Position numbers and translations under genes: made by a program
Shown here: one piece after another, positions 1 to 64,000 of the stretch
Numbering within the stretch: the stretch's first letter is position 1
Layout: each line of letters opens with the position of its first letter
Notes under the pieces: generated by a model
Told to the model about the DNA's origin: nothing
Databases searched by the model: none
The model's input: the letters and a program-made list of their open reading frames with translations, nothing else
NCBI GenBank assembly: GCA_030683155.1
Contig: JAUXMV010000101.1
Span: forward strand, 1-64,000
From: Bacteroidales bacterium
GTDB taxonomy: Bacteria; Bacteroidota; Bacteroidia; Bacteroidales; F082
Length of the DNA: 64,000 nucleotides
Direction of reading: 5' to 3'

Positions 1-1
1 G

Positions 2-44
2 GAATGTGGCTTGGTGGTGGCTTTGCCACCACCAAGCCACATTC
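2..44. repeat. perfect inverted repeat (hairpin) at left edge
   Basis: Two 20-nt arms (2-21 and 25-44) are exact reverse complements around a 3-nt TTT loop. The arm begins GAATGTGGCTTGG and ends GGTGGC. No T-run follows on the plus strand, so it is not a textbook terminator; it could be the end of a transcript from a gene left of the window, or a mobile palindrome. It lies in a 216-nt stretch with no gene. Confidence 0.75.
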
Positions 45-61
45 TTCTATCGCTAATGCAT

Positions 62-100
62 TGTCATTCTGAACGTAACATAGTGAAGTGAAGAATCTCA
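62..100. repeat. TCATTCTGA...GAAGAATCTC interspersed-type repeat
   Basis: The stretch reads TGTCATTCTGAACG, then GTGAAGTGAAGAATCTCA. From memory, sequences of this form (TCATTCTGAGCG...GCGAAGAATCT) recur as short interspersed repeats in many bacterial genomes, Bacteroidota included; I cannot verify copy number here. It is partly self-complementary (ATTCTgA / aAGAAT). I see no second copy in this window. Confidence 0.45.
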
Positions 101-151
101 TAACTTCATCCAAAAGTTTATCGGACATCAATGAATAAAAAAGAGGATTAT

Positions 152-195
152 TAAAAGCAAAAACCCCTGAATCGCATAAAATGTATTCAGGGGTT
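152..195 (-). terminator. terminator of the sdhCAB operon
   Basis: Arms AACCCCTGAAT (162-172) and ATTCAGGGGTT (185-195) are perfectly complementary with a 12-nt loop. Read on the minus strand the hairpin is followed by TTTTTGCTTTTAAT, a typical intrinsic terminator. It lies 22 nt beyond the sdhB stop codon. Confidence 0.8.
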
Positions 196-216
196 AAATT
201 TATTTTGGTTAAAAGA

Positions 217-969
217 TCAGTCTTTCTGAGACGCGATTTTTGCAGTCAGAAACTCCCTGTTCATGCGTGCAATATGACTTACAGAAATTTCTTTCGGACA
301 TTCTGCCTCACAGGCATAAGTGTTGGTGCAATTACCAAATCCAAGTTCATCCATTTTGGCAACCATTTTCTGGACGCGTTCACTGGCTTCAAGTCGTCCT
401 TGAGGCAGCAGTGCAAACTGAGATACTTTTGCCGCAACAAACAACATTGCACTGGCATTTTTGCAGGCTGCAACGCAAGCTCCGCAACCGATACAAGAAG
501 CTGCATCCATCGCTTGTTCAGCATCGCGGCGGGGGATAGGAATTGCATTGGCATCAGGCATAATGCCGGTTCTTACTGAGACAAAACCACCGGTTTGAAT
601 GATTGTATCAAAAGCCGTTCGGTCAACCATTAGATCTTTAATCACAGGAAATGGCTTGGCTCTCCAGGGTTCAATCACGATGGTTTCTCCATCTTTGAAA
701 CGACGCATATGCATCTGACATGTGGTTATACCGCGATCAGGTCCGTGCGGACGTCCATTGATGAACAAGCTGCATGCACCACAGATACCTTCACGACAAT
801 CATGATCAAATGCTACAGGGTCTTCACCTTTTATAACCAGAATTTCGTTGAGGATATCGAGCATTTCAAGAAATGATGCATCCTCAGAAATATTGTCAAC
901 TTTATAAGAGACAAATTGTCCCTTTTCCTGAGCGGAGGCCTGCCTCCATATTTTTAATGTTAAATCCAT
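217..969 (-). CDS. sdhB: succinate dehydrogenase/fumarate reductase iron-sulfur subunit
   Basis: The 250-aa product is the electron-transfer subunit that passes electrons between the FAD of SdhA and the quinone/heme subunit SdhC at the inner membrane. The N-terminal ferredoxin half shows the [2Fe-2S] cysteines in CREGICGAC and a later C in GITTCQ. The C-terminal half has [11 protein letters not shown] and a further Cys cluster around YACEAECP for the [4Fe-4S] and [3Fe-4S] centres. Length is normal for the family. It is the last gene of an sdhC-sdhA-sdhB operon, 34 nt after sdhA and just before a strong terminator. Whether the complex runs as succinate oxidase or fumarate reductase cannot be read from sequence. 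Confidence 0.96.
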
Positions 970-1003
970 CTTAATCAGTTTTTTGTAAGGATATCAGGAA
1001 CTA

Positions 1004-2944
1004 TTATTTGTAGTTACGCTGTTTGATTTCGGTGAACTCATACACCAGCGGCTCTTTGTGCATTTCGGTTTCATTGTTGCCGCCTTTGTATTCCCATGCC
1101 GCAACAAAATTGAAGGTTTCATCATCGCGCAAGGCTTCACCTTCAGGTGTCTGATACTCTTCGCGGAAATGTCCTCCACAAGATTCATCACGAATAAGTG
1201 CATCCTTAGCCATAAGTTCTCCAAGTTCGAGGTAATCAATTACTCTCAAAGCTTTTTCAAGCTCGGGATTAACCATTTCGTTACTGCCAGGCACTTTCAC
1301 GTTCTTCCAGAAATCTTCTCTCAGCTCTCTGATTAGTTTTATTGCTTTTTCGAGACCTTCCTTATTTCTTGCCATACCGACATAATCCCACATAATCAGA
1401 CCAAGCTTTCTGTGATAGCTATCGACAGTAATTTTACCATTAATGCTCAAAAGCTTTTTAATTGTGTCTCGTGTCTCTTTTTCAGCTTGTTCAAATTCAG
1501 GCAAATTTGTTTTGACGGCAGGTACTCTAATTTGATCTGCCAGATAATTTTGAATTGTATAAGGCAAAACGAAATATCCATCGGACAAGCCTTGCATCAA
1601 CGCTGAAGCACCAAGCCTGTTGGCTCCGTGATCTGAGAAATTGGCTTCACCAGCTGCAAAAAGGCCAGGAACTGTAGTCTGTAATTCATAATCAACCCAA
1701 AGACCTCCCATTGTGTAATGCACAGCAGGATAAATCATCATCGGTGTTTCATATGGATTTTCATCTACTATCTTTTCGTACATCTGGAAAAGGTTTCCGT
1801 AGCGCGCTTCGATCACATTTTTACCAAGTCGCTTGATTGAATCGGCAAAATCAAGGTAAACAGCCAATCCGGTATTTCCGACACCAAGACCTGCATCGCA
1901 GCGTTCTTTGGCAGCCCTTGAAGCTACGTCGCGGGGAACAAGATTTCCAAAAGCAGGATAGCGTCTTTCAAGGTAATAATCGCGCCTTTCTTCCGGTAGT
2001 TCGGTGGGCTTCATTGTTCCCTTCCTGATTTTTTCGGCATCTTCAAGCTCTTTCGGAACCCAGATACGGCCGTCGTTGCGCAGACTTTCACTCATCAAAG
2101 TTAATTTCGACTGATAGTCGCCATGAACCGGAATGCAGGTTGGGTGAATTTGTGTGAAACTTGGATTGCCAAACATTGCCCCCTTTTTATAAGCTTTCCA
2201 TATGGCACTTCCGTTGGAAGCCATGGCGTTTGTCGATAAGAAAAAGACGTTGCCGTATCCACCTGTGGCAAGCACAACAGCATGGGCTGAATAGCGTTCA
2301 ATCTCGCCTGTTATGAGGTTTCTCATAATGACACCGCGAGCGCGGCCATCGATAATCACCACATCCATCATATCGCGACGGGTATACATTTTCACCGATC
2401 CTTTTCCAATTTCTTTACTTAGAGCACTATAGGCTCCCAGTAAAAGTTGCTGTCCGGTTTGTCCTCTTGCATAAAAAGTTCTTGATACCTGCGCTCCGCC
2501 AAAAGAACGATTATCGAGCAATCCACCATATTCGCGGGCAAAAGGAACACCTTGTGCCACGCATTGATCAATGATGGCGTTGCTTACCTCGGCAAGGCGA
2601 TAAACATTGGCTTCGCGGGCGCGATAGTCTCCACCCTTGATTGTATCATAGTAAAGACGATAAATGCTATCACCATCATTGGTATAGTTTTTGGCAGCAT
2701 TAATTCCACCCTGTGCCGCAATACTATGCGCGCGACGGGGACTGTCGTGAATGCCAAATGCCAGTACATTGAATCCAAGTTCACCAAAACTTGCAGCCGC
2801 TGCAGCACCAGCCAAACCTGTACCAATAACGATAATGTCAAGACGGCGCTTGTTTGAAGGATTCACCAGATTTTGATGCGCCTTGTAGTTGGTCCACTTT
2901 TCTGCAAGCGGTCCATGCGGTATTTTTGCGTTTAACTTTGTCAT
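1004..2944 (-). CDS. sdhA: succinate dehydrogenase/fumarate reductase flavoprotein subunit
   Basis: The 646-aa catalytic subunit interconverts succinate and fumarate. The N-terminal dinucleotide-binding motif is [18 protein letters not shown] at about residues 41-58, followed by [14 protein letters not shown] with the histidine that normally carries covalent FAD. Substrate-site signatures such as HPTCIP and the late motif [13 protein letters not shown] are present. Length fits the B-type (Bacteroides/Wolinella-like) enzymes, which are longer than the E. coli SdhA. It sits between sdhC (12-nt gap) and sdhB (34-nt gap), so the three subunits are almost certainly co-transcribed. Confidence 0.97.
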
Positions 2945-2956
2945 ATCTCGTAATGC

Positions 2957-3631
2957 TTACTTGAAGAAATAAATAACAAGGGGAATTGCAATGTATCCAG
3001 CTGTGATAGCAATCGAAAACAGTGTGCCAATAAGTTTGATTGCCGGAGTATAGCGGGAATGATTCAGTCCAAGAGACTGAAAAGCAGATTGAAATCCATG
3101 ATCAAGATGGAAACCCAACAACAGAATTGCAACTACATAAAAAATGACATAATAGCCATCTTTAAAAAGTTGCGTAACAAGCAACCCAAGGTCCTCGAAG
3201 CTGCCTGAATCATACTGAATGTGTCCGAGGGAACCAAATTTTGCTTTCACAAAAAAGTTGGCAAAGTGAATAACTAAAAAGATTAATACAATGGCTCCGG
3301 TATGAATCATGTATTTGGAGAAAAAAGACAACTCCGATGCATGCTTCTTGTTGTATTTTACGGGTCTTGCCATCCAGTTCTGGATTTGCAAAACGATGCC
3401 CAGAATGATGTGAACAATAAACCCCAGAAACAATACCCACTGGAATGCCTGGATGAGTGGATTGGTAGCCATAAAATGGGCTGCCTCATTGAAAAGCTGA
3501 CGCGTATCATCGAAAAGAATCAATAAATTGATTGCAAGATGCACCACTAAAAAACTGGTCAGAAACAGTCCAACCAGCGACATGATGATCTTCTTGGTGA
3601 TAGACGCGTAGGTAATCGTTGCGTTGCTCAT
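2957..3631 (-). CDS. sdhC: succinate dehydrogenase cytochrome b558 subunit
   Basis: The 224-aa membrane anchor of the SdhABC complex carries heme b and the quinone site. About five hydrophobic helices can be seen, starting near residues 13-37, 60-83, 108-127, 160-178 and 200-222. Histidines in or next to these helices (H31, H74, H122, H175) are candidate axial ligands of two hemes, as in the single-anchor, diheme type-B enzymes of Wolinella and Bacillus. No separate sdhD is present, in agreement with that type. It is the promoter-proximal gene of the operon. The heme assignment is by family, not by alignment. Confidence 0.93.
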   Translation of the reverse strand: MSNATITYASITKKIIMSLVGLFLTSFLVVHLAINLLILFDDTRQLFNEAAHFMATNPLIQAFQWVLFLGFIVHIILGIVLQIQNWMARPVKYNKKHASELSFFSKYMIHTGAIVLIFLVIHFANFFVKAKFGSLGHIQYDSGSFEDLGLLVTQLFKDGYYVIFYVVAILLLGFHLDHGFQSAFQSLGLNHSRYTPAIKLIGTLFSIAITAGYIAIPLVIYFFK

Positions 3632-3719
3632 AATGTTTGGATTTGTGAAATAAACAATTGAACCTTTAATTTTGATTGAAAGTATTAATAATATATTTTT
3701 GTCCTATTCAGATAAGCAA

Positions 3720-3727
3720 CAAATGTA
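3720..3727 (-). promoter_or_regulatory. candidate -7 element for sdhCAB
   Basis: On the minus strand the sequence is TACATTTG, matching the Bacteroidota sigma-A -7 consensus TAnnTTTG, about 90 nt upstream of the sdhC start. A TTTG lies further upstream but with about 24 nt spacing, so the -33 box is not convincing. Confidence 0.4.
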
Positions 3728-3790
3728 AGGATATATTTTGTTTTATACATACAAATAAAATTCCGAAAATTAAGATTTAAAAATAAAAAT

Positions 3791-5110
3791 ATGCGCCATT
3801 CCGCCATTTCAAAAGAACTTTTTTCTAAAAACAGGATGCGTTTCTGTGACGAGCTCGCATCAGGAGATATTTCATTGTTTGTGGCAGCCGAAAAAATGCC
3901 CCGAAACGGTGATCAGTATTATCCTTTCCGGCAGCAATCAGATTTTTTTTATCTCACCGGAGTTGAACAAGAAAGTTGCACCCTATTGCTTTTTCCCACA
4001 TGCCCTAACCTTGCTTATCGCGAAATTCTTTTTATTGAGCCATGGGACCCCGTTAAAGCAACCTGGGAAGGACATATGCTTACCAAGCAAGAAGCATCGG
4101 AAATTTCAGGAATAAAAAATATTTACACAACAGATCAGTTTGAGGCTGTTCTTCACGAATGCATGACATATGCCAAAAATGTGTATCTAAATAATAATGA
4201 GTACGTTAAATTCAATCCTTCCAACGAAAGTGTTCAGCTTAGATTTGCCAAAAAGTTGAAAGAAAAATATCCACTGCATGAATATTGCCGGGCAGCACCC
4301 ATTTTGGAATCATTGAGAACCCATAAGTTGATCGAAGAAATCGATCTCATAAAAAAAGCTTGTGAAATAACAGAAAAAGCCTTTGAAAGAGTCCTTAAAA
4401 CTGTAAGGCCAAATATGTATGAGTTTGAAATTGAGGCTGAAATTTCACATGAATTTACCGTCAACAGAGCCAACGGTCATGGCTATCATCCAATCATTGG
4501 CAGTGGACAAAACGCATGTGTGTTGCATTACAATGACAACAACAGCATGATGGAAGACGGCGATCTGTTGTTAATGGATTTTGGCGCGGAATACGCCAAC
4601 TATACGGCTGATCTTAGCCGGACTATTCCGGTAAACGGAAAATTTAATCCAAGGCAACGTGCTTGTTATGAAGCTGTTTTAAGCGTTTTCAAGGCGGCAA
4701 AACCTTTATATGTAGCAGGAAATACAATAGAGAAAATAAATGAAACTGTCTGGGCTTTGATGGAACAGGAGATGATTGGGCTGGGACTTTTCTCCGAGGA
4801 AGATTTAAAGAAACAAAGTCCGAATGCACCTCTTTTCCGAAAATACCTTATGCACGGAATTGCCCATCATATAGGACTTGATGTGCATGATGTAGGTTCA
4901 AAATACACCCCACTAAAACCCGGAATGATACTTACCTGCGAGCCGGGGCTCTACATCCGCGAGGAAAAAATTGGCATACGCATCGAAAACGATATTCTGA
5001 TCACTGAGGAAGGTCCCGTGGATCTTATGGCCAATATACCAGTTGAAGCAGATGAAATTGAACAAAGAATGTTGAATTCCAAAGTTGTTGACCTTTCAAA
5101 AGAAATTTAG
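3791..5110 (+). CDS. Xaa-Pro aminopeptidase (M24B, aminopeptidase P), first copy
   Basis: A 439-aa cytoplasmic metallopeptidase that removes N-terminal residues preceding proline. It has the N-terminal AMP_N domain (about 1-160) and a C-terminal pita-bread domain. The five dinuclear-metal ligands can be read: D263 (LLLMDFG), D274 (YTADLSRT), H359 in HGIAHHIGLDVHD, E384 (LTCEPG) and E399 (IRIEND). No signal peptide is seen. Length matches E. coli PepP (about 440 aa). A second M24B gene follows after 133 nt in the same direction; the upstream 160 nt is AT-rich and shared with the divergent sdh operon. Confidence 0.93.
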   Translation: MRHSAISKELFSKNRMRFCDELASGDISLFVAAEKMPRNGDQYYPFRQQSDFFYLTGVEQESCTLLLFPTCPNLAYREILFIEPWDPVKATWEGHMLTKQEASEISGIKNIYTTDQFEAVLHECMTYAKNVYLNNNEYVKFNPSNESVQLRFAKKLKEKYPLHEYCRAAPILESLRTHKLIEEIDLIKKACEITEKAFERVLKTVRPNMYEFEIEAEISHEFTVNRANGHGYHPIIGSGQNACVLHYNDNNSMMEDGDLLLMDFGAEYANYTADLSRTIPVNGKFNPRQRACYEAVLSVFKAAKPLYVAGNTIEKINETVWALMEQEMIGLGLFSEEDLKKQSPNAPLFRKYLMHGIAHHIGLDVHDVGSKYTPLKPGMILTCEPGLYIREEKIGIRIENDILITEEGPVDLMANIPVEADEIEQRMLNSKVVDLSKEI

Positions 5111-5243
5111 ATTGTTGTATTTTTGAAAAATGAAAACGAGAAATATGCGTTAAGATGTTTCAATCTTCAGTTGCTGTTTTAGTATGGCTTATAATTTCAG
5201 AAAATAGAATTAGCAAAAAATAATCACATAAAACCCTAAAAAA

Positions 5244-6665
5244 ATGTTTGAAAAAATCGTTTATGCAGACCGCAGAAGCCGACTCAAAAGAGAAATCAGT
5301 CAAGGCGTCGCGTTATTTCTATCCAATCCGGAAGCCTCCTTTAATTATCCTGCCAACACTTACCATTATCGACAAGACAGTCATTTTTCCTATTTCTTTG
5401 GTATTAACCATCCGGGTTTTGCCGGCTGGATAGATTTTGAATCCGGTGAAGAAATACTTTTTGGCAATGATGTGGATATTGATGACATCATCTGGATGGG
5501 GCCACAGCCCTCAGTAGCTGATCAGGCAGCTGAAGTCGGCATCACGAAAACTCTCACTTACAGTCAGTTAACAGATTTTGTAAAAAAAGCCCTCAGTCAG
5601 GGCAGAAAAATTCAATTCCTGCCGCCCTATCGTGGAAAAGTTATGATAGAGCTTGGACAACTGCTGAACCTTCCTGCCCATGAAGTGAGAGCAGCGGCCA
5701 GTGTTGAACTCATCAAAGCAGTTGTAAAACTGAAGGAAATCAAAGATGCTTTGGAGATATCAGAAATTGAAAAAGCAGTTGACATTGCATGGCTGATGCA
5801 TACCACTGCCATGAAAATGGCTAAACCCGGAATGGTAGAACAGGAAATCGCCGGCACAATTGAAGGAATTTCACTCGCTTTGGGTGGCCCTGTTTCATTT
5901 CCAATAATCCTGAGTGTTGACGGGCAAACTTTGCACAACCACAATCACCATAACATCCTTAAAGAGGGTCGCATGCTTGTGGTTGATGCAGGTGCTGAGT
6001 TGCATTCGCTCTATTCAAGCGATATTACACGTACCGTTCCTGTGGGTGGAAAGTTTAACCAAAGGCAAAAGGAAATTTACGAAATTGTACTGAAAGCCAA
6101 TGTTGACAGCATAGCCGCCATAAAACCCGGCCACGAATACCGCGAAATGCATCTGCTTGCTGCCCGTGTAATCACCGAAGGACTTAAATCTGTCGGTCTG
6201 ATGAAAGGTGACGTTGATGAAGCCGTTGCTGCCGGCGCTCATACCCTGTTTTTCCCACATGGTCTTGGACATATGATGGGAATGGATGTGCATGATCTGG
6301 AAAGTCTGGGCGAAAATTATGTTGGCTACGACGAACACACGCAACGAGCAACTCAATTCGGAACTGCATATCTGCGCTTAGGAAAAAAACTCAAACCTGG
6401 TTTCGTACTCACCAATGAACCAGGTATTTACTTTATTCCTGCGCTTATCGACAAATTCAGGTCTGAAGGCAAATTCACCGAATTTGTAAACTATGATAAA
6501 GTTGAAACTTACAAAGACTTTGGTGGAATCCGCATCGAAGATGATATTCTTGTCACAGAATCAGGGCATCGCATCCTTGGAAAGGCAATTCCAAAAAGCG
6601 TTGCCGATGTGGAAACAACTGCTGCTGAAACCCGCGAATGGATAAAATATCCTGGAATTTTTTAG
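5244..6665 (+). CDS. Xaa-Pro aminopeptidase family protein (M24B), second copy
   Basis: A 473-aa homologue of the preceding gene, with an AMP_N domain and a catalytic domain. Metal ligands are D248 (VVDAGAE), D260 (SSDITRT), H343 (HGLGHMMGMDVHD), E392 (TNEPGIYF) and E432 (GGIRIEDD). Compared with its neighbour it has an insertion of about 30 residues between the EPG and IRIEDD motifs (about 399-426), which may shape the substrate pocket. The two proteins are clearly diverged, so this is an old paralogue pair, not a recent duplication. A terminator follows. Confidence 0.92.
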   Translation: MFEKIVYADRRSRLKREISQGVALFLSNPEASFNYPANTYHYRQDSHFSYFFGINHPGFAGWIDFESGEEILFGNDVDIDDIIWMGPQPSVADQAAEVGITKTLTYSQLTDFVKKALSQGRKIQFLPPYRGKVMIELGQLLNLPAHEVRAAASVELIKAVVKLKEIKDALEISEIEKAVDIAWLMHTTAMKMAKPGMVEQEIAGTIEGISLALGGPVSFPIILSVDGQTLHNHNHHNILKEGRMLVVDAGAELHSLYSSDITRTVPVGGKFNQRQKEIYEIVLKANVDSIAAIKPGHEYREMHLLAARVITEGLKSVGLMKGDVDEAVAAGAHTLFFPHGLGHMMGMDVHDLESLGENYVGYDEHTQRATQFGTAYLRLGKKLKPGFVLTNEPGIYFIPALIDKFRSEGKFTEFVNYDKVETYKDFGGIRIEDDILVTESGHRILGKAIPKSVADVETTAAETREWIKYPGIF

Positions 6666-6723
6666 ATTCAGATCTTTTGTTTCATAGAAAGTGTTCGCAA
6701 ATATTGAACACTTTAGCTGTTTT

Positions 6724-6758
6724 AAAAACCGGTGAAAGATTTCTTTGCCGGTTTTTTT
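6724..6758 (+). terminator. intrinsic terminator after the M24 pair
   Basis: ACCGG at the left and CCGGT at the right pair, extended by GAAAGA/TCTTT inside and by AAAA/TTTT outside, followed by a run of seven T. It is about 60 nt past the stop codon of the second peptidase. Confidence 0.75.
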
Positions 6759-6769
6759 ATTGAAAATAT

Positions 6770-7018
6770 ATGGCAATTTTTGCAAAATTCAAGACAATGT
6801 TTATATTTGTCCCTACCAAGACTATAGATTTGACTAATATTAACTACTTAACAACATTTGTTTTTCTTTTGGCTTTTTTAAGCCTTCACACAATCGGAGC
6901 AGGCTGGAAATCATTAAAGAATTCTGATAAAATCTTGATTATCAGTTTTTTATTTTTGACGATCTCTTTTTTGCTGCCTGATTTTATTTCTTTAAAACCC
7001 ATTTTTCCTGGAATTTGA
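6770..7018 (+). CDS. possible small membrane protein, unrecognised
   Basis: An open frame of 82 codons with two strongly hydrophobic segments (about residues 26-42 and 54-71). I recognise no family. The start is doubtful: a good promoter (TTTTTG ... TATATTTG, 6777-6809) lies inside the frame just after the first ATG. If that promoter is real the usable start would be the TTG at 6830, giving about 62 aa. It may instead be non-coding leader of the downstream cytochrome gene. Confidence 0.28.
   Translation: MAIFAKFKTMFIFVPTKTIDLTNINYLTTFVFLLAFLSLHTIGAGWKSLKNSDKILIISFLFLTISFLLPDFISLKPIFPGI
6777..6809 (+). promoter_or_regulatory. candidate Bacteroidota promoter
   Basis: TTTTTG (6778-6783) and TATATTTG (6802-6809) are separated by 18 nt, a good fit to the -33 TTTG / -7 TAnnTTTG consensus. 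It would drive the small frame above and/or the diheme cytochrome c gene starting at 7132. Confidence 0.5.
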
Positions 7019-7131
7019 CAGGCTTAAATTAGCCCGCATTTATCGCTTAACATGTATAAAAACATTACTATACTACTTGAATTTGAACTAGAATTGACTA
7101 CTTTTTATTGTTAACCCTAAACATCTTTATC

Positions 7132-8100
7132 ATGAAAAAAGCCGTTTTATTATTTTCTGTTTTAGTATTGATACTTTTCGGAGGTTACATTTATTTGAAT
7201 TTAGCATTCCCAAAAGTTGGCCCGGCAACCGATATGGTTATCGAAATCACCTCTGAACGAGTTGAAAGGGGCGAATATCTTGCTTATCACGTAATGTTAT
7301 GCATGGATTGCCATGCTGAGCGCGACTGGAATTACTTTAGTGGCCCGCCAACTCCAGGCAGTGAAGGTGCTGGTGGCGACCGTTTTGACCAAAGCATGGG
7401 TTTTCCGGGCGAATTTTTCTCGCGCAATATTACACCAGCTGGCATTGGAAACTGGACTGATGGCGAGCTTTATCGCGTGATCACAACAGGTGTCAAAAAA
7501 GATGGCGATCCCATTTTTCCTGTAATGCCTTATCTAAATTATGGCAAAATGGATCCAGAAGATATCAAATCTGTAATCGCATATTTGCGAACAATGGAAC
7601 CCATTCAAGCCAGTCATCCGAAGTCAAAACCTGATTTTCCCTTCAATTTTATCCTTCGGACGCTTCCGCAAAAAGCTGAACCAATGCCAATTCCAGCAAA
7701 AGAAGATCAAGTGGCTTATGGTGAATATTTGCTCAATGCAGCTGCTTGCGCTGATTGCCACACAAACTTCGAGAAAGGAAAATTTGTAGGTGATTTTCTA
7801 GCTGGAGGCAGAACGTTTCAATTTCCAGATGGTAGTATTCTCCGTAGTTCCAATCTTACGCCGCATGAAACTGGCTTGAAAAATTGGACAAGCAATATGT
7901 TTGTTGAGAAATTTAAAATATTTGAAGACAGCACTTATGCTCCTCAAGCTGTTGAACCCGGCGAATTTCAAACGATCATGCCCTGGGCTATGTATGCAGG
8001 AATGAAAACAGAAGATCTTGAAGCAATTTTTGCTTACATTCAAACAATAGAGCCTTCTGACAATTTTGTTGAAAAGTTCGTCGCTGCCGGTAAAAAGTGA
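7132..8100 (+). CDS. membrane-anchored diheme cytochrome c
   Basis: A 322-aa protein with an N-terminal hydrophobic segment (about residues 4-24) that acts as membrane anchor or uncleaved signal, placing the rest in the periplasm. Two c-type heme sites are visible: CMDCH near residue 57 and CADCH near residue 195, each followed by a domain with Met-containing loops suitable for a sixth ligand. The two-domain layout resembles the diheme cytochromes that serve alcohol/aldehyde dehydrogenases or other periplasmic oxidases, but no such partner is encoded nearby. The ATG at 7132 is preferred over one at 7108 because it starts directly at the MKKAVLL signal sequence. Confidence 0.88.
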   Translation: MKKAVLLFSVLVLILFGGYIYLNLAFPKVGPATDMVIEITSERVERGEYLAYHVMLCMDCHAERDWNYFSGPPTPGSEGAGGDRFDQSMGFPGEFFSRNITPAGIGNWTDGELYRVITTGVKKDGDPIFPVMPYLNYGKMDPEDIKSVIAYLRTMEPIQASHPKSKPDFPFNFILRTLPQKAEPMPIPAKEDQVAYGEYLLNAAACADCHTNFEKGKFVGDFLAGGRTFQFPDGSILRSSNLTPHETGLKNWTSNMFVEKFKIFEDSTYAPQAVEPGEFQTIMPWAMYAGMKTEDLEAIFAYIQTIEPSDNFVEKFVAAGKK

Positions 8101-8234
8101 TCGAAGACAATTTAGATTGGATGCATTTTTGAGATTTTTAATAAGTGATTTCAAATAATTTGATTTCATTGTTTGCTTTATTTGAAAATATTTTTCTATT
8201 AGAGGAGTTTAATATTTCAATGAAATGCATGCAG

Positions 8235-8248
8235 AATCATGCATGATT
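8235..8248. promoter_or_regulatory. 14-bp perfect palindrome upstream of the LytTR gene
   Basis: AATCATGCATGATT is its own reverse complement. It lies about 65 nt upstream of the candidate -7 element and about 95 nt before the LytTR regulator start, a plausible operator position. A nearby ATGCATGCA shares the core. Confidence 0.3.
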
Positions 8249-8312
8249 GTCAGTCTATACTGTTATGAAACAGCTATTTATCGTCGAATAATAAAAATCG
8301 GTGATATAGTCG

Positions 8313-8320
8313 TAACTTTG
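8313..8320 (+). promoter_or_regulatory. candidate -7 element for the LytTR gene
   Basis: TAACTTTG matches TAnnTTTG, 22 nt before the ATG at 8343. No clear -33 box is seen. Confidence 0.45.
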
Positions 8321-8342
8321 TACAGAATAAAGCTGGCAAAAA

Positions 8343-9200
8343 ATGTTTGAAAATCTGAATCAACATTATCCATTTAACAACAATTTCAAGCACAATCTGC
8401 GAACAATTGTTTTGGTAAGCATGGGCTTTATGCTTCTTTTGTTGTATTTCCAACCATTTGGAATCAATTTTATGAGCACCTCAAAGGATGGATATTTTGT
8501 ACTGGCTATCGGAATTGTGAGTGCTACAGTTCTATTTATCAGCACACTGATTGTTCCGGGCATGTTTCCTATTTTGTTTGATACTGCCCGTTGGACCATA
8601 CGGAAAGAATTAATCTGGAACTTTTGCATGTTTGCTACACTGGTGCTTGGTTTTACCATGACTGCATTGATTTTCAACCATGAAAGTCTGGTTTCACTAA
8701 CACTCTTTCGGTCAGGCGCTCTCGCACTTTTACCGCTTGTTCTTTTTAACTTGTTAAATTATAACCATTCGCTCAAAGCAAAAGTTGCCAAAGCCATAGA
8801 ATCCGGAAGGCATTGGCTTAACGATGAACACAAAACTATTGAGAAAACAGTTTTTGAAAAAGTGCATATTGAATCTGAAAATGGCAAAGATGTATTCAAT
8901 AAAGATTTGAAAGACATAGTACTTATACAATCTGCCAACAACTACATTGAAATATTCTATCGCGAAGGCGATAAGATGCGCAGGCAAATTTTAAGGCAAA
9001 CCCTTCATACAGCAGAGAAACAACTGGGCAAATTTGAGATCATCAAAAAATGTCACAGATGCTGTCTTGTCAACACAGATCAAATTACCCGGCTTGCAGG
9101 TGCTGCTTCAAATTACACCCTTGAAGTGGAAGGACTTGGTTTTAACATCCCGCTTTCACGCCAAAAAGTTCTTGAATTCAAAAACTTGCTTAATCGCTGA
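8343..9200 (+). CDS. LytTR-type transcriptional regulator with N-terminal membrane domain
   Basis: The 285-aa protein has four hydrophobic segments in its first 145 residues (about 20-40, 55-75, 90-110, 118-138). A LytTR DNA-binding domain fills about residues 180-283, with the typical IVLIQSANNYIEIFY strand and an IIKKCHRCCLVN segment. There is no receiver domain and no kinase domain, so the sensor would be the membrane part itself. Such membrane-tethered LytTR regulators are common in Bacteroidota. It is transcribed alone; the ligand and targets are unknown. Confidence 0.88.
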   Translation: MFENLNQHYPFNNNFKHNLRTIVLVSMGFMLLLLYFQPFGINFMSTSKDGYFVLAIGIVSATVLFISTLIVPGMFPILFDTARWTIRKELIWNFCMFATLVLGFTMTALIFNHESLVSLTLFRSGALALLPLVLFNLLNYNHSLKAKVAKAIESGRHWLNDEHKTIEKTVFEKVHIESENGKDVFNKDLKDIVLIQSANNYIEIFYREGDKMRRQILRQTLHTAEKQLGKFEIIKKCHRCCLVNTDQITRLAGAASNYTLEVEGLGFNIPLSRQKVLEFKNLLNR

Positions 9201-9376
9201 TATTTTCTTTATCCAAGCACTTGATTCTTTTCACTTCTGTTGATCTTAGCTCAAATATTCTCATAATCCAGCTTGCATTTCGCCCCTCAACAGGCTTCAT
9301 TTCATCCCAAATTCCAGCAATTGTACCCTTTTACCGTAGCTAATCCCATATTTCTAAATAAGCTTTTTATCCAATG

Positions 9377-9384
9377 TACCTTTG
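9377..9384 (+). promoter_or_regulatory. candidate -7 element
   Basis: TACCTTTG matches TAnnTTTG about 90 nt upstream of the nitronate monooxygenase-like gene. The rest of the 273-nt gap (9201-9473) shows no clear structure. Confidence 0.45.
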
Positions 9385-9473
9385 CAATTATAAAAGCAGA
9401 AATAGCAAATTAACATCCCAAGATTTGCTTCTTTATTTCTGGTTTTTATGCAAAATTCTCAAAAATAAAAAAG

Positions 9474-10610
9474 ATGAAAGCTTTAAGAATTGGAAATCTT
9501 GTTATACCAACACCGATAATACAAGGAGGGATGGGCGTTGGCATTTCCCTTTCCGGCCTTGCTGCAGCGGTTGCCAATGAAGGCGGTATTGGAGTCATAT
9601 CAGCAGCAGGATTAGGAATGTTAAAACCAGGTGGTTCTAAAAATTTCCTTGAAAACAACCTTTTGGAACTACAAAATGAGATAAGAAAAGCAAGAAGCCT
9701 GTCTTCAGGCACTATTGGTGTAAATATTATGGTGGCACTTACAAATTATCCTGATTTGGTAAAAACTGCCATAGATGAAGGCATTGATTTAATTTTTTCA
9801 GGTGCAGGCCTGCCATTAGATCTTCCAAAATATCTTACTCCTGGCTCTAAAACCAAGTTGGTGCCGATTGTTTCTTCCGCGAGAGCGGCCAATCTTATTT
9901 GCAACAAATGGATGAATAATTATGGTTATTTGCCTGATGCCATTGTGGTTGAAGGACCCAAAGCAGGCGGACATCTTGGCTTTAAAGCCGAACAACTTTT
10001 TGACGAAAACTATGCCCTAGAAAAACTTATTCCTGAAGTTCTTGAAGTTGCAGCACAGTTTGAGTTCAAGCACAACAAATCAATACCCGTGATTGCAGCT
10101 GGCGGAATCTACAGTGGCGCGGATATCGCAGACTTTTTAAAATTAGGCGCTTCAGGGGTTCAGATGGGTACACGTTTTGTAACTACACACGAATGCGATG
10201 CCACAGATGCATTCAAACAAGCTTATATCAATGCGAAAAAAGACGATGTGAAAATCATCAAAAGCCCTGTTGGAATGCCTGGTAGAGCAATCAATTCAAG
10301 TTTTCTTGAAGATGTTGAAGCAGGAAAACGTCATCCTAAAACTTGTCCGGTGAACTGCATTCATACCTGTGATATAAAAACTGCGCCCTATTGCATTATG
10401 GCCTCTTTGACCTCTGCACATCGCGGGAATTTTAACCGGGGATATGCCTTTGCCGGCAGCAATGTCTGGCGTACTGATGAAATTATTTCGGTTAAAGAAT
10501 TGATGAATACGCTAAAAACTGAATATGAATCATATAGCATAAAAGCTCAGTTGCAATCAGGTTCTTTTTATCAAAATTCGAATGAAATCCGAGAAAGAAT
10601 ATCTGCCTAA
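9474..10610 (+). CDS. nitronate monooxygenase-like FMN flavoprotein
   Basis: A 378-aa TIM-barrel flavoprotein of the 2-nitropropane dioxygenase / nitronate monooxygenase family, which also includes FabK-type enoyl reductases. Visible signatures are the N-terminal PIIQGGMGVGIS, the catalytic-base segment GPKAGGHLGF (His near residue 168), the FMN phosphate loop PVIAAGGIYSGAD and LGASGVQMGTRF. Family members oxidise nitronates or reduce enoyl thioesters using FMN. A cysteine-rich C-terminal portion (KTCPVNCIHTCD) is seen in the longer subgroup of about 350-380 aa. The true substrate cannot be told. It is monocistronic. Confidence 0.87.
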   Translation: MKALRIGNLVIPTPIIQGGMGVGISLSGLAAAVANEGGIGVISAAGLGMLKPGGSKNFLENNLLELQNEIRKARSLSSGTIGVNIMVALTNYPDLVKTAIDEGIDLIFSGAGLPLDLPKYLTPGSKTKLVPIVSSARAANLICNKWMNNYGYLPDAIVVEGPKAGGHLGFKAEQLFDENYALEKLIPEVLEVAAQFEFKHNKSIPVIAAGGIYSGADIADFLKLGASGVQMGTRFVTTHECDATDAFKQAYINAKKDDVKIIKSPVGMPGRAINSSFLEDVEAGKRHPKTCPVNCIHTCDIKTAPYCIMASLTSAHRGNFNRGYAFAGSNVWRTDEIISVKELMNTLKTEYESYSIKAQLQSGSFYQNSNEIRERISA

Positions 10611-10724
10611 AAAAAACTGGCTTTTTCTGTAAAGTAGCTGAAAACCAACCTGATTTATATAATAATCGGAATTAAAACATTTGAGGGGTTGGCCAGATTT
10701 AATTAATGACAACCATCATTAAGC

Positions 10725-10732
10725 TATCTTTG
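10725..10732 (+). promoter_or_regulatory. candidate -7 element, nearly leaderless gene
   Basis: TATCTTTG matches TAnnTTTG and lies only 10 nt before the ATG at 10743. If it is used, the mRNA leader would be only a few nucleotides long. Confidence 0.45.
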
Positions 10733-10742
10733 CATAAAAAAA

Positions 10743-11537
10743 ATGATAAAAACCACTCTTTTTCGCAAAAGTAAAATATCCTACAGCATTTCGGGCAATG
10801 GCCCTGCGTTGGTATTGGTTCATGGATTTCCGATGGACAGCAGGGTTTGGAATGATTTCATACCATATCTGGAACATGATTTCACAGTTTTAGCCATCGA
10901 TCTCCCCGGATTTGGTCACTCACAAATGCTGGATATTCAGCATGATATGCATGTTATGGCAGATGCTGTAAAAGCAGTAATTGATGCAGAAAACTTTCAA
11001 AAAATTGTTTTGACAGGTCACTCCATGGGTGGTTATGTAGGTTTGGCTTTTGCCAAAAGTTATCCCGAAAGGCTCAACGGATTGGTTCTATTCCACTCAC
11101 AGGCCGAAGCTGATGATGTTACTGCCAAAGAAAACCGTAACAAAGCAATTGAAACTGTAAAAACAAATCACAGTGGTTTTGCTTTTTCTTTTGTTGACAG
11201 TCTCTTCGATGCTGAATTTGAACTAAAATTTCCTGAAAAAGTAGCGCACTATCGCTCCATTAGCATGGATCAGACTATGGAAGCGATCGTCTCAGCCCTG
11301 GCAGGTTTGCGTGACCGCGAAAGCCATATCAATCTTTTGACAGAAATTGAGGTTCCTGTCTTGTTTATTCTTGGAAAAAGTGACAACAGAATGCCGTTTA
11401 CAAAAATCATGGCTCAGGCAGCACTTCCACAACACGCAGAGATGCTGCTGTTGGCAGGTGTCGGCCATATGGGTTTTGCAGAAGCTAAAGAAATAACATG
11501 TAAAGCTGTGCGCAGTTTTTGTCAGAGATGTAATTAA
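10743..11537 (+). CDS. alpha/beta-fold hydrolase
   Basis: A 264-aa protein with a complete alpha/beta hydrolase catalytic set. The oxyanion-hole motif is LVHGFPMDSRVW, the nucleophile elbow is GHSMGG with Ser near residue 97, the acid is the Asp in GKSDNRMP, and the His lies in GVGHMGF near residue 243. A cap region lies at about 125-190. No signal peptide is seen, so it is cytoplasmic. The family includes esterases, C-C hydrolases and haloperoxidase-like enzymes, and sequence alone does not decide between them. Confidence 0.87.
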   Translation: MIKTTLFRKSKISYSISGNGPALVLVHGFPMDSRVWNDFIPYLEHDFTVLAIDLPGFGHSQMLDIQHDMHVMADAVKAVIDAENFQKIVLTGHSMGGYVGLAFAKSYPERLNGLVLFHSQAEADDVTAKENRNKAIETVKTNHSGFAFSFVDSLFDAEFELKFPEKVAHYRSISMDQTMEAIVSALAGLRDRESHINLLTEIEVPVLFILGKSDNRMPFTKIMAQAALPQHAEMLLLAGVGHMGFAEAKEITCKAVRSFCQRCN

Positions 11538-11632
11538 AAGCTGTTTTCCATCGTCCAGCTTTAGCATGTCGATTTGTTTTCACCAATTGGAATTTGCTTT
11601 TCAATATTTCTTTAAAGTCCTTTTTCTTTCCT

Positions 11633-12463
11633 TTATTTCAATTTCTTCATGGATTGTTTATGACTTAAAAGCGATTTCATCTGCATGATAGCCATTTGAT
11701 TAAGCTGAATTAGCCTTTCACTTTGTTCCATACCTTGATGAATCAACAAAGCATTGGTGCTTTCCATGTTGGATAAAACAACCAATTGCTCTATTGTGGC
11801 ATAATCACGGATATTTCCCTTTTGGTCAGGGCTTTCATCACGCCATTGTTTGGCTGTTTTTCCAAACAGTGCCATATTCAAAACATCTGCTTCATTGGCA
11901 TAGATATATGAGGCTTGTTGTTTACTGATTTCAGTCGGAATCAAGTTCTCTTTGATGGCATCGGTATGGATATGGTAATTGACTTTGGCAAGAGTACGCT
12001 GGAAATTCCATTCGAGTTTTAGATGATCACTTTCACTTTCTTTTAGTCGTTGGAATTCTTTGATTAAATAAAGTTTAAATTCTGCACTAATTGCCGACCC
12101 AAATTCAAATGCAATGTCTTTATGAGCATAGGTTCCACCATATCTGCCAGCTTTTGAAAAAATTCCAATTGCATTGGTTCTTTCTACCCATTGAGTTGGA
12201 CTTAAAACAAAAGATGGTAAGCCTGCCTGTGATTTAAAGTGGTCAAATTCGACCACTTTAAAATTAGCGTTATAGATTTTTTCCCAGGTACCTAAAAATT
12301 CAAGTGTTGTGCGAGTTCTTATCCAGTTTTTGATAACATCAGCGGCACGGCTAGAATCTGATTTTGCTTGTGCCATATCAGTTATGCAAATAAAATCTTC
12401 GCCATTTATTGCAGTTACTGAAACTGCATTAGTTTGAACATTTATTATTTTGTTTTTAGCCAT
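11633..12463 (-). CDS. KilA-N domain protein
   Basis: A 276-aa protein whose N-terminal about 130 residues match the KilA-N DNA-binding domain of phage and plasmid proteins: a strand region with FICITDMAQ, an NWIRTRTTLEFLGTWE segment, and RYGGTYAHKDIAFEFGSAI. The C-terminal half is mostly helical with a Met/Gln-rich tail (about 245-276). Free-standing chromosomal KilA-N genes usually derive from phages. No other phage gene is seen here, so this is probably a domesticated or leftover singleton. It is read towards the alpha/beta hydrolase gene. Function unknown. Confidence 0.82.
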   Translation of the reverse strand: MAKNKIINVQTNAVSVTAINGEDFICITDMAQAKSDSSRAADVIKNWIRTRTTLEFLGTWEKIYNANFKVVEFDHFKSQAGLPSFVLSPTQWVERTNAIGIFSKAGRYGGTYAHKDIAFEFGSAISAEFKLYLIKEFQRLKESESDHLKLEWNFQRTLAKVNYHIHTDAIKENLIPTEISKQQASYIYANEADVLNMALFGKTAKQWRDESPDQKGNIRDYATIEQLVVLSNMESTNALLIHQGMEQSERLIQLNQMAIMQMKSLLSHKQSMKKLK

Positions 12464-12662
12464 AATTTCAAAATATTAAAGGGGTTTTTACTTCTCTCAA
12501 TCTTGCTCGAAATGTAAGTTTCGTTGTCGAGTTCAGAAAATCATAATGTAAGTAGATGACCCTCAGTTGTTCTCGTTTGTTTCATAAGTCTTCTCCAAAA
12601 TAATTCATTTTGTTGTATTTGTTTGCGCCAAAACTGCTTGAATATCAGGTTGACTTTCAAAA

Positions 12663-15600
12663 TTAAGGCTCGGCATCAGGCTTCACAGTTATCACAGAAA
12701 TCCGTTTTTTTCCATCCATGCGAACAGTAAGGTATTCATTAAAACGCACATGTCTGAAAAATTTGGTTTGCTGAACGAGCCTTTGTTTGTCGAGTAAGTC
12801 ATAATTGATGCTGCTGTTCGACAATTCTGGTTGCACAGTGAAATAACCCACATTCATTGAGGTCACATTATGGAAAAAGTGAGAGCCAGAAGATGCATCT
12901 AAAGGAAAATCATCAAGGCTTGTTTCAACAATTACTTTAGCCTGACTTATCTGCGGCCAGTTTACCGGAATCCCAATCCATCGGTCTCGTGTACCCCATC
13001 GGCCGGGGCCGATTAAAACATATGGTCGTTTCTGGTTCATCATCTCCTCGTTCAGGACACTTATTTCACGCGCCATTTCCTCGGTGTATCTTTTGTCAAA
13101 CGCATTTTTTTCAACATAAATCACATCCTTCACATCCCTTATCACCCCATTTCCCATGCCTTTATCGGAGTATAACAGGATATCCTCATCCCGAATTTCG
13201 TTCATGTTGACAACATAATCTTCGGCACTTCCAAGCAATGGCTTGATCTGTAACAAGTAAAATGAACAATGACCATGTTCATCTCTGTCGAGGTCAAGCG
13301 CCCATTCTATCTCCACTGCCGAACCAAGCGCTTCTTTTACCACATCGAGCACAATTTCAAGTGTTTGTGCAAGAGGCGTATAATTATATTTCAAGATATT
13401 GGCAAAATTTACGATCCTCGTGCCTGATTTGCTCAATCCCGGATAAATAGTGTTGTTGTCGGGATTGTAGACTGAAGCAGTGTGCCTGAGAGAGCTGTGT
13501 TCTTCGGCCACACTCAGATCAAGCCGAACCAGTCCAGCCATATCACCTTCCAAAAGATTTGGTTCAGTGCAATCAAGATCAACAGCAAGAAAATAAGATT
13601 GCGAGTTTTTTACCTGATCTTTAGGTGAATTGATATCAAGATTGGGATATTTTGGCGAAAACCGATAAGCCTTTTCGCCCTCTACAACATATTTTCCAAG
13701 CCCAAGTGCGGCTATTGCAAAGCCTTCTTCAGGCGTCATATGTGCAAATGGATAATAATTGTAAGATTGAGCAACACCGCTGACATGCGGATAATAGTAA
13801 CGGCCAAATTGCTTCCCAACTAGCTCCTGAATGACCACAGCCATCTTTTCCTGATCAATTTTGTAATTGATCGCATTCACGTAACCACGGGCAATATCTG
13901 AATATACCGAAGCAAAAACAAGCTTAATGGCATCAGAAATTTGTTGCAATCTCACTTCAATATCCGCATGGCTGTTGGGTAATATGTAGGTTTCAAAAAT
14001 TCCGGCAAAAGGTTGCGCCATGCTGTCTTCAAACAGCCCTGAAGAGCGCACGGCAATCGGACGTGTGATTACTTTCAGCAATGTTTTCAAGCGTCGCATG
14101 AGTGTTGGCGAAAGTTTGCATTCTACAAAAGCTTTTTTGATAAGGTCGTAATTGGTTTCTGCCAAAACAAAATCATGGAGTTTATTGCGTTCCATGAAAA
14201 TAGTAAACTCTTCAGTGCCAATCAATGAGGTCTTAGGCGCCCGAATTTTGATGTCAGACACATGTTGCAAAAAATCATAGTTGTAAATGAGTGAATTGAT
14301 GAAAGCCAGACCGCGACCTTTGCCTCCAAGACTTCCCTCAACCAGACTAACGATATTCTTTTCGTTGCCAATAGACTCTTCATCAAAAGGGATAATTTTT
14401 CCGGTGTCCTGTTCATTTCTGAACTGTTGAATCATTCTTAAAAGCTCTTTTCGAAGCTCATCCGGATCCTTGAAATCTGCTACTTTTTTAGGATTAATAA
14501 TCTTTGCAACCCTGATTTCACCGCGCGCCATCAGCCAAAGCGAAAAATGGTTCCTCTGCGCATGATAAAGCAACGACTCATCAGGAATAGTGCGCAGTTT
14601 GGCTTCAAATTCCTTAAGCGTGCGTGCCTGAGTTATAGGATTTCCAAATTGGTCGCGATAAACAAAGTTTCCAAAACCTAAAAAATGAGTGATAAAACTT
14701 TGAAAATCCTGTGAAAGCGTCTCACTGTTTTTATCGATGAAAGTCGATTTATAATGGTATGCAATCTTAACGTTTTCCTGCTCAGATGACTGAATGATGA
14801 CCGGTAGATCGGGAATAAGCGATTTGGCATATTCAACGAGATCGATGCCTGCATGCTCATCTTTCACATCGTTGCGATCGAAACGAATGTCAGTAATCAG
14901 ACAAAGCATATATTCCCGATATTTTAACATGATCTGACATGCTTCCTCATAAGAACTTGCAAGCAATATTTTCGGACGCGCCCTCATCCTAAGCACTTTA
15001 TATAATTCATCTGTACTCACGTCATCGATTATGCGACGGGTTTGCTCCATCACGGTTTTATAAAGCATCGGCAGGTATCGCGAATAATACATGGGCGAAT
15101 CCTCAACAAGAAGAATCACCCTTACAAGACCCACTCTGGTATCATTAACTACATTAATGCGATCTTCAACCATTTTGATCATGCTGAAAAACACGCTTGA
15201 GTCGCCATTCCATGTAAAAAGACGATCAATCGACAAGGTTTCGCGGCTTACCTTGCTGAAAAAAGCAATATCAGCATTGCTGTTTAAGAGGAAAAAAATT
15301 GGTAAGCTGGGAAAGTCTTTTTTGATCTTTCGACTCAGTTCGACAGGCGTCTTTTTGTCAACACTCACCATAAAAATGACAAGATCAAAATACTTCGAAC
15401 GAAGCATTTCAAATGCTTCTGTTGAGGTTGTTACGCCGGTGATGCGTGGCACTGAAGTAAGATTCAGTTGATGATAATGACCCAACACATGTTCAGAAAA
15501 ACGCCCCTCACGCTCTATTGAATAAGCATCATAAAGGTTTGAAATTAACAGGATTTCCTTCACCTTGAAGTTCATCAGATCGTGGTAAATATCACGATCG

Positions 15601-16133
15601 GCATTGTTTTTATTTAGAAATAGCTGAAGCAGTTTTCGACTGTGAACCTGTTCTTCATCTTTAGAAATGGTTGTCTTTCTTTCTTTGTCATCAGTGCTTT
15701 TTTCGATAATTGTTAAACCTTTATAGGTATTCAGATATCCACTGATCATATTGGTGAGGTTCAGCAGCAGATCGCGTTCTTCTTCAAGAAACGGCCCTTC
15801 GTCCATCACAGGATACTCTTTTGTGTAGCAAATTTCAACAAATCCTGTGTTGCCATCGAAAGTGGAAAAATCCTGCTTTTGATGCCAGGGCGTCAATTCA
15901 AAATTTGATGAAAGGTAATAAGTACCATCATACATAATGCGTGCTCCTGTAAAGGCAGGATATTGCCAACCCGCCGGAAGCACCATTGCAATATATTTGA
16001 GTGTCTCGTCAGGACTCCTGTTTTCACGAATAATATGACTGGTTCTGTTAAGTATCGCGAGCTCTTTGAGTCGTTCAAGATTTTGCGCTTTGAGTCGCTC
16101 AAACTGGCCACCAAGGTCATTTTCTGGTATCAT
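12663..16133 (-). CDS. GAF/receiver/PEP-synthase-like ATP-grasp fusion protein
   Basis: This 1156-aa protein has an unusual domain order. Residues 1-140 look GAF-like and begin with a coiled segment. Residues about 190-330 resemble a response-regulator receiver in which Met255 (DLVIFM) stands at the phospho-acceptor position. Residues about 338-490 form a second receiver that looks intact: E344/D345 (LLVEDSP), D415 (LCLITD), K468 (FIDK). From about 595 to 1090 comes a pyruvate/PEP-synthase-type ATP-binding domain, with GSLGGKGRGL near 600-609 and RPIAVRSSGLFEDS at 692-705. The swivelling phosphohistidine domain and PEP/pyruvate TIM barrel of real PEP synthase are absent. It may be a phospho-regulated ATP-dependent enzyme or a signalling protein. 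It is divergent from the LuxR-type gene at 16380. Confidence 0.85.
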   Translation of the reverse strand: MIPENDLGGQFERLKAQNLERLKELAILNRTSHIIRENRSPDETLKYIAMVLPAGWQYPAFTGARIMYDGTYYLSSNFELTPWHQKQDFSTFDGNTGFVEICYTKEYPVMDEGPFLEEERDLLLNLTNMISGYLNTYKGLTIIEKSTDDKERKTTISKDEEQVHSRKLLQLFLNKNNADRDIYHDLMNFKVKEILLISNLYDAYSIEREGRFSEHVLGHYHQLNLTSVPRITGVTTSTEAFEMLRSKYFDLVIFMVSVDKKTPVELSRKIKKDFPSLPIFFLLNSNADIAFFSKVSRETLSIDRLFTWNGDSSVFFSMIKMVEDRINVVNDTRVGLVRVILLVEDSPMYYSRYLPMLYKTVMEQTRRIIDDVSTDELYKVLRMRARPKILLASSYEEACQIMLKYREYMLCLITDIRFDRNDVKDEHAGIDLVEYAKSLIPDLPVIIQSSEQENVKIAYHYKSTFIDKNSETLSQDFQSFITHFLGFGNFVYRDQFGNPITQARTLKEFEAKLRTIPDESLLYHAQRNHFSLWLMARGEIRVAKIINPKKVADFKDPDELRKELLRMIQQFRNEQDTGKIIPFDEESIGNEKNIVSLVEGSLGGKGRGLAFINSLIYNYDFLQHVSDIKIRAPKTSLIGTEEFTIFMERNKLHDFVLAETNYDLIKKAFVECKLSPTLMRRLKTLLKVITRPIAVRSSGLFEDSMAQPFAGIFETYILPNSHADIEVRLQQISDAIKLVFASVYSDIARGYVNAINYKIDQEKMAVVIQELVGKQFGRYYYPHVSGVAQSYNYYPFAHMTPEEGFAIAALGLGKYVVEGEKAYRFSPKYPNLDINSPKDQVKNSQSYFLAVDLDCTEPNLLEGDMAGLVRLDLSVAEEHSSLRHTASVYNPDNNTIYPGLSKSGTRIVNFANILKYNYTPLAQTLEIVLDVVKEALGSAVEIEWALDLDRDEHGHCSFYLLQIKPLLGSAEDYVVNMNEIRDEDILLYSDKGMGNGVIRDVKDVIYVEKNAFDKRYTEEMAREISVLNEEMMNQKRPYVLIGPGRWGTRDRWIGIPVNWPQISQAKVIVETSLDDFPLDASSGSHFFHNVTSMNVGYFTVQPELSNSSINYDLLDKQRLVQQTKFFRHVRFNEYLTVRMDGKKRISVITVKPDAEP

Positions 16134-16379
16134 ATTTTGTCAATTAATGCTGTAAACAAAAGTAAAAATTAATTGGGCTTAAGCAAGATAAGGCTTTACA
16201 TAATTTTCATCCATTTCAAAATGAAAGACTTGATGCCAAAAGATTTTCTGTCTTAAAAATGAATTATTTGTTAACAAATTCATTCTGCAAAAATCGGTTA
16301 AAGAATTAACTGATTTTGAAGTTTTGACTTTCAGGTTCGGCTTACAAATTGTAAATTCGCTGCCGAATGCAGCCTTTTT

Positions 16380-17039
16380 ATGGACAAAATAAATGTCGCT
16401 TTTATTGATGAGCATCCCATTATGTGTGATGCCTTGATTGCACTTCTGTCAGATGTTGACGATGTTGCAATTGTTCACAGCTCAAGAGATACCAAAGAAG
16501 CCAGCCGAAAGCTTCTTCTTGAGCCGGCACACATCATTTTGATGGTACTCTACAAACCTGATCCTGAAGATGCTGAACTCGTGAAATACCTCAGCAATAA
16601 GTTTCCGCGCAGCAGCGTGCTGATTCTTTCGATGTATAAAATCGAAAATCTCATCTTCAAAATGATTAAAGCCGGCGCAAAAGGACATCTGACAAGCGAA
16701 ACCAACCGCGAGGAGATTGTTGAAGCCATTTATACTTTGCGCAATGGATATGACTTTTATGCCAAAACCATTACCAATATGATTTTGCGCAATTATCTGA
16801 ACAACGATCAGGAAGCCGAAGCCAGAAAAGAGCGTGAAAAGAGCCTCTCGACAAGAGAAATGGAGGTGTTAAAGCTTTTTGCACATAGTTTTACCAATAA
16901 GGAAATTGCCGACAGACTATTTATCAGCGTAAGAACAGTTGAATCGCACAAGAACAATATCATGCGCAAAATAAACCTGAAAACTACAGTTGATATGGTA
17001 AAATTTGCTATCCGGAATAATATAATCGACTTATATTAA
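16380..17039 (+). CDS. LuxR/NarL-family regulator with degenerate receiver
   Basis: The 219-aa protein has a receiver-like domain (1-125) and a C-terminal LuxR helix-turn-helix (about 150-215) with LSTREMEVLKLFAHSFTNKE and VRTVESHKNNIMRK. The receiver keeps the acidic pair as IDEHP. Where the phosphorylated Asp is expected (PDVVLLD in typical members) it reads PAHIILM, and the usual switch Lys is also missing (GHLTSE instead of GYLLK). It therefore probably cannot be phosphorylated in the standard way. It sits 246 nt from, and divergent to, the GAF/receiver/ATP-grasp gene, so the two may work together (inference). Confidence 0.87.
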   Translation: MDKINVAFIDEHPIMCDALIALLSDVDDVAIVHSSRDTKEASRKLLLEPAHIILMVLYKPDPEDAELVKYLSNKFPRSSVLILSMYKIENLIFKMIKAGAKGHLTSETNREEIVEAIYTLRNGYDFYAKTITNMILRNYLNNDQEAEARKEREKSLSTREMEVLKLFAHSFTNKEIADRLFISVRTVESHKNNIMRKINLKTTVDMVKFAIRNNIIDLY

Positions 17040-17100
17040 ACAAATTACAGAGCACCTTAAGAAAGAAACAGGAATCGATTGTCTTTTAAAAGCAAGGCTT

Positions 17101-18009
17101 TCAGAGCAGTTTAAGTAACAGATCTTCCTCAAAATGTTGACTTACTTTGGCAGGATTTTCTGCAAAAACCAACATATAACCTCCACCACCAGAACCACAT
17201 AACTTCATTGTGAAATCACCAGATTCCAATCCAAGACGCCATTTACTTTCCAAATGTGCCGGAATCATTGGCTTAAGATGGTTTAACTGAAAATCTGATA
17301 TTTGTTTTACGGCCAAAACAAGTTGATCTGTTTCATTTGTGAGTATACCTTCAATCGCTTGATTGACTGCTGGAATATAACTTTGATCCAGCTTTTTGAA
17401 AAACCTAAAGGTGTGCATTTCCTGATGAAAATATTCGACCAAAGGCCCTGTTTTGGCTGTTGTTTTGCTATCAACTAAAAAAACACTTAAGCCTGTTTGC
17501 GGAAGGTTGAAATCAACAAAATTCACTTGTTTATTTTCATCAATCAAAATGGGATTGGCAAGCAGACAGGCCAATGGATCGAGTCCCGAACTATTTCCGT
17601 GAAAGTAGGATTCAAGCAAAGCAAGTTTGCTTTGCAATAACGGTAGATCATCCGTTATTTTCTCTGCTGAAAATCGTTCATATGCAGCGGCAACAAGGGC
17701 TCCTGAACTTCCGGCACCATAGCCTTGTGGAATGCTGGAGTCAAAATATAGTCCCTCTTCCAAATCATTTCTGAAAAGTTCTGTATTGAGTAGCGCTGAA
17801 GTTGAAGGATTTGATGAAATATGATTGCACCATGACTTCAGATCCAATATTGATTGCCGGATAGACTCTGAAACATCATCTCCAACTGTTTTGTTCCAAC
17901 CAGCACTGAAACGTTGAAACGGGATTACCAATGCTTTGGAACCTACGATCACACTGTATTCGCCAAAAAGCATGATCTTGCCAAAATATTTTTTTTCTGT
18001 TATTTTCAA
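17101..18009 (-). CDS. mvk: mevalonate kinase (GHMP kinase family)
   Basis: About 302 aa if translation starts at the TTG at 18009, which overlaps the stop codon of the upstream gene in a TTGA arrangement and begins directly at KITEKKYFGKIMLFGEYS. A TTG 39 nt further upstream would give 315 aa but overlaps the decarboxylase by 43 nt. GHMP motifs are visible: the N-terminal GEYSVIVGSKAL, the ATP loop PQGYGAGSSGALVAA, and the C-terminal CGSGGGGYML. It is last in the operon HMG-CoA reductase, GYDIA kinase, decarboxylase, and mevalonate phosphorylation is the remaining step, which supports the assignment. The family alone would not prove it. Confidence 0.82.
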   Translation of the reverse strand: MKITEKKYFGKIMLFGEYSVIVGSKALVIPFQRFSAGWNKTVGDDVSESIRQSILDLKSWCNHISSNPSTSALLNTELFRNDLEEGLYFDSSIPQGYGAGSSGALVAAAYERFSAEKITDDLPLLQSKLALLESYFHGNSSGLDPLACLLANPILIDENKQVNFVDFNLPQTGLSVFLVDSKTTAKTGPLVEYFHQEMHTFRFFKKLDQSYIPAVNQAIEGILTNETDQLVLAVKQISDFQLNHLKPMIPAHLESKWRLGLESGDFTMKLCGSGGGGYMLVFAENPAKVSQHFEEDLLLKLL

Positions 18010-19121
18010 CTGTTCAAAGCAATTGGAGAAGGTCCGCTTCCAACACAATCGTCAATCCAACTCTGGTTTTGACAGTAATGCAAAAGTTCATTTCTGATAA
18101 AATCTGTTACCTCATTTGAATAATTCTCAGGGTACAAAACGTGCAAATTCGGACCTGCGTCTAAGGTAAAAGAAACAGGAATACCCGTTTCATTTCTAAA
18201 CGACCTCAAAGCACTTATTGCTGCAAGGCTTTCGGGCTGCATCAGAATAAAAGAAGGTTTGGAGGTCATCATCAAGGCATGCAACTGAAGTGCTTCAGCC
18301 TCTGCAATATCAATAAAAGCTTCAAGATCACCCGTTTTTAAAGCGTTTAGAAGGTCGCCGGTATTTTTATTAGCTTGCTCATAACGCGCAGCTGCAAAGG
18401 GATTTCCTTCCATCAAGGCATGCCCTGCCCTGCTGGAAACAGGCTTGGTTCCAGAACTGATGATTAATATACTATCGCGGAAAGTTTTAAAAACCGGATG
18501 CAATATTTGCGCTAAAGGAATCGCAAATTCATCACTGCTTTCAGGGACTTCATCAGTTTTACCCCAAAGACCGGCATAAGGAAATACAGAACGGGCAGCA
18601 CTTCCTGAGCCTAACCTCGAAAAATAAGATGCCTTACGCAAAAACATTGCAGTGTCTGTTGAGAAATTGCTGATTTGTTTTTCAATTTCCATCAAACACA
18701 TCACCAAAGCACTCATGGAAGATGCAGAGGAGGCAATTCCTGATGAATGTGGAAATGTGTTTTTGCTTTCAATGCTAAGATGCAAATGGTTCAGGAAAGG
18801 AAAAACAGGAAGAATACTTTGCATGAAAGTCAATATTTTTTGACCGAAAGCCGCATTTGGCATTCCTTCAAAAAAGAAATCAAGAGAAACACCCCTTGTC
18901 GGTTTATAGTGATAACGTATTGAAGTCTCGCTTCTTGCATGGCTTAAAGTGAAACTTACTGAAGGGTTATTTGGCAGCTGATTTCCATGCTTTCCCCAAT
19001 ATTTTACAATGGCAATGTTGGAAGGACTTTGCCAGGCAACACTGCCTTCTAACGATTTTCCTGACTGAAGTTCCAGTGCATTTTTCTGATAAAACTGAAA
19101 CAATGATTCTTCAACAGTCAT
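18006..19121 (-). CDS. mvaD: diphosphomevalonate decarboxylase
   Basis: The 371-aa enzyme makes isopentenyl diphosphate by ATP-driven decarboxylation of mevalonate diphosphate. The family signature near residue 31 is SNIAIVKYWGKHGNQLPNNP; the GHMP ATP loop is HSSGIASSASSMSA (about 125-138), and SFTLDAGPNLHVLYPEN appears near the C-terminus. The lysine and acidic residues of IVKYWGK are those expected at the active site. It starts 4 nt after the GYDIA kinase stop and its stop overlaps the mevalonate kinase start, indicating translational coupling. Confidence 0.95.
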   Translation of the reverse strand: MTVEESLFQFYQKNALELQSGKSLEGSVAWQSPSNIAIVKYWGKHGNQLPNNPSVSFTLSHARSETSIRYHYKPTRGVSLDFFFEGMPNAAFGQKILTFMQSILPVFPFLNHLHLSIESKNTFPHSSGIASSASSMSALVMCLMEIEKQISNFSTDTAMFLRKASYFSRLGSGSAARSVFPYAGLWGKTDEVPESSDEFAIPLAQILHPVFKTFRDSILIISSGTKPVSSRAGHALMEGNPFAAARYEQANKNTGDLLNALKTGDLEAFIDIAEAEALQLHALMMTSKPSFILMQPESLAAISALRSFRNETGIPVSFTLDAGPNLHVLYPENYSNEVTDFIRNELLHYCQNQSWIDDCVGSGPSPIALNS

Positions 19122-19125
19122 TTTT

Positions 19126-20061
19126 TTATTTTATTAGCGCGTGATATTCGAAAAATGTATTCAAGCCCTGAGAGGAAAAATATTCCGCAACATACTCTTT
19201 TCCAGCATCCGACATTGCAAGCAAAAAGTCACCGCCCCAGGCACCCAACGATTTTAAATGACCATTGAAATCCGGAAAGTAATGCTTCAAAACAGGCTGA
19301 AGAAGGATTCCTGAAAGCAAGGCTTCGTGCCTGTTCATCAGATTGCAGAAGGTTTCGAAGCTTTGGGTTGTTGCAGCCTCGTTACTTATTGCACTTATTT
19401 CGTCGATTGCTTTAGAAAGATCCTGCCCTTCAGTCATTTCATTGAAAGACCTGATACCCTGACTGCTGTCTTTCTTTTGACCTCGATAGACAAAAAACAA
19501 CTTATCATCAAAAACCGGATTAAAATTTGCTTTTTTAACTTCAGGTTTGAGCAGGTTGAGACGGTAAAAGAGCGGGCTTTGAGCATTGGCACATGCGATA
19601 TCGTATCCCGAGCCACCAAGAGAAAAATTCAGTAAAGTGTATGGATCAATTTTTGCCCATTTTGCAAGATTGGCAATGAGTGTGGAGCTTGAACCAAGAC
19701 CCCATTCAGGTTCAAAACCAAGTCTGGTAATGACTTTATAGCTGGTTTTTCCGTCAAAAAGTTCAGGCTTGAGCTGCTTTAAGGTAAGCAGAATCAATTG
19801 CAGTTTCGCACTTTTGGGTCTGTCGTCAGTAGCGATAATATCAATATCAGGTAATTCAAAAGTGGTTTTAAACCACCGTTTTTCAGGAGCAAAAGCAAAC
19901 CATGTTATATGTGGATGGCCCGAACCTTCGAAGGATTCTATTTCAAGTGTCTGACCTAAATTTACAGGAAGTGCAAGTGCATTTGCACCGCGCAGCACAA
20001 GGTATTCTCCGGTAAGGAGTAACTTGCCATTGGAAGTGAAAAGCTGCATTTGTTGCGACAT
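19126..20061 (-). CDS. GYDIA-family GHMP kinase (probable phosphomevalonate kinase step)
   Basis: A 311-aa GHMP-superfamily protein. The start SNGKLLLTGEYLVLRGANAL is typical. The ATP loop region is GLGSSSTLIANLAKW (about 136-150), and the motif GGSGYDIACANA gives the family its name. In this operon mevalonate kinase, diphosphomevalonate decarboxylase and HMG-CoA reductase are accounted for, so the missing step is phosphomevalonate to diphosphomevalonate. That is an inference from context; I do not see the classical phosphomevalonate kinase signatures. The ATG overlaps the upstream TAA by one base (TAATG). Confidence 0.85.
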   Translation of the reverse strand: MSQQMQLFTSNGKLLLTGEYLVLRGANALALPVNLGQTLEIESFEGSGHPHITWFAFAPEKRWFKTTFELPDIDIIATDDRPKSAKLQLILLTLKQLKPELFDGKTSYKVITRLGFEPEWGLGSSSTLIANLAKWAKIDPYTLLNFSLGGSGYDIACANAQSPLFYRLNLLKPEVKKANFNPVFDDKLFFVYRGQKKDSSQGIRSFNEMTEGQDLSKAIDEISAISNEAATTQSFETFCNLMNRHEALLSGILLQPVLKHYFPDFNGHLKSLGAWGGDFLLAMSDAGKEYVAEYFSSQGLNTFFEYHALIK

Positions 20062-21389
20062 TATTTTCTCAAAGAAGCGATGTATTGACCGACGCTGGAA
20101 AAAGACACCTTTTGATCTTTAAAGTGCTCGACTGCGGCATTCTTTTCATTATCGCTTGCTTTGAAGTGATTGAGGATATTGAAAAGGTGCATTTTCATAT
20201 GCCCGGCCTGTATCCCCTTTGTAGTCAATGACTTCACGGCGGAGAAATTGTTTGCAATACCCATCACGGAAGCAATCATCATGAGTTCACGTGCCGAAGG
20301 ATTTCCTAAAAGCTCAAGCGATTGTTTTGCCAGAGGATGCAAACTGGTCAATCCACCTACAGTTCCAACGGCCATCGGTACTTCAAGAATAAAACGGAAA
20401 GTGTCGTTTTCGATCTCAACATAAGAAAGGCTTTTGTATTTTCCTGTGCGCGTGGCATAAGCATGTCCTGCAGCCTCAATGGCTCTGAAATCGTTTCCGG
20501 TAGCAATGGCAACGGAATCGATGCCGTTGTAAATTCCTTTATTATGTGTTGTTGCGCGATACACATCCACTTCAGCAATTTTGACTGCTTTCTCAAATTT
20601 TCGGGCAAACGCTTCACCATTGAGTTTTTCATCAATATTATCAAGTTGATCTAACTTGCATTCAACCCATGTTTTAACAACACATTCAGGTGTATAATTT
20701 GAGAGAATGGCCATGATGATTTCGCACTGCCGATGCTCATCAGACAAATGTATCTGTTCGGAAAGGAAAACCTTTAGTGTCTGACCAAATTCTTCGAGCA
20801 CAGAGTTAATGAAGTTGGCCCCCATTGAATCTTTTGTCTCAAAAGTGACCAGAAACTGATAATAATCTGCAATCTGATCGGTCATATCAATGAGTTCAAT
20901 ATCCAGAATACCTCCACCCCGTTTTTCCATGTTTGCGGTGATGGCACTCACTGATTCTATCAATCTTCTTTTCAGTGATGGAAGCATTGTGAAAAGCACA
21001 TGACTTTCGCCACTCCAGCTGAAATGAACCTGACCGACCTTTTTTGTATCAAGAATTTCTGAATGAAAACCTCCTCTTTCGCTCCAGAACTTTGCCGCAG
21101 CAGAGGCCGCTGCCACAACAGAACTTTCTTCTATCACCATAGGAACCAAATAATTACGTCCGTTTATGACAACATTTGGAGCGATCCCATAAGGAATGTA
21201 GAAGTTGGTAATAGTATTTTCGCTGAATTCATCAAAAAGCTTTTGCTGATCCACATCAGAATGCCAGAAACTTTTTAGTAAACTGACCACCTCACCAGGA
21301 TTTTCGAAATACTCAGCTACCAGCTTAAGTTTTTCTTCCTTTAAAAGCTTGGAAAAGCCACTGATGATGATGTCTCTTTTTCTTCTCAT
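20061..21389 (-). CDS. mvaA: hydroxymethylglutaryl-CoA reductase, class II
   Basis: The 442-aa enzyme converts HMG-CoA to mevalonate. Class II bacterial-type features are visible: the catalytic Glu region with YLVPMVIEESSVVAAASAAA, the DSMGANFINSVLE motif (about 190-202) with the catalytic Asp, and HNKGIYNGIDSVAIATGND with the catalytic Lys near 276. No membrane domain is present, as expected for class II. It is the first gene of the mevalonate operon. The upstream 357 nt (21390-21746) hold no convincing gene. Direction of reaction is taken from the pathway context, since Pseudomonas-like class II enzymes work in mevalonate degradation. Confidence 0.95.
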   Translation of the reverse strand: MRRKRDIIISGFSKLLKEEKLKLVAEYFENPGEVVSLLKSFWHSDVDQQKLFDEFSENTITNFYIPYGIAPNVVINGRNYLVPMVIEESSVVAAASAAAKFWSERGGFHSEILDTKKVGQVHFSWSGESHVLFTMLPSLKRRLIESVSAITANMEKRGGGILDIELIDMTDQIADYYQFLVTFETKDSMGANFINSVLEEFGQTLKVFLSEQIHLSDEHRQCEIIMAILSNYTPECVVKTWVECKLDQLDNIDEKLNGEAFARKFEKAVKIAEVDVYRATTHNKGIYNGIDSVAIATGNDFRAIEAAGHAYATRTGKYKSLSYVEIENDTFRFILEVPMAVGTVGGLTSLHPLAKQSLELLGNPSARELMMIASVMGIANNFSAVKSLTTKGIQAGHMKMHLFNILNHFKASDNEKNAAVEHFKDQKVSFSSVGQYIASLRK

Positions 21390-21746
21390 GGTTGAATGTG
21401 TGTTGGTTACACAACAGTAATCCTTTTTGACAGAACAAAGTAACGCAATAAATGTTTAACGGTCAACAGATTTGTTCTGAAAATGACGAATGTTTGATTT
21501 GTTTATTTCCTGAAGCCGTTATTAAAAGTCAGCAAACAACAATTTCTTGCCACTTCTACTAAACCAAGTATATTTTCATACCGCAATGTTCTTAGTGTAA
21601 AAGCATCAATTTTGAAAAACGACTTAATGAAAAGGAGTAGCTCAGGCGTCTCTTTGCGAAGAATTATGCCAATCATCAGATTGTGAAATTTTTTCAATGG
21701 AATTGAGTAAATTTGGAGCCTGAATCAACTTGGAAGGAGCTCAAAT
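21390..21746. other. intergenic region between divergent mvaA and DUF1456 genes
   Basis: 357 nt without a supportable gene; a 64-codon minus-strand frame shows no recognisable features. It must hold the mevalonate operon promoter, though I find no clear TAnnTTTG box on that strand close to mvaA. On the plus strand TAAATTTG (21708-21715) and a strong Shine-Dalgarno GGAAGGAG (21732-21739) precede the next gene. Confidence 0.5.
21708..21715 (+). promoter_or_regulatory. candidate -7 element for the DUF1456 gene
   Basis: TAAATTTG fits TAnnTTTG. It is followed by GGAAGGAG seven nt before the ATG at 21747, an unusually good Shine-Dalgarno sequence for this genome. Confidence 0.45.
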
Positions 21747-22229
21747 ATGAACAATAACGACATCTTACGGCGTATTCGCTTTATTTTCGATTTTAATGAT
21801 ACGAAAATGATGGAACTTTTTGCGCTTGGTGGAGAAGAAGCAAGCCGTGCTGAAATCAGTGATTGGCTGAAAAAAGATGAAGACCCTGATTTCAAAGGTA
21901 TTTACGACAAACAACTTGCTGTATTTCTGAGTGGACTAATCATAAAAAAACGCGGCAAAAAGGATGGCGTTCAACCTCCTCCTGAAAAAAAGCTAAACAA
22001 TAACATTGTTTTCAGAAAACTGAAAATTGCTTTAAACCTTAAAGACACTGACATTTTAGAGATACTGGAATTGGCAGGAATGCGTATCAGCACGCACGAG
22101 TTAAGTGCTTTTTTTCGCAATCCAAACCAGAGTCAGTACCGACCTTGCAAAGATCAGGTGTTGCGTAATTTCCTGCAGGGCTTGCAAATAAAACTCAAGC
22201 GAGTGCCAACTGATTCGGAGACGCCTTAA
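21747..22229 (+). CDS. DUF1456 (YehS-like) family protein
   Basis: The 160-aa protein consists of two copies of a domain of about 65 residues. The first (about 1-70) begins NNDILRRIRFIFDFND, and the second (about 82-150) begins NNIVFRKLKIALNLKDTD; each ends in a segment such as QLAVFLSGLIIKKRG or QVLRNFLQGLQIKLKR. This twofold DUF1456 layout is that of E. coli YehS, which has no firmly established function. It is a single-gene transcript with a good ribosome-binding site. Confidence 0.9.
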   Translation: MNNNDILRRIRFIFDFNDTKMMELFALGGEEASRAEISDWLKKDEDPDFKGIYDKQLAVFLSGLIIKKRGKKDGVQPPPEKKLNNNIVFRKLKIALNLKDTDILEILELAGMRISTHELSAFFRNPNQSQYRPCKDQVLRNFLQGLQIKLKRVPTDSETP

Positions 22230-22381
22230 AAGCATCCGCTAAAGCGTATTGTTTTTACTAAATAACTTGATTTAAGCAAGTTAAGAGCGATTATCATTCT
22301 TATGGTTCTAGCTTTCAGCAAAAATAAGTTATTCTTTTTATTTTGCTAAGGAGATATATTAGCGGGTTAAAAAGAAAACAA

Positions 22382-22413
22382 AAACGGCTTCAATACAGAT
22401 ATTGAAGCCGTTT
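22382..22413 (-). terminator. terminator of the SusC/SusD operon
   Basis: A perfect 14-bp inverted repeat, AAACGGCTTCAATA with its complement, encloses a CAGA loop. On the minus strand it is followed by TTTTTGTTTTCTTTTT. It lies about 40 nt past the SusD stop and may also stop transcripts from the convergent DUF1456 gene. Confidence 0.85.
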
Positions 22414-22454
22414 ATCAAAAAACCAGAGAGGTTTAGGGATGCACTAACCAATTA

Positions 22455-23891
22455 TTATTTGTCCCAGAACAATTTTGTACTTAATTTATCTCCGCCAATT
22501 TTTGCTGCAGCAGCATTATAATTGACAGCATTAAGTGTCTGTTCGTTGATAGGATATGTATGTCTTCTGGGTACAGCACCATCAGCAGATTCAGCAGGAG
22601 CCGGAGGGGGTGCCAACACAGGATATTTGAGCCTTCTATAGGATGTCCAGCCTTCAAAACCTCTTACATAGAATGACAGCCATGCCTGAGTGCCGATTTT
22701 TTGTTTCCAGTCGCCGGCAGCGGTTGCATAAGCAACATCAGCGCGTGCCATATAGGTGTTGGCATCAGCTTCAGAAACGCCCCAATATTCCATTGAGGAT
22801 TTGATACCATTGGCATACCATTGCGCTGCTGTACCGCCAACACTGAATCCTCTTTCAGCTGCTTCAGCCAGATAAAATGCTAATTCTGTGTAGTTTAACA
22901 TAACCGCAGCATAAGTAGCTTCTTCTATTCTTTCACTCACATGAGAATGTTGTGAATAAGCACTGCTCTCTCCGTAAACACCACCACGATAAGTGTCACC
23001 GTTAATTTCGAAATATTTTGGTCTGCGCGGGTCATTCATTGCATTCATCATATTGACTATGGAACTTGCTGGAACAAAATCATTGCGTCCGCTTTGAACG
23101 AGATCCTGAAAAAGTGGATTAGAATTCGCTCCGCCTGGGTATGCAAATTCACAAGCTTCACCATAACCAAAACCATTGGCATAAGCACCTTCAACATAAG
23201 TTTTTGCCAAAGCGGCATCAACAGTTGAAATCGTTATTCCCATTTTTACGATCTGTGTATTTGCGAACTTTTTCCACATTGCCACATCGCCACCAAGCAT
23301 TAAATCATCTGCTCCAAAACATTCATTGGAGGCATCCAATCCGTCAGCAGCTGCTTTGGCTCTAACCAAAAGGTCTTTGTAAACAGTAAAAGCATCGTCA
23401 TAAACAGGTGAGATGTTATCCACATCAAGTGCTTCAGTATAAGGAACGTCACCAAATACATCAATCATTTGCTGATAAGTGTAAACCTCAACAAGATCGA
23501 TAACAAACATTTTATTTCTTTTCACAGCTATTGCTTCATCACCTTCAGCAACTTCAAGTTCTATCAGTCGTCGTGCTTCCTTGAGGTCATTCAAAATATC
23601 ACGATAATAAATTCTGAAGAGGGTGCTTCCGATATTGCGGTTTACAACATCATAGTTTGCTTCATCCACATAGGTGGTTTCTGTCCAGTACTGTGCAAAC
23701 AGTTTCCAGTTATTTACGTTAACATTGGTGTTTGAGTACATATCTGCTAAGGCTTTTTGGGCATTGGCAAAAAGGAACTGTCCGGGCACTTCCACGGCTC
23801 TTTTCTTGTCGGTATTGAAATCCTCGAAATTCTTCGTACAGGATATCGTCAATCCGATCAAAATCAATAATATAAGATGTATTTTTTTCAT
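22455..23891 (-). CDS. SusD/RagB-family outer-membrane lipoprotein
   Basis: A 478-aa surface lipoprotein that acts as the substrate-capturing lid of the SusC transporter encoded directly upstream. The signal sequence ends in a lipobox with Cys18 (LTISCTKNF). The body has the TPR-like helical pattern of the SusD fold, for example LNDLKEARRLIELEV and a QQMIDVFGDVPYTEAL segment typical of the family. It follows susC by 13 nt. No glycosidase, sulfatase or peptidase gene is adjacent, so the substrate (glycan or peptide) cannot be inferred. Confidence 0.92.
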   Translation of the reverse strand: MKKIHLILLILIGLTISCTKNFEDFNTDKKRAVEVPGQFLFANAQKALADMYSNTNVNVNNWKLFAQYWTETTYVDEANYDVVNRNIGSTLFRIYYRDILNDLKEARRLIELEVAEGDEAIAVKRNKMFVIDLVEVYTYQQMIDVFGDVPYTEALDVDNISPVYDDAFTVYKDLLVRAKAAADGLDASNECFGADDLMLGGDVAMWKKFANTQIVKMGITISTVDAALAKTYVEGAYANGFGYGEACEFAYPGGANSNPLFQDLVQSGRNDFVPASSIVNMMNAMNDPRRPKYFEINGDTYRGGVYGESSAYSQHSHVSERIEEATYAAVMLNYTELAFYLAEAAERGFSVGGTAAQWYANGIKSSMEYWGVSEADANTYMARADVAYATAAGDWKQKIGTQAWLSFYVRGFEGWTSYRRLKYPVLAPPPAPAESADGAVPRRHTYPINEQTLNAVNYNAAAAKIGGDKLSTKLFWDK

Positions 23892-23904
23892 TTTTCTTCA
23901 GATT

Positions 23905-26900
23905 TTAGAATTGCAAATTAACACTGAAACCCACATTTCTTGTGGTTGGCATAACGCCGCTCTGCCATCCCTGAACATTACCAGAACTCTGGCTTGATTC
24001 AGGATCTGCATGAGGAAGGTTTTTATGCAGAATCCAAAGGTTTGAGCCAACCAAACTGAATGTTGCACCTTGAATCCATCCTGATTTTGCAATCAGGTTT
24101 CCAGGCAAACTATAAGACAGAACTACTTCACGCAATTTAATGTAGGAGGCATCATATACAAATGCCATATTTGGGTTTCTTGAATAACCGAATACACGGT
24201 AGTCACCACCTTCAACACGCTTATTGTTAGGAGTTCCGTCAGCAAAAACGCCTTCAAGAATAAGCCCTCCTCCATCGGAAACAGGATTACGTACAGGATT
24301 GCCAAGATCGTTGATGAATGAGGTTTCAGCATACAAACCCGTTGCCATACCATACCACATATCAAGTGAAAATACGCTTCCACCTTTTTGCCAGTCGATT
24401 AGGAAACTACCTGACCAGTTTTTGTAACTGAATTTGTTGTTTAAACCTAAATTCCAGTCTGGGTTTATATTTCCAAGAATTTTATCAGAGGTTGTGGTTC
24501 TGAGATAATAACCATTGGCTCCAACTGTTTTCTGACCATTTGTATAGACATAATCTGTACCTTGGATAGCTCCATAAGGTTCACCTACTCTTGCATTGAT
24601 GGAAACACCACCTTGCAATGCAGCTAACTGAAGGTTATCAATTCCTTCTGCTAAAGACACAACTTCATTGTTGTTTTTTGCCCAGTTAAGAACAACATCC
24701 CAGCGAAAATCCTTGCTTAACATAGGTGTACCAAAAACCATTACTTCGACACCTTGATTCTGAACCTCTCCTGCATTGACAAACTTTGAGGAATATCCCG
24801 TTGCAGATGAGATCGCAACTGGCATAATCTGATTTACTGTATTATTTTTATAGACAGACAAATCAAATCCCAGTCTTTTATTCAATGTAATCAACTCAAG
24901 ACCAGCTTCAAGACTTGTTGTGTTTTCAGGTTTGAGCGCGTCATTATTTTTAGTACTTGGAAGAGAAAATAATGCAGTTCCGCTAAAAGTTGTATTCTGC
25001 GCATAGGTGTCTTTGATACTTCCCCATGGAGCATCATTACCAACCTGAGCATATCCAACTCTGAGTTTACCCAACTGTAACCAATCAGCTTCCAGGTTGT
25101 TTGAAAACAACCAACTGGCTGAAATTGAAGGATAGAAATAAGCATTGTTATCTTTTGGCAAAGTAGATGATTGGTCTCTTCTGACTGTGGCATCTACAAA
25201 AAGATAATTTTTATATCCTAAGGATGCATTGGCAAAAACACCATTAACACCAACTTCAGTAAGCCTTTCTTCGGGATTACGCATAGGGTTGGCACTGTTT
25301 GCCAAAGAATATAATCCAGGAACAATAAGACCACCATCGGTTGAAGCAAATACCTGATCAACTTTTGTACGACGTATGTTAGTTCCAACTAAAGCGTTAA
25401 GGTTAAAGTTTTCATCTAACTGATTATAATAACGCAACATAAGATCCATATTGGACTCCATAAAAGTCCTGTTAAATCTGGAGTATCCTGAAGTAACATC
25501 CGGGCGTCCAACACCAAATTCGCCTGAGCCTGAGCCAACGGCTTTGCGCTCTTCCTGAATTTCATCATAAGTGTCGACTGCTGCGCGACCCATCAAACTA
25601 AGGTGGCTTGTAATTTTCCAATCAGCTTGCAGAAAACCGATGATGCGGTTTCTTTCATCTGTTTCATAATTTTCAAATCTCTGAAAATATGGATTATCCC
25701 AATATGCAGGAGCCAAATCGAAAGGTGAATTTGGATTCCAGGTAATATTACGACCTGTTTTTTCATAAAGCTCTTCCTGCATTTTGTAATCAACATTGGT
25801 TTGCATCCACTGTCTGAAAGAAGACATCGTGTTGTCACTGTAACCTGTATAGTTACGTCCTAAACCTTTTGTGTTTACATAATTTGCAGAAGCTGTTACT
25901 GTAAGGTCTTTTACAACATCATATGAACCGCTGAATAAAATATTGTTGCGTTTAAGTGAACTGTTTGGTAAAATACCTTTCTGATCAAAATTGGTATATG
26001 ACAACCTGAAAGTGCCATTATCGCTTCCACCATTAACATCCACACTGTTTGAAAGAGTCATCGGAGTTTCAAAGAAGTAATCTGGTCCATTGGCAGCAGC
26101 TGTCCATGGAGTTTTTTTATGATAATTTGGGGAAGCAGGATCGTATGAATCCCATTGAAAAAGACTGAAACTTGGATCAAATTTTTGTCCCATTGAAGCA
26201 TCTTCATAGGTTGGAACAGTATAATCTGTGACACCGTCGCCATCAACATCCCAAACATATTCAAAACCTGCATATGGATCATCTCCATAATAAGGTCCGT
26301 AACCAGCGCCATATTCAAGTTGGTATTTTGGGAAAGTACTTTTGTCAATAGAACCAGTTGTAATGCTAGAGTTAATATTTACTCCAAAAGCTTTCTTACC
26401 ACCGACTTGTTTTTTGCCTTTTTTTGTGGTAATAATAATAACCCCGTTAGCTGCACGTGCTCCATACAGTGCAGTTGCAGCAGCACCTTTTAGGATGTTC
26501 ATCGACTCAATATCGTTCGGGTTGATATCGGCTGCGGCATTACCGTAGTCAAAACCACTGCGTCCCGAAATTTGACCGGCATTGTTTGTATTATCATTGT
26601 TGATTGGAATACCATCCACAATAAACAAAGCCTGATTGTTTTGGGTCAATGAAGAGTTTCCCCTGATGACCACATTGCTCGAGCCACCCATATTGTTACT
26701 CGAACGCACCTGCACACCTGCGGCACGTCCTGAAAGCGAATTGATAAAGTTATCGCGTTTAACTGTGTTTAGCTCGTCTCCGCCAACTTCCTGGGTTGCA
26801 TAACCCAGTGATTTTTTCTCGCGGGAGATACCTAATGCAGTTACAACAACTTCATCAATCTGAAAAACACCCGGCTCCATCACAATATTGATTGTGGTTT

Positions 26901-27165
26901 GGTTTCCGATGGCAACTTCCAGTGTTTTCATAGAAACATAGGAAAATACCAGTGTTCGGTGCTCCGGAAGCACATTAATAGTAAAATTACCATCAATGTC
27001 AGTAATGGCTCCAATGGTAGTCCCTTTGATCTGAATCGTTACGCCAGGGATTCCAAGGCCATCCTGTGAGCTGGTGACTTTACCCTTTATGGAGCGTGAT
27101 TGCGCAAATGCGCTTCCTGCTGCCACCAAAAGTAATAACACCAACAAAAGTGTAATTTTTCTCAT
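23905..27165 (-). CDS. SusC/RagA-family TonB-linked outer-membrane transporter
   Basis: A 1086-aa TonB-dependent transporter. It starts at MRKITLLLVLL with a signal peptide ending at about residue 22 (GSAFAQ). A carboxypeptidase-D regulatory-like domain follows (about 25-105), beginning SIKGKVTSSQDGLGIPGVT. Then come the SusC signature region with SLGYATQEVGGDELN, the plug, and the 22-strand barrel ending in aromatic NVGFSVNLQF. An ATG 78 nt upstream would add a non-signal extension, so 27165 is preferred. With the SusD downstream it forms one nutrient importer. Confidence 0.94.
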   Translation of the reverse strand: MRKITLLLVLLLLVAAGSAFAQSRSIKGKVTSSQDGLGIPGVTIQIKGTTIGAITDIDGNFTINVLPEHRTLVFSYVSMKTLEVAIGNQTTINIVMEPGVFQIDEVVVTALGISREKKSLGYATQEVGGDELNTVKRDNFINSLSGRAAGVQVRSSNNMGGSSNVVIRGNSSLTQNNQALFIVDGIPINNDNTNNAGQISGRSGFDYGNAAADINPNDIESMNILKGAAATALYGARAANGVIIITTKKGKKQVGGKKAFGVNINSSITTGSIDKSTFPKYQLEYGAGYGPYYGDDPYAGFEYVWDVDGDGVTDYTVPTYEDASMGQKFDPSFSLFQWDSYDPASPNYHKKTPWTAAANGPDYFFETPMTLSNSVDVNGGSDNGTFRLSYTNFDQKGILPNSSLKRNNILFSGSYDVVKDLTVTASANYVNTKGLGRNYTGYSDNTMSSFRQWMQTNVDYKMQEELYEKTGRNITWNPNSPFDLAPAYWDNPYFQRFENYETDERNRIIGFLQADWKITSHLSLMGRAAVDTYDEIQEERKAVGSGSGEFGVGRPDVTSGYSRFNRTFMESNMDLMLRYYNQLDENFNLNALVGTNIRRTKVDQVFASTDGGLIVPGLYSLANSANPMRNPEERLTEVGVNGVFANASLGYKNYLFVDATVRRDQSSTLPKDNNAYFYPSISASWLFSNNLEADWLQLGKLRVGYAQVGNDAPWGSIKDTYAQNTTFSGTALFSLPSTKNNDALKPENTTSLEAGLELITLNKRLGFDLSVYKNNTVNQIMPVAISSATGYSSKFVNAGEVQNQGVEVMVFGTPMLSKDFRWDVVLNWAKNNNEVVSLAEGIDNLQLAALQGGVSINARVGEPYGAIQGTDYVYTNGQKTVGANGYYLRTTTSDKILGNINPDWNLGLNNKFSYKNWSGSFLIDWQKGGSVFSLDMWYGMATGLYAETSFINDLGNPVRNPVSDGGGLILEGVFADGTPNNKRVEGGDYRVFGYSRNPNMAFVYDASYIKLREVVLSYSLPGNLIAKSGWIQGATFSLVGSNLWILHKNLPHADPESSQSSGNVQGWQSGVMPTTRNVGFSVNLQF

Positions 27166-27304
27166 ACTGTTGAATTTTGGTAAGTGATTTTGGTTAATAC
27201 ATAAAACATCTGCGCTTCTTTTTTCATTCAAGAATTTACGCAAAATGTGCCGAAAAGTAATGAGAAATGATTTGCTATCAACATATCTATATAATAAGAT
27301 AAAA

Positions 27305-27336
27305 AAAATGTTAATTTTTTCTAAAATGTTAATTTT
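27305..27336. promoter_or_regulatory. direct repeat upstream of susC
   Basis: AAAATGTTAATTTT occurs exactly twice (27305-27318 and 27323-27336), 18 nt apart, 140-170 nt before the susC start. It is a candidate operator for a SusC/SusD regulator, though the very AT-rich context (27166-27480) makes chance repeats more likely. The rest of the 448-nt gap to 27613 shows no gene. Confidence 0.35.
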
Positions 27337-27613
27337 CCAGTAACAACTATGCTATTATTTTATTGATTGATTGCAACTTAATTTTTTTTAAAAAATCCCG
27401 CAACTTTTTAAAAAACCCAATAAGATCAAAGAAAATATTGATTTTTCTTAGGTTCTCTGGTCACTATTTTGATTTTTTAACAAGGTAATCAGAAGCAAAT
27501 TGCCTAATAGCTATTGCATCCAGTAAAGAAAATTAGGTGCTTTTTTTGAAGGAAGGAAAAACAACAAAAATGGCATGTAGACTATGTTCAATATTTTTCG
27601 CTTGGAAAGGATT

Positions 27614-28636
27614 TTATTCTGGCTGAAAATCTTTGATCTTACTCTTATGATGCGCATTGGCATGCACTTTACCTTTTCGAAGAACCCGCTGAACTTCTTC
27701 TGGTAAAGCATTCACTTGCATACAATCTTCGGAACAGCAACGTTCGTATTTTGAAGCGCAGTTTTCGCATTGAATAAAAAGCATATGGCATGCATTATTG
27801 GCACAATTGACATGTGTATCCGCCGGCGCGCCGCATTGGTGACAGCGAGCTATAATGTGCTCCGTGACACGCTCACCCATTCGTTCATCAAAAACAAAAT
27901 TTTTGCCTGTAAATTTGCTCTCGAGTCCTTTCTGTCTCACCTGATGCGCATAATTGATAACACCTCCCTTGAGCTGGAAAACATTCTCAAAGCCTTTGTG
28001 CCGGAGGTAAGCAGAAAACTTTTCGCAGCGAATACCACCTGTACAATACAACATAATATTATCAGGTTTTCTTTCTTCAAGCATCTCCACAATCACTGGA
28101 ATCGAATCTTTGTAGGTGTCTACATCAGGTAAAATTGCAGCCTCAAAATGTCCTACCTCATGCTCATAATGATTGCGAAGATCTATTACAACTGTATTTG
28201 GTTCGTTGAGTTTTTCGTTATAGGTGCTGGCATCAAGGTGTTTTCCAACATTGTAAATATCAAACTCACTGTTGATGAGGCCGTCAGACAAAATTTTAAA
28301 CTTCACCTGAATTTTCAGCATATAAAATGATTTTCCATCATCTTCAACAGCATGGTTAAGCAATACACCTTTTATATAGGGGTGATTCTGAATATACCCT
28401 TCGAAAACCTCAAGATGATGCTCCGGCACACTGATTTGTGCATTGATACCCTCGGCAGCAACATAAATTCTTCCAAAAACCTGCATCTCTGTAAATCTGA
28501 TAAAAAGTTCATCCCTGAATTGCTGAGGGTCGGCAATTTCGATGAACTTGTAAAACGACAAGGTAACCCTTCTAAATGGCTCTTCGTGTAGACGCTTTTT
28601 CAGAATTTCTTTTTCAATTTTGTTATGCAGAATCAT
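27614..28636 (-). CDS. trhO: oxygen-dependent tRNA uridine(34) hydroxylase (rhodanese domain)
   Basis: The 340-aa protein matches the YceA/TrhO family, which forms 5-hydroxyuridine at the wobble position of certain tRNAs. It has an N-terminal acylphosphatase-like/ferredoxin-fold domain (about 20-115, with IYVAAEGINAQISVP). A rhodanese domain follows (about 135-235) with the active-site loop MLYCTGGIRCEKFSAYL. The C-terminus is Cys-rich (CHQCGAP, CANNACH, CENCASKYERCC), probably zinc-binding. Length and layout are normal for the family. It is divergent from mfd. Confidence 0.93.
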   Translation of the reverse strand: MILHNKIEKEILKKRLHEEPFRRVTLSFYKFIEIADPQQFRDELFIRFTEMQVFGRIYVAAEGINAQISVPEHHLEVFEGYIQNHPYIKGVLLNHAVEDDGKSFYMLKIQVKFKILSDGLINSEFDIYNVGKHLDASTYNEKLNEPNTVVIDLRNHYEHEVGHFEAAILPDVDTYKDSIPVIVEMLEERKPDNIMLYCTGGIRCEKFSAYLRHKGFENVFQLKGGVINYAHQVRQKGLESKFTGKNFVFDERMGERVTEHIIARCHQCGAPADTHVNCANNACHMLFIQCENCASKYERCCSEDCMQVNALPEEVQRVLRKGKVHANAHHKSKIKDFQPE

Positions 28637-28773
28637 TCTAAATAATTTTTGGCAAAAGTAGAAAAAGTAAGTAAGTCAAAAGAATAGGAAAGCGATTTTG
28701 AATTTATAATATGATTTTATATGGCTAAATCTTACTTTGATAGTACATTTACACTCATAATAATTGTCTTTTT

Positions 28774-28813
28774 CTTAGTGCAACTTAGTGGCTTCTTGGT
28801 GGCTCTCTGTGCA
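28774..28813. repeat. four tandem degenerate 10-bp units (CTTAGTG-like)
   Basis: Successive units read CTTAGTGCAA, CTTAGTGGCTT, CTTGGTGGCT and CTCTGTGCAA. They lie in the 284-nt gap between trhO and mfd (28637-28920), where a frame of 81 codons looks spurious. From memory, similar CTTNGTGNCTTNGTGG strings occur as interspersed repeats in many bacteria; unverified here. Confidence 0.4.
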
Positions 28814-28920
28814 ACAGCTATATTGCAGGGCTGCCAAAAGAATCACAGTATTGTACAAAGAAATAATGGATTCAGAACCCAGAAATTAAACCTTTACGCA
28901 TCAAAAGATTTAGGCCAGAT

Positions 28921-31900
28921 ATGCTTAGGAATATGTACTTTTGCGGCCGAAAAACCTTTGTTTTGACTAGTAATTCGATCCTAAGCCTATATCAGAAAAG
29001 TCCTTTGCTACGTAGCATTGCGGAAGCACTGAAAACGCACAATCATTTGCTTTTAACTGGTTTAACCGGTTCTTCCAAAGCAATCCATTCAGCTGCTCTT
29101 GCAGAATTGACTGGAGGTCAGCATTTGATTATTTGTCCTGACAAGGAGTCATCTGCCTACTTTTACAATGATCTCGAAAATCTATTTGGTGAGCGCGATC
29201 AGGATTACAATAAAAAACAGGTGCTTTTTTATCCCACTTCCTATAAAAAACCTTACGAGCCTGAAAAATCTGATAACACCTACATCTTGTCAAGGGCTGA
29301 AGTATTAGGTCGATTGTCGGTGAGCGAACGAAAAACCATCATTGTTTCCTATCCGGAAGCGCTGAGCGAAAAGGTTGTAACACGCAATTATCTTGCAAAA
29401 AACACTCTAAAGCTTAAAACTGGCGAGAAGGTGTCGTTGGATTTTGTTTCAGATGTTTTGTCAGAATATGATTTTGAGCGCGTGGATTTCGTGGTTGAGC
29501 CGGGTCAGTTTTCCATAAGAGGTGGCATTCTGGATGTCTTTTCTTTTTCGAATGAGCACCCCTATCGTATTGAGTTTTTCGGCGATGAAGTGGAATCAAT
29601 ACGCAGCTTCGACCCAACGACACAGCTGTCACTTCAGAAAATGAGCCGCATCAGTCTTTTGCCCAATGTTCAGGACAGGTTGATCGAAACAAAAAGAGAA
29701 AACTTCCTTGAATATCTGCCCTCCAACACACTTATTTGGATTGATGAGGCATCGGAATTTGAAGCGCGTGTAAATGCTGAATTCACCAAAGCGGTAAAAA
29801 TATTTGAAAAAGACGAAGCCGCCAACACCTCCCTGAATCCGGAAATACTCTTTGCAAAAGGCTCAGATCTTTTAGATATTCTGCATAAATCGCGAACCAT
29901 CGAAACTGGAGGCCGAAGCATTTTGGGAGCTACTTTTACAACAACTTTGCACACATCGCCGCAGCCATCATTCAATAAAAACTTCAACCTGCTGCTCGAC
30001 GACCTGCAAAGCAAAAAGAAAGACAACTATCAGGTCTTCTTACTTTCAGACAACAGCAAACAGATAGATCGCATGTTTGCCATTTTCGACGACCTTCAGG
30101 CAGGAAAACCTGATAATGAAAAAGCTGTTTTTATCCCAGTTTATCATAGCCTTCAAGCTGGATTCACCGACCATGAGATGAAGTTGTGTTATTATACCGA
30201 CCATCAGATTTTTGAGCGCTACCATAAATTTCACCTCCGCGAAGGCTTTGCAAGCAAGGAAGCCCTAACGCTGAAAGAACTCTATGATTTAAAAACAGGT
30301 GATTTCGTCAGCCACATTGATCATGGCATCGGGCGTTTCGACGGACTTGAAATCATTGACAATAACGGCAAAAAACAGGAGGCCATAAGGCTCATTTATA
30401 AAAACGACGACATTCTTTATGTCAGCATTCATTCGTTGCACCGCATTACAAAATATACCGGTAAAGACGGTGCTGAACCATCCTTAAGCAAGTTAGGTTC
30501 CAATGCCTGGAACAAACTCAAAAACAAAACCAAGAGCCGCGTAAAGGATATTGCGCGTGATCTCATTAAACTTTACGCCAAACGCAAGGCCAGCAAAGGT
30601 TTCCAGTTTATGCCCGACACCTATCTTCAAAATGAACTTGAGGCTTCATTCATTTATGAAGATACCCCTGATCAGATAAAATCAATGCGTGATGTGAAAG
30701 CTGATATGGAGTCGGAAGCGCCAATGGACCGACTTATTTGCGGTGATGTTGGTTTTGGGAAAACTGAAATTGCTATCAGAGCCGCCTTCAAAGCAGTCAA
30801 TGACTCTAAACAGGTTGCTGTGCTTGTACCAACAACAATTCTCGCCCTTCAACATTTCAAAACTTTTTCTGACAGACTTGCTGAGCTTCCGGCCACAGTT
30901 GATTACCTTAACCGTTTCAAGTCAGCTGCCCAGCAAAAAGAAACACTTGAAAAAGTTAAACAGGGTAAGGTAGATATCCTGATTGGCACTCACCGCATCA
31001 TCAGCAAAGATGTTGAATTTAAAGATCTTGGCTTAATAATCATTGATGAAGAGCAGAAATTTGGCGTTGCCGCAAAAGAAAAACTAAAAGGCATAAAAGC
31101 CAATGTTGACACACTAACTCTCACAGCAACACCCATTCCGCGCACTTTGCAGTTTTCTATGATGGGAGCACGCGACCTGAGTATTATCAACACTCCGCCA
31201 CCCAACCGTTTTCCTGTTCAAACAGAATTGAGACCCTTCAATGAGGAAATTATCCGCGATGCAATCCTATTTGAAGTTGCCCGAGGTGGTCAGGTTTTTT
31301 TCGTGCATAACCGCGTTCAAAACATCATGGATGTGTATGACATGCTCATGCGTTTTGTTCCGGGAGTAAGGATTGGCGTAGGTCATGGACAAATGGAAGG
31401 TGAGAAACTCGAAAAAGTAATGCTTGGTTTTATCGAAGGTGATTTTGATGTACTTATCGCAACCACGATTATCGAATCGGGACTCGACATTTCTAATGCG
31501 AATACAATTATCATCAATGATGCGCACCATTTCGGACTGAGCGATTTGCATCAGCTGCGAGGAAGGGTTGGCCGATCCAATAAAAAAGCTTTCTGTTATC
31601 TGCTAGCCCCTCCAATGGCTGCATTGACAAGTGAGGCACGAAAACGCCTCAGAGCAATTGAAGATTTTTCTGAACTTGGAAGTGGGTTTAATATATCCCT
31701 ACGCGACCTGGATATACGGGGTGCAGGCAATCTTCTTGGCGGCGAACAAAGCGGATTTATCAACGATATTGGCTTCGAAATGTATCATAAAATTCTTGAC
31801 GAAGCAATACAGGAGCTGAAAGAAAGTGAGTTTTCTGACGTGTTTAAACTTGATCAGCCAAAGCATTATGTGCGAGAGTGTGTGATAGAATCGGACATGG

Positions 31901-32331
31901 AAATCTTGCTCCCACCAGAATATGTGGATGTTTCTTCTGAACGGATTAACCTTTATAACGAGCTTGACAACATTCAGGATGAAGAGCGTTTGCGCCAATT
32001 TACTGAACGACTCATCGACCGTTTTGGGCCTGTTCCACGTCAGGCTGCAGATCTTATCAATACCATACGCCTGCGCTGGATGGCACGCGAACTTGGTTTC
32101 GAAAAAGTTGTTTTGCGCAATAAAACCCTTATTGGATACTTCATCAGCGAGCAGCAGTCAGCCTACTTCCAAACTGCTCAATTTGGAAATATTCTGAAAT
32201 ACCTTCAAGCCAATCCAAAGTTGTGCAGCATCAAAGAAAGCAATGAAAAGCTGATGCTTTATCTCAATGGAGTTTCTTCTGTGAATGCAGCCTTAGAAGC
32301 TTTGAAAAGGGTTTTGGAGTTTGAAAAATAA
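28921..32331 (+). CDS. mfd: transcription-repair coupling factor
   Basis: The 1136-aa ATP-dependent translocase removes RNA polymerase stalled at DNA lesions and recruits the UvrABC system. The UvrB-like N-terminal region begins near residue 30, and the RNA-polymerase-interacting CarD-like domain lies at about 455-530 (LKTGDFVSHIDHGIGRFDGL). The motor has Walker A GDVGFGKTEIAIRAA, the DEEQ box IIDEEQKFG, and the TRG motif region TLTATPIPRTLQFSMMGARD. The C-terminal autoinhibitory domain ends the protein. The start is uncertain: the ATG at 28933 or the TTG at 28963 would remove 4 or 14 residues and begin closer to the conserved SILSLYQKSP. Confidence 0.96.
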   Translation: MLRNMYFCGRKTFVLTSNSILSLYQKSPLLRSIAEALKTHNHLLLTGLTGSSKAIHSAALAELTGGQHLIICPDKESSAYFYNDLENLFGERDQDYNKKQVLFYPTSYKKPYEPEKSDNTYILSRAEVLGRLSVSERKTIIVSYPEALSEKVVTRNYLAKNTLKLKTGEKVSLDFVSDVLSEYDFERVDFVVEPGQFSIRGGILDVFSFSNEHPYRIEFFGDEVESIRSFDPTTQLSLQKMSRISLLPNVQDRLIETKRENFLEYLPSNTLIWIDEASEFEARVNAEFTKAVKIFEKDEAANTSLNPEILFAKGSDLLDILHKSRTIETGGRSILGATFTTTLHTSPQPSFNKNFNLLLDDLQSKKKDNYQVFLLSDNSKQIDRMFAIFDDLQAGKPDNEKAVFIPVYHSLQAGFTDHEMKLCYYTDHQIFERYHKFHLREGFASKEALTLKELYDLKTGDFVSHIDHGIGRFDGLEIIDNNGKKQEAIRLIYKNDDILYVSIHSLHRITKYTGKDGAEPSLSKLGSNAWNKLKNKTKSRVKDIARDLIKLYAKRKASKGFQFMPDTYLQNELEASFIYEDTPDQIKSMRDVKADMESEAPMDRLICGDVGFGKTEIAIRAAFKAVNDSKQVAVLVPTTILALQHFKTFSDRLAELPATVDYLNRFKSAAQQKETLEKVKQGKVDILIGTHRIISKDVEFKDLGLIIIDEEQKFGVAAKEKLKGIKANVDTLTLTATPIPRTLQFSMMGARDLSIINTPPPNRFPVQTELRPFNEEIIRDAILFEVARGGQVFFVHNRVQNIMDVYDMLMRFVPGVRIGVGHGQMEGEKLEKVMLGFIEGDFDVLIATTIIESGLDISNANTIIINDAHHFGLSDLHQLRGRVGRSNKKAFCYLLAPPMAALTSEARKRLRAIEDFSELGSGFNISLRDLDIRGAGNLLGGEQSGFINDIGFEMYHKILDEAIQELKESEFSDVFKLDQPKHYVRECVIESDMEILLPPEYVDVSSERINLYNELDNIQDEERLRQFTERLIDRFGPVPRQAADLINTIRLRWMARELGFEKVVLRNKTLIGYFISEQQSAYFQTAQFGNILKYLQANPKLCSIKESNEKLMLYLNGVSSVNAALEALKRVLEFEK

Positions 32332-32379
32332 TTCCGGAAAGGAAATTTAGGAATCTTTTCCCAGGCTCGAAGTAGATTT

Positions 32380-33393
32380 TTAGCTGCTTCCTACCGGATT
32401 TATCACCGACGTTTGCCTCATCATAAATCTATATGTAAGCCCAATCGTAAATTGCGTTTGTGATGCAATCTGCGTTTTGTTTACATACTGATAAAGCGGG
32501 AAATCAGTCTGAGCAAATAAAGTAAATCCTTCAGCAGCACTGTAACTCAATTGCGGAGAAACAAAAAGTTTTTTACTGCCTGTAGCCTCAGGGTCGTAGT
32601 TGGGAAACGACATCATCATAACATCCGGATTGATTTGCATGGAGCCTATAAATTCGGCTTTCAACTGTATGGCAACATTTAGTTTTTCTTGAAAATTTCT
32701 GCCAAGAAAAAGCCCTGCACTGGCATAATTTCCGAGTTTCTCTCCCAATGGATTCCAACCTTTAAAGATATATATCAGATTGGCAGATAGTTTCATTTTG
32801 CTGCCCGGAAGTCCTCCTGAATAAAACAAACTCAGCAAAACATCCTGTGCACCTGATGTAGCTTGCACTGCAGGCGGTTTTGAGCTGTATAAAATTTCGC
32901 CAGAAAATGGCTCCAGACGACCAATAGAATCATTATAAGTTCCCATTGGCAACTTTACTCCCATGCCAAAAGTGAGTTCCGTAAATTTATTCTGCGCACT
33001 TGCCTTTAAGATATTATAGCGTGGAAACAGAATTAAATCACCAATGCCCTTTGAATTGTAGGTATCACCTTCACGAATGCCGATTTGCGTTTTATCAACC
33101 CAATAGCCCGCTTCTATTGACATGGTAAGTCTGTCGGATAAACCATAGGCAAAGCGCGAATAAACATACTTACTACTGAAACGTTCAAGAAAATTGGTGT
33201 CAGGTTTATTCTCAGTAAGAAAATTGGTTGAGTTGATGTATTGAAAATTTGAATTGATTTCAAATTGCCTTTCCCGCAAAACCCCCTGAGAAGCATCGCC
33301 CGCAAGCGGACTTCCACCTCCTACTGCACAGCACTGCGCATAAGACGCTCCGGAAAAAAATGATAAAAAGAAAACAATGTATAAATGTTTCAT
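32380..33393 (-). CDS. outer-membrane beta-barrel protein with Cys-Cys N-terminus
   Basis: A 337-aa protein with a signal peptide ending at about residue 19 (GASYAQ). The mature part starts CCAVGGGSPLAG and continues as alternating hydrophobic/aromatic strands, such as SKYVYSRFAYGLSDRLTMSI and TQFTIGLTYRFM, typical of 12-16-strand outer-membrane barrels of the phenol-degradation-transporter type. The vicinal cysteines right after the signal are unusual and could bind metal or form a disulfide; they do not form a normal lipobox. The gene follows the T9SS thioredoxin-like gene by 36 nt in the same direction, so the pair is probably co-transcribed. Substrate unknown. Confidence 0.75.
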   Translation of the reverse strand: MKHLYIVFFLSFFSGASYAQCCAVGGGSPLAGDASQGVLRERQFEINSNFQYINSTNFLTENKPDTNFLERFSSKYVYSRFAYGLSDRLTMSIEAGYWVDKTQIGIREGDTYNSKGIGDLILFPRYNILKASAQNKFTELTFGMGVKLPMGTYNDSIGRLEPFSGEILYSSKPPAVQATSGAQDVLLSLFYSGGLPGSKMKLSANLIYIFKGWNPLGEKLGNYASAGLFLGRNFQEKLNVAIQLKAEFIGSMQINPDVMMMSFPNYDPEATGSKKLFVSPQLSYSAAEGFTLFAQTDFPLYQYVNKTQIASQTQFTIGLTYRFMMRQTSVINPVGSS

Positions 33394-33429
33394 GATTATA
33401 AAAGCTAGGGAATCTCAAGGTTAATAGTC

Positions 33430-34206
33430 CTATTTTACAATGTTAAATTTCAACTGCTCAACACCTTTCGAATGCTTCAACTGCAAGTGATAAAGTCCAT
33501 TTGCAAGGTTTTCGGTTGAGATTTCAAATTGATTCCGACCTTCGTTTGCAACACCTGAATAAAACACTTTGACCTCCTGTCCTACACCATTGAAGAGACT
33601 TATTTGAATTATATCAGGTTTTTGGAGTGAAAAATCAATATTTACAATATTTTGCGCTGGATTTGGGTAGACCTTAAATGAAGATGAGGTAGCCTTACTT
33701 TCATTGATTGCAGTTACAACTGAAATAGCATTATTAATCGCTTGTTGCAATGCTACATGATCAACGGCGTCGTTGGCATTGTAAAAAACCCTGCGCTCTG
33801 AACCTCCAATAACGACAACCTTGGGCATACCATTTGAGCCATAATCCATCATTTTAATGGCAGGGTTTGAAAACTTTAAAGTGTTTGACATACCATTACT
33901 GTTTGCCCAAAGTTCTATTGTGGCGCAAGGCGTATTTGCGTAATCATCCACCATCAACATTACAATGCGTCCGGGATGTGTGTTTTGATAGCTTTGAACA
34001 ACGTTATAGGTAGTTTTTAATGGCAATACACAAGAACCACAAGGCATTGTCCAGCCAATAACAACAACTTTTCCGGCATCAAGCTCATTATACAAGTCGA
34101 AATTCACGCCCGAACATGAAGTAACATTAAAGTTTGTTGCATTCTGTGCAATAGAAGAAAATCCAAAAAAAAGTGAGAATATTAAGGAGTATATGGTGTT
34201 TTTCAT
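33430..34206 (-). CDS. thioredoxin-like protein with T9SS type A sorting tail
   Basis: The 258-aa exported protein has a signal peptide (about 1-20, ending SSIAQ). Residues about 25-165 form a thioredoxin-like domain with the redox motif CGSC in WTMPCGSCVLPLKTTY. The C-terminal domain (about 180-258) starts with KVYPNPAQNIVNID and ends LYHLQLKHSKGVEQLKFNIV, the por-secretion-system sorting signal. The protein is therefore predicted to leave the cell through the type IX system and stay on the surface or in the medium. Its partner may be the Cys-Cys barrel encoded next (inference). Confidence 0.85.
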   Translation of the reverse strand: MKNTIYSLIFSLFFGFSSIAQNATNFNVTSCSGVNFDLYNELDAGKVVVIGWTMPCGSCVLPLKTTYNVVQSYQNTHPGRIVMLMVDDYANTPCATIELWANSNGMSNTLKFSNPAIKMMDYGSNGMPKVVVIGGSERRVFYNANDAVDHVALQQAINNAISVVTAINESKATSSSFKVYPNPAQNIVNIDFSLQKPDIIQISLFNGVGQEVKVFYSGVANEGRNQFEISTENLANGLYHLQLKHSKGVEQLKFNIVK

Positions 34207-34384
34207 GGTATTTTTTTAGAATGATTCTAAATAATTTTGTCAAAAATAATAAACTCAGGGAAAAATGCATGTTTATTTTTCAAAAAAAGAAATGACTAAA
34301 ATATTTTGTTTAATATTTTTTACTTTTCATTAAACAATTTGAAAGGACTACTGTTTATAGCTTGTAACAAAAATGTAAATAGTG

Positions 34385-35131
34385 ATGAAAATAAACGGAA
34401 CTTCAGCTTTAAGCAACAACATAAGTCGCACAGAAAAAAACGGTCATATTAATGGTAACGGTCGCTCTTTTAAAATTTGGGAAGAAACAGACATCATTGG
34501 TGATGATCATATTGCAACAAACATAGAAACACCCATGCGTGCTGATGCATTTCTTTTGGATGATGAGCGTAAGGTTGAGATCATAGAGCAGCATTTTAAT
34601 AAAATCATGAATGTGCTTGGGCTTGATCTCACTGACGACAGCCTGAAAGGCACGCCTCGCCGCGTTGCAAAAATGTTTGTGAAGGAAATATTTTATGGCT
34701 TGAATCCTGAAAACAAGCCCTCAATGTCAGTCTTTGATAACAAGTTCAAATATGGTCAGATGTTGGTTGAAAAAAACATCAATCTCAACTCGACCTGCGA
34801 ACATCACTTTTTACCCATTTTTGGAAAAGCGCATGTTGCATACGTATCCTCAGGAACAGTCATAGGGTTGTCAAAAATCAACCGTATTGTTGACTACTTT
34901 TCGCGTCGTCCGCAAGTTCAGGAACGCCTGACAGTTCAAATTTCCGAGGAATTAAAAAAGGTTTTAAAAACCGAAGATGTTGCTATCATTATCGAAGCCA
35001 AGCATATGTGTGTCTCTTCACGTGGAATTCAGGATGAAAGCAGCTCTACCGTCACAGCAGAATACAGTGGCGTCTTTAAAAACGAGAAAACAAAAGATGA
35101 ATTTCTGACTTATGTTGGAATGAAACTCTAA
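34385..35131 (+). CDS. folE: GTP cyclohydrolase I
   Basis: The 248-aa enzyme makes 7,8-dihydroneopterin triphosphate from GTP, the first step to folate and pterins. Zinc ligands lie in STCEHHFLPIFGKAHVAY (Cys and His near residue 138) and in HMCVSSRGIQD (Cys near 209), with the motif SSTVTAEYSG behind. The N-terminal 55 residues before the conserved core are an extension longer than in E. coli (222 aa). The ATG at 34385 is used rather than the overlapping GTG three nt upstream. It is monocistronic, with a terminator after it. Confidence 0.95.
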   Translation: MKINGTSALSNNISRTEKNGHINGNGRSFKIWEETDIIGDDHIATNIETPMRADAFLLDDERKVEIIEQHFNKIMNVLGLDLTDDSLKGTPRRVAKMFVKEIFYGLNPENKPSMSVFDNKFKYGQMLVEKNINLNSTCEHHFLPIFGKAHVAYVSSGTVIGLSKINRIVDYFSRRPQVQERLTVQISEELKKVLKTEDVAIIIEAKHMCVSSRGIQDESSSTVTAEYSGVFKNEKTKDEFLTYVGMKL

Positions 35132-35182
35132 AAATACGACTCAAATTACTTTTCATAAACTCACCATACTTTATTAAAAAAG

Positions 35183-35225
35183 AAACCTGCAATCCGGCCT
35201 AAGAGCTGGTTGCAGGTTTTCTGCT
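35183..35225 (+). terminator. intrinsic terminator after folE
   Basis: Arms AAACCTGCAA (35183-35192) and TTGCAGGTTT (35210-35219) are followed by TTCTGCTTTTTATT. It is about 50 nt past the folE stop and lies between convergent genes. Confidence 0.75.
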
Positions 35226-35289
35226 TTTTATTATTATCTAAATGATTTTAAATGATTTATAGTTTTAAGGCAAGCTATAATCAACCAAA

Positions 35290-36336
35290 TCACTTCACTT
35301 CTTTGGCAACAATAATGTAGGAAGGAAAGTGGTCGCTATAGCCTCCATGATGTTCGCCGCCAACATAGGTTCGCCACGGATAGCCTTTAAACCGACCGCT
35401 GCGCTGCGTCATTTCCACCTTATAATATACCCTTGCAGTCCTGAATTTATAGGTTGAATAGTCATCACCAACCAACCCCTGACTCACAATCAGTTGGTCG
35501 AAAAGACTCCATGTATCGCGCCATGCGTTTGAACCAATGCCTTTTTTGTACAATGAATACATCGGATTATACAAATCACCCGGCTTAAGATCCTTCAACG
35601 AACCTTTGGCCCTTAATCCTTCGGTAATACTTTTATTGGTTGGGTTGTCGTTGAGGTCACCCATCACAACAATTTTAGCGTCTGGATTGATATTGAGCAA
35701 AGAGTCAGTAATGTGGCGCGAAAGTTTTGCTGCAGCCACCCTGAGGTGCAAAGAGCGTTTTTCGCCACCGCGCCGAGAAGGCCAGTGACCCACGATAAAA
35801 TGCATTTCTTCGCCGTCAAACTTACCTGAAACGAGCAGCTGGTCACGGGTGTAGAAGTTGGGCATTCCATCGACATAAAGTCTGTATGATTTCGAGCCTG
35901 TTGGTGTAAAATATTTTGGTTGATAAATTAATCCCACATCAACCCCTCTCCGGTCAGGCGAGTCATAATGAATGATCTGGTAGTTTCTGTCTTTCAAGCG
36001 TGGCATAGCAACAAGATCCTCCATTACCTGACGGTTTTCTATTTCAGAAAGCCCCAACACTGCGGCACCGTCAGGGGTGAAATCAGTTCCAATTCCAACG
36101 ATGGCCTCAGACAGCCTGTCGAGCTTTTGCAAATACTTTTTTGTATTCCATCTGGTGGCACCTTGAGGCGTGTACTCTTCGTCGTTTATTGTTGGATCAT
36201 TAATTGTATCAAACAAGTTCTCAACATTATAAAAAGCGATACATCCAACTTTATAAAGCCTTTCCTGGGCCTTAAGACCATAAACTGAAAAAATCAGAGA
36301 GAAATAGAGTAAGCCAACTAAAAAATTTCTTTTCAT
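35290..36336 (-). CDS. secreted endonuclease/exonuclease/phosphatase-family protein
   Basis: The 348-aa protein has a signal peptide (about 1-23, ending GLKAQ) and an EEP fold related to DNase I. Motifs in order are FYNVENLFDT, LSEIENR with the metal-binding Glu, VGHWPSRRGG, GDLNDNPTN with Asp and Asn, and the C-terminal YSDHFPSYI with the catalytic His. It acts in the periplasm or outside. Substrate may be nucleic acid or a phosphodiester/phosphomonoester. It is divergent from a TonB receptor gene (217-nt gap), followed by an OB-fold-like lipoprotein, which suggests a shared function. Confidence 0.88.
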   Translation of the reverse strand: MKRNFLVGLLYFSLIFSVYGLKAQERLYKVGCIAFYNVENLFDTINDPTINDEEYTPQGATRWNTKKYLQKLDRLSEAIVGIGTDFTPDGAAVLGLSEIENRQVMEDLVAMPRLKDRNYQIIHYDSPDRRGVDVGLIYQPKYFTPTGSKSYRLYVDGMPNFYTRDQLLVSGKFDGEEMHFIVGHWPSRRGGEKRSLHLRVAAAKLSRHITDSLLNINPDAKIVVMGDLNDNPTNKSITEGLRAKGSLKDLKPGDLYNPMYSLYKKGIGSNAWRDTWSLFDQLIVSQGLVGDDYSTYKFRTARVYYKVEMTQRSGRFKGYPWRTYVGGEHHGGYSDHFPSYIIVAKEVK

Positions 36337-36553
36337 TCTTGCGGTTTTAAACTTTTATTGAAAAGCACTTACAAATACTGCTAAAAGATGTGTAATGAGC
36401 TCTATTACTATACTTTACAAAAATCTTCTGCAAAGACATTTTTCAAGCGCTGAATATTTAACGACAAAAGTAAGACAATTCCAACATCAAATTACCTTTA
36501 AAGTAGATGAAAGAATTAACTTTGTGGCGTTTAAGATATTTATCACAATCATT

Positions 36554-39064
36554 ATGAACAGAATTCTTTACCTGATCATCGGATTATTTCTGATGCAGCA
36601 CGTTATTGGGCAAACGGATACAAGCAATCTTGTGCCGCAAATTATTTTGCCTTCAGTAGTGCTGTCAGAGTCCGATTTCGAAGGCGGAAGCGCCTCAACT
36701 GACATCTCCGGCCTTTTACAATCATCGCGGGATATTTTTGTTTCCACAGCCGGCTTTAATTTTGGATCCCTGCGATACCGCATGCGTGGCTACGATTCAG
36801 AAAACACCATGGTTCTTTTCAACGGTGTCGCCATGAACGACCTTGAAACCGGCAGGGCCTCCTGGTCGAGCTGGGGAGGTTTAAACGATGCTGTCAGAAA
36901 CACCGAAATCAGCAATGGCATCACTACCTCCGACTGGGGTTTTGGGGGTGTTGGTGGCGTTACAAATATTCTTGCCCGTGCAGGAAGTTACCGCAAAGCC
37001 ACCAATATTAGTTATGCTGCTTCAAACAGAAGTTACAACAACCGTCTGATGTTCCTTTATGCAACGGGCATGCAGGAAAACGGATGGGCGTTTGCTCTTT
37101 CAGGCTCCCGGCGCTGGTCCCAGGAAGGCTATGTACCCGGAACATTTTATGATGCCTGGGCTTACTATTTATCTGCAGAAAAAAAGATCAACAATCAGCA
37201 CAGCCTTGGAATCATCGCTTTTGCGGCACCCACGCAACGTGGCTATTCTGGCATATCCGTTCAGGAAGCCTACGACCTTTCAGGTTCAAATTATTACAAT
37301 GCCAACTGGGGGTATCAAAATGGTGAAGTACGAAATGCTCGTGTAAGCAATTACCATCAACCAATGATTCAGCTTTCCCACTATTGGACTCCTGCCGAAA
37401 AAACAAAAATTCAGACCACAGTATATCATTGGTTTGGCAGAGGCGGCGCAACTGCCCTTGATTGGAACGAAGCCAACGATCCACGACCTGATTATTACAG
37501 AAACCTTCCAAGCTACTGGCTTCAAAGAGGTGATATGGATAATTATAATTATTACCTTGATCAATGGCAGAACAATGAGGAGTCCAGGCAGATGCAGTGG
37601 GATCATTTTTATTTTGCTAACAGTAAAAATCTTGCAACAGTAAACAATGCCAATGGTATTCAGGGCAATAAGGTTACCGGAAACAAGTCAAAATATATTG
37701 TCGAAGACAGAAGAATGGACAAAAATCAACTGGGTTTAAACATCAACGCCCAACATCAGCTGAATGCCAAAACAAGATTGACAGGTGGTGCCTTGCTTAC
37801 TAGTGCAAAAACACGTCATCACAAAAGGCTGGCTGATTTATTGGGAGGCGATTTTTGGTTAGATATTGATAAGTATTCTGATCAGGAACCATTTCAAATT
37901 ACAAATGCGTCCCAAAACGACCTCAGAAACCCAAACAGGATTGTGAAAGAAGGCGATATCTTCGGATATGATTATTACGCCAACACAAACAATGCACGCC
38001 TTTGGGGTCAGGCAGAAATGAAGATTTCGCGCTTTGAGTTATTTGCCTCTGCAGAAATAAGTTATACTGAATTCTGGCGCACAGGCAATATGCAAAACGG
38101 AAGATTTCCAGATAATTCTTACGGAGATTCTGAAAAAAACACCTTCCTCAATTACGGAATTAAAGCAGGTGCCACCTATGCAATTGACGGCCGCAATTAT
38201 ATTGTTGCCAATGCCGGATATCTCACCAGAGCGCCCTATTTCAGGGATTCTTATATTTCACCCCGAACACGCGATTTCGTTGTTGACGGTCTAAAAAGCG
38301 AAACCGTAATGGCAGGCGATATCAGCTATATTTTGCGTGCGCCAAACCTTAAAGCCAGAGTCACACTCTATCAGGCACAAATGCTCGACAACCTTTGGGT
38401 TAGAAGTTATTACCACGAAGATTTGCGAAATTTTGTAAATTATATTATGTCCGACCTCGATCAAATGAGCCAGGGAATTGAATTTGGTGCCGAAGCAAAT
38501 CTTTCGCCAACACTTTCTGTTCAAGCCATTTTAGGCCATGGACGCAATGTAATTTCCAACAGACCAAATGTTACTATTGCCGAAGATAACAACGCCACAC
38601 TTTTAGCTGAAAACCGTGTTGTTTATCTCAAAAACTATTATGTTGGAGGCTCACCTCAAACAATCGCATCTGCAGGCTTCAGATACAATTCACCAAAATT
38701 TTGGTTTGCCGGTGTTAATGGTAACTATTATGACAATGCTTATCTCGAAGCTAATCCGGATAATCACACAGCTGAAGCAATGCGTTTGTATGCCGAAGGA
38801 GATGTAAGAATTGAAAAGCTGCTGAAACAACGAAAAATCGATCCGGGGTTCACCCTCGACTTTTTTGGAGGAAAATCATGGCTTATCAAGGGAAAAACCA
38901 TTTTGCTCAACGTGAGTGTTAACAATATTCTCAACCGCAAAGATCTTGTGATCTGGGGTTTTGAGCAACTAAGGACAGACCTTAACGACCCAGGCAGGTT
39001 TCCTGAAAAATATTCCTATATGTATGGAACCACTTATTTCATCAATCTGGGCTTTAGACTTTAA
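36554..39064 (+). CDS. TonB-dependent outer-membrane receptor
   Basis: An 836-aa protein with a signal peptide ending at about residue 19 (HVIGQ). A plug domain follows (about 30-160) with LRYRMRGYDSENTMVLFNGV and a long barrel ending in YFINLGFRL with a terminal aromatic-rich strand. It lacks the carboxypeptidase-like N-terminal domain of SusC proteins. The start at MNRILYL is chosen because the frame upstream carries 53 residues with no signal character. The multidomain lipoprotein gene follows after 31 nt, so they form an operon, with the EEP enzyme divergent. Cargo is unknown; nucleotides or nucleic acid fragments are a reasonable guess. Confidence 0.88.
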   Translation: MNRILYLIIGLFLMQHVIGQTDTSNLVPQIILPSVVLSESDFEGGSASTDISGLLQSSRDIFVSTAGFNFGSLRYRMRGYDSENTMVLFNGVAMNDLETGRASWSSWGGLNDAVRNTEISNGITTSDWGFGGVGGVTNILARAGSYRKATNISYAASNRSYNNRLMFLYATGMQENGWAFALSGSRRWSQEGYVPGTFYDAWAYYLSAEKKINNQHSLGIIAFAAPTQRGYSGISVQEAYDLSGSNYYNANWGYQNGEVRNARVSNYHQPMIQLSHYWTPAEKTKIQTTVYHWFGRGGATALDWNEANDPRPDYYRNLPSYWLQRGDMDNYNYYLDQWQNNEESRQMQWDHFYFANSKNLATVNNANGIQGNKVTGNKSKYIVEDRRMDKNQLGLNINAQHQLNAKTRLTGGALLTSAKTRHHKRLADLLGGDFWLDIDKYSDQEPFQITNASQNDLRNPNRIVKEGDIFGYDYYANTNNARLWGQAEMKISRFELFASAEISYTEFWRTGNMQNGRFPDNSYGDSEKNTFLNYGIKAGATYAIDGRNYIVANAGYLTRAPYFRDSYISPRTRDFVVDGLKSETVMAGDISYILRAPNLKARVTLYQAQMLDNLWVRSYYHEDLRNFVNYIMSDLDQMSQGIEFGAEANLSPTLSVQAILGHGRNVISNRPNVTIAEDNNATLLAENRVVYLKNYYVGGSPQTIASAGFRYNSPKFWFAGVNGNYYDNAYLEANPDNHTAEAMRLYAEGDVRIEKLLKQRKIDPGFTLDFFGGKSWLIKGKTILLNVSVNNILNRKDLVIWGFEQLRTDLNDPGRFPEKYSYMYGTTYFINLGFRL

Positions 39065-39095
39065 CAAATTTGAACAAACGATATAATCTATTATA

Positions 39096-41714
39096 ATGAA
39101 GACAAAAATTAAAAATTTCTCTTTCGCCCTGCTATTGCTCATCGCAACGGGCATTATCGGTTCTTGCGTCAAACAAGATTTCGACCGTCCTCCAATCAAA
39201 GATATTCCAGTCGGACAAGTGTATACCATTGGAGAACTTATAACACTTTTCAACACCTCCGGAGCAACACAATTCAATACGGATGCTTCTGTTTATGGCG
39301 TTGTAACCATGGATGAAACCACAGGTAACATTTACCGCACCACTTATATTCAGGATGCAACCGGCGCCATCAATGTCAGGTTAAAAGAAGCAGGCGGCTT
39401 GCGTGTTGGCGATTCAGTAAGGGTTTATTTGAAGAATGTAATCCTTTCAGCCTACAACAATATGAGGCAACTTGACAATGTGCATAACGACAGCAATATT
39501 ATTATTCTGGCCAATCAAAAGTATCGCGAACCAGAAACAGTTACCATTACCCAGCTTCTTTCAGGTAATTATCAGGCTAAACTCGTTCGCCTTGAAAACG
39601 TTCAATTTGTTGCCGGAGACACAGCGCTGACATATTCTGCTACAGATGCAACCACCAATCGTACAATTGAAGATTGTGACGGGAAATCAATTATTGTCCG
39701 CACAAGTAACTTTGCCAATTTTGCAAAGAAAAACCTTCCAAATGGCAACGGAAGTCTGATAGCTGTAGCCGGACTTTTTAACACCACATGGCAGTTATAC
39801 GTGCGCACAGCAACCGAAGTTGTAATGGAAGGCCAACGTTGCGGCGGCGGCGGTGGAGGCGGAACAGATCCGGTTAATACCGTTAATCAGGATTTCAATT
39901 CTGTTTCAGATAACGTTGACATTGCTTTCAATGGCTGGACAAATATAGCAGAAGCCGGTACACGCAAGTGGCAGGGAAAAGTTTTTGGTGGCAATGGATA
40001 TGCACAGGCATCAGGATACAATTCCAACCTGAGCAGCATGATTACATGGCTCATCACACCTCCTGTAAAAATGGATCAGGCTAAGCTGCTCCGTTTTAAA
40101 ACTGCAAAAGCTTTCTGGGAACATGGTACCGATGTTCCAATGACTGTTTTGGTTTCATCCAATTTTGATGGTATAAATGTTGCTGCTGCATCATGGACAC
40201 CAATTGCAGCGCGCATTGCTACACAATCTGACGGCGATAATGCATGGATTGAATCCGGAGATATCGATCTCTCTGCCTTCATTCCTGAAGGGAAAATTTC
40301 AGTCGCCTTTAAATATGTAGGAAGTGGTACCAAATCTACTTCAATGCGTATTGATGACGTATACATCGGCACTGAAGGGGGTGGCGGTGGTGGCGGAGAT
40401 GCCGGAACCATTGACAACCCTTATACAGTTGAACAAGCAATTGAAAACCAAAATGCAACACCCTATGTGGCTGGATGGGTTAGTGGCTATATCGTTGGCG
40501 CAGTAAAATCAGGTGTTTCAACTGTTACTTCTGCCGCAGACGTGAGCTTTAGTCCTCCTTTCGATTTGGCAACCAATGTAATGATTGCATCAAACATGAA
40601 TGAAACTGATTACACCAAATGTGTGATCGTAAATCTTCCGGCCGGAACGCCATTGCGCACACAGGTGAACTTGATGGACAATCCGGGCAACCTCAAGAAG
40701 TTATTGAAAGTAACCGGCGTACTTCGCACCTACTTTGGATTAGCAGGTTTAAGAGACGCTCCTGGTCAGGCTGGTGATTTCGTCCTCGAAGGCGGCGGCG
40801 GTGGCGGAACTGGCTCCGGCACCATGGCAGATCCATATACAGTAGCATTGGCAATCGAAAAACAAAACGCAACACCCTATGTTGTCGGCTGGGTGAAAGG
40901 CTATATTGTGGGATCGGTTGTTGCCGGAACTTCAACAATTACAAGTCCAACCGATATTCATTGGACAGGTCCATTTACCTCGGCTACTAATGTTGTGATT
41001 GCAGATTCAAAAACCGAAACTGATTATACGAAGTGTGTAATTGTAAACTTACCTGCAGGATCGGCACTGCGAACAGCAGTCAATCTTCTGGACAATCCCG
41101 GAAATCATTTGAAATGGGTTAACGTTAAAGGAACCCTAAGAACATATTTTGGCATTGCAGGATTACGTGATGCTCCCGGAACAGCATCCGACTTCCAGCT
41201 TGAAACCAGTGGCGGGGGCGGAGGTGGAGGTACCATCTTCTCGGAAGTTTTTGCCACAAACCTTGGAACTTTTTCTGCCTTTAGCGTTGAAGGTGCTCAG
41301 GTATGGAACTGGGCAAATTTTGATGGCGGATGCGCTTTAATGTCAGGGTTTTTCAATACAGTCAGATACCCAAATGAAGATTGGCTCATCTCACCTGCAA
41401 TCAATCTTTCAACCCATACAGGATCAAAATTGAATATTCGGCAGGCGGCAAATTATGTAGATGGACAGTGGGATTTATTGCAAGTGATGATATCCTCAAA
41501 CTATGATGGAACAAGCAATCCAGGCACACAAGGCACATGGACTGAGCTTCAGATTCCAAATCGTCCTGCAGGAACAAACTGGACATTTGTTGATTCAGGT
41601 GACATCAATATTGGCGCGTATGACGGTCAGGGCGCAGTGTATATTGCATTCCGTTATCGCTCTACTGGCACTGTTGCTTCCTCATGGGAAATAAGCAAAG
41701 TTGAAGTAAAATAA
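39096..41714 (+). CDS. multidomain surface lipoprotein (DUF5689, choice-of-anchor J, two DUF6359-like units)
   Basis: An 872-aa lipoprotein with its lipobox at Cys24 (GIIGSC). Residues about 40-245 form a DUF5689-like, OB-fold-like domain (ASVYGVV, YIQDATGAINVRL, GDSVRVYLKNV). Residues about 260-427 and 713-872 are choice-of-anchor-J-like jelly-roll domains. Between them are two repeats of about 127 residues (438-565 and 577-702) of DUF6359 type, each with ATPYVxGWVxGYIVG and TDYTKCVIVNLPAG. Glycine tracts of 6-8 residues (249-256, 428-434, 566-571, 706-712) act as linkers. OB-like folds often bind nucleic acids, in line with the neighbouring EEP enzyme. Domain names are from memory of the families, not a search. 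Confidence 0.8.
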   Translation: MKTKIKNFSFALLLLIATGIIGSCVKQDFDRPPIKDIPVGQVYTIGELITLFNTSGATQFNTDASVYGVVTMDETTGNIYRTTYIQDATGAINVRLKEAGGLRVGDSVRVYLKNVILSAYNNMRQLDNVHNDSNIIILANQKYREPETVTITQLLSGNYQAKLVRLENVQFVAGDTALTYSATDATTNRTIEDCDGKSIIVRTSNFANFAKKNLPNGNGSLIAVAGLFNTTWQLYVRTATEVVMEGQRCGGGGGGGTDPVNTVNQDFNSVSDNVDIAFNGWTNIAEAGTRKWQGKVFGGNGYAQASGYNSNLSSMITWLITPPVKMDQAKLLRFKTAKAFWEHGTDVPMTVLVSSNFDGINVAAASWTPIAARIATQSDGDNAWIESGDIDLSAFIPEGKISVAFKYVGSGTKSTSMRIDDVYIGTEGGGGGGGDAGTIDNPYTVEQAIENQNATPYVAGWVSGYIVGAVKSGVSTVTSAADVSFSPPFDLATNVMIASNMNETDYTKCVIVNLPAGTPLRTQVNLMDNPGNLKKLLKVTGVLRTYFGLAGLRDAPGQAGDFVLEGGGGGGTGSGTMADPYTVALAIEKQNATPYVVGWVKGYIVGSVVAGTSTITSPTDIHWTGPFTSATNVVIADSKTETDYTKCVIVNLPAGSALRTAVNLLDNPGNHLKWVNVKGTLRTYFGIAGLRDAPGTASDFQLETSGGGGGGGTIFSEVFATNLGTFSAFSVEGAQVWNWANFDGGCALMSGFFNTVRYPNEDWLISPAINLSTHTGSKLNIRQAANYVDGQWDLLQVMISSNYDGTSNPGTQGTWTELQIPNRPAGTNWTFVDSGDINIGAYDGQGAVYIAFRYRSTGTVASSWEISKVEVK
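40407..41201 (+). repeat. internal coding duplication (two DUF6359-like units)
   Basis: The unit at 40407-40790 and the unit at 40824-41201 encode proteins with about 60-65% identity by eye, including identical strings such as NPYTV/DPYTV, TDYTKCVIVNLPAG and AGLRDAPG. They are separated by a Gly-rich linker coded by GGN codons. This is an older tandem duplication, since third positions have diverged. Confidence 0.8.
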
Positions 41715-41730
41715 TTTCTTAAAAATCAAT

Positions 41731-41768
41731 AAAAAGGATGGCAGCTTATTTAGTTGCCATCCTTTTTT
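41731..41768 (+). terminator. intrinsic terminator after the lipoprotein gene
   Basis: AAAAAGGATGGCA (41731-41743) pairs perfectly with TGCCATCCTTTTT, followed by TTATTTT. It lies 17 nt past the stop and ends the TonB receptor/lipoprotein transcript. Confidence 0.85.
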
Positions 41769-41837
41769 ATTTTCAGGTCTATACATTTTTTGCACCTTTG
41801 TATCGTTATTTCCACAAAACAATACGGGAGAGTAATT

Positions 41838-42581
41838 ATGTCTGATACGCTTGTAATCATACCAACCTTTAATGAGAAGGAAAACATCGAAAACATCATA
41901 CGTTATGTTTTTGATCTGGAAAAGAAATTTGATATCCTCATCGTTGAGGACAATAGTCCTGATGGCACAGCACAAATTGTAAAAAAACTGATAAAAGAAT
42001 TTCCTGAACGACTTTTTATTGAGGAACGTAAAGGTAAACTAGGACTTGGTACCGCTTATATTCACGGATTCCGTTGGGGCCTGAAACAGGGTTACGATTA
42101 TATCATTGAAATGGATGCAGACTTTTCGCACAACCCTTCCGACCTTCCACGCCTGTATCATGCCTGTGCTGTTGAAGGTGCCGATGTTGCTGTTGGTTCA
42201 CGCTATATCACTGGCGTAAATGTAGTTAACTGGCCCATGGGAAGGGTTTTGATGTCCTATTATGCTTCAGCCTATGTGCGTTTTATTACCCGCATGAAAG
42301 TGCGTGATACTACCGCAGGATTTGTTTGCTATAAAAGGAATGTTTTAGAAACCATCAATCTTAATAAGGTAAAATTTGTGGGATATGCTTTTCAGATTGA
42401 AATGAAGTACACCTCCTGGCGCCTGGGATTTACCATCAAAGAAGTTCCTATAATTTTTACCGACCGCACTGAAGGCACCTCTAAAATGAATAAAGGCATT
42501 TTCAAAGAAGCAGTTTTTGGTGTCATTAGTCTTCGTTGGCGAGGTGTAACCGGCAGAATCCGTGCTGTTAAAAAGCAATAG
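41838..42581 (+). CDS. polyprenol monophosphomannose synthase-like glycosyltransferase (GT2)
   Basis: A 247-aa cytoplasmic GT2 enzyme of the dolichol-phosphate mannosyltransferase type, which transfers a sugar from a nucleotide sugar to a polyprenyl phosphate. Motifs are VIIPTFNEKENIENI at the start, the first Asp pair VEDNSPDGTA, the catalytic EMDADFSHNP, and the family segment GSRYITGVNVVNWPMGR. No C-terminal membrane helices are seen, so it is the single-domain type. The start at 41838 begins directly at the first strand; an upstream in-frame start would place 28 residues over the preceding terminator. It precedes the dihydroorotase-like gene by 21 nt. Confidence 0.92.
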   Translation: MSDTLVIIPTFNEKENIENIIRYVFDLEKKFDILIVEDNSPDGTAQIVKKLIKEFPERLFIEERKGKLGLGTAYIHGFRWGLKQGYDYIIEMDADFSHNPSDLPRLYHACAVEGADVAVGSRYITGVNVVNWPMGRVLMSYYASAYVRFITRMKVRDTTAGFVCYKRNVLETINLNKVKFVGYAFQIEMKYTSWRLGFTIKEVPIIFTDRTEGTSKMNKGIFKEAVFGVISLRWRGVTGRIRAVKKQ

Positions 42582-42602
42582 AAATTTAATACATGCTAAC
42601 TT

Positions 42603-43958
42603 ATGGGCGTAAGATATTTCATTCGCAATGCAAAAATCATCAACGAGGGAAAATCTTTTCATGCTGATGTGGCTATTTCTGACGGATTGATTGAAGCTAT
42701 TACCGTAAGTCAAGCTGAAATACCCGAAAAATTCAGCCGCTATGAACTGATAGATGCGCGTGATAAAATACTTATTCCCGGTATAATCGACGATCAGGTG
42801 CATTTTCGCGAGCCTGGACTTACCTACAAAGGCGATATTTATAGCGAAAGCAGGTCCGCTGTTGCGGGTGGTATTACAAGTTTTATGGAAATGCCCAACA
42901 CCATCCCAAACACACTCACTCAAGATTTATTGGAGGAAAAATACGCTATTGCAGCCGAAAAGTCGCTGGCCAACTATTCGTTTTATATGGGTGCCTCCAA
43001 CGATAACAGCAAAGAGGTTTTAAAGACTGATCCGAAAAACGTGTGTGGAATAAAAGTTTTTATGGGCTCAAGCACTGGCAATATGCTCGTTGACAATGAG
43101 CTCACACTTGAACGCATCTTTTCTGAAGCACCTTGTCTTGTTGCTGTTCACTGCGAGCATGAACCTACGATTCAAAAAAATGTCAATGAATTTCTTCGGC
43201 AATATGGCCTGGATGCTCCGGCAAATATTCATCCGCTGATTCGTAACGCTGAAGCCTGTTATCGTTCATCTGCCCAGGCAGTTGAACTGGCGGCGAAGTA
43301 TAATACCCGACTGCATGTATTGCATCTTTCTTCGGCAAAAGAGATGTCACTTTTCAGAAACGATATTCCGCTTTCAGAAAAGAAAATCACTGCTGAGGTA
43401 TGTTTGCACCATCTTTGGTTTACAGATAAAGATTATGAAAGCAGCGGAAATTTTATTAAGTGGAATCCGGCTGTGAAATCTGCAGAAGACAGGGATATGC
43501 TTTGGAATGCACTTTTAGATGGAAGGCTTGATGTAGTTGCAACAGACCATGCACCGCATAGTTTTGAGGAAAAATCTATGCCATATTTCAAGAGTCCTTC
43601 AGGCGGGCCAATGGTTCAGCATCTTTTGCCGGGAATGCTTGAATTTTACAAAAAGGGTAAAATTAGTCTGGAAATGATGGTCGGGAAAATGTGTCACAAC
43701 CCGGCAATAGCTTTTAATGTCGAAAAAAGAGGCTTTATTCGTGAAGGTTATTTTGCTGATCTCGTGCTCGTTGATTTAAATAAAGCTTTTACGGTTGACA
43801 AAGGAAATATCCTTTACAAATGTGGCTGGTCACCTATGGAAAACATTGCTTTTCCGGCAAGCGTGACACATACGTTTGTGAATGGAAATCTTGTGTATGA
43901 AAATGGCCGGTTGCATGAAAGAATCAAAGGGATGCGTCTCAAATTTGACAGAAATTAA
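42603..43958 (+). CDS. pyrC: dihydroorotase-type amidohydrolase
   Basis: The 451-aa cyclic amidohydrolase is of the class I dihydroorotase/allantoinase branch, probably closing carbamoyl-aspartate to dihydroorotate in pyrimidine synthesis. Motifs are GIIDDQVHFREPGLT (about 60-74), IKVFMGSSTGNML, VAVHCEHEPT, RLHVLHLSSAKEM and ATDHAPHSFEEK with the catalytic Asp. The usual metal-binding HxH reads QVH here, so the first His is Gln. I believe the same change is common in Bacteroidota homologues but cannot check. The gene lies in an apparent operon with the glycosyltransferase and a MORN-type lipoprotein. Confidence 0.85.
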   Translation: MGVRYFIRNAKIINEGKSFHADVAISDGLIEAITVSQAEIPEKFSRYELIDARDKILIPGIIDDQVHFREPGLTYKGDIYSESRSAVAGGITSFMEMPNTIPNTLTQDLLEEKYAIAAEKSLANYSFYMGASNDNSKEVLKTDPKNVCGIKVFMGSSTGNMLVDNELTLERIFSEAPCLVAVHCEHEPTIQKNVNEFLRQYGLDAPANIHPLIRNAEACYRSSAQAVELAAKYNTRLHVLHLSSAKEMSLFRNDIPLSEKKITAEVCLHHLWFTDKDYESSGNFIKWNPAVKSAEDRDMLWNALLDGRLDVVATDHAPHSFEEKSMPYFKSPSGGPMVQHLLPGMLEFYKKGKISLEMMVGKMCHNPAIAFNVEKRGFIREGYFADLVLVDLNKAFTVDKGNILYKCGWSPMENIAFPASVTHTFVNGNLVYENGRLHERIKGMRLKFDRN

Positions 43959-44019
43959 AATGCCGTTAAATTCAACAGAAAAAATACTTAAACCAATTAA
44001 GTATTTACGCTTTACCGTT

Positions 44020-44487
44020 ATGCTAAGATTGATAACATTAGTTGCTTTGAGCGTGTTTTTTTTGATTTCATGCAACAATTCAACAGAAAAAATTCCTGTT
44101 GTTGACTCTGAAATTATCGAGCTCTGGGACAATGGACAAGCCCGTGTGGTATGGGTTTATGGTCTTTCAAACGGGGAAAAAGTTGCCATCAGGGAGATTC
44201 AGTATTTTGCCAGCGGAGCGAAAAGCATGGAGGGTGCATTGCTGAATGAGAAGCGCCATGGCGAATGGAAATCATGGTATGAGGACGGAAGTCTTTGGAG
44301 TGAAGGGTCGTTTCGTGAAGGGCGTCGGCATGGAAAAGGAGTCGTTTATCATTCAAATGGTAATAAATTTATTGAAGGTACCTATTTGAATGGTCAACGT
44401 GTTGGAACATGGCTTTGGTATGATAAAGAAGGAAATATCATCAGTGAAGCTGAAGGACTTAGTCTGGCTCCCGATATAAATCAATAG
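44020..44487 (+). CDS. small lipoprotein with MORN-like repeats
   Basis: A 155-aa lipoprotein starting MLRLITLVALSVFFLISC, a clear lipobox at Cys18. After it come four or five antiparallel repeats of MORN-variant/YwqK type, with strings such as NEKRHGEWKSWYEDGSLWSE, EGRRHGKGVVYHSNGNKF and NGQRVGTWLWYDKEGNI. Upstream in-frame starts (43960 or earlier, overlapping the dihydroorotase end) exist but would bury the signal sequence. Such proteins are sometimes annotated as YwqK-like antitoxins; the lipid anchor argues for an envelope protein. Function unknown. Confidence 0.82.
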   Translation: MLRLITLVALSVFFLISCNNSTEKIPVVDSEIIELWDNGQARVVWVYGLSNGEKVAIREIQYFASGAKSMEGALLNEKRHGEWKSWYEDGSLWSEGSFREGRRHGKGVVYHSNGNKFIEGTYLNGQRVGTWLWYDKEGNIISEAEGLSLAPDINQ

Positions 44488-44521
44488 TAATTTGAAAGCC
44501 AATAAGGAGTCACTTTTGAAA

Positions 44522-45571
44522 TTACTTCGCTTTGGAAAGTGTAAAGGCAAAAATTGTTCCTTTTTCAAGTTTGCTGCGCACACTGATGGTTTGATCGTGC
44601 GCTTCGATGATATGCTTCACGATGGCAAGCCCCAATCCTGTGCCACCCATATCGCGTGAACGGCCTTTATCTGTGCGATAAAAACGTTCAAAAATGCGGA
44701 AAAGGCTTTCTTCTGAGATTCCAGGGCCATTGTCCTTGATTTCTACCAGATAATTTTCCCCCATATCGAAGAAGCGAACCACAATCTTATTGTTGTTTTT
44801 GTCTCCATATTTAATTCCGTTTTCGATGAGGTTTATAAGCACCTGACGAATACGTTTCTTGTCGGCACGTACGATCACCTGCCGAAAGTTTTGGCTGTCA
44901 ATTCTGATGTTTGCATTGTTCTTTCTTGCCTTCATTTCGAGGAAATCAACCACATCTTTTGCAAGTTCAATGAGATCGAAATTGTCCAGATTTAGCTTTA
45001 CCTCACCTGATTCAAGTTTTGAAATTTCTTCAAGATCTTCAACAATGGCAATAAGCCGGTTTACACTTTTTTCTGTCCTGATCAGATAACTTCTGTAAAT
45101 ATCCGGATCTTCCAATCCACCATCAAGTAAAGTAAGCACATAGCCCTGAATATTGAAAATTGGCGTCTTGAGTTCGTGAGAAATATTTCCAAGAAACTCT
45201 CGTCTGTAGACGGCAAGTTTTTTTAACTCTTCTATTTCAACACGTTGCTTATTACCCCATTCCAAAACGGCTTCGTTCATTCCTTCGATAGATTCGCTCA
45301 GTGCCGCCTTCGCTTTTTCTTTTCTTGTAGGTCTGAAATTTGGTATCGTTTTATAAATCAATTTGATTTTTTCGAAAATAAACTTATCAACAGCATTTTG
45401 GTAAACAAAAAAACCTGTTATAAAAACAACGCCGTCAATCCACAGAATATGCCACCAATGCAGGTTTTCGGTGATGTAAACCAAAATCAGCAGCAGCACT
45501 GTGAGCACTGCAACAATGCCGAGGGAAGTAGTTAAAGCAACTTTATTGGTTTCGCGGTAGCGTGTAGCCAT
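44522..45571 (-). CDS. sensor histidine kinase (PhoR-like, no PAS)
   Basis: A 349-aa inner-membrane kinase with two transmembrane segments (about 14-33 and 40-58) and almost no periplasmic loop. The HisKA dimerisation domain has GNISHELKTPIFNIQGYV with the phospho-accepting His near 131. The HATPase domain has NLIENGIKYGD, EIKDNGPGIS, RIFERFYRTD and GTGLGLAIVK. The lack of an outside sensor domain resembles PhoR-type kinases that read a partner protein. The gene follows its response regulator by 8 nt, an operon pair. Confidence 0.92.
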   Translation of the reverse strand: MATRYRETNKVALTTSLGIVAVLTVLLLILVYITENLHWWHILWIDGVVFITGFFVYQNAVDKFIFEKIKLIYKTIPNFRPTRKEKAKAALSESIEGMNEAVLEWGNKQRVEIEELKKLAVYRREFLGNISHELKTPIFNIQGYVLTLLDGGLEDPDIYRSYLIRTEKSVNRLIAIVEDLEEISKLESGEVKLNLDNFDLIELAKDVVDFLEMKARKNNANIRIDSQNFRQVIVRADKKRIRQVLINLIENGIKYGDKNNNKIVVRFFDMGENYLVEIKDNGPGISEESLFRIFERFYRTDKGRSRDMGGTGLGLAIVKHIIEAHDQTISVRSKLEKGTIFAFTLSKAK

Positions 45572-45579
45572 GGATCGGG

Positions 45580-46266
45580 TTAAACTTCAAATTTATATCC
45601 AACACCTTTAACAGTGCGTATGTTATCAAGGCCGATTTTCTCCCTTATTTTGCGGATATGAACATCGATTGTCCTGTCGCCGACAATGACATTATCGCCC
45701 CAAACCTTCGAAAATATTTCTTCTCTTGTAAACACTTTATTAGGCTTGGAAGCCAGCAGCCGCAACAATTCGAATTCTTTTTTCGGAAGTACTATTTCCT
45801 CGCCTTTTTTAAGTACAAGAAACCGCTCTGAATCTATCACAAAATCATCAACTTGCAATAAGTCTGAGGTTTTGGTCTCGTCATCCTGATATCTTCGCAA
45901 AAGTGCCTTTAATCTGCTGATTAGCAGTTTTGGTTTGATTGGCTTGGTCACGTAGTCATCAGCACCAGCGTCAAAACCCGAAAGCTGCGAATAATCCTCC
46001 CCACGGGCAGTAAGAAAAACGATTAAGCTGTTTTTCAAGGCAGGTATCTGCTTCAATTCGCTGCAGGTTTCGATGCCATCCATCTCGGGCATCATCACGT
46101 CAAGCACAATGAGTTGGGGCAATTGCGAGCTTGCTTTAATGATGGCATCACGTCCGTTGCTGGCTGTAATAACATTGAAGCCTTCTTTCTTTAAATTGTA
46201 TCCCAGAAACTCCAACACATCGGCTTCATCATCAACCAATAGAATCCTGAATTTTGAATAATCCAT
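45580..46266 (-). CDS. OmpR/PhoB-family response regulator
   Basis: The 228-aa transcription factor has an intact receiver (ILLVDDEADV, phospho-Asp in IVLDVMMPEMDG near residue 56, FLTARGE, and the switch Lys in DDYVTKPIK). The C-terminal winged helix (about 130-226) has the typical FTREEIFSKVWGDN and TIDVHIRKIREKIG. It is co-transcribed with the kinase. Possible autoregulatory sites lie about 45-80 nt upstream. Whether it is a true phosphate regulator cannot be told, since no pst or phoU genes are in the window. Confidence 0.94.
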   Translation of the reverse strand: MDYSKFRILLVDDEADVLEFLGYNLKKEGFNVITASNGRDAIIKASSQLPQLIVLDVMMPEMDGIETCSELKQIPALKNSLIVFLTARGEDYSQLSGFDAGADDYVTKPIKPKLLISRLKALLRRYQDDETKTSDLLQVDDFVIDSERFLVLKKGEEIVLPKKEFELLRLLASKPNKVFTREEIFSKVWGDNVIVGDRTIDVHIRKIREKIGLDNIRTVKGVGYKFEV

Positions 46267-46307
46267 CTTTTACCTGATTAGGTGTAAATTATGGCGTAAA
46301 AGTATTG

Positions 46308-46344
46308 CTTTACTTTGAATGTAAAGTTAAGTTTAAGTAAAGTT
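46308..46344. promoter_or_regulatory. repeated GTAAAG boxes upstream of the response-regulator gene
   Basis: GTAAAGTT occurs at 46321-46328 and 46337-46344 (16-nt period). CTTTAC at 46308-46313 forms an inverted pair with the first box (7-nt spacer). PhoB/OmpR-type regulators bind direct repeats of similar spacing, so this is a candidate autoregulatory or divergent-promoter site in the 201-nt gap shared with the carotenoid operon. Confidence 0.4.
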
Positions 46345-46467
46345 TGATGTTTGTTTCAGAATTGTAAATTTTTGATTAATTCCAGACTTTTTGACTAATT
46401 ATTGTTAATTTTAGCAACCAATCAAACCAATATTGTTTGTAATTGTTATCTTTAAAATTAAAACAAA

Positions 46468-46848
46468 ATGGCTAAAAATGTTTTCGGAGAACCATTGATA
46501 GAGTGCAGCGCCAAACCTTTAACTGGTTTCTATCGTGATGGTTGCTGCAATACCGGAGAAGAGGACGCAGGTCTTCATACTGTTTGTGCAGTAATGACAG
46601 AAGAATTTCTGACCTTTTCGAAAAGTCGTGGAAACGACCTTTCAACCCCCATGCCACTTTATCACTTTAGCGGTTTGAAACCTGGCGATAAGTGGTGTTT
46701 GTGTGCATTGCGATGGATTGAAGCATGGCAGGCCGGCAAAGCGCCAAAAGTAATACTTGAGGCAACACACGAAAAAACACTTGATTTTGTATCACTGCAG
46801 GAACTGGTGAAATTTGCCTGGAAACGAGAAACACAAAACAAGGAATAA
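46468..46848 (+). CDS. DUF2237 family protein
   Basis: A 126-aa soluble protein matching DUF2237: NVFGEPLIECSAKPLTGFYRDG at the start, CNTGEEDAGLHTVCAVMTEEFL, and GLKPGDKWCLCALRW with conserved cysteines. No biochemical function is known to me. The stop codon overlaps the phytoene-desaturase start in TAATG, so the two are translationally coupled. Such small DUF2237 genes occur widely in bacteria, so its place at the head of a carotenoid operon may be incidental. Confidence 0.92.
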   Translation: MAKNVFGEPLIECSAKPLTGFYRDGCCNTGEEDAGLHTVCAVMTEEFLTFSKSRGNDLSTPMPLYHFSGLKPGDKWCLCALRWIEAWQAGKAPKVILEATHEKTLDFVSLQELVKFAWKRETQNKE

Positions 46849-48338
46849 TGAAAAACATGCCTGATACTATGACGCCCAAGGCCATTGTTGTTGGCGCTGG
46901 CATTGCAGGTATTGCAACCGCAATACGCCTTCAACACAAAGGTTACAGCGTTATTGTTATGGAGGCAAACAGTTATCCAGGCGGCAAACTGACACAGTTT
47001 ACACAGGGAAAATACCGCTTCGACGCAGGTCCTTCGCTGTTTACAATGCCGCAATATGTTGACGATCTTTTTAAACTTACAGGCCACGAACCAAAAACGT
47101 TTTTTCAATACAGCCGGAAAGATGAATCATGTCGCTATTTCTGGAACGACGGAACACGATTGGTGGCACACGCTGACCCAAAGAAATTTGCTGAGGAAAC
47201 AGAAAAAACACTTGGAGTAAAAGCCGAAATCGTCCTGAAAAAACTCAAAAAAAGCCATTTGATGTACGAGCTTGCCGGACGGACTTTCCTCGAAAAACCC
47301 CTTAACCGCTGGTCGACCTGGCTGAACAAAGATGTTGGAAAAGCAATGCTGAAACTTCATAAATTGAGTCTTTTCAGCACCATGCATCAGGACAATAAAA
47401 ACATTTTAAAGCATCCAAAACTGGTTCAGCTTTTCGATCGATACGCGACCTACAACGGATCAGACCCTTATCGGGCGCCGGGTGTACTGAATATCATCCC
47501 CCATCTTGAGCATGGAATCGGCACCTATCATCCTGTGAAAGGCATGCATCAGATTACCGAAAGCCTTGTCAAACTGGCCGAAGATATTGGGGTAAAATTT
47601 CACTTCAATGAAAAAGTGGATGAAATTCTTGTTAGTGATGGCATTGTAAATGGCGTAAAGTCAAATCTGGGAACTTATCAAGCTGCACTCGTTGTTTCGA
47701 ATATGGATGTTACGCCCACATACCGTCATCTGCTCAAAACGCAAAAAGCTCCCGAGCGGACTTTAAAACAGGAAGGCTCCAGTTCAGCTTTGATTTTCTA
47801 TTGGGGTATTAAAAAAAGTTTTCCTGAACTTGGGTTGCACAACATCTTTTTCAGCGAAGATTATCAAACAGAATTCAAGGAAATTTTTGAAGGAAAGACA
47901 CCTGCCTCCGATCCTACTGTTTATGTAAATATAAGCTCTAAAGATGTGAAGTCAGATGCTCCTGAAGGTTGCGAAAACTGGTTTGTGATGGTAAATGTGC
48001 CACAGCACAACGGCCAAAACTGGGATGAACTTATTCCGCTTTACCGCAAAATTATCGTCAGCAAACTGAACCCTCTGCTCACTGTAAACATCGATGAAAT
48101 CATTGAAAATGAATCCGTTCTGACCCCTATCGAAATTGAGCGAAAAACCTCCTCCAAGGGCGGTTCACTTTACGGCACGAGCTCTAACAGCCGTTATGCC
48201 GCTTTTCTGAGGCACACCAACGAAAGTAATCAAATCCGCGGATTATACTTCTGCGGTGGAAGCGTTCACCCTGGCGGAGGCATTCCACTTTGTTTGTTAT
48301 CTGCTAAAATAGTTTCTGAAATATGCCCGAAACCCTGA
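46848..48338 (+). CDS. crtI: CrtI-family carotenoid (phytoene) desaturase
   Basis: The 496-aa FAD enzyme introduces double bonds into phytoene or a related carotene. N-terminal dinucleotide motif AIVVGAGIAGIATAIRLQHK (about residues 10-29) and PGGKLTQFTQGKYRFDAGPS are typical of CrtI/CrtD. The C-terminal FAD signature is GLYFCGGSVHPGGGIPLCLL. It could be CrtI itself or a CrtD-type 3,4-desaturase; the family alone does not say. It overlaps the next gene (COG2324) by 16 nt. No phytoene synthase gene is in the window. Confidence 0.9.
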   Translation: MKNMPDTMTPKAIVVGAGIAGIATAIRLQHKGYSVIVMEANSYPGGKLTQFTQGKYRFDAGPSLFTMPQYVDDLFKLTGHEPKTFFQYSRKDESCRYFWNDGTRLVAHADPKKFAEETEKTLGVKAEIVLKKLKKSHLMYELAGRTFLEKPLNRWSTWLNKDVGKAMLKLHKLSLFSTMHQDNKNILKHPKLVQLFDRYATYNGSDPYRAPGVLNIIPHLEHGIGTYHPVKGMHQITESLVKLAEDIGVKFHFNEKVDEILVSDGIVNGVKSNLGTYQAALVVSNMDVTPTYRHLLKTQKAPERTLKQEGSSSALIFYWGIKKSFPELGLHNIFFSEDYQTEFKEIFEGKTPASDPTVYVNISSKDVKSDAPEGCENWFVMVNVPQHNGQNWDELIPLYRKIIVSKLNPLLTVNIDEIIENESVLTPIEIERKTSSKGGSLYGTSSNSRYAAFLRHTNESNQIRGLYFCGGSVHPGGGIPLCLLSAKIVSEICPKP

Positions 48339-48988
48339 CAAAATTTTTAAAAAACAAGCTGCAACTGAGTTTGTTTTTACTCACTGTCATCTATATGGTA
48401 GGCATCGTCACAACCTTGCTTGGCCATTCAGATGCTTTAATGGAACTCACGCCATACAACCTTGTTTTTGCAACAGGGCTCATCCTTTATAATGCCGAAG
48501 GCATGAATCGTGTTTATCTGCGGTGGTTTTTCCTTATCGCTATTGCCGGATATCTGATTGAACTACTGGGTATTATAACCGGAATAATTTTTGGGATTTA
48601 TGCTTACGGCGAGGGACTTGGAATAAAGCTTTTTGATGTTCCGCTTATTATCGGAATCAATTGGGCAGTGCTTGTTTTTGCCAGCGCAGCGATCCTAAAC
48701 AAACTAAAGATCTCCATTTGGCTGAAAGCTGCAATGGCATCAACCTTAATGGTGGCATACGACATTCTGCTGGAGCCTGTAGCTATTCGTTTCGACTTTT
48801 GGAATTGGGAAGGCGGGTCTATTCCGCTTCAAAACTATATTGCATGGTGGTTAATTGCTTATGTGATGCTTCTCGGCGTTCTGCATTATGTTAAAAACCT
48901 GAACAATAAAATTGCAATCTATGTCGTGGCAGTGCAATCGATTTTCTTTGCAATACTTATCCTTACAGAAAAACTCAAGGTTTTTTGA
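48323..48988 (+). CDS. carotenoid biosynthesis membrane protein (CruF/COG2324-like)
   Basis: A 221-aa integral membrane protein with about six to seven helices (for example about 15-33, 43-60, 69-92, 107-127, 131-150, 168-185, 195-213). The conserved motif GLGIKLFDVPLIIGINWA belongs to the family that includes the carotenoid 1',2'-hydratase CruF and bisanhydrobacterioruberin hydratase. In this cluster it would hydrate the open end of the carotenoid made by the desaturase and cyclase. It overlaps crtI by 16 nt. Exact reaction is inferred from family and context. Confidence 0.85.
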   Translation: MPETLTKFLKNKLQLSLFLLTVIYMVGIVTTLLGHSDALMELTPYNLVFATGLILYNAEGMNRVYLRWFFLIAIAGYLIELLGIITGIIFGIYAYGEGLGIKLFDVPLIIGINWAVLVFASAAILNKLKISIWLKAAMASTLMVAYDILLEPVAIRFDFWNWEGGSIPLQNYIAWWLIAYVMLLGVLHYVKNLNNKIAIYVVAVQSIFFAILILTEKLKVF

Positions 48989-49079
48989 TGCCAAAACAAC
49001 GGATTGAAAACAACCCGTTTATCAACAAATAACCTGCATGTAAAAAGCAAAAACTACTTAAATAATACCCTTTTCAACA

Positions 49080-49766
49080 ATGAACAATCTTTACCTCTAT
49101 CTCGATATCTTTACGCTTTCAGCCCCTTTTCTGTTGAGTTTTGACAAGAAAGTTGCATTTTATAAAAGCTGGAGATTCCTGTTTCCTGCAATTTTTATAA
49201 TGGGTATATTTTTTATTGCTAAAGATGCTGTTTTTGCTGCATACGAAATCTGGGGCTTCAACGATAAATACCTGATTGGATTCAGAATGCTCGGGCTGCC
49301 AATTGAGGAATGGCTGTTTTTTCTTGTAGTGCCTTACGCTGTTGTTTTTATCTATGCTTGTCTTGTGGCCTACCTGAAAATCGATCCGCTGCTGAAAGTT
49401 CACAGGCCATTTCTTTATGTTTTAAGCGGAGTGCTTTTTGTAGTTGGATTAATCTATTATGATCGTCTTTACACTTCAGTCATCTTCATTTCAACCGCCC
49501 TGCTGCTTTTATACAATCTGCAAAAACGCCAGCCCTGGCTGAGCATGTTCCTTCTTGCCTACTTTGTTTCACTCATTCCATTTCTTTTGGTGAATGGCAT
49601 TCTTACAGGCAGTTTTCTCGAAGAACCCATTGTTTGGTACGATAATACACAAAATCTGGGCATAAGAATTTTAACAATTCCGATTGAAGATACAATCTAC
49701 AGTTTAATGATGATTCTGATGACAATTCAATTGATGGAAAGGTTTAAATCAAAAACAAAATCTTGA
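49080..49766 (+). CDS. lycopene cyclase, fused CrtYc/CrtYd type
   Basis: A 228-aa membrane protein with two related halves of three helices each. The first half carries GLPIEEWLFFLVVPYAVVFIY (about 77-97), and the second ends with TIPIEDTIYSLMMILMTIQL (about 199-218). The PxEE/PIED motifs are hallmarks of the heterodimeric CrtYc/CrtYd cyclases, joined here as in archaea and some Bacteroidota. It would form one or two beta-rings on lycopene. It starts 91 nt after the CruF-like gene and is most likely in the same transcript. Confidence 0.9.
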   Translation: MNNLYLYLDIFTLSAPFLLSFDKKVAFYKSWRFLFPAIFIMGIFFIAKDAVFAAYEIWGFNDKYLIGFRMLGLPIEEWLFFLVVPYAVVFIYACLVAYLKIDPLLKVHRPFLYVLSGVLFVVGLIYYDRLYTSVIFISTALLLLYNLQKRQPWLSMFLLAYFVSLIPFLLVNGILTGSFLEEPIVWYDNTQNLGIRILTIPIEDTIYSLMMILMTIQLMERFKSKTKS

Positions 49767-49823
49767 TTCTGTTTAGTTTAAACAATTTCCTTTTTCACTT
49801 GTTTATTAGAAAAAGATATAAAA

Positions 49824-50420
49824 GTGAAAACATCATTCATCATTATTGGAATAATTTTCCTGGTTTTTCTGGCTTTTCAGGTATGGGCAAGCATGAGCAC
49901 AAACAAAACAGAACAATATAAGTACACCGTCCTTAGAGCAAGTAAAACTTTCGAGGTAAGAAAGTACGAAAAAGCTGTTTTCGCACGCACGCAGATTGAT
50001 TCTGAAACCTATCGTTCCGGATCTGGCAACGGTTTCCGCACGCTGGCTTCTTACATTTTTGGCGGGAACGACCGCAATGAAAGCATTGCAATGACTTCAC
50101 CCGTAGCAATGAGCTGGGATGAGGGAATGACAATGGAGTTTATGATGCCCTCGAAATATACACTTGAAAGTTTGCCAAATCCCAACCGAAAAGACATCCA
50201 AATCTATGAAAAACCTGCTGTGGTAATGGCAGCTATCAGTTTTGGCGGCTTTGCTTCAGATGACAAAATCCAGGAAAAAATTAAAGAGCTCAAAAAACTT
50301 CTGGATGATGCCGGCATTGCGCATACCGGACAGTTTCAATATATGGGCTATAATCCTCCTTATCAAATGATCAACCGGCGCAACGATATTGTCGTTGAGC
50401 TGATTGATTGGAAAGAATAA
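49824..50420 (+). CDS. SOUL family heme-binding protein
   Basis: The 198-aa protein starts at GTG with an N-terminal hydrophobic helix (about 4-22), so it is membrane-anchored or exported. The SOUL/HEBP domain covers about 30-196: YTVLRASKTFEVRKYEKAVFA, the IAMTSPVAM segment near 91, and the C-terminal YNPPYQMINRRNDIVVELI. Family members bind heme or related tetrapyrroles. It follows the cyclase by 57 nt and may be part of the carotenoid operon. A bidirectional terminator follows. Confidence 0.9.
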   Translation: MKTSFIIIGIIFLVFLAFQVWASMSTNKTEQYKYTVLRASKTFEVRKYEKAVFARTQIDSETYRSGSGNGFRTLASYIFGGNDRNESIAMTSPVAMSWDEGMTMEFMMPSKYTLESLPNPNRKDIQIYEKPAVVMAAISFGGFASDDKIQEKIKELKKLLDDAGIAHTGQFQYMGYNPPYQMINRRNDIVVELIDWKE

Positions 50421-50466
50421 AAAAAATGGGTTTCAGTTTTTAAAAACCGAAACCCATTTTTTGTTT
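50421..50466. terminator. bidirectional terminator between convergent genes
   Basis: AAAAAATGGGTTTC (50421-50434) and GAAACCCATTTTTT (50449-50462) form a perfect 14-bp stem with T-runs on both strands. It starts at the SOUL stop codon and ends 19 nt from the S41 protease stop. Confidence 0.85.
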
Positions 50467-50484
50467 TTATAAGTTACTCAAAAG

Positions 50485-53400
50485 CTATTTTATTTCAACT
50501 TCGATCCACTTGCTTCTATCAGGTGGAGTTGGAGTATTAACGCGTTTCACAGGATTTGCTTTAAGTTCTTCCAACAAAACTTCAACAGCTTTCTCTATTC
50601 CCGGATCTTCACCTTTGGCCAATTTTTCAGGTCGATCAACAACTTCAATGTCAGGATAAACGCCAATTCCTTCAATAATCCATTCTTCATTTTCATCGAA
50701 GATACCAAAACGGGGAACTGAAATATAACCGCCATCAACAAGGCGGGCATTGCCTGAAATTCCGATTAGGCCACCCCAGGTACGTGTTCCGATAAGTTTT
50801 CCCAGACCCATTTTCTTGAAAAAGTAAGGGAAAGCATCACCGCCGGAAGATGAATAACCGTTAATAAGCATCGCTTTTGGGCCATCGTGCGCAATACCGG
50901 GAGCTTTGCTTGGCATCATTCCGTTGCGATGCCAGTAGGTAAGCGTGCGACGGTCAAGCAGATCGGCCATTCTGTCCGGAATAAAGCCACCACCGTTATA
51001 ACGGTCATCGATAATCAGCGCTTCTTTATTATGAAAAGCATACATGCCTCTGAACAATTCCCTGTTACCATCAGTGGAAGTGTTTGGCACATGGATGTAT
51101 CCGATGCGGCCACCAGATAATTTATCCACCATAGAGCGACGTTCAATGACCCAGTTATGATATTTCAATTCAAGCTCACTGCTGATGGTTTTTATTGTTG
51201 AGGTGCGTGCGCCCGTAGCACTGCCACTGCTACTTACGGAAATCTCAACATCCTTGTCGGCAAGATTTTCAAGGAAATAATAAGGATTATCCTTTGTTGT
51301 TATATCATGTCCATTGATGCTGATGAGGTAATCACCTTCTTTCACATCTACACCTGCTTCGGTGAGTGGTGATCGACGGGTAGAATTCCAGTTTTCGCCT
51401 TCATAGATTTTCATAATCCGATAGCGGCCTGTTTTTGTATCAGCTTCTATTTCTGCGCCGAGCAATCCTGTATTCACACGCTTCACCCTTTTGATATCGC
51501 CCCAGTCAACATAAGCATGTCCGGCATTGGCTTCAGAAACGATTTCGTTGAGCACATAATCCAGATCAAAACGGCTTCCAACATAGGGCAATAGCTTTCC
51601 ATAATTTTCTTTCAATCCTTTCCAGTCAATGCCATGAATATTGTCAACATAGAAATAGTCACGGAAAATACGCCATCCATCAGTATAAATCTGATTCCAT
51701 TCCTCTCTGGGGTCGATCTTCATTTCCATCTGGTCAAGATTCAGCTTTCCTGATCCTGATTTTTGATTTGGAGCAACTTTAACAATCCCAAAGTCGCTTC
51801 CTGAGCGATAGATCATCGTTTTTCCATCTGCAGCCGGAATAGCAACAAATGCTCTGTCCAGAATTTCTTCAGTTTTCTGATCTGCTGCATTGTAACGCAT
51901 GATTTTGCCATCGCTTGCATAGAGAAGACCTCCATCAGCCGGCCCAATGATGCGATAATTTCCAGAAGAAACAGGAAGCGCTTCCATGCGGCTGTTGATG
52001 CCTTCAAAGTCGATGGTCACTTTAGTTTTTTGATCATTCTTTGGAGTTTCTGCTTTGTCTTTTGATTTGCTGTCTTTCTTGTCATCAGCTTTTGGCTCCG
52101 CGGCAACAGATTCTACATCATTTTTGCGGCTTGTAAGCTTTGAACCATCGTTACGCAGTGCTACTGCATAAATTTTTGCAGCATTGTTGTACAGATAATC
52201 AAATTCAAAACTTGAAAATGCCAGGTTAAAGTCACGGTTTGAAACAAAGAAAAGGAATTTGCCGCATTTGCCAAATACAGGCGAACGGTCGGCAAAATTG
52301 TCATCTGTAAGTTGCGTTGCTTTGGCTGTTGGAATATGATACACCCAAACAGCAGACAATCCGTTACCAGATTCCTTATCATAAGCAATCCATTCTGAAT
52401 CTGGAGAAAAACTATAGGATCTTATTTCACTCATGGTGGCGTGATCAACAGCTGTCTGTTTTCCGGTTTCAACATCAAGAAGCCACAACTTCATTGTGCG
52501 GTCGCTATAAACGAGATATCGGCTGTCAGGCGACCATTCGGCTTCATATTTCCAGGCTGCAGAATTTGATGTAAGTTGCTTTGGCTGAGCCCCTTTTTTG
52601 TTTTCAAGCAAATAAACTTCATACTCTCCGCTTGCGTCAGAATAGTAGGCGATGTATTTTCCATTGGGCGACCATGAAGGGTAAATCTCGCGTACCCCTT
52701 GCGTATTGGTAAGATTTTCTATCTGACCATTTTCAGCTGGTACAGAAAAAATGTCGCCACGGGCATCAAAGAGTGCACGTTTTCCACTTGGTGAAATATT
52801 GAAACTATGAACATCGTCTTTTACATTTTTGTAATAACTCAACAGATTTGGGTTGTCGAAATGAATATTCACTTTTACCGGCTGGGTATTTCCGGTTGCG
52901 GTGTTGAGAACCCAAAGCTGACCGCCCATTTCATAAACAATTTTTCCGTTTGTACCCGATGGCCACATTACATCGAAATCCTTGTGAAAAGTAAGCTGCT
53001 CTGTCTGCTTGTTAATTGTATTGTATTTATAGATATTGAGTTTCAGATCGCGGTCACTGGCAAAAAAGATGTTGTCACCATACCACACAGGCCATTGATC
53101 ACTTCCTGTGAAAAAGGTCATTTGTTCAGAAGTATTGTTTTTGAGGTCATAAATCCAAAGTTCTGTGGCACGGCCACCTTTATAGCGTTTCCATGTACGA
53201 AACTCACGGTCAACGGGTGTGAAACAAACTTTGCTGTCATCAGGTGAAAGGGCAGCAAATCCACCATTGACAATGGCAAGCGGTGTTTCGAGACCACCTT
53301 CAAGATTAACCAGAAAATATCTTCCATTGCGGTCGCCAAGGAAAGTACGGTTAGCCCGGATAAGTACATTTTTACTGTCGGAGGTCCAGCCTAAAACCAC

Positions 53401-53766
53401 ATGGTCGAAACCGCCGCGTGGTGGCATTACGCCAACAGAATTGTAATACGTGAGTTGTCGGGCTGATCCACCTTCCGACGGCATCACCCAAATTTGTCTG
53501 CTCCCTGAGTATTCAGCAGTAAAAGCAATCCATTTTCCATCAGGTGAAATCTTTGGAAAAAGCTCTATGCCTTCATGGGAAGTGAGCCTTTTCGCATTGC
53601 CACCATCGGCATTCACCGTCCAAATGTCACCCGCATAAACAAAAGTTATCAGGTTGTTGTTGATGTCGGGATACCTCATCAAACGGGCATCATCCATGGC
53701 TTTTAGGCCAGCTGGCAAAAGCAGGAGCAGCATCCAGGCCGCAAGTATTCTGAAAATGTAACGCAT
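50485..53766 (-). CDS. tricorn-like S41 protease with PDZ domain
   Basis: A 1093-aa exported protease with a signal peptide (about 1-23). Two beta-propeller parts (about 30-310 and 315-545) carry TolB/WD40-like strings such as FPKISPDGKWIAF and IYPSWSPNGKYIAYYSDASG. A Lys/Asp-rich linker follows (about 555-580), then a core domain, a PDZ domain (about 760-845) and an S41 peptidase domain with INGYSSSGGDAFPYF, nucleophile Ser974. The layout is that of tricorn protease homologues, which degrade peptides processively. Unlike archaeal tricorn it would act in the periplasm. It stands alone in its own transcript. Confidence 0.93.
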   Translation of the reverse strand: MRYIFRILAAWMLLLLLPAGLKAMDDARLMRYPDINNNLITFVYAGDIWTVNADGGNAKRLTSHEGIELFPKISPDGKWIAFTAEYSGSRQIWVMPSEGGSARQLTYYNSVGVMPPRGGFDHVVLGWTSDSKNVLIRANRTFLGDRNGRYFLVNLEGGLETPLAIVNGGFAALSPDDSKVCFTPVDREFRTWKRYKGGRATELWIYDLKNNTSEQMTFFTGSDQWPVWYGDNIFFASDRDLKLNIYKYNTINKQTEQLTFHKDFDVMWPSGTNGKIVYEMGGQLWVLNTATGNTQPVKVNIHFDNPNLLSYYKNVKDDVHSFNISPSGKRALFDARGDIFSVPAENGQIENLTNTQGVREIYPSWSPNGKYIAYYSDASGEYEVYLLENKKGAQPKQLTSNSAAWKYEAEWSPDSRYLVYSDRTMKLWLLDVETGKQTAVDHATMSEIRSYSFSPDSEWIAYDKESGNGLSAVWVYHIPTAKATQLTDDNFADRSPVFGKCGKFLFFVSNRDFNLAFSSFEFDYLYNNAAKIYAVALRNDGSKLTSRKNDVESVAAEPKADDKKDSKSKDKAETPKNDQKTKVTIDFEGINSRMEALPVSSGNYRIIGPADGGLLYASDGKIMRYNAADQKTEEILDRAFVAIPAADGKTMIYRSGSDFGIVKVAPNQKSGSGKLNLDQMEMKIDPREEWNQIYTDGWRIFRDYFYVDNIHGIDWKGLKENYGKLLPYVGSRFDLDYVLNEIVSEANAGHAYVDWGDIKRVKRVNTGLLGAEIEADTKTGRYRIMKIYEGENWNSTRRSPLTEAGVDVKEGDYLISINGHDITTKDNPYYFLENLADKDVEISVSSSGSATGARTSTIKTISSELELKYHNWVIERRSMVDKLSGGRIGYIHVPNTSTDGNRELFRGMYAFHNKEALIIDDRYNGGGFIPDRMADLLDRRTLTYWHRNGMMPSKAPGIAHDGPKAMLINGYSSSGGDAFPYFFKKMGLGKLIGTRTWGGLIGISGNARLVDGGYISVPRFGIFDENEEWIIEGIGVYPDIEVVDRPEKLAKGEDPGIEKAVEVLLEELKANPVKRVNTPTPPDRSKWIEVEIK

Positions 53767-53978
53767 AAATTGTGTTTTAAAATTTGAGGGCTAAAGATAA
53801 AAATAATACTCGAAAACGCGTGCGCCGAAAAGAATACGGTACCTCTGAGTAAGTTATGAATCAAGAATTAAAGTGGAGCAGCGTTAGTGCATGGTGCGCC
53901 ATGCGCTCGCTGATCCTGCTTTTTGCGACCTGAGAAGGGGTTTTATTTGCTGGGTTTTTTGGTTTGATGGAACGGTCA

Positions 53979-54088
53979 CATGTATAAAACGTTGGGGATT
54001 GCGGGCTTCGTCACTGTCTGCCGTTACAAAAGCTGATGCGGGGCAGAAAACTTGAAATAACCACTTAAACCCCAATGTTTTATACATG
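53979..54088. repeat. 110-nt hairpin element A (attC-like geometry)
   Basis: Outer arms CATGTATAAAACGTTGGGG (53979-53997) and CCCCAATGTTTTATACATG (54070-54088) pair at 18 of 19 positions, the exception being a G-T. Inside, CTGCC (54018-54022) can pair with GGCAG (54042-54046). It lies 28 nt beyond the stop of the 244-aa cargo gene. Part of it (54051-54081) resembles element B at 55392-55420. The 349-nt gap 53767-54115 contains no convincing gene; a 67-codon minus frame overlapping it is probably spurious. Size and two-arm form recall integron attC sites, but no classical GTTRRRY core is proven. Confidence 0.7.
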
Positions 54089-54090
54089 AT

Positions 54091-54865
54091 GTTGTGCGTA
54101 GTAAATTATTATATATCAATATTTTATAGTTTTAAAATTTAGTAAATAATCAAGTAATTTTGAATGTATCAGACTTAAATCACATCCTTTGCTCTCAATT
54201 AATTGTCCATTTGTTTTAATCACGAAATTACTCGTTTCTCCGTCAATCGGACATCCTCTCTCAGACGGCAAAAAAATTGAATAATAATCAGCGAGTTTTT
54301 GCTTTAAAATCAATATTTCTGAATCATTTAGTTGTTCCTTTATTACTTTGTGCTTTCTCTTGAATCGTCTTGATTTCAGAGGTAAATAAGTAATCTTGTC
54401 GTAATAATTTCCTTGGCTATCAATCCGAATCAATCTATTATCAGACCAAGGTGTTAGATATTCAAGCTCAATGTACTCAAAATCAATAATCTTATTTGGG
54501 AATAATTTTATATCCTTATAATCAAGCTGAAAATTACTTGGAGAAATAAGAGTCAATGTACTGTCAGTCTGCTGTGAAATGTAATATTTAAATCGTCTGA
54601 CTTTGTATCCTAATGGCATGTTTGGCTCGTATTCATTCTTCTTTATAATCAAATCATTTCCTATAATCTCATATTTTGCAGTATCACTTATTTGATATAG
54701 AGATGAATAAATCAATGAATCGTTAATCAGCTCGACAAAATTAAAATCAGAATCAACAAGGAATTTTCCTGTCAGTCCCTTATTATTGTCTTGTCCAAAA
54801 GCTAATTGGCAAGAAATCAAAATGTTCAATATGAGTATCTGTGTCTTCATTTTATTACGCACAAC
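54091..54865. repeat. 15-bp inverted repeats flanking the 244-aa gene
   Basis: GTTGTGCGTAGTAAA (54091-54105) and TTTATTACGCACAAC (54851-54865) are inverted copies with 14 of 15 matches. They sit 10 nt outside the stop codon and directly abutting the start codon of the gene they enclose, making the whole 775-nt unit look like a discrete cassette. Confidence 0.7.
54116..54850 (-). CDS. secreted protein of unknown function (cassette cargo)
   Basis: A 244-aa protein starting MKTQILILNILISCQLAFGQ, a likely signal peptide ending at about 20 or a lipoprotein-type signal with Cys14. The rest is strand-rich (LIDSQGNYYDKITYLPL, LTLISPSNFQLDYKDIKLF), with a Cys pair near the end (SERGCPIDG, SKGCDLS). 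I recognise no family. The ATG at 54850 is chosen because the region before it is the flanking repeat; an upstream GTG would read into that repeat. Base composition is more A+T-rich than its neighbours, in line with acquisition. Confidence 0.75.
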   Translation of the reverse strand: MKTQILILNILISCQLAFGQDNNKGLTGKFLVDSDFNFVELINDSLIYSSLYQISDTAKYEIIGNDLIIKKNEYEPNMPLGYKVRRFKYYISQQTDSTLTLISPSNFQLDYKDIKLFPNKIIDFEYIELEYLTPWSDNRLIRIDSQGNYYDKITYLPLKSRRFKRKHKVIKEQLNDSEILILKQKLADYYSIFLPSERGCPIDGETSNFVIKTNGQLIESKGCDLSLIHSKLLDYLLNFKTIKY

Positions 54866-55430
54866 TCGCTGCTAAATGCCAATAAATTGTATTTTATTGT
54901 AAAACAATGATATAAGATAAAGCACAGCATTCAAATGGGCTAAGCGTTTATAAGTGTTTAAAAACGGATAGGCAAAAAGGGTAAAAGAGGAGCTTTGCTT
55001 TTCTTTGGCAGGAAATGATTTGCTGTTAATCAATACGTAAGAAGATGATAGGGTTATCATTCCAAGATGCAACAAAAGAGGTTTGGGAGGAGGCAATAAA
55101 AAATGCGTCAAGCTCAGGTCTTGACAGCATTGCCCAAGATTGGGGTGGTTCTTATTTCTTTTCATACGACTGACTTTTAAGTTAAACAGTTTAAAAATTA
55201 TGTGCCCAAAATTTTTATGCAAGCAAGCCGCCGTGCTTGAGAATTAAGAAGGGTTAAAGATATTGGATATTTTGGTTGGTTTGACGAGGATGGAGAAACT
55301 TTTTAGTTTGTGAAGTTTGAAGGGTAGAAGTGTTGGATTTTCGGAGCGCGTACATGTCTACCGAGTAAAACGATGAAGTGAGAAGCAAATCCTTGCAAAC
55401 CACTGAACACCAAATGCTTTAAATTGTGTA
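54866..55430. other. 565-nt non-coding spacer between two cargo units
   Basis: It separates the 244-aa gene from the PIN toxin gene. A minus-strand frame of about 97 codons (54872-55165, starting MKRNKNHPNLGQ) has odd, Pro/Ser/Leu-rich composition; I have an unverified impression that near-identical text recurs between genes in other Bacteroidota, which would fit an interspersed non-coding element. Its left end abuts the GTTGTGCG repeat, and its right end holds element B. Confidence 0.55.
55327..55420. repeat. hairpin element B, related to element A
   Basis: The right part, CTTGCAAACCACTGAACACC onward (55392-55420), aligns with 54051-54081 of element A: CTTG, ACCACT, ACC and AATG blocks are shared. 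The left part AGAAGTGTTGGATT (55327-55340) is an imperfect inverse of ACCAAATGCTTT (55409-55420). It lies 11 nt past the PIN toxin stop, the same relative place as element A behind its cargo. AATTGTGTATTAG (55422-55434) echoes the GTTGTGCGTAG next to A. Confidence 0.5.
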
Positions 55431-55865
55431 TTAGCGATTCAGGCTTTCTTTTTTAAATCCTTTTTCAAATGCTGCCGGTGTTAATATTTTTGCTGATTTG
55501 AACGGATTATGCGCTAATAAATCTTTATCACCTGTTACCAAATAATCAGCTTTTGAATAATCAATCAAGTCTAACAGAAAATTGTCTTTTGGGTCTCTAT
55601 TTATAAAATGTGTTGGTTTTATTTCAACCGTTATCGCTATAGTCTCTAATAATTCGACCAATTCTTTAACGCTTTCTTCGGGAAAGTATTTTTTCAATTT
55701 TTCACGATTTGTGACAATTTTGATTTCAGTCAGAAGTTGTTCTGTAGTGATGATTGTTATACTCCCATCCGAAATATATTTCCTAATCTTCGTCAAACGC
55801 TTGCCAATCAAGAAACTAATCCAAACATTTGTATCAAAGATTACTTTAACTTCTTTGTTTTTCAT
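55431..55865 (-). CDS. PIN-domain toxin (putative toxin COG1569-like)
   Basis: A 144-aa PIN-domain ribonuclease candidate. The acidic set is visible: D11 in VIFDTNVWIS, a Glu in TTEQLLTEIK near 45, Asp in NRDPKDNFLLDL near 90-97 and Asp in LVTGDKDLLA near 113. The fold and length match chromosomal PIN toxins that cleave RNA. Its start overlaps the upstream small antitoxin-like gene by 20 nt, the classic toxin-antitoxin layout. Its stop codon is immediately followed by element B. Confidence 0.88.
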   Translation of the reverse strand: MKNKEVKVIFDTNVWISFLIGKRLTKIRKYISDGSITIITTEQLLTEIKIVTNREKLKKYFPEESVKELVELLETIAITVEIKPTHFINRDPKDNFLLDLIDYSKADYLVTGDKDLLAHNPFKSAKILTPAAFEKGFKKESLNR

Positions 55866-56076
55866 AAATTTCTTGTCTTACGCTTTCCACTTCTTCATTT
55901 ATGGTTTTAAGGTCAAGGTCTTTTGTTTTGAAGGTCATTAATAACCGTGACAACTTTGAGTCAATAGCTTCTTTTTCCAATTCTCTTGTCAACATTACTT
56001 TTTGTTGTCTTGGAAGCTGCCTAACTATAGAAAGGATTTGCTCAAATGTAATATCTATTTGCAATGCTGTTTTCAT
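55846..56076 (-). CDS. antitoxin-like partner of the PIN toxin
   Basis: A 76-aa, mostly helical, charged protein starting MKTALQIDITFEQILSIVRQ. The N-terminal ITFEQILSIVRQLPRQQKVML resembles the short antitoxin/DUF2281-like segments that accompany PIN toxins; the C-terminal half is a charged helix. It overlaps the toxin gene by 20 nt and is placed first, as in most type II modules. A TTG 12 nt upstream is open but less likely than the ATG. Function is inferred from position and size. Confidence 0.75.
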   Translation of the reverse strand: MKTALQIDITFEQILSIVRQLPRQQKVMLTRELEKEAIDSKLSRLLMTFKTKDLDLKTINEEVESVRQEIYEKQRS

Positions 56077-56346
56077 ATTTTCAAGCAATTTAATTGTTTA
56101 GCAAATTTACAAAATTATCATTTCAGAACCCAATTTTCTTTAAGTCCTGTTCCACTTAGCCTGACCGCTAATGCTTTCATATTAAACCTGTCAGTGCTTT
56201 CATTAATTTTTTCTTTAAAGAAGGGGAAATTTTTTTTCGGTTTGGGGTATACACACTCTTTGGCAAGCTTTGGTTTGAGCTTGGGCTTTTGTGGCTTGAC
56301 AATGTGTGTGGCTGCTGCGATGGCTCATAAGAGAAATAGTCATTTT
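56077..56346. other. spacer C with imperfect hairpin
   Basis: 270 nt without a gene. ACACACTCTTTGGCAAGC (56251-56268) pairs imperfectly with GCTTGACAATGTGTGT (56294-56309) around a loop with inner AAGC/GCTT complementarity. It is 38-96 nt past the stop of the SRAP gene and 175 nt upstream of the antitoxin, i.e. again a hairpin 3' of a minus-strand gene. A T-rich run (56231-56240) lies beside it. Confidence 0.5.
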
Positions 56347-57048
56347 CTAAAAAAGCTCTCCCTGTTCAGCAACGCGGTTCACCAAGGATTTATCATCTCT
56401 GGCAACAGCATTTACAGCAGCAGAAACCGGATAACATTCCATTTCCGATGCAGGAAAAGGCTCAAGCAAGGATTGCAGTCGGGTCAAATCATTTTCCTGT
56501 AACCAGATTTCTTCTTTTTCCCGTGGTAAAATCAAGGGCATCCGTTCATGCACGCCGGCCATAATGCTGTTGGCAGCAGTTGTGATGATTGAGAAAGTCT
56601 GCAGTGTTGTCCCATCATTCTGACGCCAGTTTTCCCAAATGCCAGCCATGGCAAAAAGGGCTTCGTTGCGAAGAAAAAACCTGTAGGCCTGCTTGACAGG
56701 CCCTTTTTTCCATTCGTAAAAACCGTTGGCCGGCACAAGACATCGTCGTTGCGCGAATGCTTGCCGGAAAGCTGGCTTTTCATGGATGCTTTCGGCTCTG
56801 CTGTTGATCATTTTTGCAGCCGCCGAGCTGTCCTTTGCCCAAAAAGGAACCAAACCCCAACGCAGGTAACTTATTACCTCAGGCTTTTCGTTCAGAATCA
56901 CCGGCAGCCATTGCATTGGAGCGCAATTGTAACCTTTCGGAACAGGATTTCCGGGTGCATAAGGGCGGTGAATTTCATCATGAACTTCTGTGTTGAAGCG
57001 TTCTGAAATTTCTTTTCCTTTTACTGAAAGTTGAAACCTTCCACACAT
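56347..57048 (-). CDS. SOS response-associated peptidase (SRAP/HMCES, YedK-like)
   Basis: A 233-aa protein that shields abasic sites in single-stranded DNA by covalent linkage through Cys2. It starts MCGRFQLS, with the Cys exposed after removal of Met. Other family motifs are YNCAPMQWLPVI, LRWGLVPFWAKDSS, MINSRAESI, RRCLVPANGFYEWKK and AGVHERMPLIL with the catalytic His. Length is normal. The NUDIX gene lies 2 nt upstream in the same direction, so they are probably co-transcribed. Confidence 0.95.
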   Translation of the reverse strand: MCGRFQLSVKGKEISERFNTEVHDEIHRPYAPGNPVPKGYNCAPMQWLPVILNEKPEVISYLRWGLVPFWAKDSSAAAKMINSRAESIHEKPAFRQAFAQRRCLVPANGFYEWKKGPVKQAYRFFLRNEALFAMAGIWENWRQNDGTTLQTFSIITTAANSIMAGVHERMPLILPREKEEIWLQENDLTRLQSLLEPFPASEMECYPVSAAVNAVARDDKSLVNRVAEQGELF

Positions 57049-57050
57049 TT

Positions 57051-57488
57051 TCAGATGTCATTAATTTTTGAAGCAAGGATGTCTTGCATGATTTTTCCGT
57101 GATCGAAAGCCATTTCGGGCAAATGATTTATGTTATACCAGCCAACTTCACTGGCATCATCATTTGCAGATGCATTTTGATTTTCGTCTGCCCGTGCTGT
57201 AAAAACAACAGTCACTGTTCTGTGACGTGGATCTCTGTCAGGATCGCCATACGTATGAAACTGACTGAAATTTAAATTTTTTAATCCGGTTTCTTCTTCT
57301 ATTTCACGGGCAACTGCCGCTTCAAGTGTTTCATCCATATCAACGAAACCTCCCGGAAAAGCCCAGCAACCCTCGAAAGGCGCATGAAGCCTCCGGATGA
57401 GCAGCACTTGTTTTTCATTTCCGATCTTGCGGAAAATTACCCCATCTACAGTGACGGCCGGTCTTGGATATGCATAGGTGAACTCCAT
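57051..57488 (-). CDS. NUDIX hydrolase
   Basis: A 145-aa hydrolase of nucleoside-diphosphate-linked substrates. The Nudix box is GGFVDMDETLEAAVAREI followed by EEETGL (about residues 46-69), with all acidic metal ligands. It resembles the ADP-ribose or 8-oxo-dGTP type that begins MEFTYAYPRPAVTVDGVIF. The ATG at 57488 is chosen over one 24 nt upstream because it starts at this conserved N-terminus. It is directly upstream of the SRAP gene, another DNA-damage-related function, which hints at a nucleotide-pool or repair role. Confidence 0.93.
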   Translation of the reverse strand: MEFTYAYPRPAVTVDGVIFRKIGNEKQVLLIRRLHAPFEGCWAFPGGFVDMDETLEAAVAREIEEETGLKNLNFSQFHTYGDPDRDPRHRTVTVVFTARADENQNASANDDASEVGWYNINHLPEMAFDHGKIMQDILASKINDI

Positions 57489-57653
57489 AATCTTTCTTGC
57501 AAAGTTAATCATGAAGTGTATTAATACTCTTTATTCAAAACTAAATCTTTTCGGATGCTTATGAAAAACTTAATGTCAAAACAGATAAAAACGGCAGGAA
57601 TTTGAGCTAATTTTGTTGCTGAAACCTGAATGCAAATTAATTACCCGAAATTG

Positions 57654-58205
57654 ATGAACATTACAATCCTCAATGGTGATCCGGAAATTGGCGACACCGA
57701 TTTTTCACGCTGGATCGAAAAACTGGCAGAATCCTATGAAACTGATAACAATGTCAAGGTTTTTCGCTTGAGCGATATGCAGCTGCACTATTGCATTGGC
57801 TGCTGGACATGTTGGTGGGAAACACCGGGCATTTGTATTCACAAAGATGATGCACCTGAGATTTTCAGCGCTGTTATCAATGCTGACTTTTTCATTTTTG
57901 CTTCACCGCTGATTGCTGGCTTTACGAGTGCTTTGCTTAAAAAAATCACCGACAGACTGATCGTTCTTATTCATCCTTACATGATCGTTAAACAAGGCGA
58001 ATCACACCATAGAAAGCGTTACGAAAATTATCCCGACTTTGGACTTATAATCCAAAAAGAAGCCGATACCGATGAGGAAGACCTTCAAATTGTCAAGGAT
58101 ATTTATGATCGGCTTTCTGTAAATTTCCATTCGAAACTGCGTTTCATGAAACTAACCGATCAACATCAACCGGAGGATATTGTATATGCGACTCACCATT
58201 TTTAA
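57654..58205 (+). CDS. flavodoxin-like / NADPH-dependent FMN reductase family protein, first
   Basis: A 183-aa protein with the FMN-binding start MNITILNGDPEIGDTDFSRW and the typical NAD(P)H-dependent FMN reductase segment CIGCWTCWWETPGICIHKDD (about 48-67), then FFIFASPLIAGFTSALLKKI. The cysteines in the CxxCxxC-like run are those seen in iron-sulfur flavoproteins and multimeric flavodoxins, but whether a cluster binds is unknown. It overlaps the next flavodoxin-like gene by 20 nt. The ATG at 57654 is chosen because it starts the first strand. Confidence 0.85.
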   Translation: MNITILNGDPEIGDTDFSRWIEKLAESYETDNNVKVFRLSDMQLHYCIGCWTCWWETPGICIHKDDAPEIFSAVINADFFIFASPLIAGFTSALLKKITDRLIVLIHPYMIVKQGESHHRKRYENYPDFGLIIQKEADTDEEDLQIVKDIYDRLSVNFHSKLRFMKLTDQHQPEDIVYATHHF

Positions 58206-58845
58206 CGGTTCACCCCGAAATAAAAAAAGCAACTCCAAAATCCTGACGGAAAAATTCATCGAGGGATTTAACGAGGCATCTGACGATCAGCCTGAGGTAT
58301 TTTATCTGGCAAGCGCACGAAACAGGGAAATGCATTTAAAAGCCTTTTCTGAATCTGAAACCTGTCTGATAATTTTTCCGCTTTACACCGATTCTATGCC
58401 CGGCATAGTGAAAGAGTTTTTTGAAATGATTTACCTCAGCGATTTGCCGAGACCCGCCAGACTTGGTTTTATATTACAATCTGGGTTTGCAGAGTCCATT
58501 CATTCTGTGTATCTTGAACGCTATCTGAAAAAATTTACCCGCCGCCTGAAATGCGAATATATTGGCACAGTTATTAAAGGTGGCGTCGAGGGTATCCAAA
58601 TTATGCCTCCTTCTATGACCCGAAAACTGTTTAAAAACTTCAAAGCAATGGGTAAATATTTTGCTGAAACAGGGCAGTTTTCTCCTGAAATTATGAGGGA
58701 ATTTGCAAAGCCCTATAAAATGCCCATTCTGAAACAATGGCTCTATCCGCTACTGCCCTCTTCCCTGCATAACTTTTATTGGAATGCCAATCTGAAAAAA
58801 AACAATGCATGGGAAAAGCGTTTTGATGCGCCCTATAAACTGTAA
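58186..58845 (+). CDS. flavodoxin-like / NADPH-dependent FMN reductase family protein, second
   Basis: A 219-aa relative of the preceding protein, starting MRLTIFNGSPRNKKSNSKIL with the phosphate-binding NGSPR-N-S loop. It has FPLYTDSMPGIVKEFFEMIY as the flavin-contact region but lacks the Cys-rich run of its neighbour. A clear Shine-Dalgarno GGAGG (58172-58176) lies 9 nt before the ATG, inside the end of the first gene, so the two are co-translated. They may form a heteromeric flavoprotein (inference). The C-terminal 60 residues (after about 155) are longer than in simple FMN reductases. Confidence 0.85.
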   Translation: MRLTIFNGSPRNKKSNSKILTEKFIEGFNEASDDQPEVFYLASARNREMHLKAFSESETCLIIFPLYTDSMPGIVKEFFEMIYLSDLPRPARLGFILQSGFAESIHSVYLERYLKKFTRRLKCEYIGTVIKGGVEGIQIMPPSMTRKLFKNFKAMGKYFAETGQFSPEIMREFAKPYKMPILKQWLYPLLPSSLHNFYWNANLKKNNAWEKRFDAPYKL

Positions 58846-58963
58846 TTATTTTCATCCGGCTGATTTTTATGCAGATCGATCTGTCAAAGCACTTGCCGAA
58901 ATATATTTCTTTAGTCCGGAATGATTGAATAAGGCCTGTCTGAATTTCAAAAAATCATGAATA

Positions 58964-59287
58964 TTACAAAAAACCAAGCTCTAATTTTGCTTCATCTGTA
59001 AGCATTTCCTGATCCCAGGGAGGTTCAAATGTGAGTTCAACTTCGGATGAGCGGACATTTTTTACCATCGCAACAGTATTTTTAACCTCCTGAGGTAAGC
59101 TTTCAGCAACAGGACAGTTTGGAGAAGTGAGGGTCATCAAAACTTTGACATCAGCATCATCACTGATAGAAATTTCATAGATAAGTCCTAATTCATAGAT
59201 GTTTACCGGGATTTCCGGATCGTATATTGTTCGTAAAACGGTGATTACGTTCTTCTCAATTTCAGTTCTTTTTTCTGCATTCATCAT
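58964..59287 (-). CDS. SUF-associated DUF59 (MIP18/SufT-like) protein
   Basis: A 107-aa DUF59 protein with TIYDPEIPVNIYELGLIYEI at about 19-38, and TLTSPNCPVAESLPQEV with the conserved Cys. Family members help mature Fe-S proteins or load clusters on targets. It is the last gene of the SUF operon, 42 nt after sufE, which supports that role. It is shorter than the longer SufT type. The start could be the second Met, one codon in. Confidence 0.92.
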   Translation of the reverse strand: MMNAEKRTEIEKNVITVLRTIYDPEIPVNIYELGLIYEISISDDADVKVLMTLTSPNCPVAESLPQEVKNTVAMVKNVRSSEVELTFEPPWDQEMLTDEAKLELGFL

Positions 59288-59329
59288 CTTATCTGCTTAA
59301 ATTTTAATGTGACTTAAAACTAAAATTTT

Positions 59330-59755
59330 CTAATTATCCATCTTTAGCTTATAAACCTGCGCATACAGCTTTATCTGCTTTATCATTGAAACAAGTCCAT
59401 TTGAACGCGTTGGCGAAAGATGTTCTTTCAGTCCAATATTGTCAATATAACTCAAATCTGCTTTAAGAATATCCTCTGGCGATTGTCCGGAAAGGACTCT
59501 GATCAAGATGTTTACAATTCCTTTTGTGATAACTGCATCGCTGTCGGCAGTGAAATAAATTTTGCCATCCTTGTACTTGGCATGTAGCCAAACCCTTGAC
59601 TGACAGCCTGTAATAAGATGATTATTTGTTTTGTACTGGGCATCAATCAAAGGAGTGTCTTTACCCATTTCGATAAGCAGATTGTATTTATCCATCCAGT
59701 CGTCGAAAGCCGAAAACTCCTCTATAATCTGTTGTTGAATTGCTTCGATAGTCAT
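59330..59755 (-). CDS. sufE: SufE family sulfur-acceptor protein
   Basis: The 141-aa protein takes persulfide sulfur from SufS and passes it to the SufBCD scaffold. The acceptor Cys is in LITGCQSRVWLHAKYKDG (near residue 51), followed by ADSDAVITKGIVNILIRVLSG. Length is normal. It is encoded 61 nt after sufS in the same operon. Confidence 0.94.
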   Translation of the reverse strand: MTIEAIQQQIIEEFSAFDDWMDKYNLLIEMGKDTPLIDAQYKTNNHLITGCQSRVWLHAKYKDGKIYFTADSDAVITKGIVNILIRVLSGQSPEDILKADLSYIDNIGLKEHLSPTRSNGLVSMIKQIKLYAQVYKLKMDN

Positions 59756-59816
59756 TTTTTACAATTTGAAGTACGGTTTTTTTTGCTTCAGACAAAAATA
59801 ATCAATTTCGTTTGCC

Positions 59817-61043
59817 TCAGCTGAGCATTGTGACAGCCCTTCTGACGGCTTCTGTAAGTTTATCGATTTCTTCAAAGGTATTGTATAAAGCAAATGAAGC
59901 TCTTACAGTACCGGGAATTTGAAAACGATCCATCAACGGCTGAGCACAATGATGCCCTGTTCGCACAGCAATGCCCATTTTATCGAGCAAAGTACCAAGG
60001 TCATATGGATGAATATTGCCAACAAGGAAAGAAATTACAGCTGCTTTTTTTGCCGCCTGCCCTATGAAACGCATACCTTCAATAGTTCCAAGCTGTTGGT
60101 GTCCGTAGGCAAGCAATTCGTTTTCATAGGCTGCGATGGCTTCAAAACCTGTTTTTTCAACAAAACGCAATGCAGTCTCCAAGCCCAAAACTGCTCCCAC
60201 ATTGGGTGTTCCGGCTTCAAATTTGAAGGGCAAACTGTTGTAGGTTGTTTTCTCAAAACTTACCTGATCAACCATTTCGCCTCCAAACTGATAAGGAGGC
60301 ATCTTTTCGAGCCATGATTCCTTTCCATAAAGCACTCCAACGCCCATTGGCGCATATACTTTATGGCCTGAAAAAACGAAAAAATCACAATCCAAATCCT
60401 GCATATCGACTTGCATATGTGCAACAGACTGAGCGCCATCAACCAATACCGGGATATTAAAAGTATGAGCCAGATGAATCATTTCTTTCACCGGATTGAT
60501 TGTTCCCAAAGCATTTGAGATATGGGTAATGGCAACGATTTTCGGCCCTTGCTCCAGCAAATACTTGTAATGATCAAGATCTGTTTCGCCCACATCATTG
60601 ATTCTGGCAACCAAAAGCTGGGTTCCGTTTTCATGACAAATTTGTTGCCACGGAATCAGATTGCTATGGTGTTCCATCCCGGTAATCAGAACTCTATCAC
60701 CTTGTTTCATTAGCAATTTACCTAAGGAAGAGGCTACAAGATTCACAGATTCCGTTGTTCCGCGTGTAAAAATAATCTCGTGTGAATGACTTGCATTGAT
60801 GAGTCCGGCGATATATTTTCTTGAATTTTCAAAAGCTTCAGTCGCTTGTTGACTAAGATAATGCACTCCACGATGGATGTTGCAATTCTCATGCTCATAA
60901 TATTGCTGCACTCTTTTGATGACTGAATATGGCTTTTGTGTTGTTGCAGCATTGTCAAGATAAACCAATGGTTTATTGTAAACAAACTGATTCAGAACCG
61001 GGAAAGCCTGCCTTAACGCTTCAACATTCAATGAGGTAGTCAT
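59817..61043 (-). CDS. sufS: cysteine desulfurase SufS
   Basis: The 408-aa PLP enzyme releases sulfur from cysteine for Fe-S cluster assembly. Features are VYLDNAATTQKP near 28, the PLP-Lys in FSGHKVYAPMGVGVLYG (about 225), and the active Cys in VRTGHHCAQPLMDRF (near 366). The GHHCAQP loop marks the group II, SufS type that needs SufE, which is encoded directly downstream. It lies 8 nt after sufD. Confidence 0.96.
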   Translation of the reverse strand: MTTSLNVEALRQAFPVLNQFVYNKPLVYLDNAATTQKPYSVIKRVQQYYEHENCNIHRGVHYLSQQATEAFENSRKYIAGLINASHSHEIIFTRGTTESVNLVASSLGKLLMKQGDRVLITGMEHHSNLIPWQQICHENGTQLLVARINDVGETDLDHYKYLLEQGPKIVAITHISNALGTINPVKEMIHLAHTFNIPVLVDGAQSVAHMQVDMQDLDCDFFVFSGHKVYAPMGVGVLYGKESWLEKMPPYQFGGEMVDQVSFEKTTYNSLPFKFEAGTPNVGAVLGLETALRFVEKTGFEAIAAYENELLAYGHQQLGTIEGMRFIGQAAKKAAVISFLVGNIHPYDLGTLLDKMGIAVRTGHHCAQPLMDRFQIPGTVRASFALYNTFEEIDKLTEAVRRAVTMLS

Positions 61044-61051
61044 TGCTGAAA

Positions 61052-62497
61052 TTATAATTTGCTCATGTCAATTTCAAAATTGTATTCTTTTTCGGGGGAG
61101 CCGCAATGTAAAACACATTTTTCGCAGACAGAAAGTTCACCCCTCAAACGCTTTTTAACCATATCGTCAATGCGGATTCTCAGCGGCTCAATACTTATAT
61201 TATCAATAATATCGGCAGCAAAGGCATACATAAGCAATAATCTGGCATTGGCAGCACTGATTCCACGTGAACGCAGATAAAACATTGCCTCCATATCCAG
61301 TTGTCCGATAGTTGCTCCATGCGAGCATTTTACATCGTCGGCATAGATTTCCAGAAAAGGCATCGTATCAATAGTAGCGGTGGGCTTGAGTAAGATATTG
61401 TTGTTGTTTTGATAGGCATTGGTTTTTTGCGCATCGCGGGCAACATAAATATATCCATTGAAAACAGCCGTTGCTTCATCGTCAAGAATTCCTTTGAAAA
61501 GCTCATTGCTGGTGCAGTGTGGCTGATTGTGCAGAATACGAATCTGATTATCCACATGCTGTTGCTTGTCCATCAGGTAAAGCCCGAGAACATCGGCATG
61601 GGCGCCTTTTCCATCAAGTGCAACTTCAATATTATTGCGGATCATGCCGCAATTGAACGTAAGCGTATTGGTTTTGATGTTGCTATTGGCTTCCTGCTTG
61701 ATAAAAGTTGAGTTTACAAGGCCCGACTGATCATTCAGATTTTGCAGTTTGTAAAGTTCAAAGTTTGCATTTTCGGCCACAAAAATTTCAGTGACAGTAT
61801 TAACAAGACTTGTGAAATGGTTGATGGAATCATCACAATGCATCAGGCTCAAATGGCTGTTGCGCCCCAGAATAATCAGGTTGCGGTTTTGAACGAAATT
61901 ATTCTCATTGCGGTCGATCAGCTTGATAATTTGCAAAGTCTTTGAAGCCTTAACACCATCAGGAACGTAAATAAAAACGCCATCCTGAACCAAAGCAGTG
62001 TTAATGCTTACAAAACTGTTGTTTTCACTATGAGCTAGCTCTCCGTAGTATTTTTCGAAAAGTGCGGGATAGGCTTTCATTCCAGCTCTGAAACTGCCAA
62101 CAATTATTCCATCAGTGGTTGTGTGCAGTCCGCTTTCACTGTCGTGGAACCATCCATTAAGCAAAGAAATTATTTCTGTATTGAAGTTGTGCACTTCACA
62201 ACGGAATAATTCTTCAACATTTTTCTCTGTCTTTTGTGGCTCCAGCGCATGCACATATTGTTGTTCAAGCATGCCATCAATTTCCGAGAAACGCCACTTT
62301 TCATGGGAGCTGTCAGGAAATCCTGTTGTAAGAAAATCCTTAAAATGCTTTTCACGAAGGGCGGTTACCTTCGGAATATCGTAGGCAGTCACCAGGTGTT
62401 TTTTCTCTTCAAACTGATTTATGAGCAGTTCGTCGAGTGCCTGAAGCTGTTGTGTTTCGTAGTTGCTCATGGTTTCATCCTTTAATTGCTTTTGCAT
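61052..62497 (-). CDS. sufD: Fe-S cluster assembly protein SufD
   Basis: The 481-aa scaffold subunit partners SufB and SufC. The right-handed beta-helix core is seen from about 150 to 430, with ILLKPTATIDTMPFLEIYAD, VKCSHGATIGQLD, MFYLRSRGISAANARLLLMY. The residues KCSHG and GATIGQLD are family hallmarks. The start at 62497 lies 7 nt after sufC; the Met at codon 10 would also serve. It is larger than E. coli SufD (423 aa) mainly because of the N-terminal part. Confidence 0.94.
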   Translation of the reverse strand: MQKQLKDETMSNYETQQLQALDELLINQFEEKKHLVTAYDIPKVTALREKHFKDFLTTGFPDSSHEKWRFSEIDGMLEQQYVHALEPQKTEKNVEELFRCEVHNFNTEIISLLNGWFHDSESGLHTTTDGIIVGSFRAGMKAYPALFEKYYGELAHSENNSFVSINTALVQDGVFIYVPDGVKASKTLQIIKLIDRNENNFVQNRNLIILGRNSHLSLMHCDDSINHFTSLVNTVTEIFVAENANFELYKLQNLNDQSGLVNSTFIKQEANSNIKTNTLTFNCGMIRNNIEVALDGKGAHADVLGLYLMDKQQHVDNQIRILHNQPHCTSNELFKGILDDEATAVFNGYIYVARDAQKTNAYQNNNNILLKPTATIDTMPFLEIYADDVKCSHGATIGQLDMEAMFYLRSRGISAANARLLLMYAFAADIIDNISIEPLRIRIDDMVKKRLRGELSVCEKCVLHCGSPEKEYNFEIDMSKL

Positions 62498-62504
62498 TGG
62501 AACC

Positions 62505-63260
62505 TCAGGCTAATTGATGGTCTTTGATCCACTCATAGCCACGCTCTTCAAGCTCAAGTGCCAAATTTTTTCCACCTGTTTTAACGATTTTTCCATCGTA
62601 CAAAACATGAACAAAATCAGGTGTTATATGATCAAGCAGACGCTGATAGTGTGTTATAATTACAAAGGCATTGTCTTTTGAACGCAGTTGATTTACCCCT
62701 TTTGCAACCACTTTTAAGGCGTCAATATCGAGGCCTGAATCGGTTTCATCAAGAATTGCAAGGGTAGGTTCGAGCATGGCCATCTGAAAAATCTCGTTCT
62801 TCTTTTTTTCACCACCCGAAAAACCTTCGTTCACCGATCTGTTAGTAAGTTTGGCATGAATTTCAACCAGGTTTTTCTTCTCCTCCATCATCTTCAGAAA
62901 TTCTCCAGCCGGCATTGGAGGTTGTTTGTGATACTCCCGTCGCGCATTGACTGCTGTCCGCATGAAGTTTGTCATGCTCACGCCGGGTATCTCTACCGGA
63001 TATTGAAAACTCAGGAAAATACCCTCATTGGCGCGCTCTTCGGCTGAAAGTTCAACGATATTTTTGCCTTTGAACCATATCTCGCCTTCTGTTATTTCGT
63101 ATCCATCACGGCCAGTGATTGCAGCTGCAAGCGTGCTTTTTCCAGTTCCGTTTGGACCCATGATAGCATGAACCTCTCCGCTGTTAACCCCCAGATTCAA
63201 TCCCTTGATGATTTCCTTTCCATCAATGGAAACATGTAAATTTTTTATATTGAGTAACAT
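62505..63260 (-). CDS. sufC: Fe-S assembly ATPase SufC
   Basis: The 251-aa ABC-type ATPase drives conformational change of SufBD. Walker A is GPNGTGKST near residue 36, the signature is FSGGEKKKNEIFQM, Walker B is LAILDETDSGLDID, and the switch His is in ITHYQRLL. The combination EKKKNEI is typical of SufC. It lies between sufB (52-nt gap) and sufD (7-nt gap). Confidence 0.97.
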   Translation of the reverse strand: MLLNIKNLHVSIDGKEIIKGLNLGVNSGEVHAIMGPNGTGKSTLAAAITGRDGYEITEGEIWFKGKNIVELSAEERANEGIFLSFQYPVEIPGVSMTNFMRTAVNARREYHKQPPMPAGEFLKMMEEKKNLVEIHAKLTNRSVNEGFSGGEKKKNEIFQMAMLEPTLAILDETDSGLDIDALKVVAKGVNQLRSKDNAFVIITHYQRLLDHITPDFVHVLYDGKIVKTGGKNLALELEERGYEWIKDHQLA

Positions 63261-63312
63261 GATTAGGATGTGTGTGTTAAAAATAATTTTGCTCTGATTT
63301 ATATATTTTCGC

Positions 63313-64000
63313 TTAGCCTACGCTTCCTTCCAACGTTATTGAAAGCAGCTTTTGCGCCTCCACGGCAAACTCCATTGGCAGCTTGTTAAGCACCTCTTTG
63401 GCGTAGCCGTTAACAATAAGACCAATGGCTTTTTCGGTATCTATGCCACGTTGATTGCAGTAAAACAACTGATCCTCCGAAATTTTCGAAGTGGTTGCCT
63501 CGTGTTCAATAATGCTTGATTCGTTTTTTGCCTGAATATAAGGAAAAGTGTGTGCGCCGCATTTATCGCCTAAAAGCAAGGAGTCGCATTGTGAGAAATT
63601 CCGCGAATTTACAGCCCCGGGAAGTATTTTTACCAAACCACGGTAAGTGTTGTTGCTTCTGCCAGCCGAAATACCTTTTGAGATGATTGTGCTTCGTGTA
63701 TTCTTACCAATATGAATCATCTTTGTTCCGGTATCGGCTTGTTGCATGTTATTGGTAACGGCAACAGAATAAAACTCACCGATAGAGTTATCTCCCATGA
63801 GCACACAACTTGGATATTTCCAGGTTATGGCTGAGCCTGTTTCGACTTGTGTCCATGCTATTTTAGAGCGCTTTCCCTTGCATAATCCTCGTTTTGTAAC
63901 AAAGTTATATACGCCGCCCTTGCCTTGTTTATCGCCTGGATACCAGTTTTGAACGGTCGAATATTTAACCTCAGCATCATCCATCGCCACAATTTCGACA
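63313..64000 (-). CDS. sufB: Fe-S cluster assembly protein SufB (C-terminal part; runs off the window)
   Basis: The frame is open to the window edge and ends at 63313, giving about 229 visible residues, roughly the C-terminal half of a normal SufB of about 480 aa. Visible hallmarks are [53 protein letters not shown] and [19 protein letters not shown], including the Cys and Glu/His segments used in cluster assembly. A GTG near 63990 is not the true start because SufB extends much further. It is the first visible gene of the SUF operon. Confidence 0.95.

Follow-up and report, generated by a model that had tools for sequence, protein, structure and literature searches.

The 64,000-nucleotide stretch of DNA analysed here (the window) encodes on its minus strand a 1156-residue protein which, in our estimation, has about an even chance of being a dikinase under signal control: a member of the PEP-synthase/PPDK superfamily in which the pyruvate-binding barrel was lost and a carrier domain kept in disguise, and which is gated by a receiver and acts on the glutamate dehydrogenase (GDH) node. 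The domain order, the residue conservation, the fold predicted for the C-terminal domain and the GDH linkage of the family were established by computation. We infer a mechanism in which the ATP-grasp domain would move a phosphoryl group from ATP onto His1085, which lies in the swivelling domain at the C-terminus. Receiver 2 would be phosphorylated at D415 by some kinase, and the tandem receivers, together with the GAF-like segment, would gate the transfer to His1085. The phospho-form would modify, or bind and tune, GDH or a close step of glutamate/2-oxoglutarate metabolism. Autophosphorylation and binding of enzymes encoded by neighbouring genes are proposed by likeness to the comparable protein VadK.

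Domain organization

A single ORF, with its ATG start at 16133 and its stop at 12663-12665, exactly spans positions 12663..16133 of the minus strand; translation of the plus strand over this interval gave many stops. The ORF is not a product of chance, because named relatives preserve it over the full length, with identities up to 75%.

The N-terminal segment (residues 1-147; 15693..16133, minus strand) was tentatively assigned as a GAF-like sensor. In relatives this segment is also found joined to nucleotidyltransferase proteins. Pfam GAF matched one of 11 N-terminal segments (E 0.23) and did not match the 1156-residue protein itself, so that of the GAF module originally predicted a GAF-like segment is the most that can be kept.

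Two receiver domains follow. Receiver 1 (residues about 190-335; 15129..15566, minus strand) is degenerate: at position 255, the end of strand 3, where the acceptor Asp would stand, 52 of the 58 relatives have Met and none has Asp. Receiver 2 (about 337-491; 14661..15125, minus strand) has the fold and the canonical residues, namely the acidic pair E344/D345, the acceptor D415, S449 and K468. These are conserved in 58/58 (E344), 54/58 (D345), 57/58 (D415), 58/58 (S449) and 57/58 (K468) relatives. The codon of D415, the phospho-acceptor predicted from translation and conservation, lies at 14889..14891 (minus strand). Pfam detected one receiver in the protein, with a score under the cut-off. The predicted structure of the whole protein resembles tandem-receiver proteins (PleD), and residues 337-491 match receivers, for example LuxO (5ep0, Z 15.1, 118 aligned residues). 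The originally predicted pair of receivers, one degenerate and one intact with D415 and K468, was thus borne out.

The receivers are followed by a helical linker (about 501-590; 14364..14633, minus strand) similar to Pfam DUF5752. The score was 21.7 against a cut-off of 23 in this protein, and above the cut-off in three relatives (L117, L122 and L155).

The next domain (about 592-968; 13230..14360, minus strand) is a PPDK_N, or PEP-synthase-type, ATP-grasp domain by Pfam, structure and conservation. Pfam PPDK_N matched residues 600-980 with an E value of 2.7e-35 and 122.7 bits (cut-off 27). K605, R696, E941, E943 and Q962, which we take to be the PPDK catalytic positions, are present in all 58 relatives. 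Pfam found no match in the protein to PEP-utilizers or PEP-utilizers_C, and the PEP/pyruvate-binding barrel (PF02896) was likewise absent. In the source genome PF02896 occurs only inside the full-length PPDK, which is encoded separately. The HMM search thus confirmed the original prediction of a PEP-synthase-type ATP-grasp domain lacking the TIM barrel: the layout is not that of a complete PEP synthase, and the ATP-grasp residues are in place. The proposal of a phospho-controlled enzyme acting on something else fared well in part; the intact ATP-grasp domain and the lack of a barrel favour it, the target being probably other than pyruvate, whereas a need for a His domain in trans was not supported.

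Predicted carrier fold of the C-terminal domain

The C-terminal domain (residues 970-1156; 12666..13226, minus strand) carries GPGRWG and GSHFF motifs, and its predicted structure marks it as a putative cryptic swivelling phosphohistidine domain, with negative sequence tests. The size of the domain was also given as 170 residues.

Modelled alone, the domain was predicted with a pLDDT of 92.2 and a pTM of 0.90. Its top structural match was the NMR structure of the PPDK phosphoryl-carrier domain (2fm4), with 117 residues aligned at 3.5 A and a Z of 7.1, which falls below the caution level of the comparison tool (Z 8). Nine of the first ten rows of the ranking were PPDKs or the Staphylococcus aureus pyruvate kinase 3t05, whose aligned stretch, 469-583, is presumably a PEP-utiliser-like domain. 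The full model aligned with PEP synthase 2ols (model 593-1152 with chain 10-467, Z 25.1, 359 aligned, 4.5 A) and with PPDK 1dik (582-1154 with 2-513, Z 18.2, 352 aligned, 5.2 A). The RPH rows aligned fewer residues, 257-277, and covered the ATP-grasp part only.

His1085 (codon at 12879..12881, minus strand) is invariant in three alignments (58/58, 24/24 and 12/12) and is the first residue of a predicted helix, 1085-1092. By conservation and helix position it is the proposed phospho-carrier residue, and the order of strands and helices suggests that it is the catalytic His. The preceding residue is Ser in 45 and Thr in 13 of the 58 relatives; in characterised swivel domains, as described in PMC12167813, Ser or Cys precedes the catalytic His.

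Sequence comparison did not find the domain. Pfam gave no PF00391 match in the protein, and hmmsearch no alignment covering the C-terminal domain. The hhalign comparison (local and global, two alignments) gave the C-terminal domain a His-domain probability of 0.1%, with a His-domain profile that was shallow (9 motif-picked sequences from 12 loci, 3 having been dropped). Foldseek with the C-terminal domain alone returned nothing related (best E 0.22, an unrelated fold). The His domain therefore remains a structural claim, for which proof from sequence failed. A phosphohistidine domain following the ATP-grasp is found by fold, in the whole-model match to 2ols and, with a moderate Z, in that of the domain alone to 2fm4, Foldseek being negative for the domain alone, and a domain recognisable from sequence (PF00391, GGxTSHAA) is not. 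The originally predicted lack of a phosphohistidine part accordingly stands for sequence profiles only; structure prediction, which places a PPDK carrier fold at 970-1156, speaks against it, and the C-terminal domain is probably a cryptic phosphoryl carrier.

The negative results of the sequence tests and of Foldseek favour a different view, that of the original prediction: the C-terminal domain would have a novel fold or serve to bind a target, and the ATP-grasp domain would either target a protein directly or depend on a partner that has escaped recognition. There are indeed split dikinases whose ATP-grasp part is a protein of its own (HpeI; PMC12167813). We consider this view rather unlikely, since the structure ranking and the whole-model alignment favour a carrier fold, and since a search for a stand-alone PF00391 protein found none in the source genome or in 20 other member genomes. 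The source genome had two PF00391 matches, both inside long proteins. The 36 matches in the other 20 genomes lay in ORFs of 585-604 or 911-976 residues, lengths that suggest PTS enzyme I and PPDK. The partner that does recur in trans is GDH instead of a His protein.

Linkage to glutamate dehydrogenase

GDH stands where carbon and nitrogen metabolism meet; to our knowledge its control in many anaerobes is unclear. The family to which the protein belongs is spread over Bacteroidota, Spirochaetes, Acidobacteria and Cloacimonadota, and was divided by matched length into types A, B and C; Marinifilum and Mariniphaga are among the culturable carriers. GDH genes were counted in 54 genomes (49 + 5), each with a family member, after leaving out GDH rows below 225 bits and unlisted rows. 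A GDH gene lies within 5 kb of 63 of the 80 members, in 44 of the 54 genomes; the other 17 members have no nearby GDH. Conversely, 76 of 105 GDH genes lie within 5 kb of a family member, where about 0.6 would be expected for genomes of 3.7 Mb. The GDH examined was of the ordinary type, closest to 1bgv. In the Marinifilum relatives L094, L096 and L099 the distance to GDH is about 200 bp. A divergent GDH gene was present within 1.5 kb of 14 of 28 GAF-type genes, 8 others with less than 2 kb upstream having been set aside. In a separate cluster count GDH occurred at 41 of 99 loci (29 of the 80 named, 12 of the 18 hand-picked, and not at the window's own); these loci comprise 80 named ones kept as best matches, 18 chosen by ourselves and the window, so that 41/99 is not an unbiased rate and 63/80 is the better count. 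A Mantel correlation between GDH and kinase (r 0.52, 48 pairs, none of 2000 permutations as high) was set aside as evidence of co-evolution, because shared ancestry alone can yield such a value.

The contig of the window copy has no GDH gene, and a paralog in the same genome lies 37 kb from GDH; the window copy is thus tied to GDH by its family only. The missing neighbour would also fit a PEP synthase paralog that is decayed or unassigned and whose housekeeping role has nothing to do with GDH. This is very improbable, given that neither the catalytic residues nor His1085 vary between phyla and that the genome retains a separate full PPDK.

Gene proximity cannot separate a target from a pathway partner. 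The protein may be a catalytic enzyme and not a regulator, its phospho-His domain phosphorylating a small molecule of glutamate/2-oxoglutarate metabolism in the manner of rifampin phosphotransferase and the phenol dikinases, with GDH as a pathway neighbour. The dikinases characterised in PMC12167813 do phosphorylate small molecules, and POR/TPP oxoacid:ferredoxin oxidoreductase genes adjoin in 14 and 16 of the 99 loci. This is unlikely, if worth serious attention: the extra substrate-binding domain of RPH and PPDK is lacking, the receivers occupy its space, and receiver and GAF-like inputs suit regulation better.

A NarL/LuxR-type response regulator is encoded divergently at 16380..17039 (plus strand) and also adjoins the closest relatives; at one locus (L083) GDH comes after it. 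In other genomes HK and regulator pairs lie between tandem copies. Together with an intact receiver 2 and a proposed His~P donor on the same chain, these neighbours are consistent with a one-polypeptide phosphorelay, in which the ATP-grasp and His domains would act as an unusual histidine kinase passing phosphate to D415, either in its own receiver or in that of a partner, with gene regulation through the LuxR-type regulator. However, LuxR-type regulators occur at a minority of loci (22/99), and types B and C keep the ATP-grasp domain, the C-terminal domain and the GDH link but have no receiver; the receiver is therefore not a general acceptor. We regard a phosphorelay as improbable.

Comparison with known systems

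The closest counterpart of the proposed GDH-directed dikinase is VadK (Rv1127c) of Mycobacterium tuberculosis. According to PMC13400623, VadK is a PPDK without the pyruvate domain, which autophosphorylates at His422 and binds enzymes of neighbouring genes. Both proteins are derived from PPDK, combine ATP-grasp and His parts (the latter predicted by fold in our case) and lack the PEP domain. In contrast, VadK as described there has no receiver or GAF-like domains, contains a PPDK-type His domain and is associated with methylcitrate cycle enzymes rather than GDH. In HpeHI, CreHI and PpsAB (PMC12167813) the ATP-grasp and His domains reside on different polypeptides, which together act on phenols; these systems share with our protein a PEP-synthase-type ATP-grasp domain, a swivelling His domain (here predicted) and a substrate other than pyruvate (here probable).

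The REC-PPDK combination is already published: it was named 'Bacteroides-like' in a 2018 census of response regulators (PMC5847659), and Asp-less receivers were tied to PPDK in a 2015 census (PMC4395418). Both are counts of domain combinations, and the passages covered mention neither GDH nor the C-terminal domain. In the literature covered, most subscription journals lying outside that coverage, neither the hidden carrier domain nor the GDH link was found.

A conserved partner adjoining GDH in several phyla, with a putative phospho-His and a receiver Asp, makes control of GDH directly testable. If confirmed, it would widen the idea behind VadK, in which a dikinase has become a regulator of enzymes, beyond mycobacteria and their relatives to another large family. 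A bolder version, speculative and on balance doubtful, is that of a signalling system widespread in bacteria, in which receiver-controlled dikinases with a hidden phosphohistidine domain phosphorylate GDH directly, each paralog its own GDH, and related forms bearing a nucleotidyltransferase, encoded beside a metallophosphoesterase that together with it may add and remove a second mark, also take part. Such a nitrogen/carbon switch would resemble the covalent-modification cascade of glutamine synthetase, built from PEP-synthase parts.

With PEP synthase and PPDK themselves the protein shares the conserved ATP-grasp residues and a C-terminal domain in the carrier position with a predicted carrier fold. 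It differs from them by lacking the barrel, by having GSHFF in place of GGxTSHAA and by the signalling domains in front, and would provide an example of a carrier domain hidden from sequence profiles.

Domain organization and the C-terminal domain

Positions 12663-16133 are filled, as the original prediction had it, by a single ORF, which encodes 1156 amino acids and lies on the minus strand (the strand was absent from that prediction). Pfam placed PPDK_N, the ATP-grasp domain, at residues 600-980 (2.7e-35), and a receiver match, under the cut-off, at 227-282. Neither PEP-utilizers, the phosphohistidine domain profile, nor PEP-utilizers_C was found in the protein by Pfam, and NCBIfam yielded only partial matches to PEP synthases, far under their cut-offs. 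In the linker ahead of the ATP-grasp domain (14364-14633, minus strand) DUF5752 matched residues 501-576 slightly under the Pfam cut-off; it is above the cut-off in the same linker of three relatives (loci L117, L122 and L155). We know of no role for DUF5752 beside a dikinase.

The phosphohistidine part had been described as missing. This appears to be a misreading, as a hidden carrier domain is predicted at residues 970-1156. Sequence methods did not connect the C-terminal domain to the phosphohistidine domain, nor did Foldseek when given this domain alone. In structure alignments of the whole AlphaFold2 model (pLDDT 83.7, pTM 0.65) residues 593-1152 were aligned to 10-467 of PEP synthase 2ols (Z 25.1), and residues 582-1154 to 2-513 of PPDK 1dik (Z 18.2). 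For the C-terminal domain predicted alone (pLDDT 92.2, pTM 0.90) the PPDK phosphoryl-carrier domain was at the top of 1000 chains, with Z 7.1 over 117 residues, in the range below 8 where, as the tool warns, the score may reflect a common arrangement. Nine of the top ten rows were PPDKs or pyruvate kinase 3t05. The order of elements in the model (strand, loop, helix 1059-1062, strand 1065-1071, loop, helix 1085-1092 opened by His1085, strand 1096-1100) agrees with our reading of the His-domain sequence in the same genome's PPDK. We favour the carrier fold despite this Z because the whole domain is covered, it takes the carrier position of PEP synthase, and the order of strands and helices matches. 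Judged from the models, the PPDK carrier fold is probable, and His1085 is a good candidate for the carrier residue. The segment bears GPGRWG and GSHFF motifs, and the core residues of these motifs are invariant across family types A, B and C.

Conservation of the ATP-grasp and receiver domains

Conservation was counted in an alignment of 58 relatives. In the ATP-grasp domain K605, R696, E702, D703, E941, E943 and Q962 are each invariant (58/58), whereas position 964 holds Lys in 42 relatives and Arg in the other 16. Because of these residues, several of which presumably correspond to catalytic residues of PPDK, the domain looks active.

In the second receiver (REC2) E344 (58/58), D345 (54/58), D415 (57/58), S449 (58/58) and K468 (57/58) are conserved. 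At the expected acceptor place of the first receiver (REC1), which is our reading of strand 251-256 in the model, Met occurs in 52/58 and Asp in 0/58. Structure comparison showed a resemblance of the model to the tandem-receiver protein PleD, and residues 337-491 matched many receivers. The REC-PPDK architecture as such was already known, since two papers note aspartate-less receivers tied to PPDK output domains (2015, PMC4395418) and 'Bacteroides-like' REC-PPDK combinations (2018, PMC5847659).

Family members and their link to glutamate dehydrogenase

A sample of 296 genomes of the phylum gave matches at 1e-30 in 49. A named-genome scan gave 586 relatives, of which the best 80 were retained; record titles, in which metagenome bins may be misassigned, include Bacteroidales, Marinifilum, Labilibaculum, Draconibacterium, Spirochaetes, Geothrix, Holophagaceae, Cloacimonadota, Marinimicrobia and Riflebacteria. 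Type A proteins (about 1000-1150 aa) have receivers, type B (about 580 aa) consists of the ATP-grasp and C-terminal domains only, and type C carries, besides these two domains, a nucleotidyltransferase-like tail in 5 of 7 aligned proteins.

A separate His-domain protein had been proposed as partner; the recurrent partner is instead glutamate dehydrogenase (GDH). In 54 genomes with a member, GDH lies within 5 kb of 63/80 members (type A 46/58, B 10/11, C 7/11), and 76 of 105 GDH genes have a member within 5 kb (about 0.6 expected). Several genomes have a cluster in which two type A genes and two or three GDH genes alternate, and some of these clusters contain, in between, a histidine kinase together with a regulator of the LuxR type. 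One GDH, set against solved structures, was closest to GDH 1bgv; the match spans positions 2-445 of its 446 residues and has no gap in either the lysine-rich or the VPAGD stretch. Subunits of POR/TPP oxoacid:ferredoxin oxidoreductase recur as neighbours (14/99 and 16/99 loci). Some loci have as neighbour a metallophosphoesterase or a protein that combines GAF-like and nucleotidyltransferase parts.

Among type C relatives with a nucleotidyltransferase tail several adjoin GDH and a metallophosphoesterase (among loci L073, L074, L075, L076, L078, L069, L070 and L088), and at L069/L070 two type A genes flank the gene of a separate protein with GAF-like and nucleotidyltransferase parts. These associations look like a second layer of covalent modification.

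The window's genome (98.6% complete) encodes, elsewhere, a full-length PPDK and a paralog of the kinase gene lacking the N-terminal segment. Its two GDH genes are on contigs other than the window's, one of them 37 kb from the paralog, so the GDH link belongs to the family rather than to the window copy. L083, the closest relative displayed (75% identical), has GDH first, then the LuxR-type regulator, then the kinase; the window retains the regulator, but there it is followed by genes with mevalonate-pathway matches. Another unusual dikinase of this genome is a 1372-aa PPDK_N plus PEP-utilizers protein (L079:6942-11057, contig C4), in which PEP-utilizers lies near the C-terminus and an N-terminal stretch of about 880 residues has no Pfam match.

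Proposed mechanism

Since the receiverless types B and C keep the GDH link, we argue that ATP-grasp domain, C-terminal domain and GDH form the core set and that the receivers are added input. Most likely, the dikinase would charge its own His1085 from ATP, with REC2 and the N-terminal segment controlling this reaction, and would then act on GDH or an adjacent step. GDH, a metabolite or the protein's own receiver are candidate phosphate acceptors in the family, as far as sequences indicate. The nearest tested precedent in the literature consulted is VadK (Rv1127c of Mycobacterium tuberculosis), likewise PPDK-derived and devoid of the pyruvate domain: it is autophosphorylated on His422, co-precipitates with enzymes encoded by neighbouring genes and tunes their flux, the authors offering a working model only of how it acts (PMC13400623). 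The observation, real though in part misread at first, offers a strong, testable lead to function.

Other features of the window

The minus-strand cluster at 17101-21389, with HMG-CoA reductase and diphosphomevalonate decarboxylase (Pfam), points to a mevalonate pathway in a Bacteroidales-like genome; two further ORFs in it read like GHMP kinases and had no Pfam match at 1e-6. A KilA-N domain protein (11633-12463, minus strand) is encoded immediately downstream of the kinase gene, and no phage genes were noticed nearby. On the plus strand an 889-aa ORF (36395-39064), with no Pfam match at 1e-6, is adjoined by an 872-aa ORF with DUF6359, DUF5689 and DUF5017. Two adjacent plus-strand genes of M24/aminopeptidase P type, of unequal lengths, occupy 3791-5110 and 5244-6665.

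Follow-up and report, generated by a model that had tools for sequence, protein, structure and literature searches.

A widespread Bacteroidota receptor–lipoprotein locus, related by sequence to the transformation machinery of Riemerella anatipestifer, as a candidate DNA-uptake module

Introduction

Markerless deletion of either RS04915 or RS04920 in Riemerella anatipestifer, a bacterium of ducks, yields a strain that gives no transformants, and an HHH protein and a DUF1343 protein are likewise needed for transformation (PMC8459023). The receptor was reported from Flavobacteriaceae only, and an EEP (DNase I-like) enzyme was not discussed as a component (PMC8459023); no mutant of RS04910, the EEP gene, has been reported in the literature. 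Flavobacterium johnsoniae is said to carry homologues (PMC8459023); attempts to transform it failed under the conditions used (PMC7965970). Transformation is lowered in tonBA and tonBB mutants of Riemerella, the tonBB effect being ascribed to iron (PMC8383284). Removal of phosphate from the medium lowered Riemerella transformation instead of raising it, in an experiment that was not a test of these genes (PMC8383284). A mutant of M949_1556, the lipoprotein, is cited in PMC12566107 as having altered antigenicity and pathogenicity. Outside this group, the ExeM protein of Shewanella combines two putative OB folds with an EEP nuclease and depends on its OB region to be active (PMC6085458).

Here we describe a related locus in a Bacteroidales bacterium. 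It lies in a stretch of 64,000 nucleotides (contig JAUXMV010000101.1, positions 1–64,000), referred to below as the window.

Results

Organization of the locus

The locus comprises three genes in a divergent layout, with the coordinates and strands proposed in the initial annotation: an EEP gene on the minus strand (35,290–36,336; 348 aa; counterpart of RA0C_RS04910), a TonB-dependent receptor (TBDR) gene on the plus strand (36,554–39,064; counterpart of RA0C_RS04915) and, directly downstream on the same strand after a gap of 31 bp, a lipoprotein gene (39,096–41,714; counterpart of RA0C_RS04920 / M949_1556). The last two form a predicted two-gene operon closed by an intrinsic terminator (41,731–41,767, plus strand) with a 16-bp stem followed by a T run. 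The receptor ORF opens at 36,395; its most likely start is, instead, at 36,554 (MNRILYLIIGLFLMQHVIGQ, with a signal peptide), so that a divergent promoter region of 217 bp remains (36,337–36,553). Elements of the TAnnTTTG type (-7) occur there on both strands as pattern matches only, the plus-strand one being TAACTTTG, about 30 bp upstream of the receptor start. The promoter region could not be clearly aligned with those of the nearest relatives, and no conserved intergenic motif was found; nor does the lipoprotein gene contain DNA repeats of at least 60 bases.

The three proteins

The EEP matches PF19580 (Exo_endo_phos_3) with E = 2.5e-132 and 441 bits (cut-off 27), and its residues N37, E98, H184, D227, N229, D280, D335 and H336 are invariant among 27 homologues. 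It groups with receptor-linked EEPs, separately from free-standing paralogues, and at 34.2 bits it does not reach the cut-off of the ExeM/NucH model (NF033681; 300 bits). EEP folds include lipid and inositol phosphatases with identical catalytic residues; the residues do not tell DNases from phosphatases. The enzyme had been described as secreted, a description that has to be revised: it carries a Sec-type signal peptide, but no lipobox (a lipobox-like motif occurs in only 3 of 76 orthologues) and no T9SS C-terminal domain. Secretion or export by T9SS was rejected because the orthologues lack such a tail, the chains ending a median of 15 residues past the catalytic SDH in the 76 sequences. With a signal peptide and neither tail nor lipid anchor, the EEP is exported and probably periplasmic.

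The TBDR contains a Plug domain (PF07715; E = 1.4e-5, above the cut-off), and its AlphaFold model (pTM 0.79) consists of a plug and a large barrel. All PDB fold matches listed for this model are TonB-dependent transporters (best E = 2e-27), the nearest solved folds being siderophore, PQQ and copper transporters. The TonB receptor assignment of the initial annotation is thus upheld, the predicted structure being of the TonB-dependent transporter type, with a plug in a large beta barrel. There was no SusC or SusD model among the Pfam and NCBIfam matches, and membership of the SusCD family was rejected.

The order of domains in the lipoprotein, according to Pfam and NCBIfam, is DUF5689, choice-of-anchor J, two DUF6359 and a second choice-of-anchor J. 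The DUF5689 domain (39,216–39,821, plus strand; PF18942, 161 bits, E = 6e-46) and the two DUF6359 units (40,413–41,195, plus strand; 68% mutual identity; E = 2e-58) agree with what had been proposed, and DUF5017 / choice-of-anchor J matches were found in addition. Cys24 is invariant among homologues. The structure model has a pLDDT of 81, with moderate confidence over the DUF6359 stretch, and its two jelly-roll domains resemble the folds of gingipain adhesin and MAM domains. These jelly rolls filled the Foldseek and VIA lists, so that the fold of DUF5689 was barely probed there. The suggestion that this domain is OB-like finds support in some homologues: among 56 homologous DUF5689 domains, 7 hit PF01336 (OB-fold nucleic acid binding domain), with a best E of 3e-7, the window's own domain having no match. 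A profile search of DUF5689 against the PDB returned nothing significant, hhalign comparison with an OB-containing tail or with DUF6359 was uninformative, and no profile match was found between DUF6359 and DUF5689. Within the literature searched, only the Riemerella paper (PMC8459023) deals with DUF5689.

Relationship to the Riemerella genes

A comparison genome (G240) was taken as Riemerella by gene order. Its genes run RecA, DinB, SdhB, SdhA, SdhC, ComEC, a 145 aa protein, carboxyltransferase, EEP, TBDR and DUF5689 lipoprotein, in exact register with RS04870 (RecA), RS04895 (ComEC), RS04915 and RS04920 of PMC8459023; this register identifies the EEP as RS04910, near comEC. With 599 bits, the G240 lipoprotein lies above the cut-off of the M949_1556 model (475). 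Between the window and G240, the receptors share 31% identity over 847 columns covering the full barrel (E = 3e-138), the lipoproteins 28% (E = 3e-27) and the EEPs 40% (E = 5e-93). Searched with the G240 TBDR, the window genome gives the window receptor first (407 bits, against 96 for the runner-up); with G240 standing for Riemerella, this receptor is the reciprocal best match of RA0C_RS04915. The window lipoprotein scores 235.5 bits against NF052645 (the M949_1556 family), below the curated cut-off of 475, and is homologous to this family without being a member by that cut-off. The locus represents a form of the Riemerella outer-membrane transformation machinery that occurs widely in Bacteroidota. 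The transformation-loss result for the orthologues (PMC8459023) had not been considered in the initial annotation.

In both organisms the receptor is followed by a lipoprotein with DUF5689 and choice-of-anchor J domains, the EEP is divergent and there is no type IV pilus secretin. They differ in that the window lipoprotein is longer (872 aa versus 467 aa) and has two DUF6359 units and a second jelly roll; in that the window receptor lacks the N-terminal CarboxypepD_reg domain of its Riemerella counterpart; and in the position of comEC, which is close to the locus in Riemerella and elsewhere in the window genome. Linkage to comEC as a general trait was rejected, being seen at only 3 loci, all in part of one genus.

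Conservation across Bacteroidota

The receptor gene is followed, in the same orientation, by a DUF5689 gene at 104 of 107 loci, and at 76 of 99 an EEP gene lies next to it in divergent orientation; no other conserved neighbours were found around the receptor loci. Among 49 genomes of the same class, the receptor and a strong DUF5689 match occur in the identical 28, and an EEP is present in all 28 module-bearing genomes versus 3 of the other 21. In each of 10 genomes drawn at random from those with no EEP beside the receptor, the gene is present elsewhere. The gene neighbours are conserved, and a lack of such conservation was what the initial annotation had named as refuting its reading. The arrangement recurs throughout the phylum and goes far beyond chance; the receptor–lipoprotein pair extends through Bacteroidales, Chitinophagaceae, Saprospiraceae and others. 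Substitution of another enzyme for a missing EEP at the same spot was rejected since most exceptions have unrelated housekeeping neighbours and the 10 sampled genomes retain an EEP; among the exceptions, L078 alone has a different nuclease within the operon. There the DUF5689 genes are followed by a NucA-type nuclease that carries an OB domain. At L140 the operon additionally contains an endonuclease of the NucA type as well as a DUF5689 protein whose C-terminus is endonuclease-like. Two loci in all have a second, EEP-unrelated nuclease in the operon.

The window genome has one ComEC (PF03772) as well as HHH (PF12836) and NamZ/DUF1343 (PF07075) proteins; these domains occur in every or almost every genome searched, whether it carries the module or not, and so do not discriminate. 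The type IV pilus secretin (PF00263) is absent from the window genome and from 39 of 43 genomes searched.

Discussion

We consider it probable, at roughly 65%, that the locus is an outer-membrane DNA-uptake module which works without type IV pili and is orthologous to that of Riemerella, with the EEP processing the DNA. The surface lipoprotein would catch extracellular DNA through its OB-like domains and pass it on to the receptor, which would carry it over the outer membrane, powered by TonB; the periplasmic EEP would nick or degrade the incoming duplex, and one strand would then go to ComEC. Part of the imported DNA may serve as food. The receptor fold is predicted here and its requirement is genetic, in Riemerella; the transport of DNA through it we infer. 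That nucleic acid is the likely substrate, and that receptor and lipoprotein act as an outer-membrane pair, had been suggested already; orthology, the OB matches and the operon nucleases favour the former, and the latter stands. A more extended version, a phylum-wide pilus-free importer whose receptor threads DNA, whose multi-OB lipoprotein feeds it and whose dedicated periplasmic EEP prepares a strand for ComEC, is tentative, with chances slightly below even.

Natural-transformation-type uptake is a better reading than the scavenging initially proposed; nutrition is possible as well. In the scavenging model considered here, fragments of DNA or RNA taken in by lipoprotein and receptor would supply phosphate, nucleosides or carbon, the EEP would degrade them in the periplasm and transformation would be a by-product. 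Scavenging as such we regard as unlikely. The identical orthology and nuclease evidence applies to it, L140, whose operon contains as many as three genes of nuclease type, resembles a degradation locus, Bacteroidota were found to be prevalent among the DNA degraders of marine sediment (PMC8289736) and the module extends well past the species known to be competent. However, the neighbouring genes show no recurring family of phosphatases, nucleotidases or nucleoside transporters, and a main role in supplying phosphate or nucleosides is not borne out; the EEP lacks any signal that would direct it to the cell surface, loss of transformation is the only transport phenotype on record (PMC8459023), and the phosphate result in Riemerella, not obtained with these genes, goes in the opposite direction (PMC8383284).

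Still less probable is another cargo (a metal chelate, a lipid or a sugar phosphate), with the EEP as its phosphatase or phospholipase and the Riemerella phenotype an indirect effect via envelope or iron. The ambiguous catalytic residues, the transporters nearest to the receptor fold, the iron explanation of tonBB (PMC8383284) and the M949_1556 phenotype cited in PMC12566107 are consistent with such a cargo, whereas the repeated association with unrelated nuclease families, the OB-like domain of the lipoprotein and the complete, not merely reduced, loss of transformation (PMC8459023) argue against it. Binding or remodelling of extracellular DNA at the surface (adhesion, biofilm turnover) without transport, which the gingipain-like jelly rolls and OB-like domains might suggest, is very improbable given that the lipoprotein is paired with a TonB-type receptor at almost every locus and that the nuclease is predicted to be periplasmic.

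As a DNA-uptake module, the locus offers a testable answer to how DNA enters through the outer membrane without DNA-pulling pili, and its EEP is a candidate for the duplex-processing enzyme that the Riemerella study (PMC8459023) left unnamed. The presence of an EEP next to the transformation receptor was previously unremarked, and that the receptor–lipoprotein pair is not limited to Flavobacteriaceae is new here; a likely function can now be proposed for DUF5689 and for an unannotated receptor family. This bears on gene movement among gut and environmental Bacteroidota. If the phylum-wide importer is real, natural competence would lie latent in many Bacteroidota orders and DNA would be a new cargo class for TonB receptors.

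The parallel with SusCD loci drawn in the initial annotation does not hold in the strict sense; what stands is the general plan of a surface lipoprotein, a TonB-dependent receptor and a degrading enzyme at one locus, although the window lipoprotein is unrelated to SusD and the enzyme resembles a nuclease and probably resides in the periplasm. ExeM/NucH proteins combine putative OB folds and an EEP nuclease, as proposed for the window, but in ExeM these are one protein, whereas the OB-like domains and EEP of the window are separate proteins, probably with the outer membrane between them. The proposed role, bringing DNA over the outer membrane to ComEC, is that of the type IV pilus / ComEA / secretin uptake of Proteobacteria, with the difference that in the window genome, which has no secretin, a receptor barrel would replace the pilus.

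Layout of the locus

Three genes were located within 35290-41714 by their ORF positions. An EEP-family enzyme on the minus strand (PF19580, E 2.5e-132) is divergent from a receptor on the plus strand, for which the TonB plug model is the sole domain match, and 31 bp downstream of the receptor lies a lipoprotein with an invariant Cys24, in which DUF5689 is followed by a choice-of-anchor J jelly roll, a pair of DUF6359 units and another jelly roll. ORFs and domain matches thereby confirm the arrangement proposed in the initial annotation. The most probable start of the receptor is 36554, which gives a divergent promoter region of 217 bp; a strong terminator (41731-41767) comes directly after the lipoprotein. 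The AlphaFold model of the receptor (26 sequences, pTM 0.79) has a plug within a large barrel, and its PDB matches are TonB-dependent transporters (e.g. PqqU, FhuA, OprC and FecA).

The lipoprotein N-termini from 100 loci (39165 onward in the window) share a motif after the lipid-anchored Cys of the approximate form C-[VK]-K-x-[DE]-F-D-x-P-P, similar to the signals by which lipoproteins are exported to the cell surface. On the other side of the locus, a minus-strand gene (33430-34206) encodes a protein with Por_Secre_tail and a WTMPCGSC thioredoxin-like motif, beside a putative outer-membrane protein (32380-33393) with zero Pfam matches. The glycosyltransferase, dihydroorotase and MORN-like lipoprotein after the locus (41754-44487) recur in about 10 Bacteroidales loci, in what looks like ordinary synteny.

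Orthology with Riemerella transformation genes

In the literature, DUF5689 was found by name in one study only, which screened transposon mutants of Riemerella anatipestifer for genes of natural transformation (PMC8459023). There, RA0C_RS04920 (DUF5689 and DUF5017) is adjacent to RA0C_RS04915, a carboxypeptidase-regulatory TonB-type receptor; markerless deletion of either gene gave zero transformants, and no pilus homologues were found in this species. Its authors proposed RS04920 as DNA binder and RS04915 as DNA carrier across the outer membrane, and did not assign a nuclease for DNA uptake. Riemerella TonB mutants also show lower transformation, partly via iron (PMC8383284).

Among the genomes searched, G240 (one contig, 2,164,087 bases) was recognized as Riemerella from its gene order. 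There, the genes run RecA, DinB, SdhB (these three read from sequence), SdhA, SdhC, ComEC, a 145-aa gene product, a carboxyltransferase, EEP, receptor and DUF5689 lipoprotein. The positions agree one for one with the locus tags published for RecA (RS04870), ComEC (RS04895), receptor (RS04915) and lipoprotein (RS04920), so that the EEP gene would be RS04910. With 599 bits against a cut-off of 475, the G240 lipoprotein qualifies for the NCBI model M949_1556, whose name is that of a Riemerella gene. Between the window and G240, identity is 31% for the receptor (E 3e-138), 28% for the lipoprotein (E 3e-27) and 40% for the EEP (E 5e-93), and the G240 receptor, searched against the window's genome, has the window receptor as best match (407 bits vs 96 for the next). 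Because of this gene order, model score, alignments and best match, we take the two modules as orthologous.

PMC12566107 describes an effect of M949_1556 on antigenicity and pathogenicity; no link between this gene and DNA uptake was found in the literature. In G240 (L173:3405-19899) the EEP gene is on one strand with the carboxyltransferase, 145-aa and comEC genes, possibly as an operon; a Cas9-type CRISPR locus comes after the lipoprotein, so that DNA uptake and CRISPR defence would be neighbours.

Conservation and co-occurrence

Of 198 genomes of the phylum searched with the receptor, 28, including the window's, have a member of a clear full-length clade (E below 1e-88). A further scan, of genomes from named species, yielded 80 receptor loci (at least 588 relatives in all). 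These 80 are spread over Bacteroidales, Flavobacteriales, Saprospiraceae, Chitinophagaceae, Crocinitomix, Marinifilum, Rikenellaceae and others; the published restriction of RS04915 homologues to Flavobacteriaceae is therefore too narrow.

A codirectional DUF5689 gene is found at most three genes downstream of the receptor in 104 of 107 loci, and among the 99 with enough upstream DNA, 76 have the EEP gene next to the receptor in divergent orientation. Clustering of neighbours within five genes of the receptor showed conservation of the DUF5689 and EEP families only (next cluster, 10 loci). Of 49 genomes from the same class, 28 have a receptor of the clade, and precisely those 28 also have a strong DUF5689 match (over 140 bits); a strong PF19580 match is present in 28/28 genomes with the receptor vs 3/21 without. 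Fisher P-values, which ignore deeper relatedness, are 3e-14 for DUF5689 and 1e-10 for PF19580 (9e-10 and 1e-6 at genus level). Genomes in which the three genes are scattered (e.g. G017) retain all three. Of the checks suggested in the initial annotation, conservation of neighbours thus holds across the phylum, and co-occurrence of the three genes in the 49 genomes of the class.

In a tree, receptor-linked EEPs separate from six free-standing paralogues (group support 0.93), among them two of the window's genome and the two copies of G045, which belongs to the three genomes with strong PF19580 and no receptor. The former two (L191:10299-11324 and L192:9969-11075, on contigs C63 and C59) have unrelated neighbours. 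Many genomes of one other family have a PF19580 gene and lack DUF5689. One genome without DUF5689 (G134) has an EEP of the receptor-linked type near a diverged receptor (L179:6707-11701); its lipoprotein was possibly lost or replaced. A contig labelled as a Chryseobacterium gleum MAG (L077) carries a receptor that shares 50% identity with that of the window, far closer than Weeksellaceae-type receptors, and its label or bin is probably wrong.

Probable location of the EEP enzyme and pointers to nucleic acid

In Bacteroidota, a Sec signal without a lipobox or T9SS domain points to the periplasm. The EEP N-terminus is Sec-type, 73 of 76 orthologues have no lipobox, and no C-terminal T9SS domain is present, the chain ending a median of 15 residues past the catalytic SDH in these 76. 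These features point to a periplasmic enzyme and not to the secreted one initially annotated; such a location suits an enzyme that processes DNA on entry more than one that digests it outside the cell. In genus g6, proteins of 1137 aa that combine a C-terminal EEP domain with a T9SS tail (L194:910-4323 and L195:3623-7036) are likely to be truly secreted nucleases, distinct from this enzyme.

The EEP has the full, invariant set of DNase I-type catalytic residues, which point to nucleic acid but are also found in EEP phosphatases. Of 56 homologous DUF5689 domains, 7 match Pfam's model for OB-fold nucleic acid binding, the window's copy not among them; in structure searches with the lipoprotein, jelly rolls filled the match lists, which are thus silent on DUF5689. 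In a Rikenellaceae MAG (L140:3767-13332), one operon on one strand encodes a 1189-aa DUF5689 protein, a NucA-type endonuclease with a BACON domain, EEP, receptor and DUF5689 lipoprotein; the C-terminal region of the 1189-aa protein matches the model of a T9SS surface endonuclease, with a score under that model's cut-off (E 1.6e-19). This is possibly a dedicated DNA-degradation and uptake locus. In Bacteroidales UBA5219 (L078:10070-16026), a receptor gene and a pair of DUF5689 genes are followed on the same strand by the gene of a NucA-type nuclease that has an OB-fold tail, with no EEP adjoining the receptor. Both loci add independent evidence for a nucleic-acid link.

Possible function

We consider it probable (about 0.65) that the module serves outer-membrane DNA uptake of the transformation type, the receptor and lipoprotein orthologues both being essential for transformation in Riemerella (PMC8459023). 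The lipoprotein would bind DNA, which would cross the outer membrane via the receptor, be acted on by the EEP and then be handed to ComEC. The window's genome has no secretin; ComEC, HHH (PF12836) and NamZ (PF07075) proteins are present, and since these are nearly universal they support feasibility only.

Scavenging alone, with nucleic acid taken up as nutrient, appears unlikely as the whole explanation: Bacteroidota do degrade DNA in sediments (PMC8289736), L140 resembles a degradation locus and Flavobacterium johnsoniae was non-competent under the conditions tried (PMC7965970), but no recurrent nucleotidase, phosphatase or nucleoside transporter occurs within five genes of the receptor, and the phenotype on record is transformation. 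Of the scavenging locus initially annotated, the nucleic-acid link is supported, through the OB matches and the NucA-type nucleases, whereas the locus itself belongs with a known transformation system. Transformation and nutrition are compatible, non-exclusive roles.

The Shewanella nuclease ExeM fuses two putative OB folds to an EEP domain, and its OB region is needed for activity (PMC6085458); it resembles the module in that OB-like domains meet an EEP enzyme, in ExeM within one protein. Together with the L140 and L078 nucleases and the OB matches, it indicates that OB-like domains and nucleases associate repeatedly. To the Riemerella transformation system, already known, the present analysis adds a predicted nuclease as conserved partner, a range that spans the phylum and a lipoprotein of larger size.
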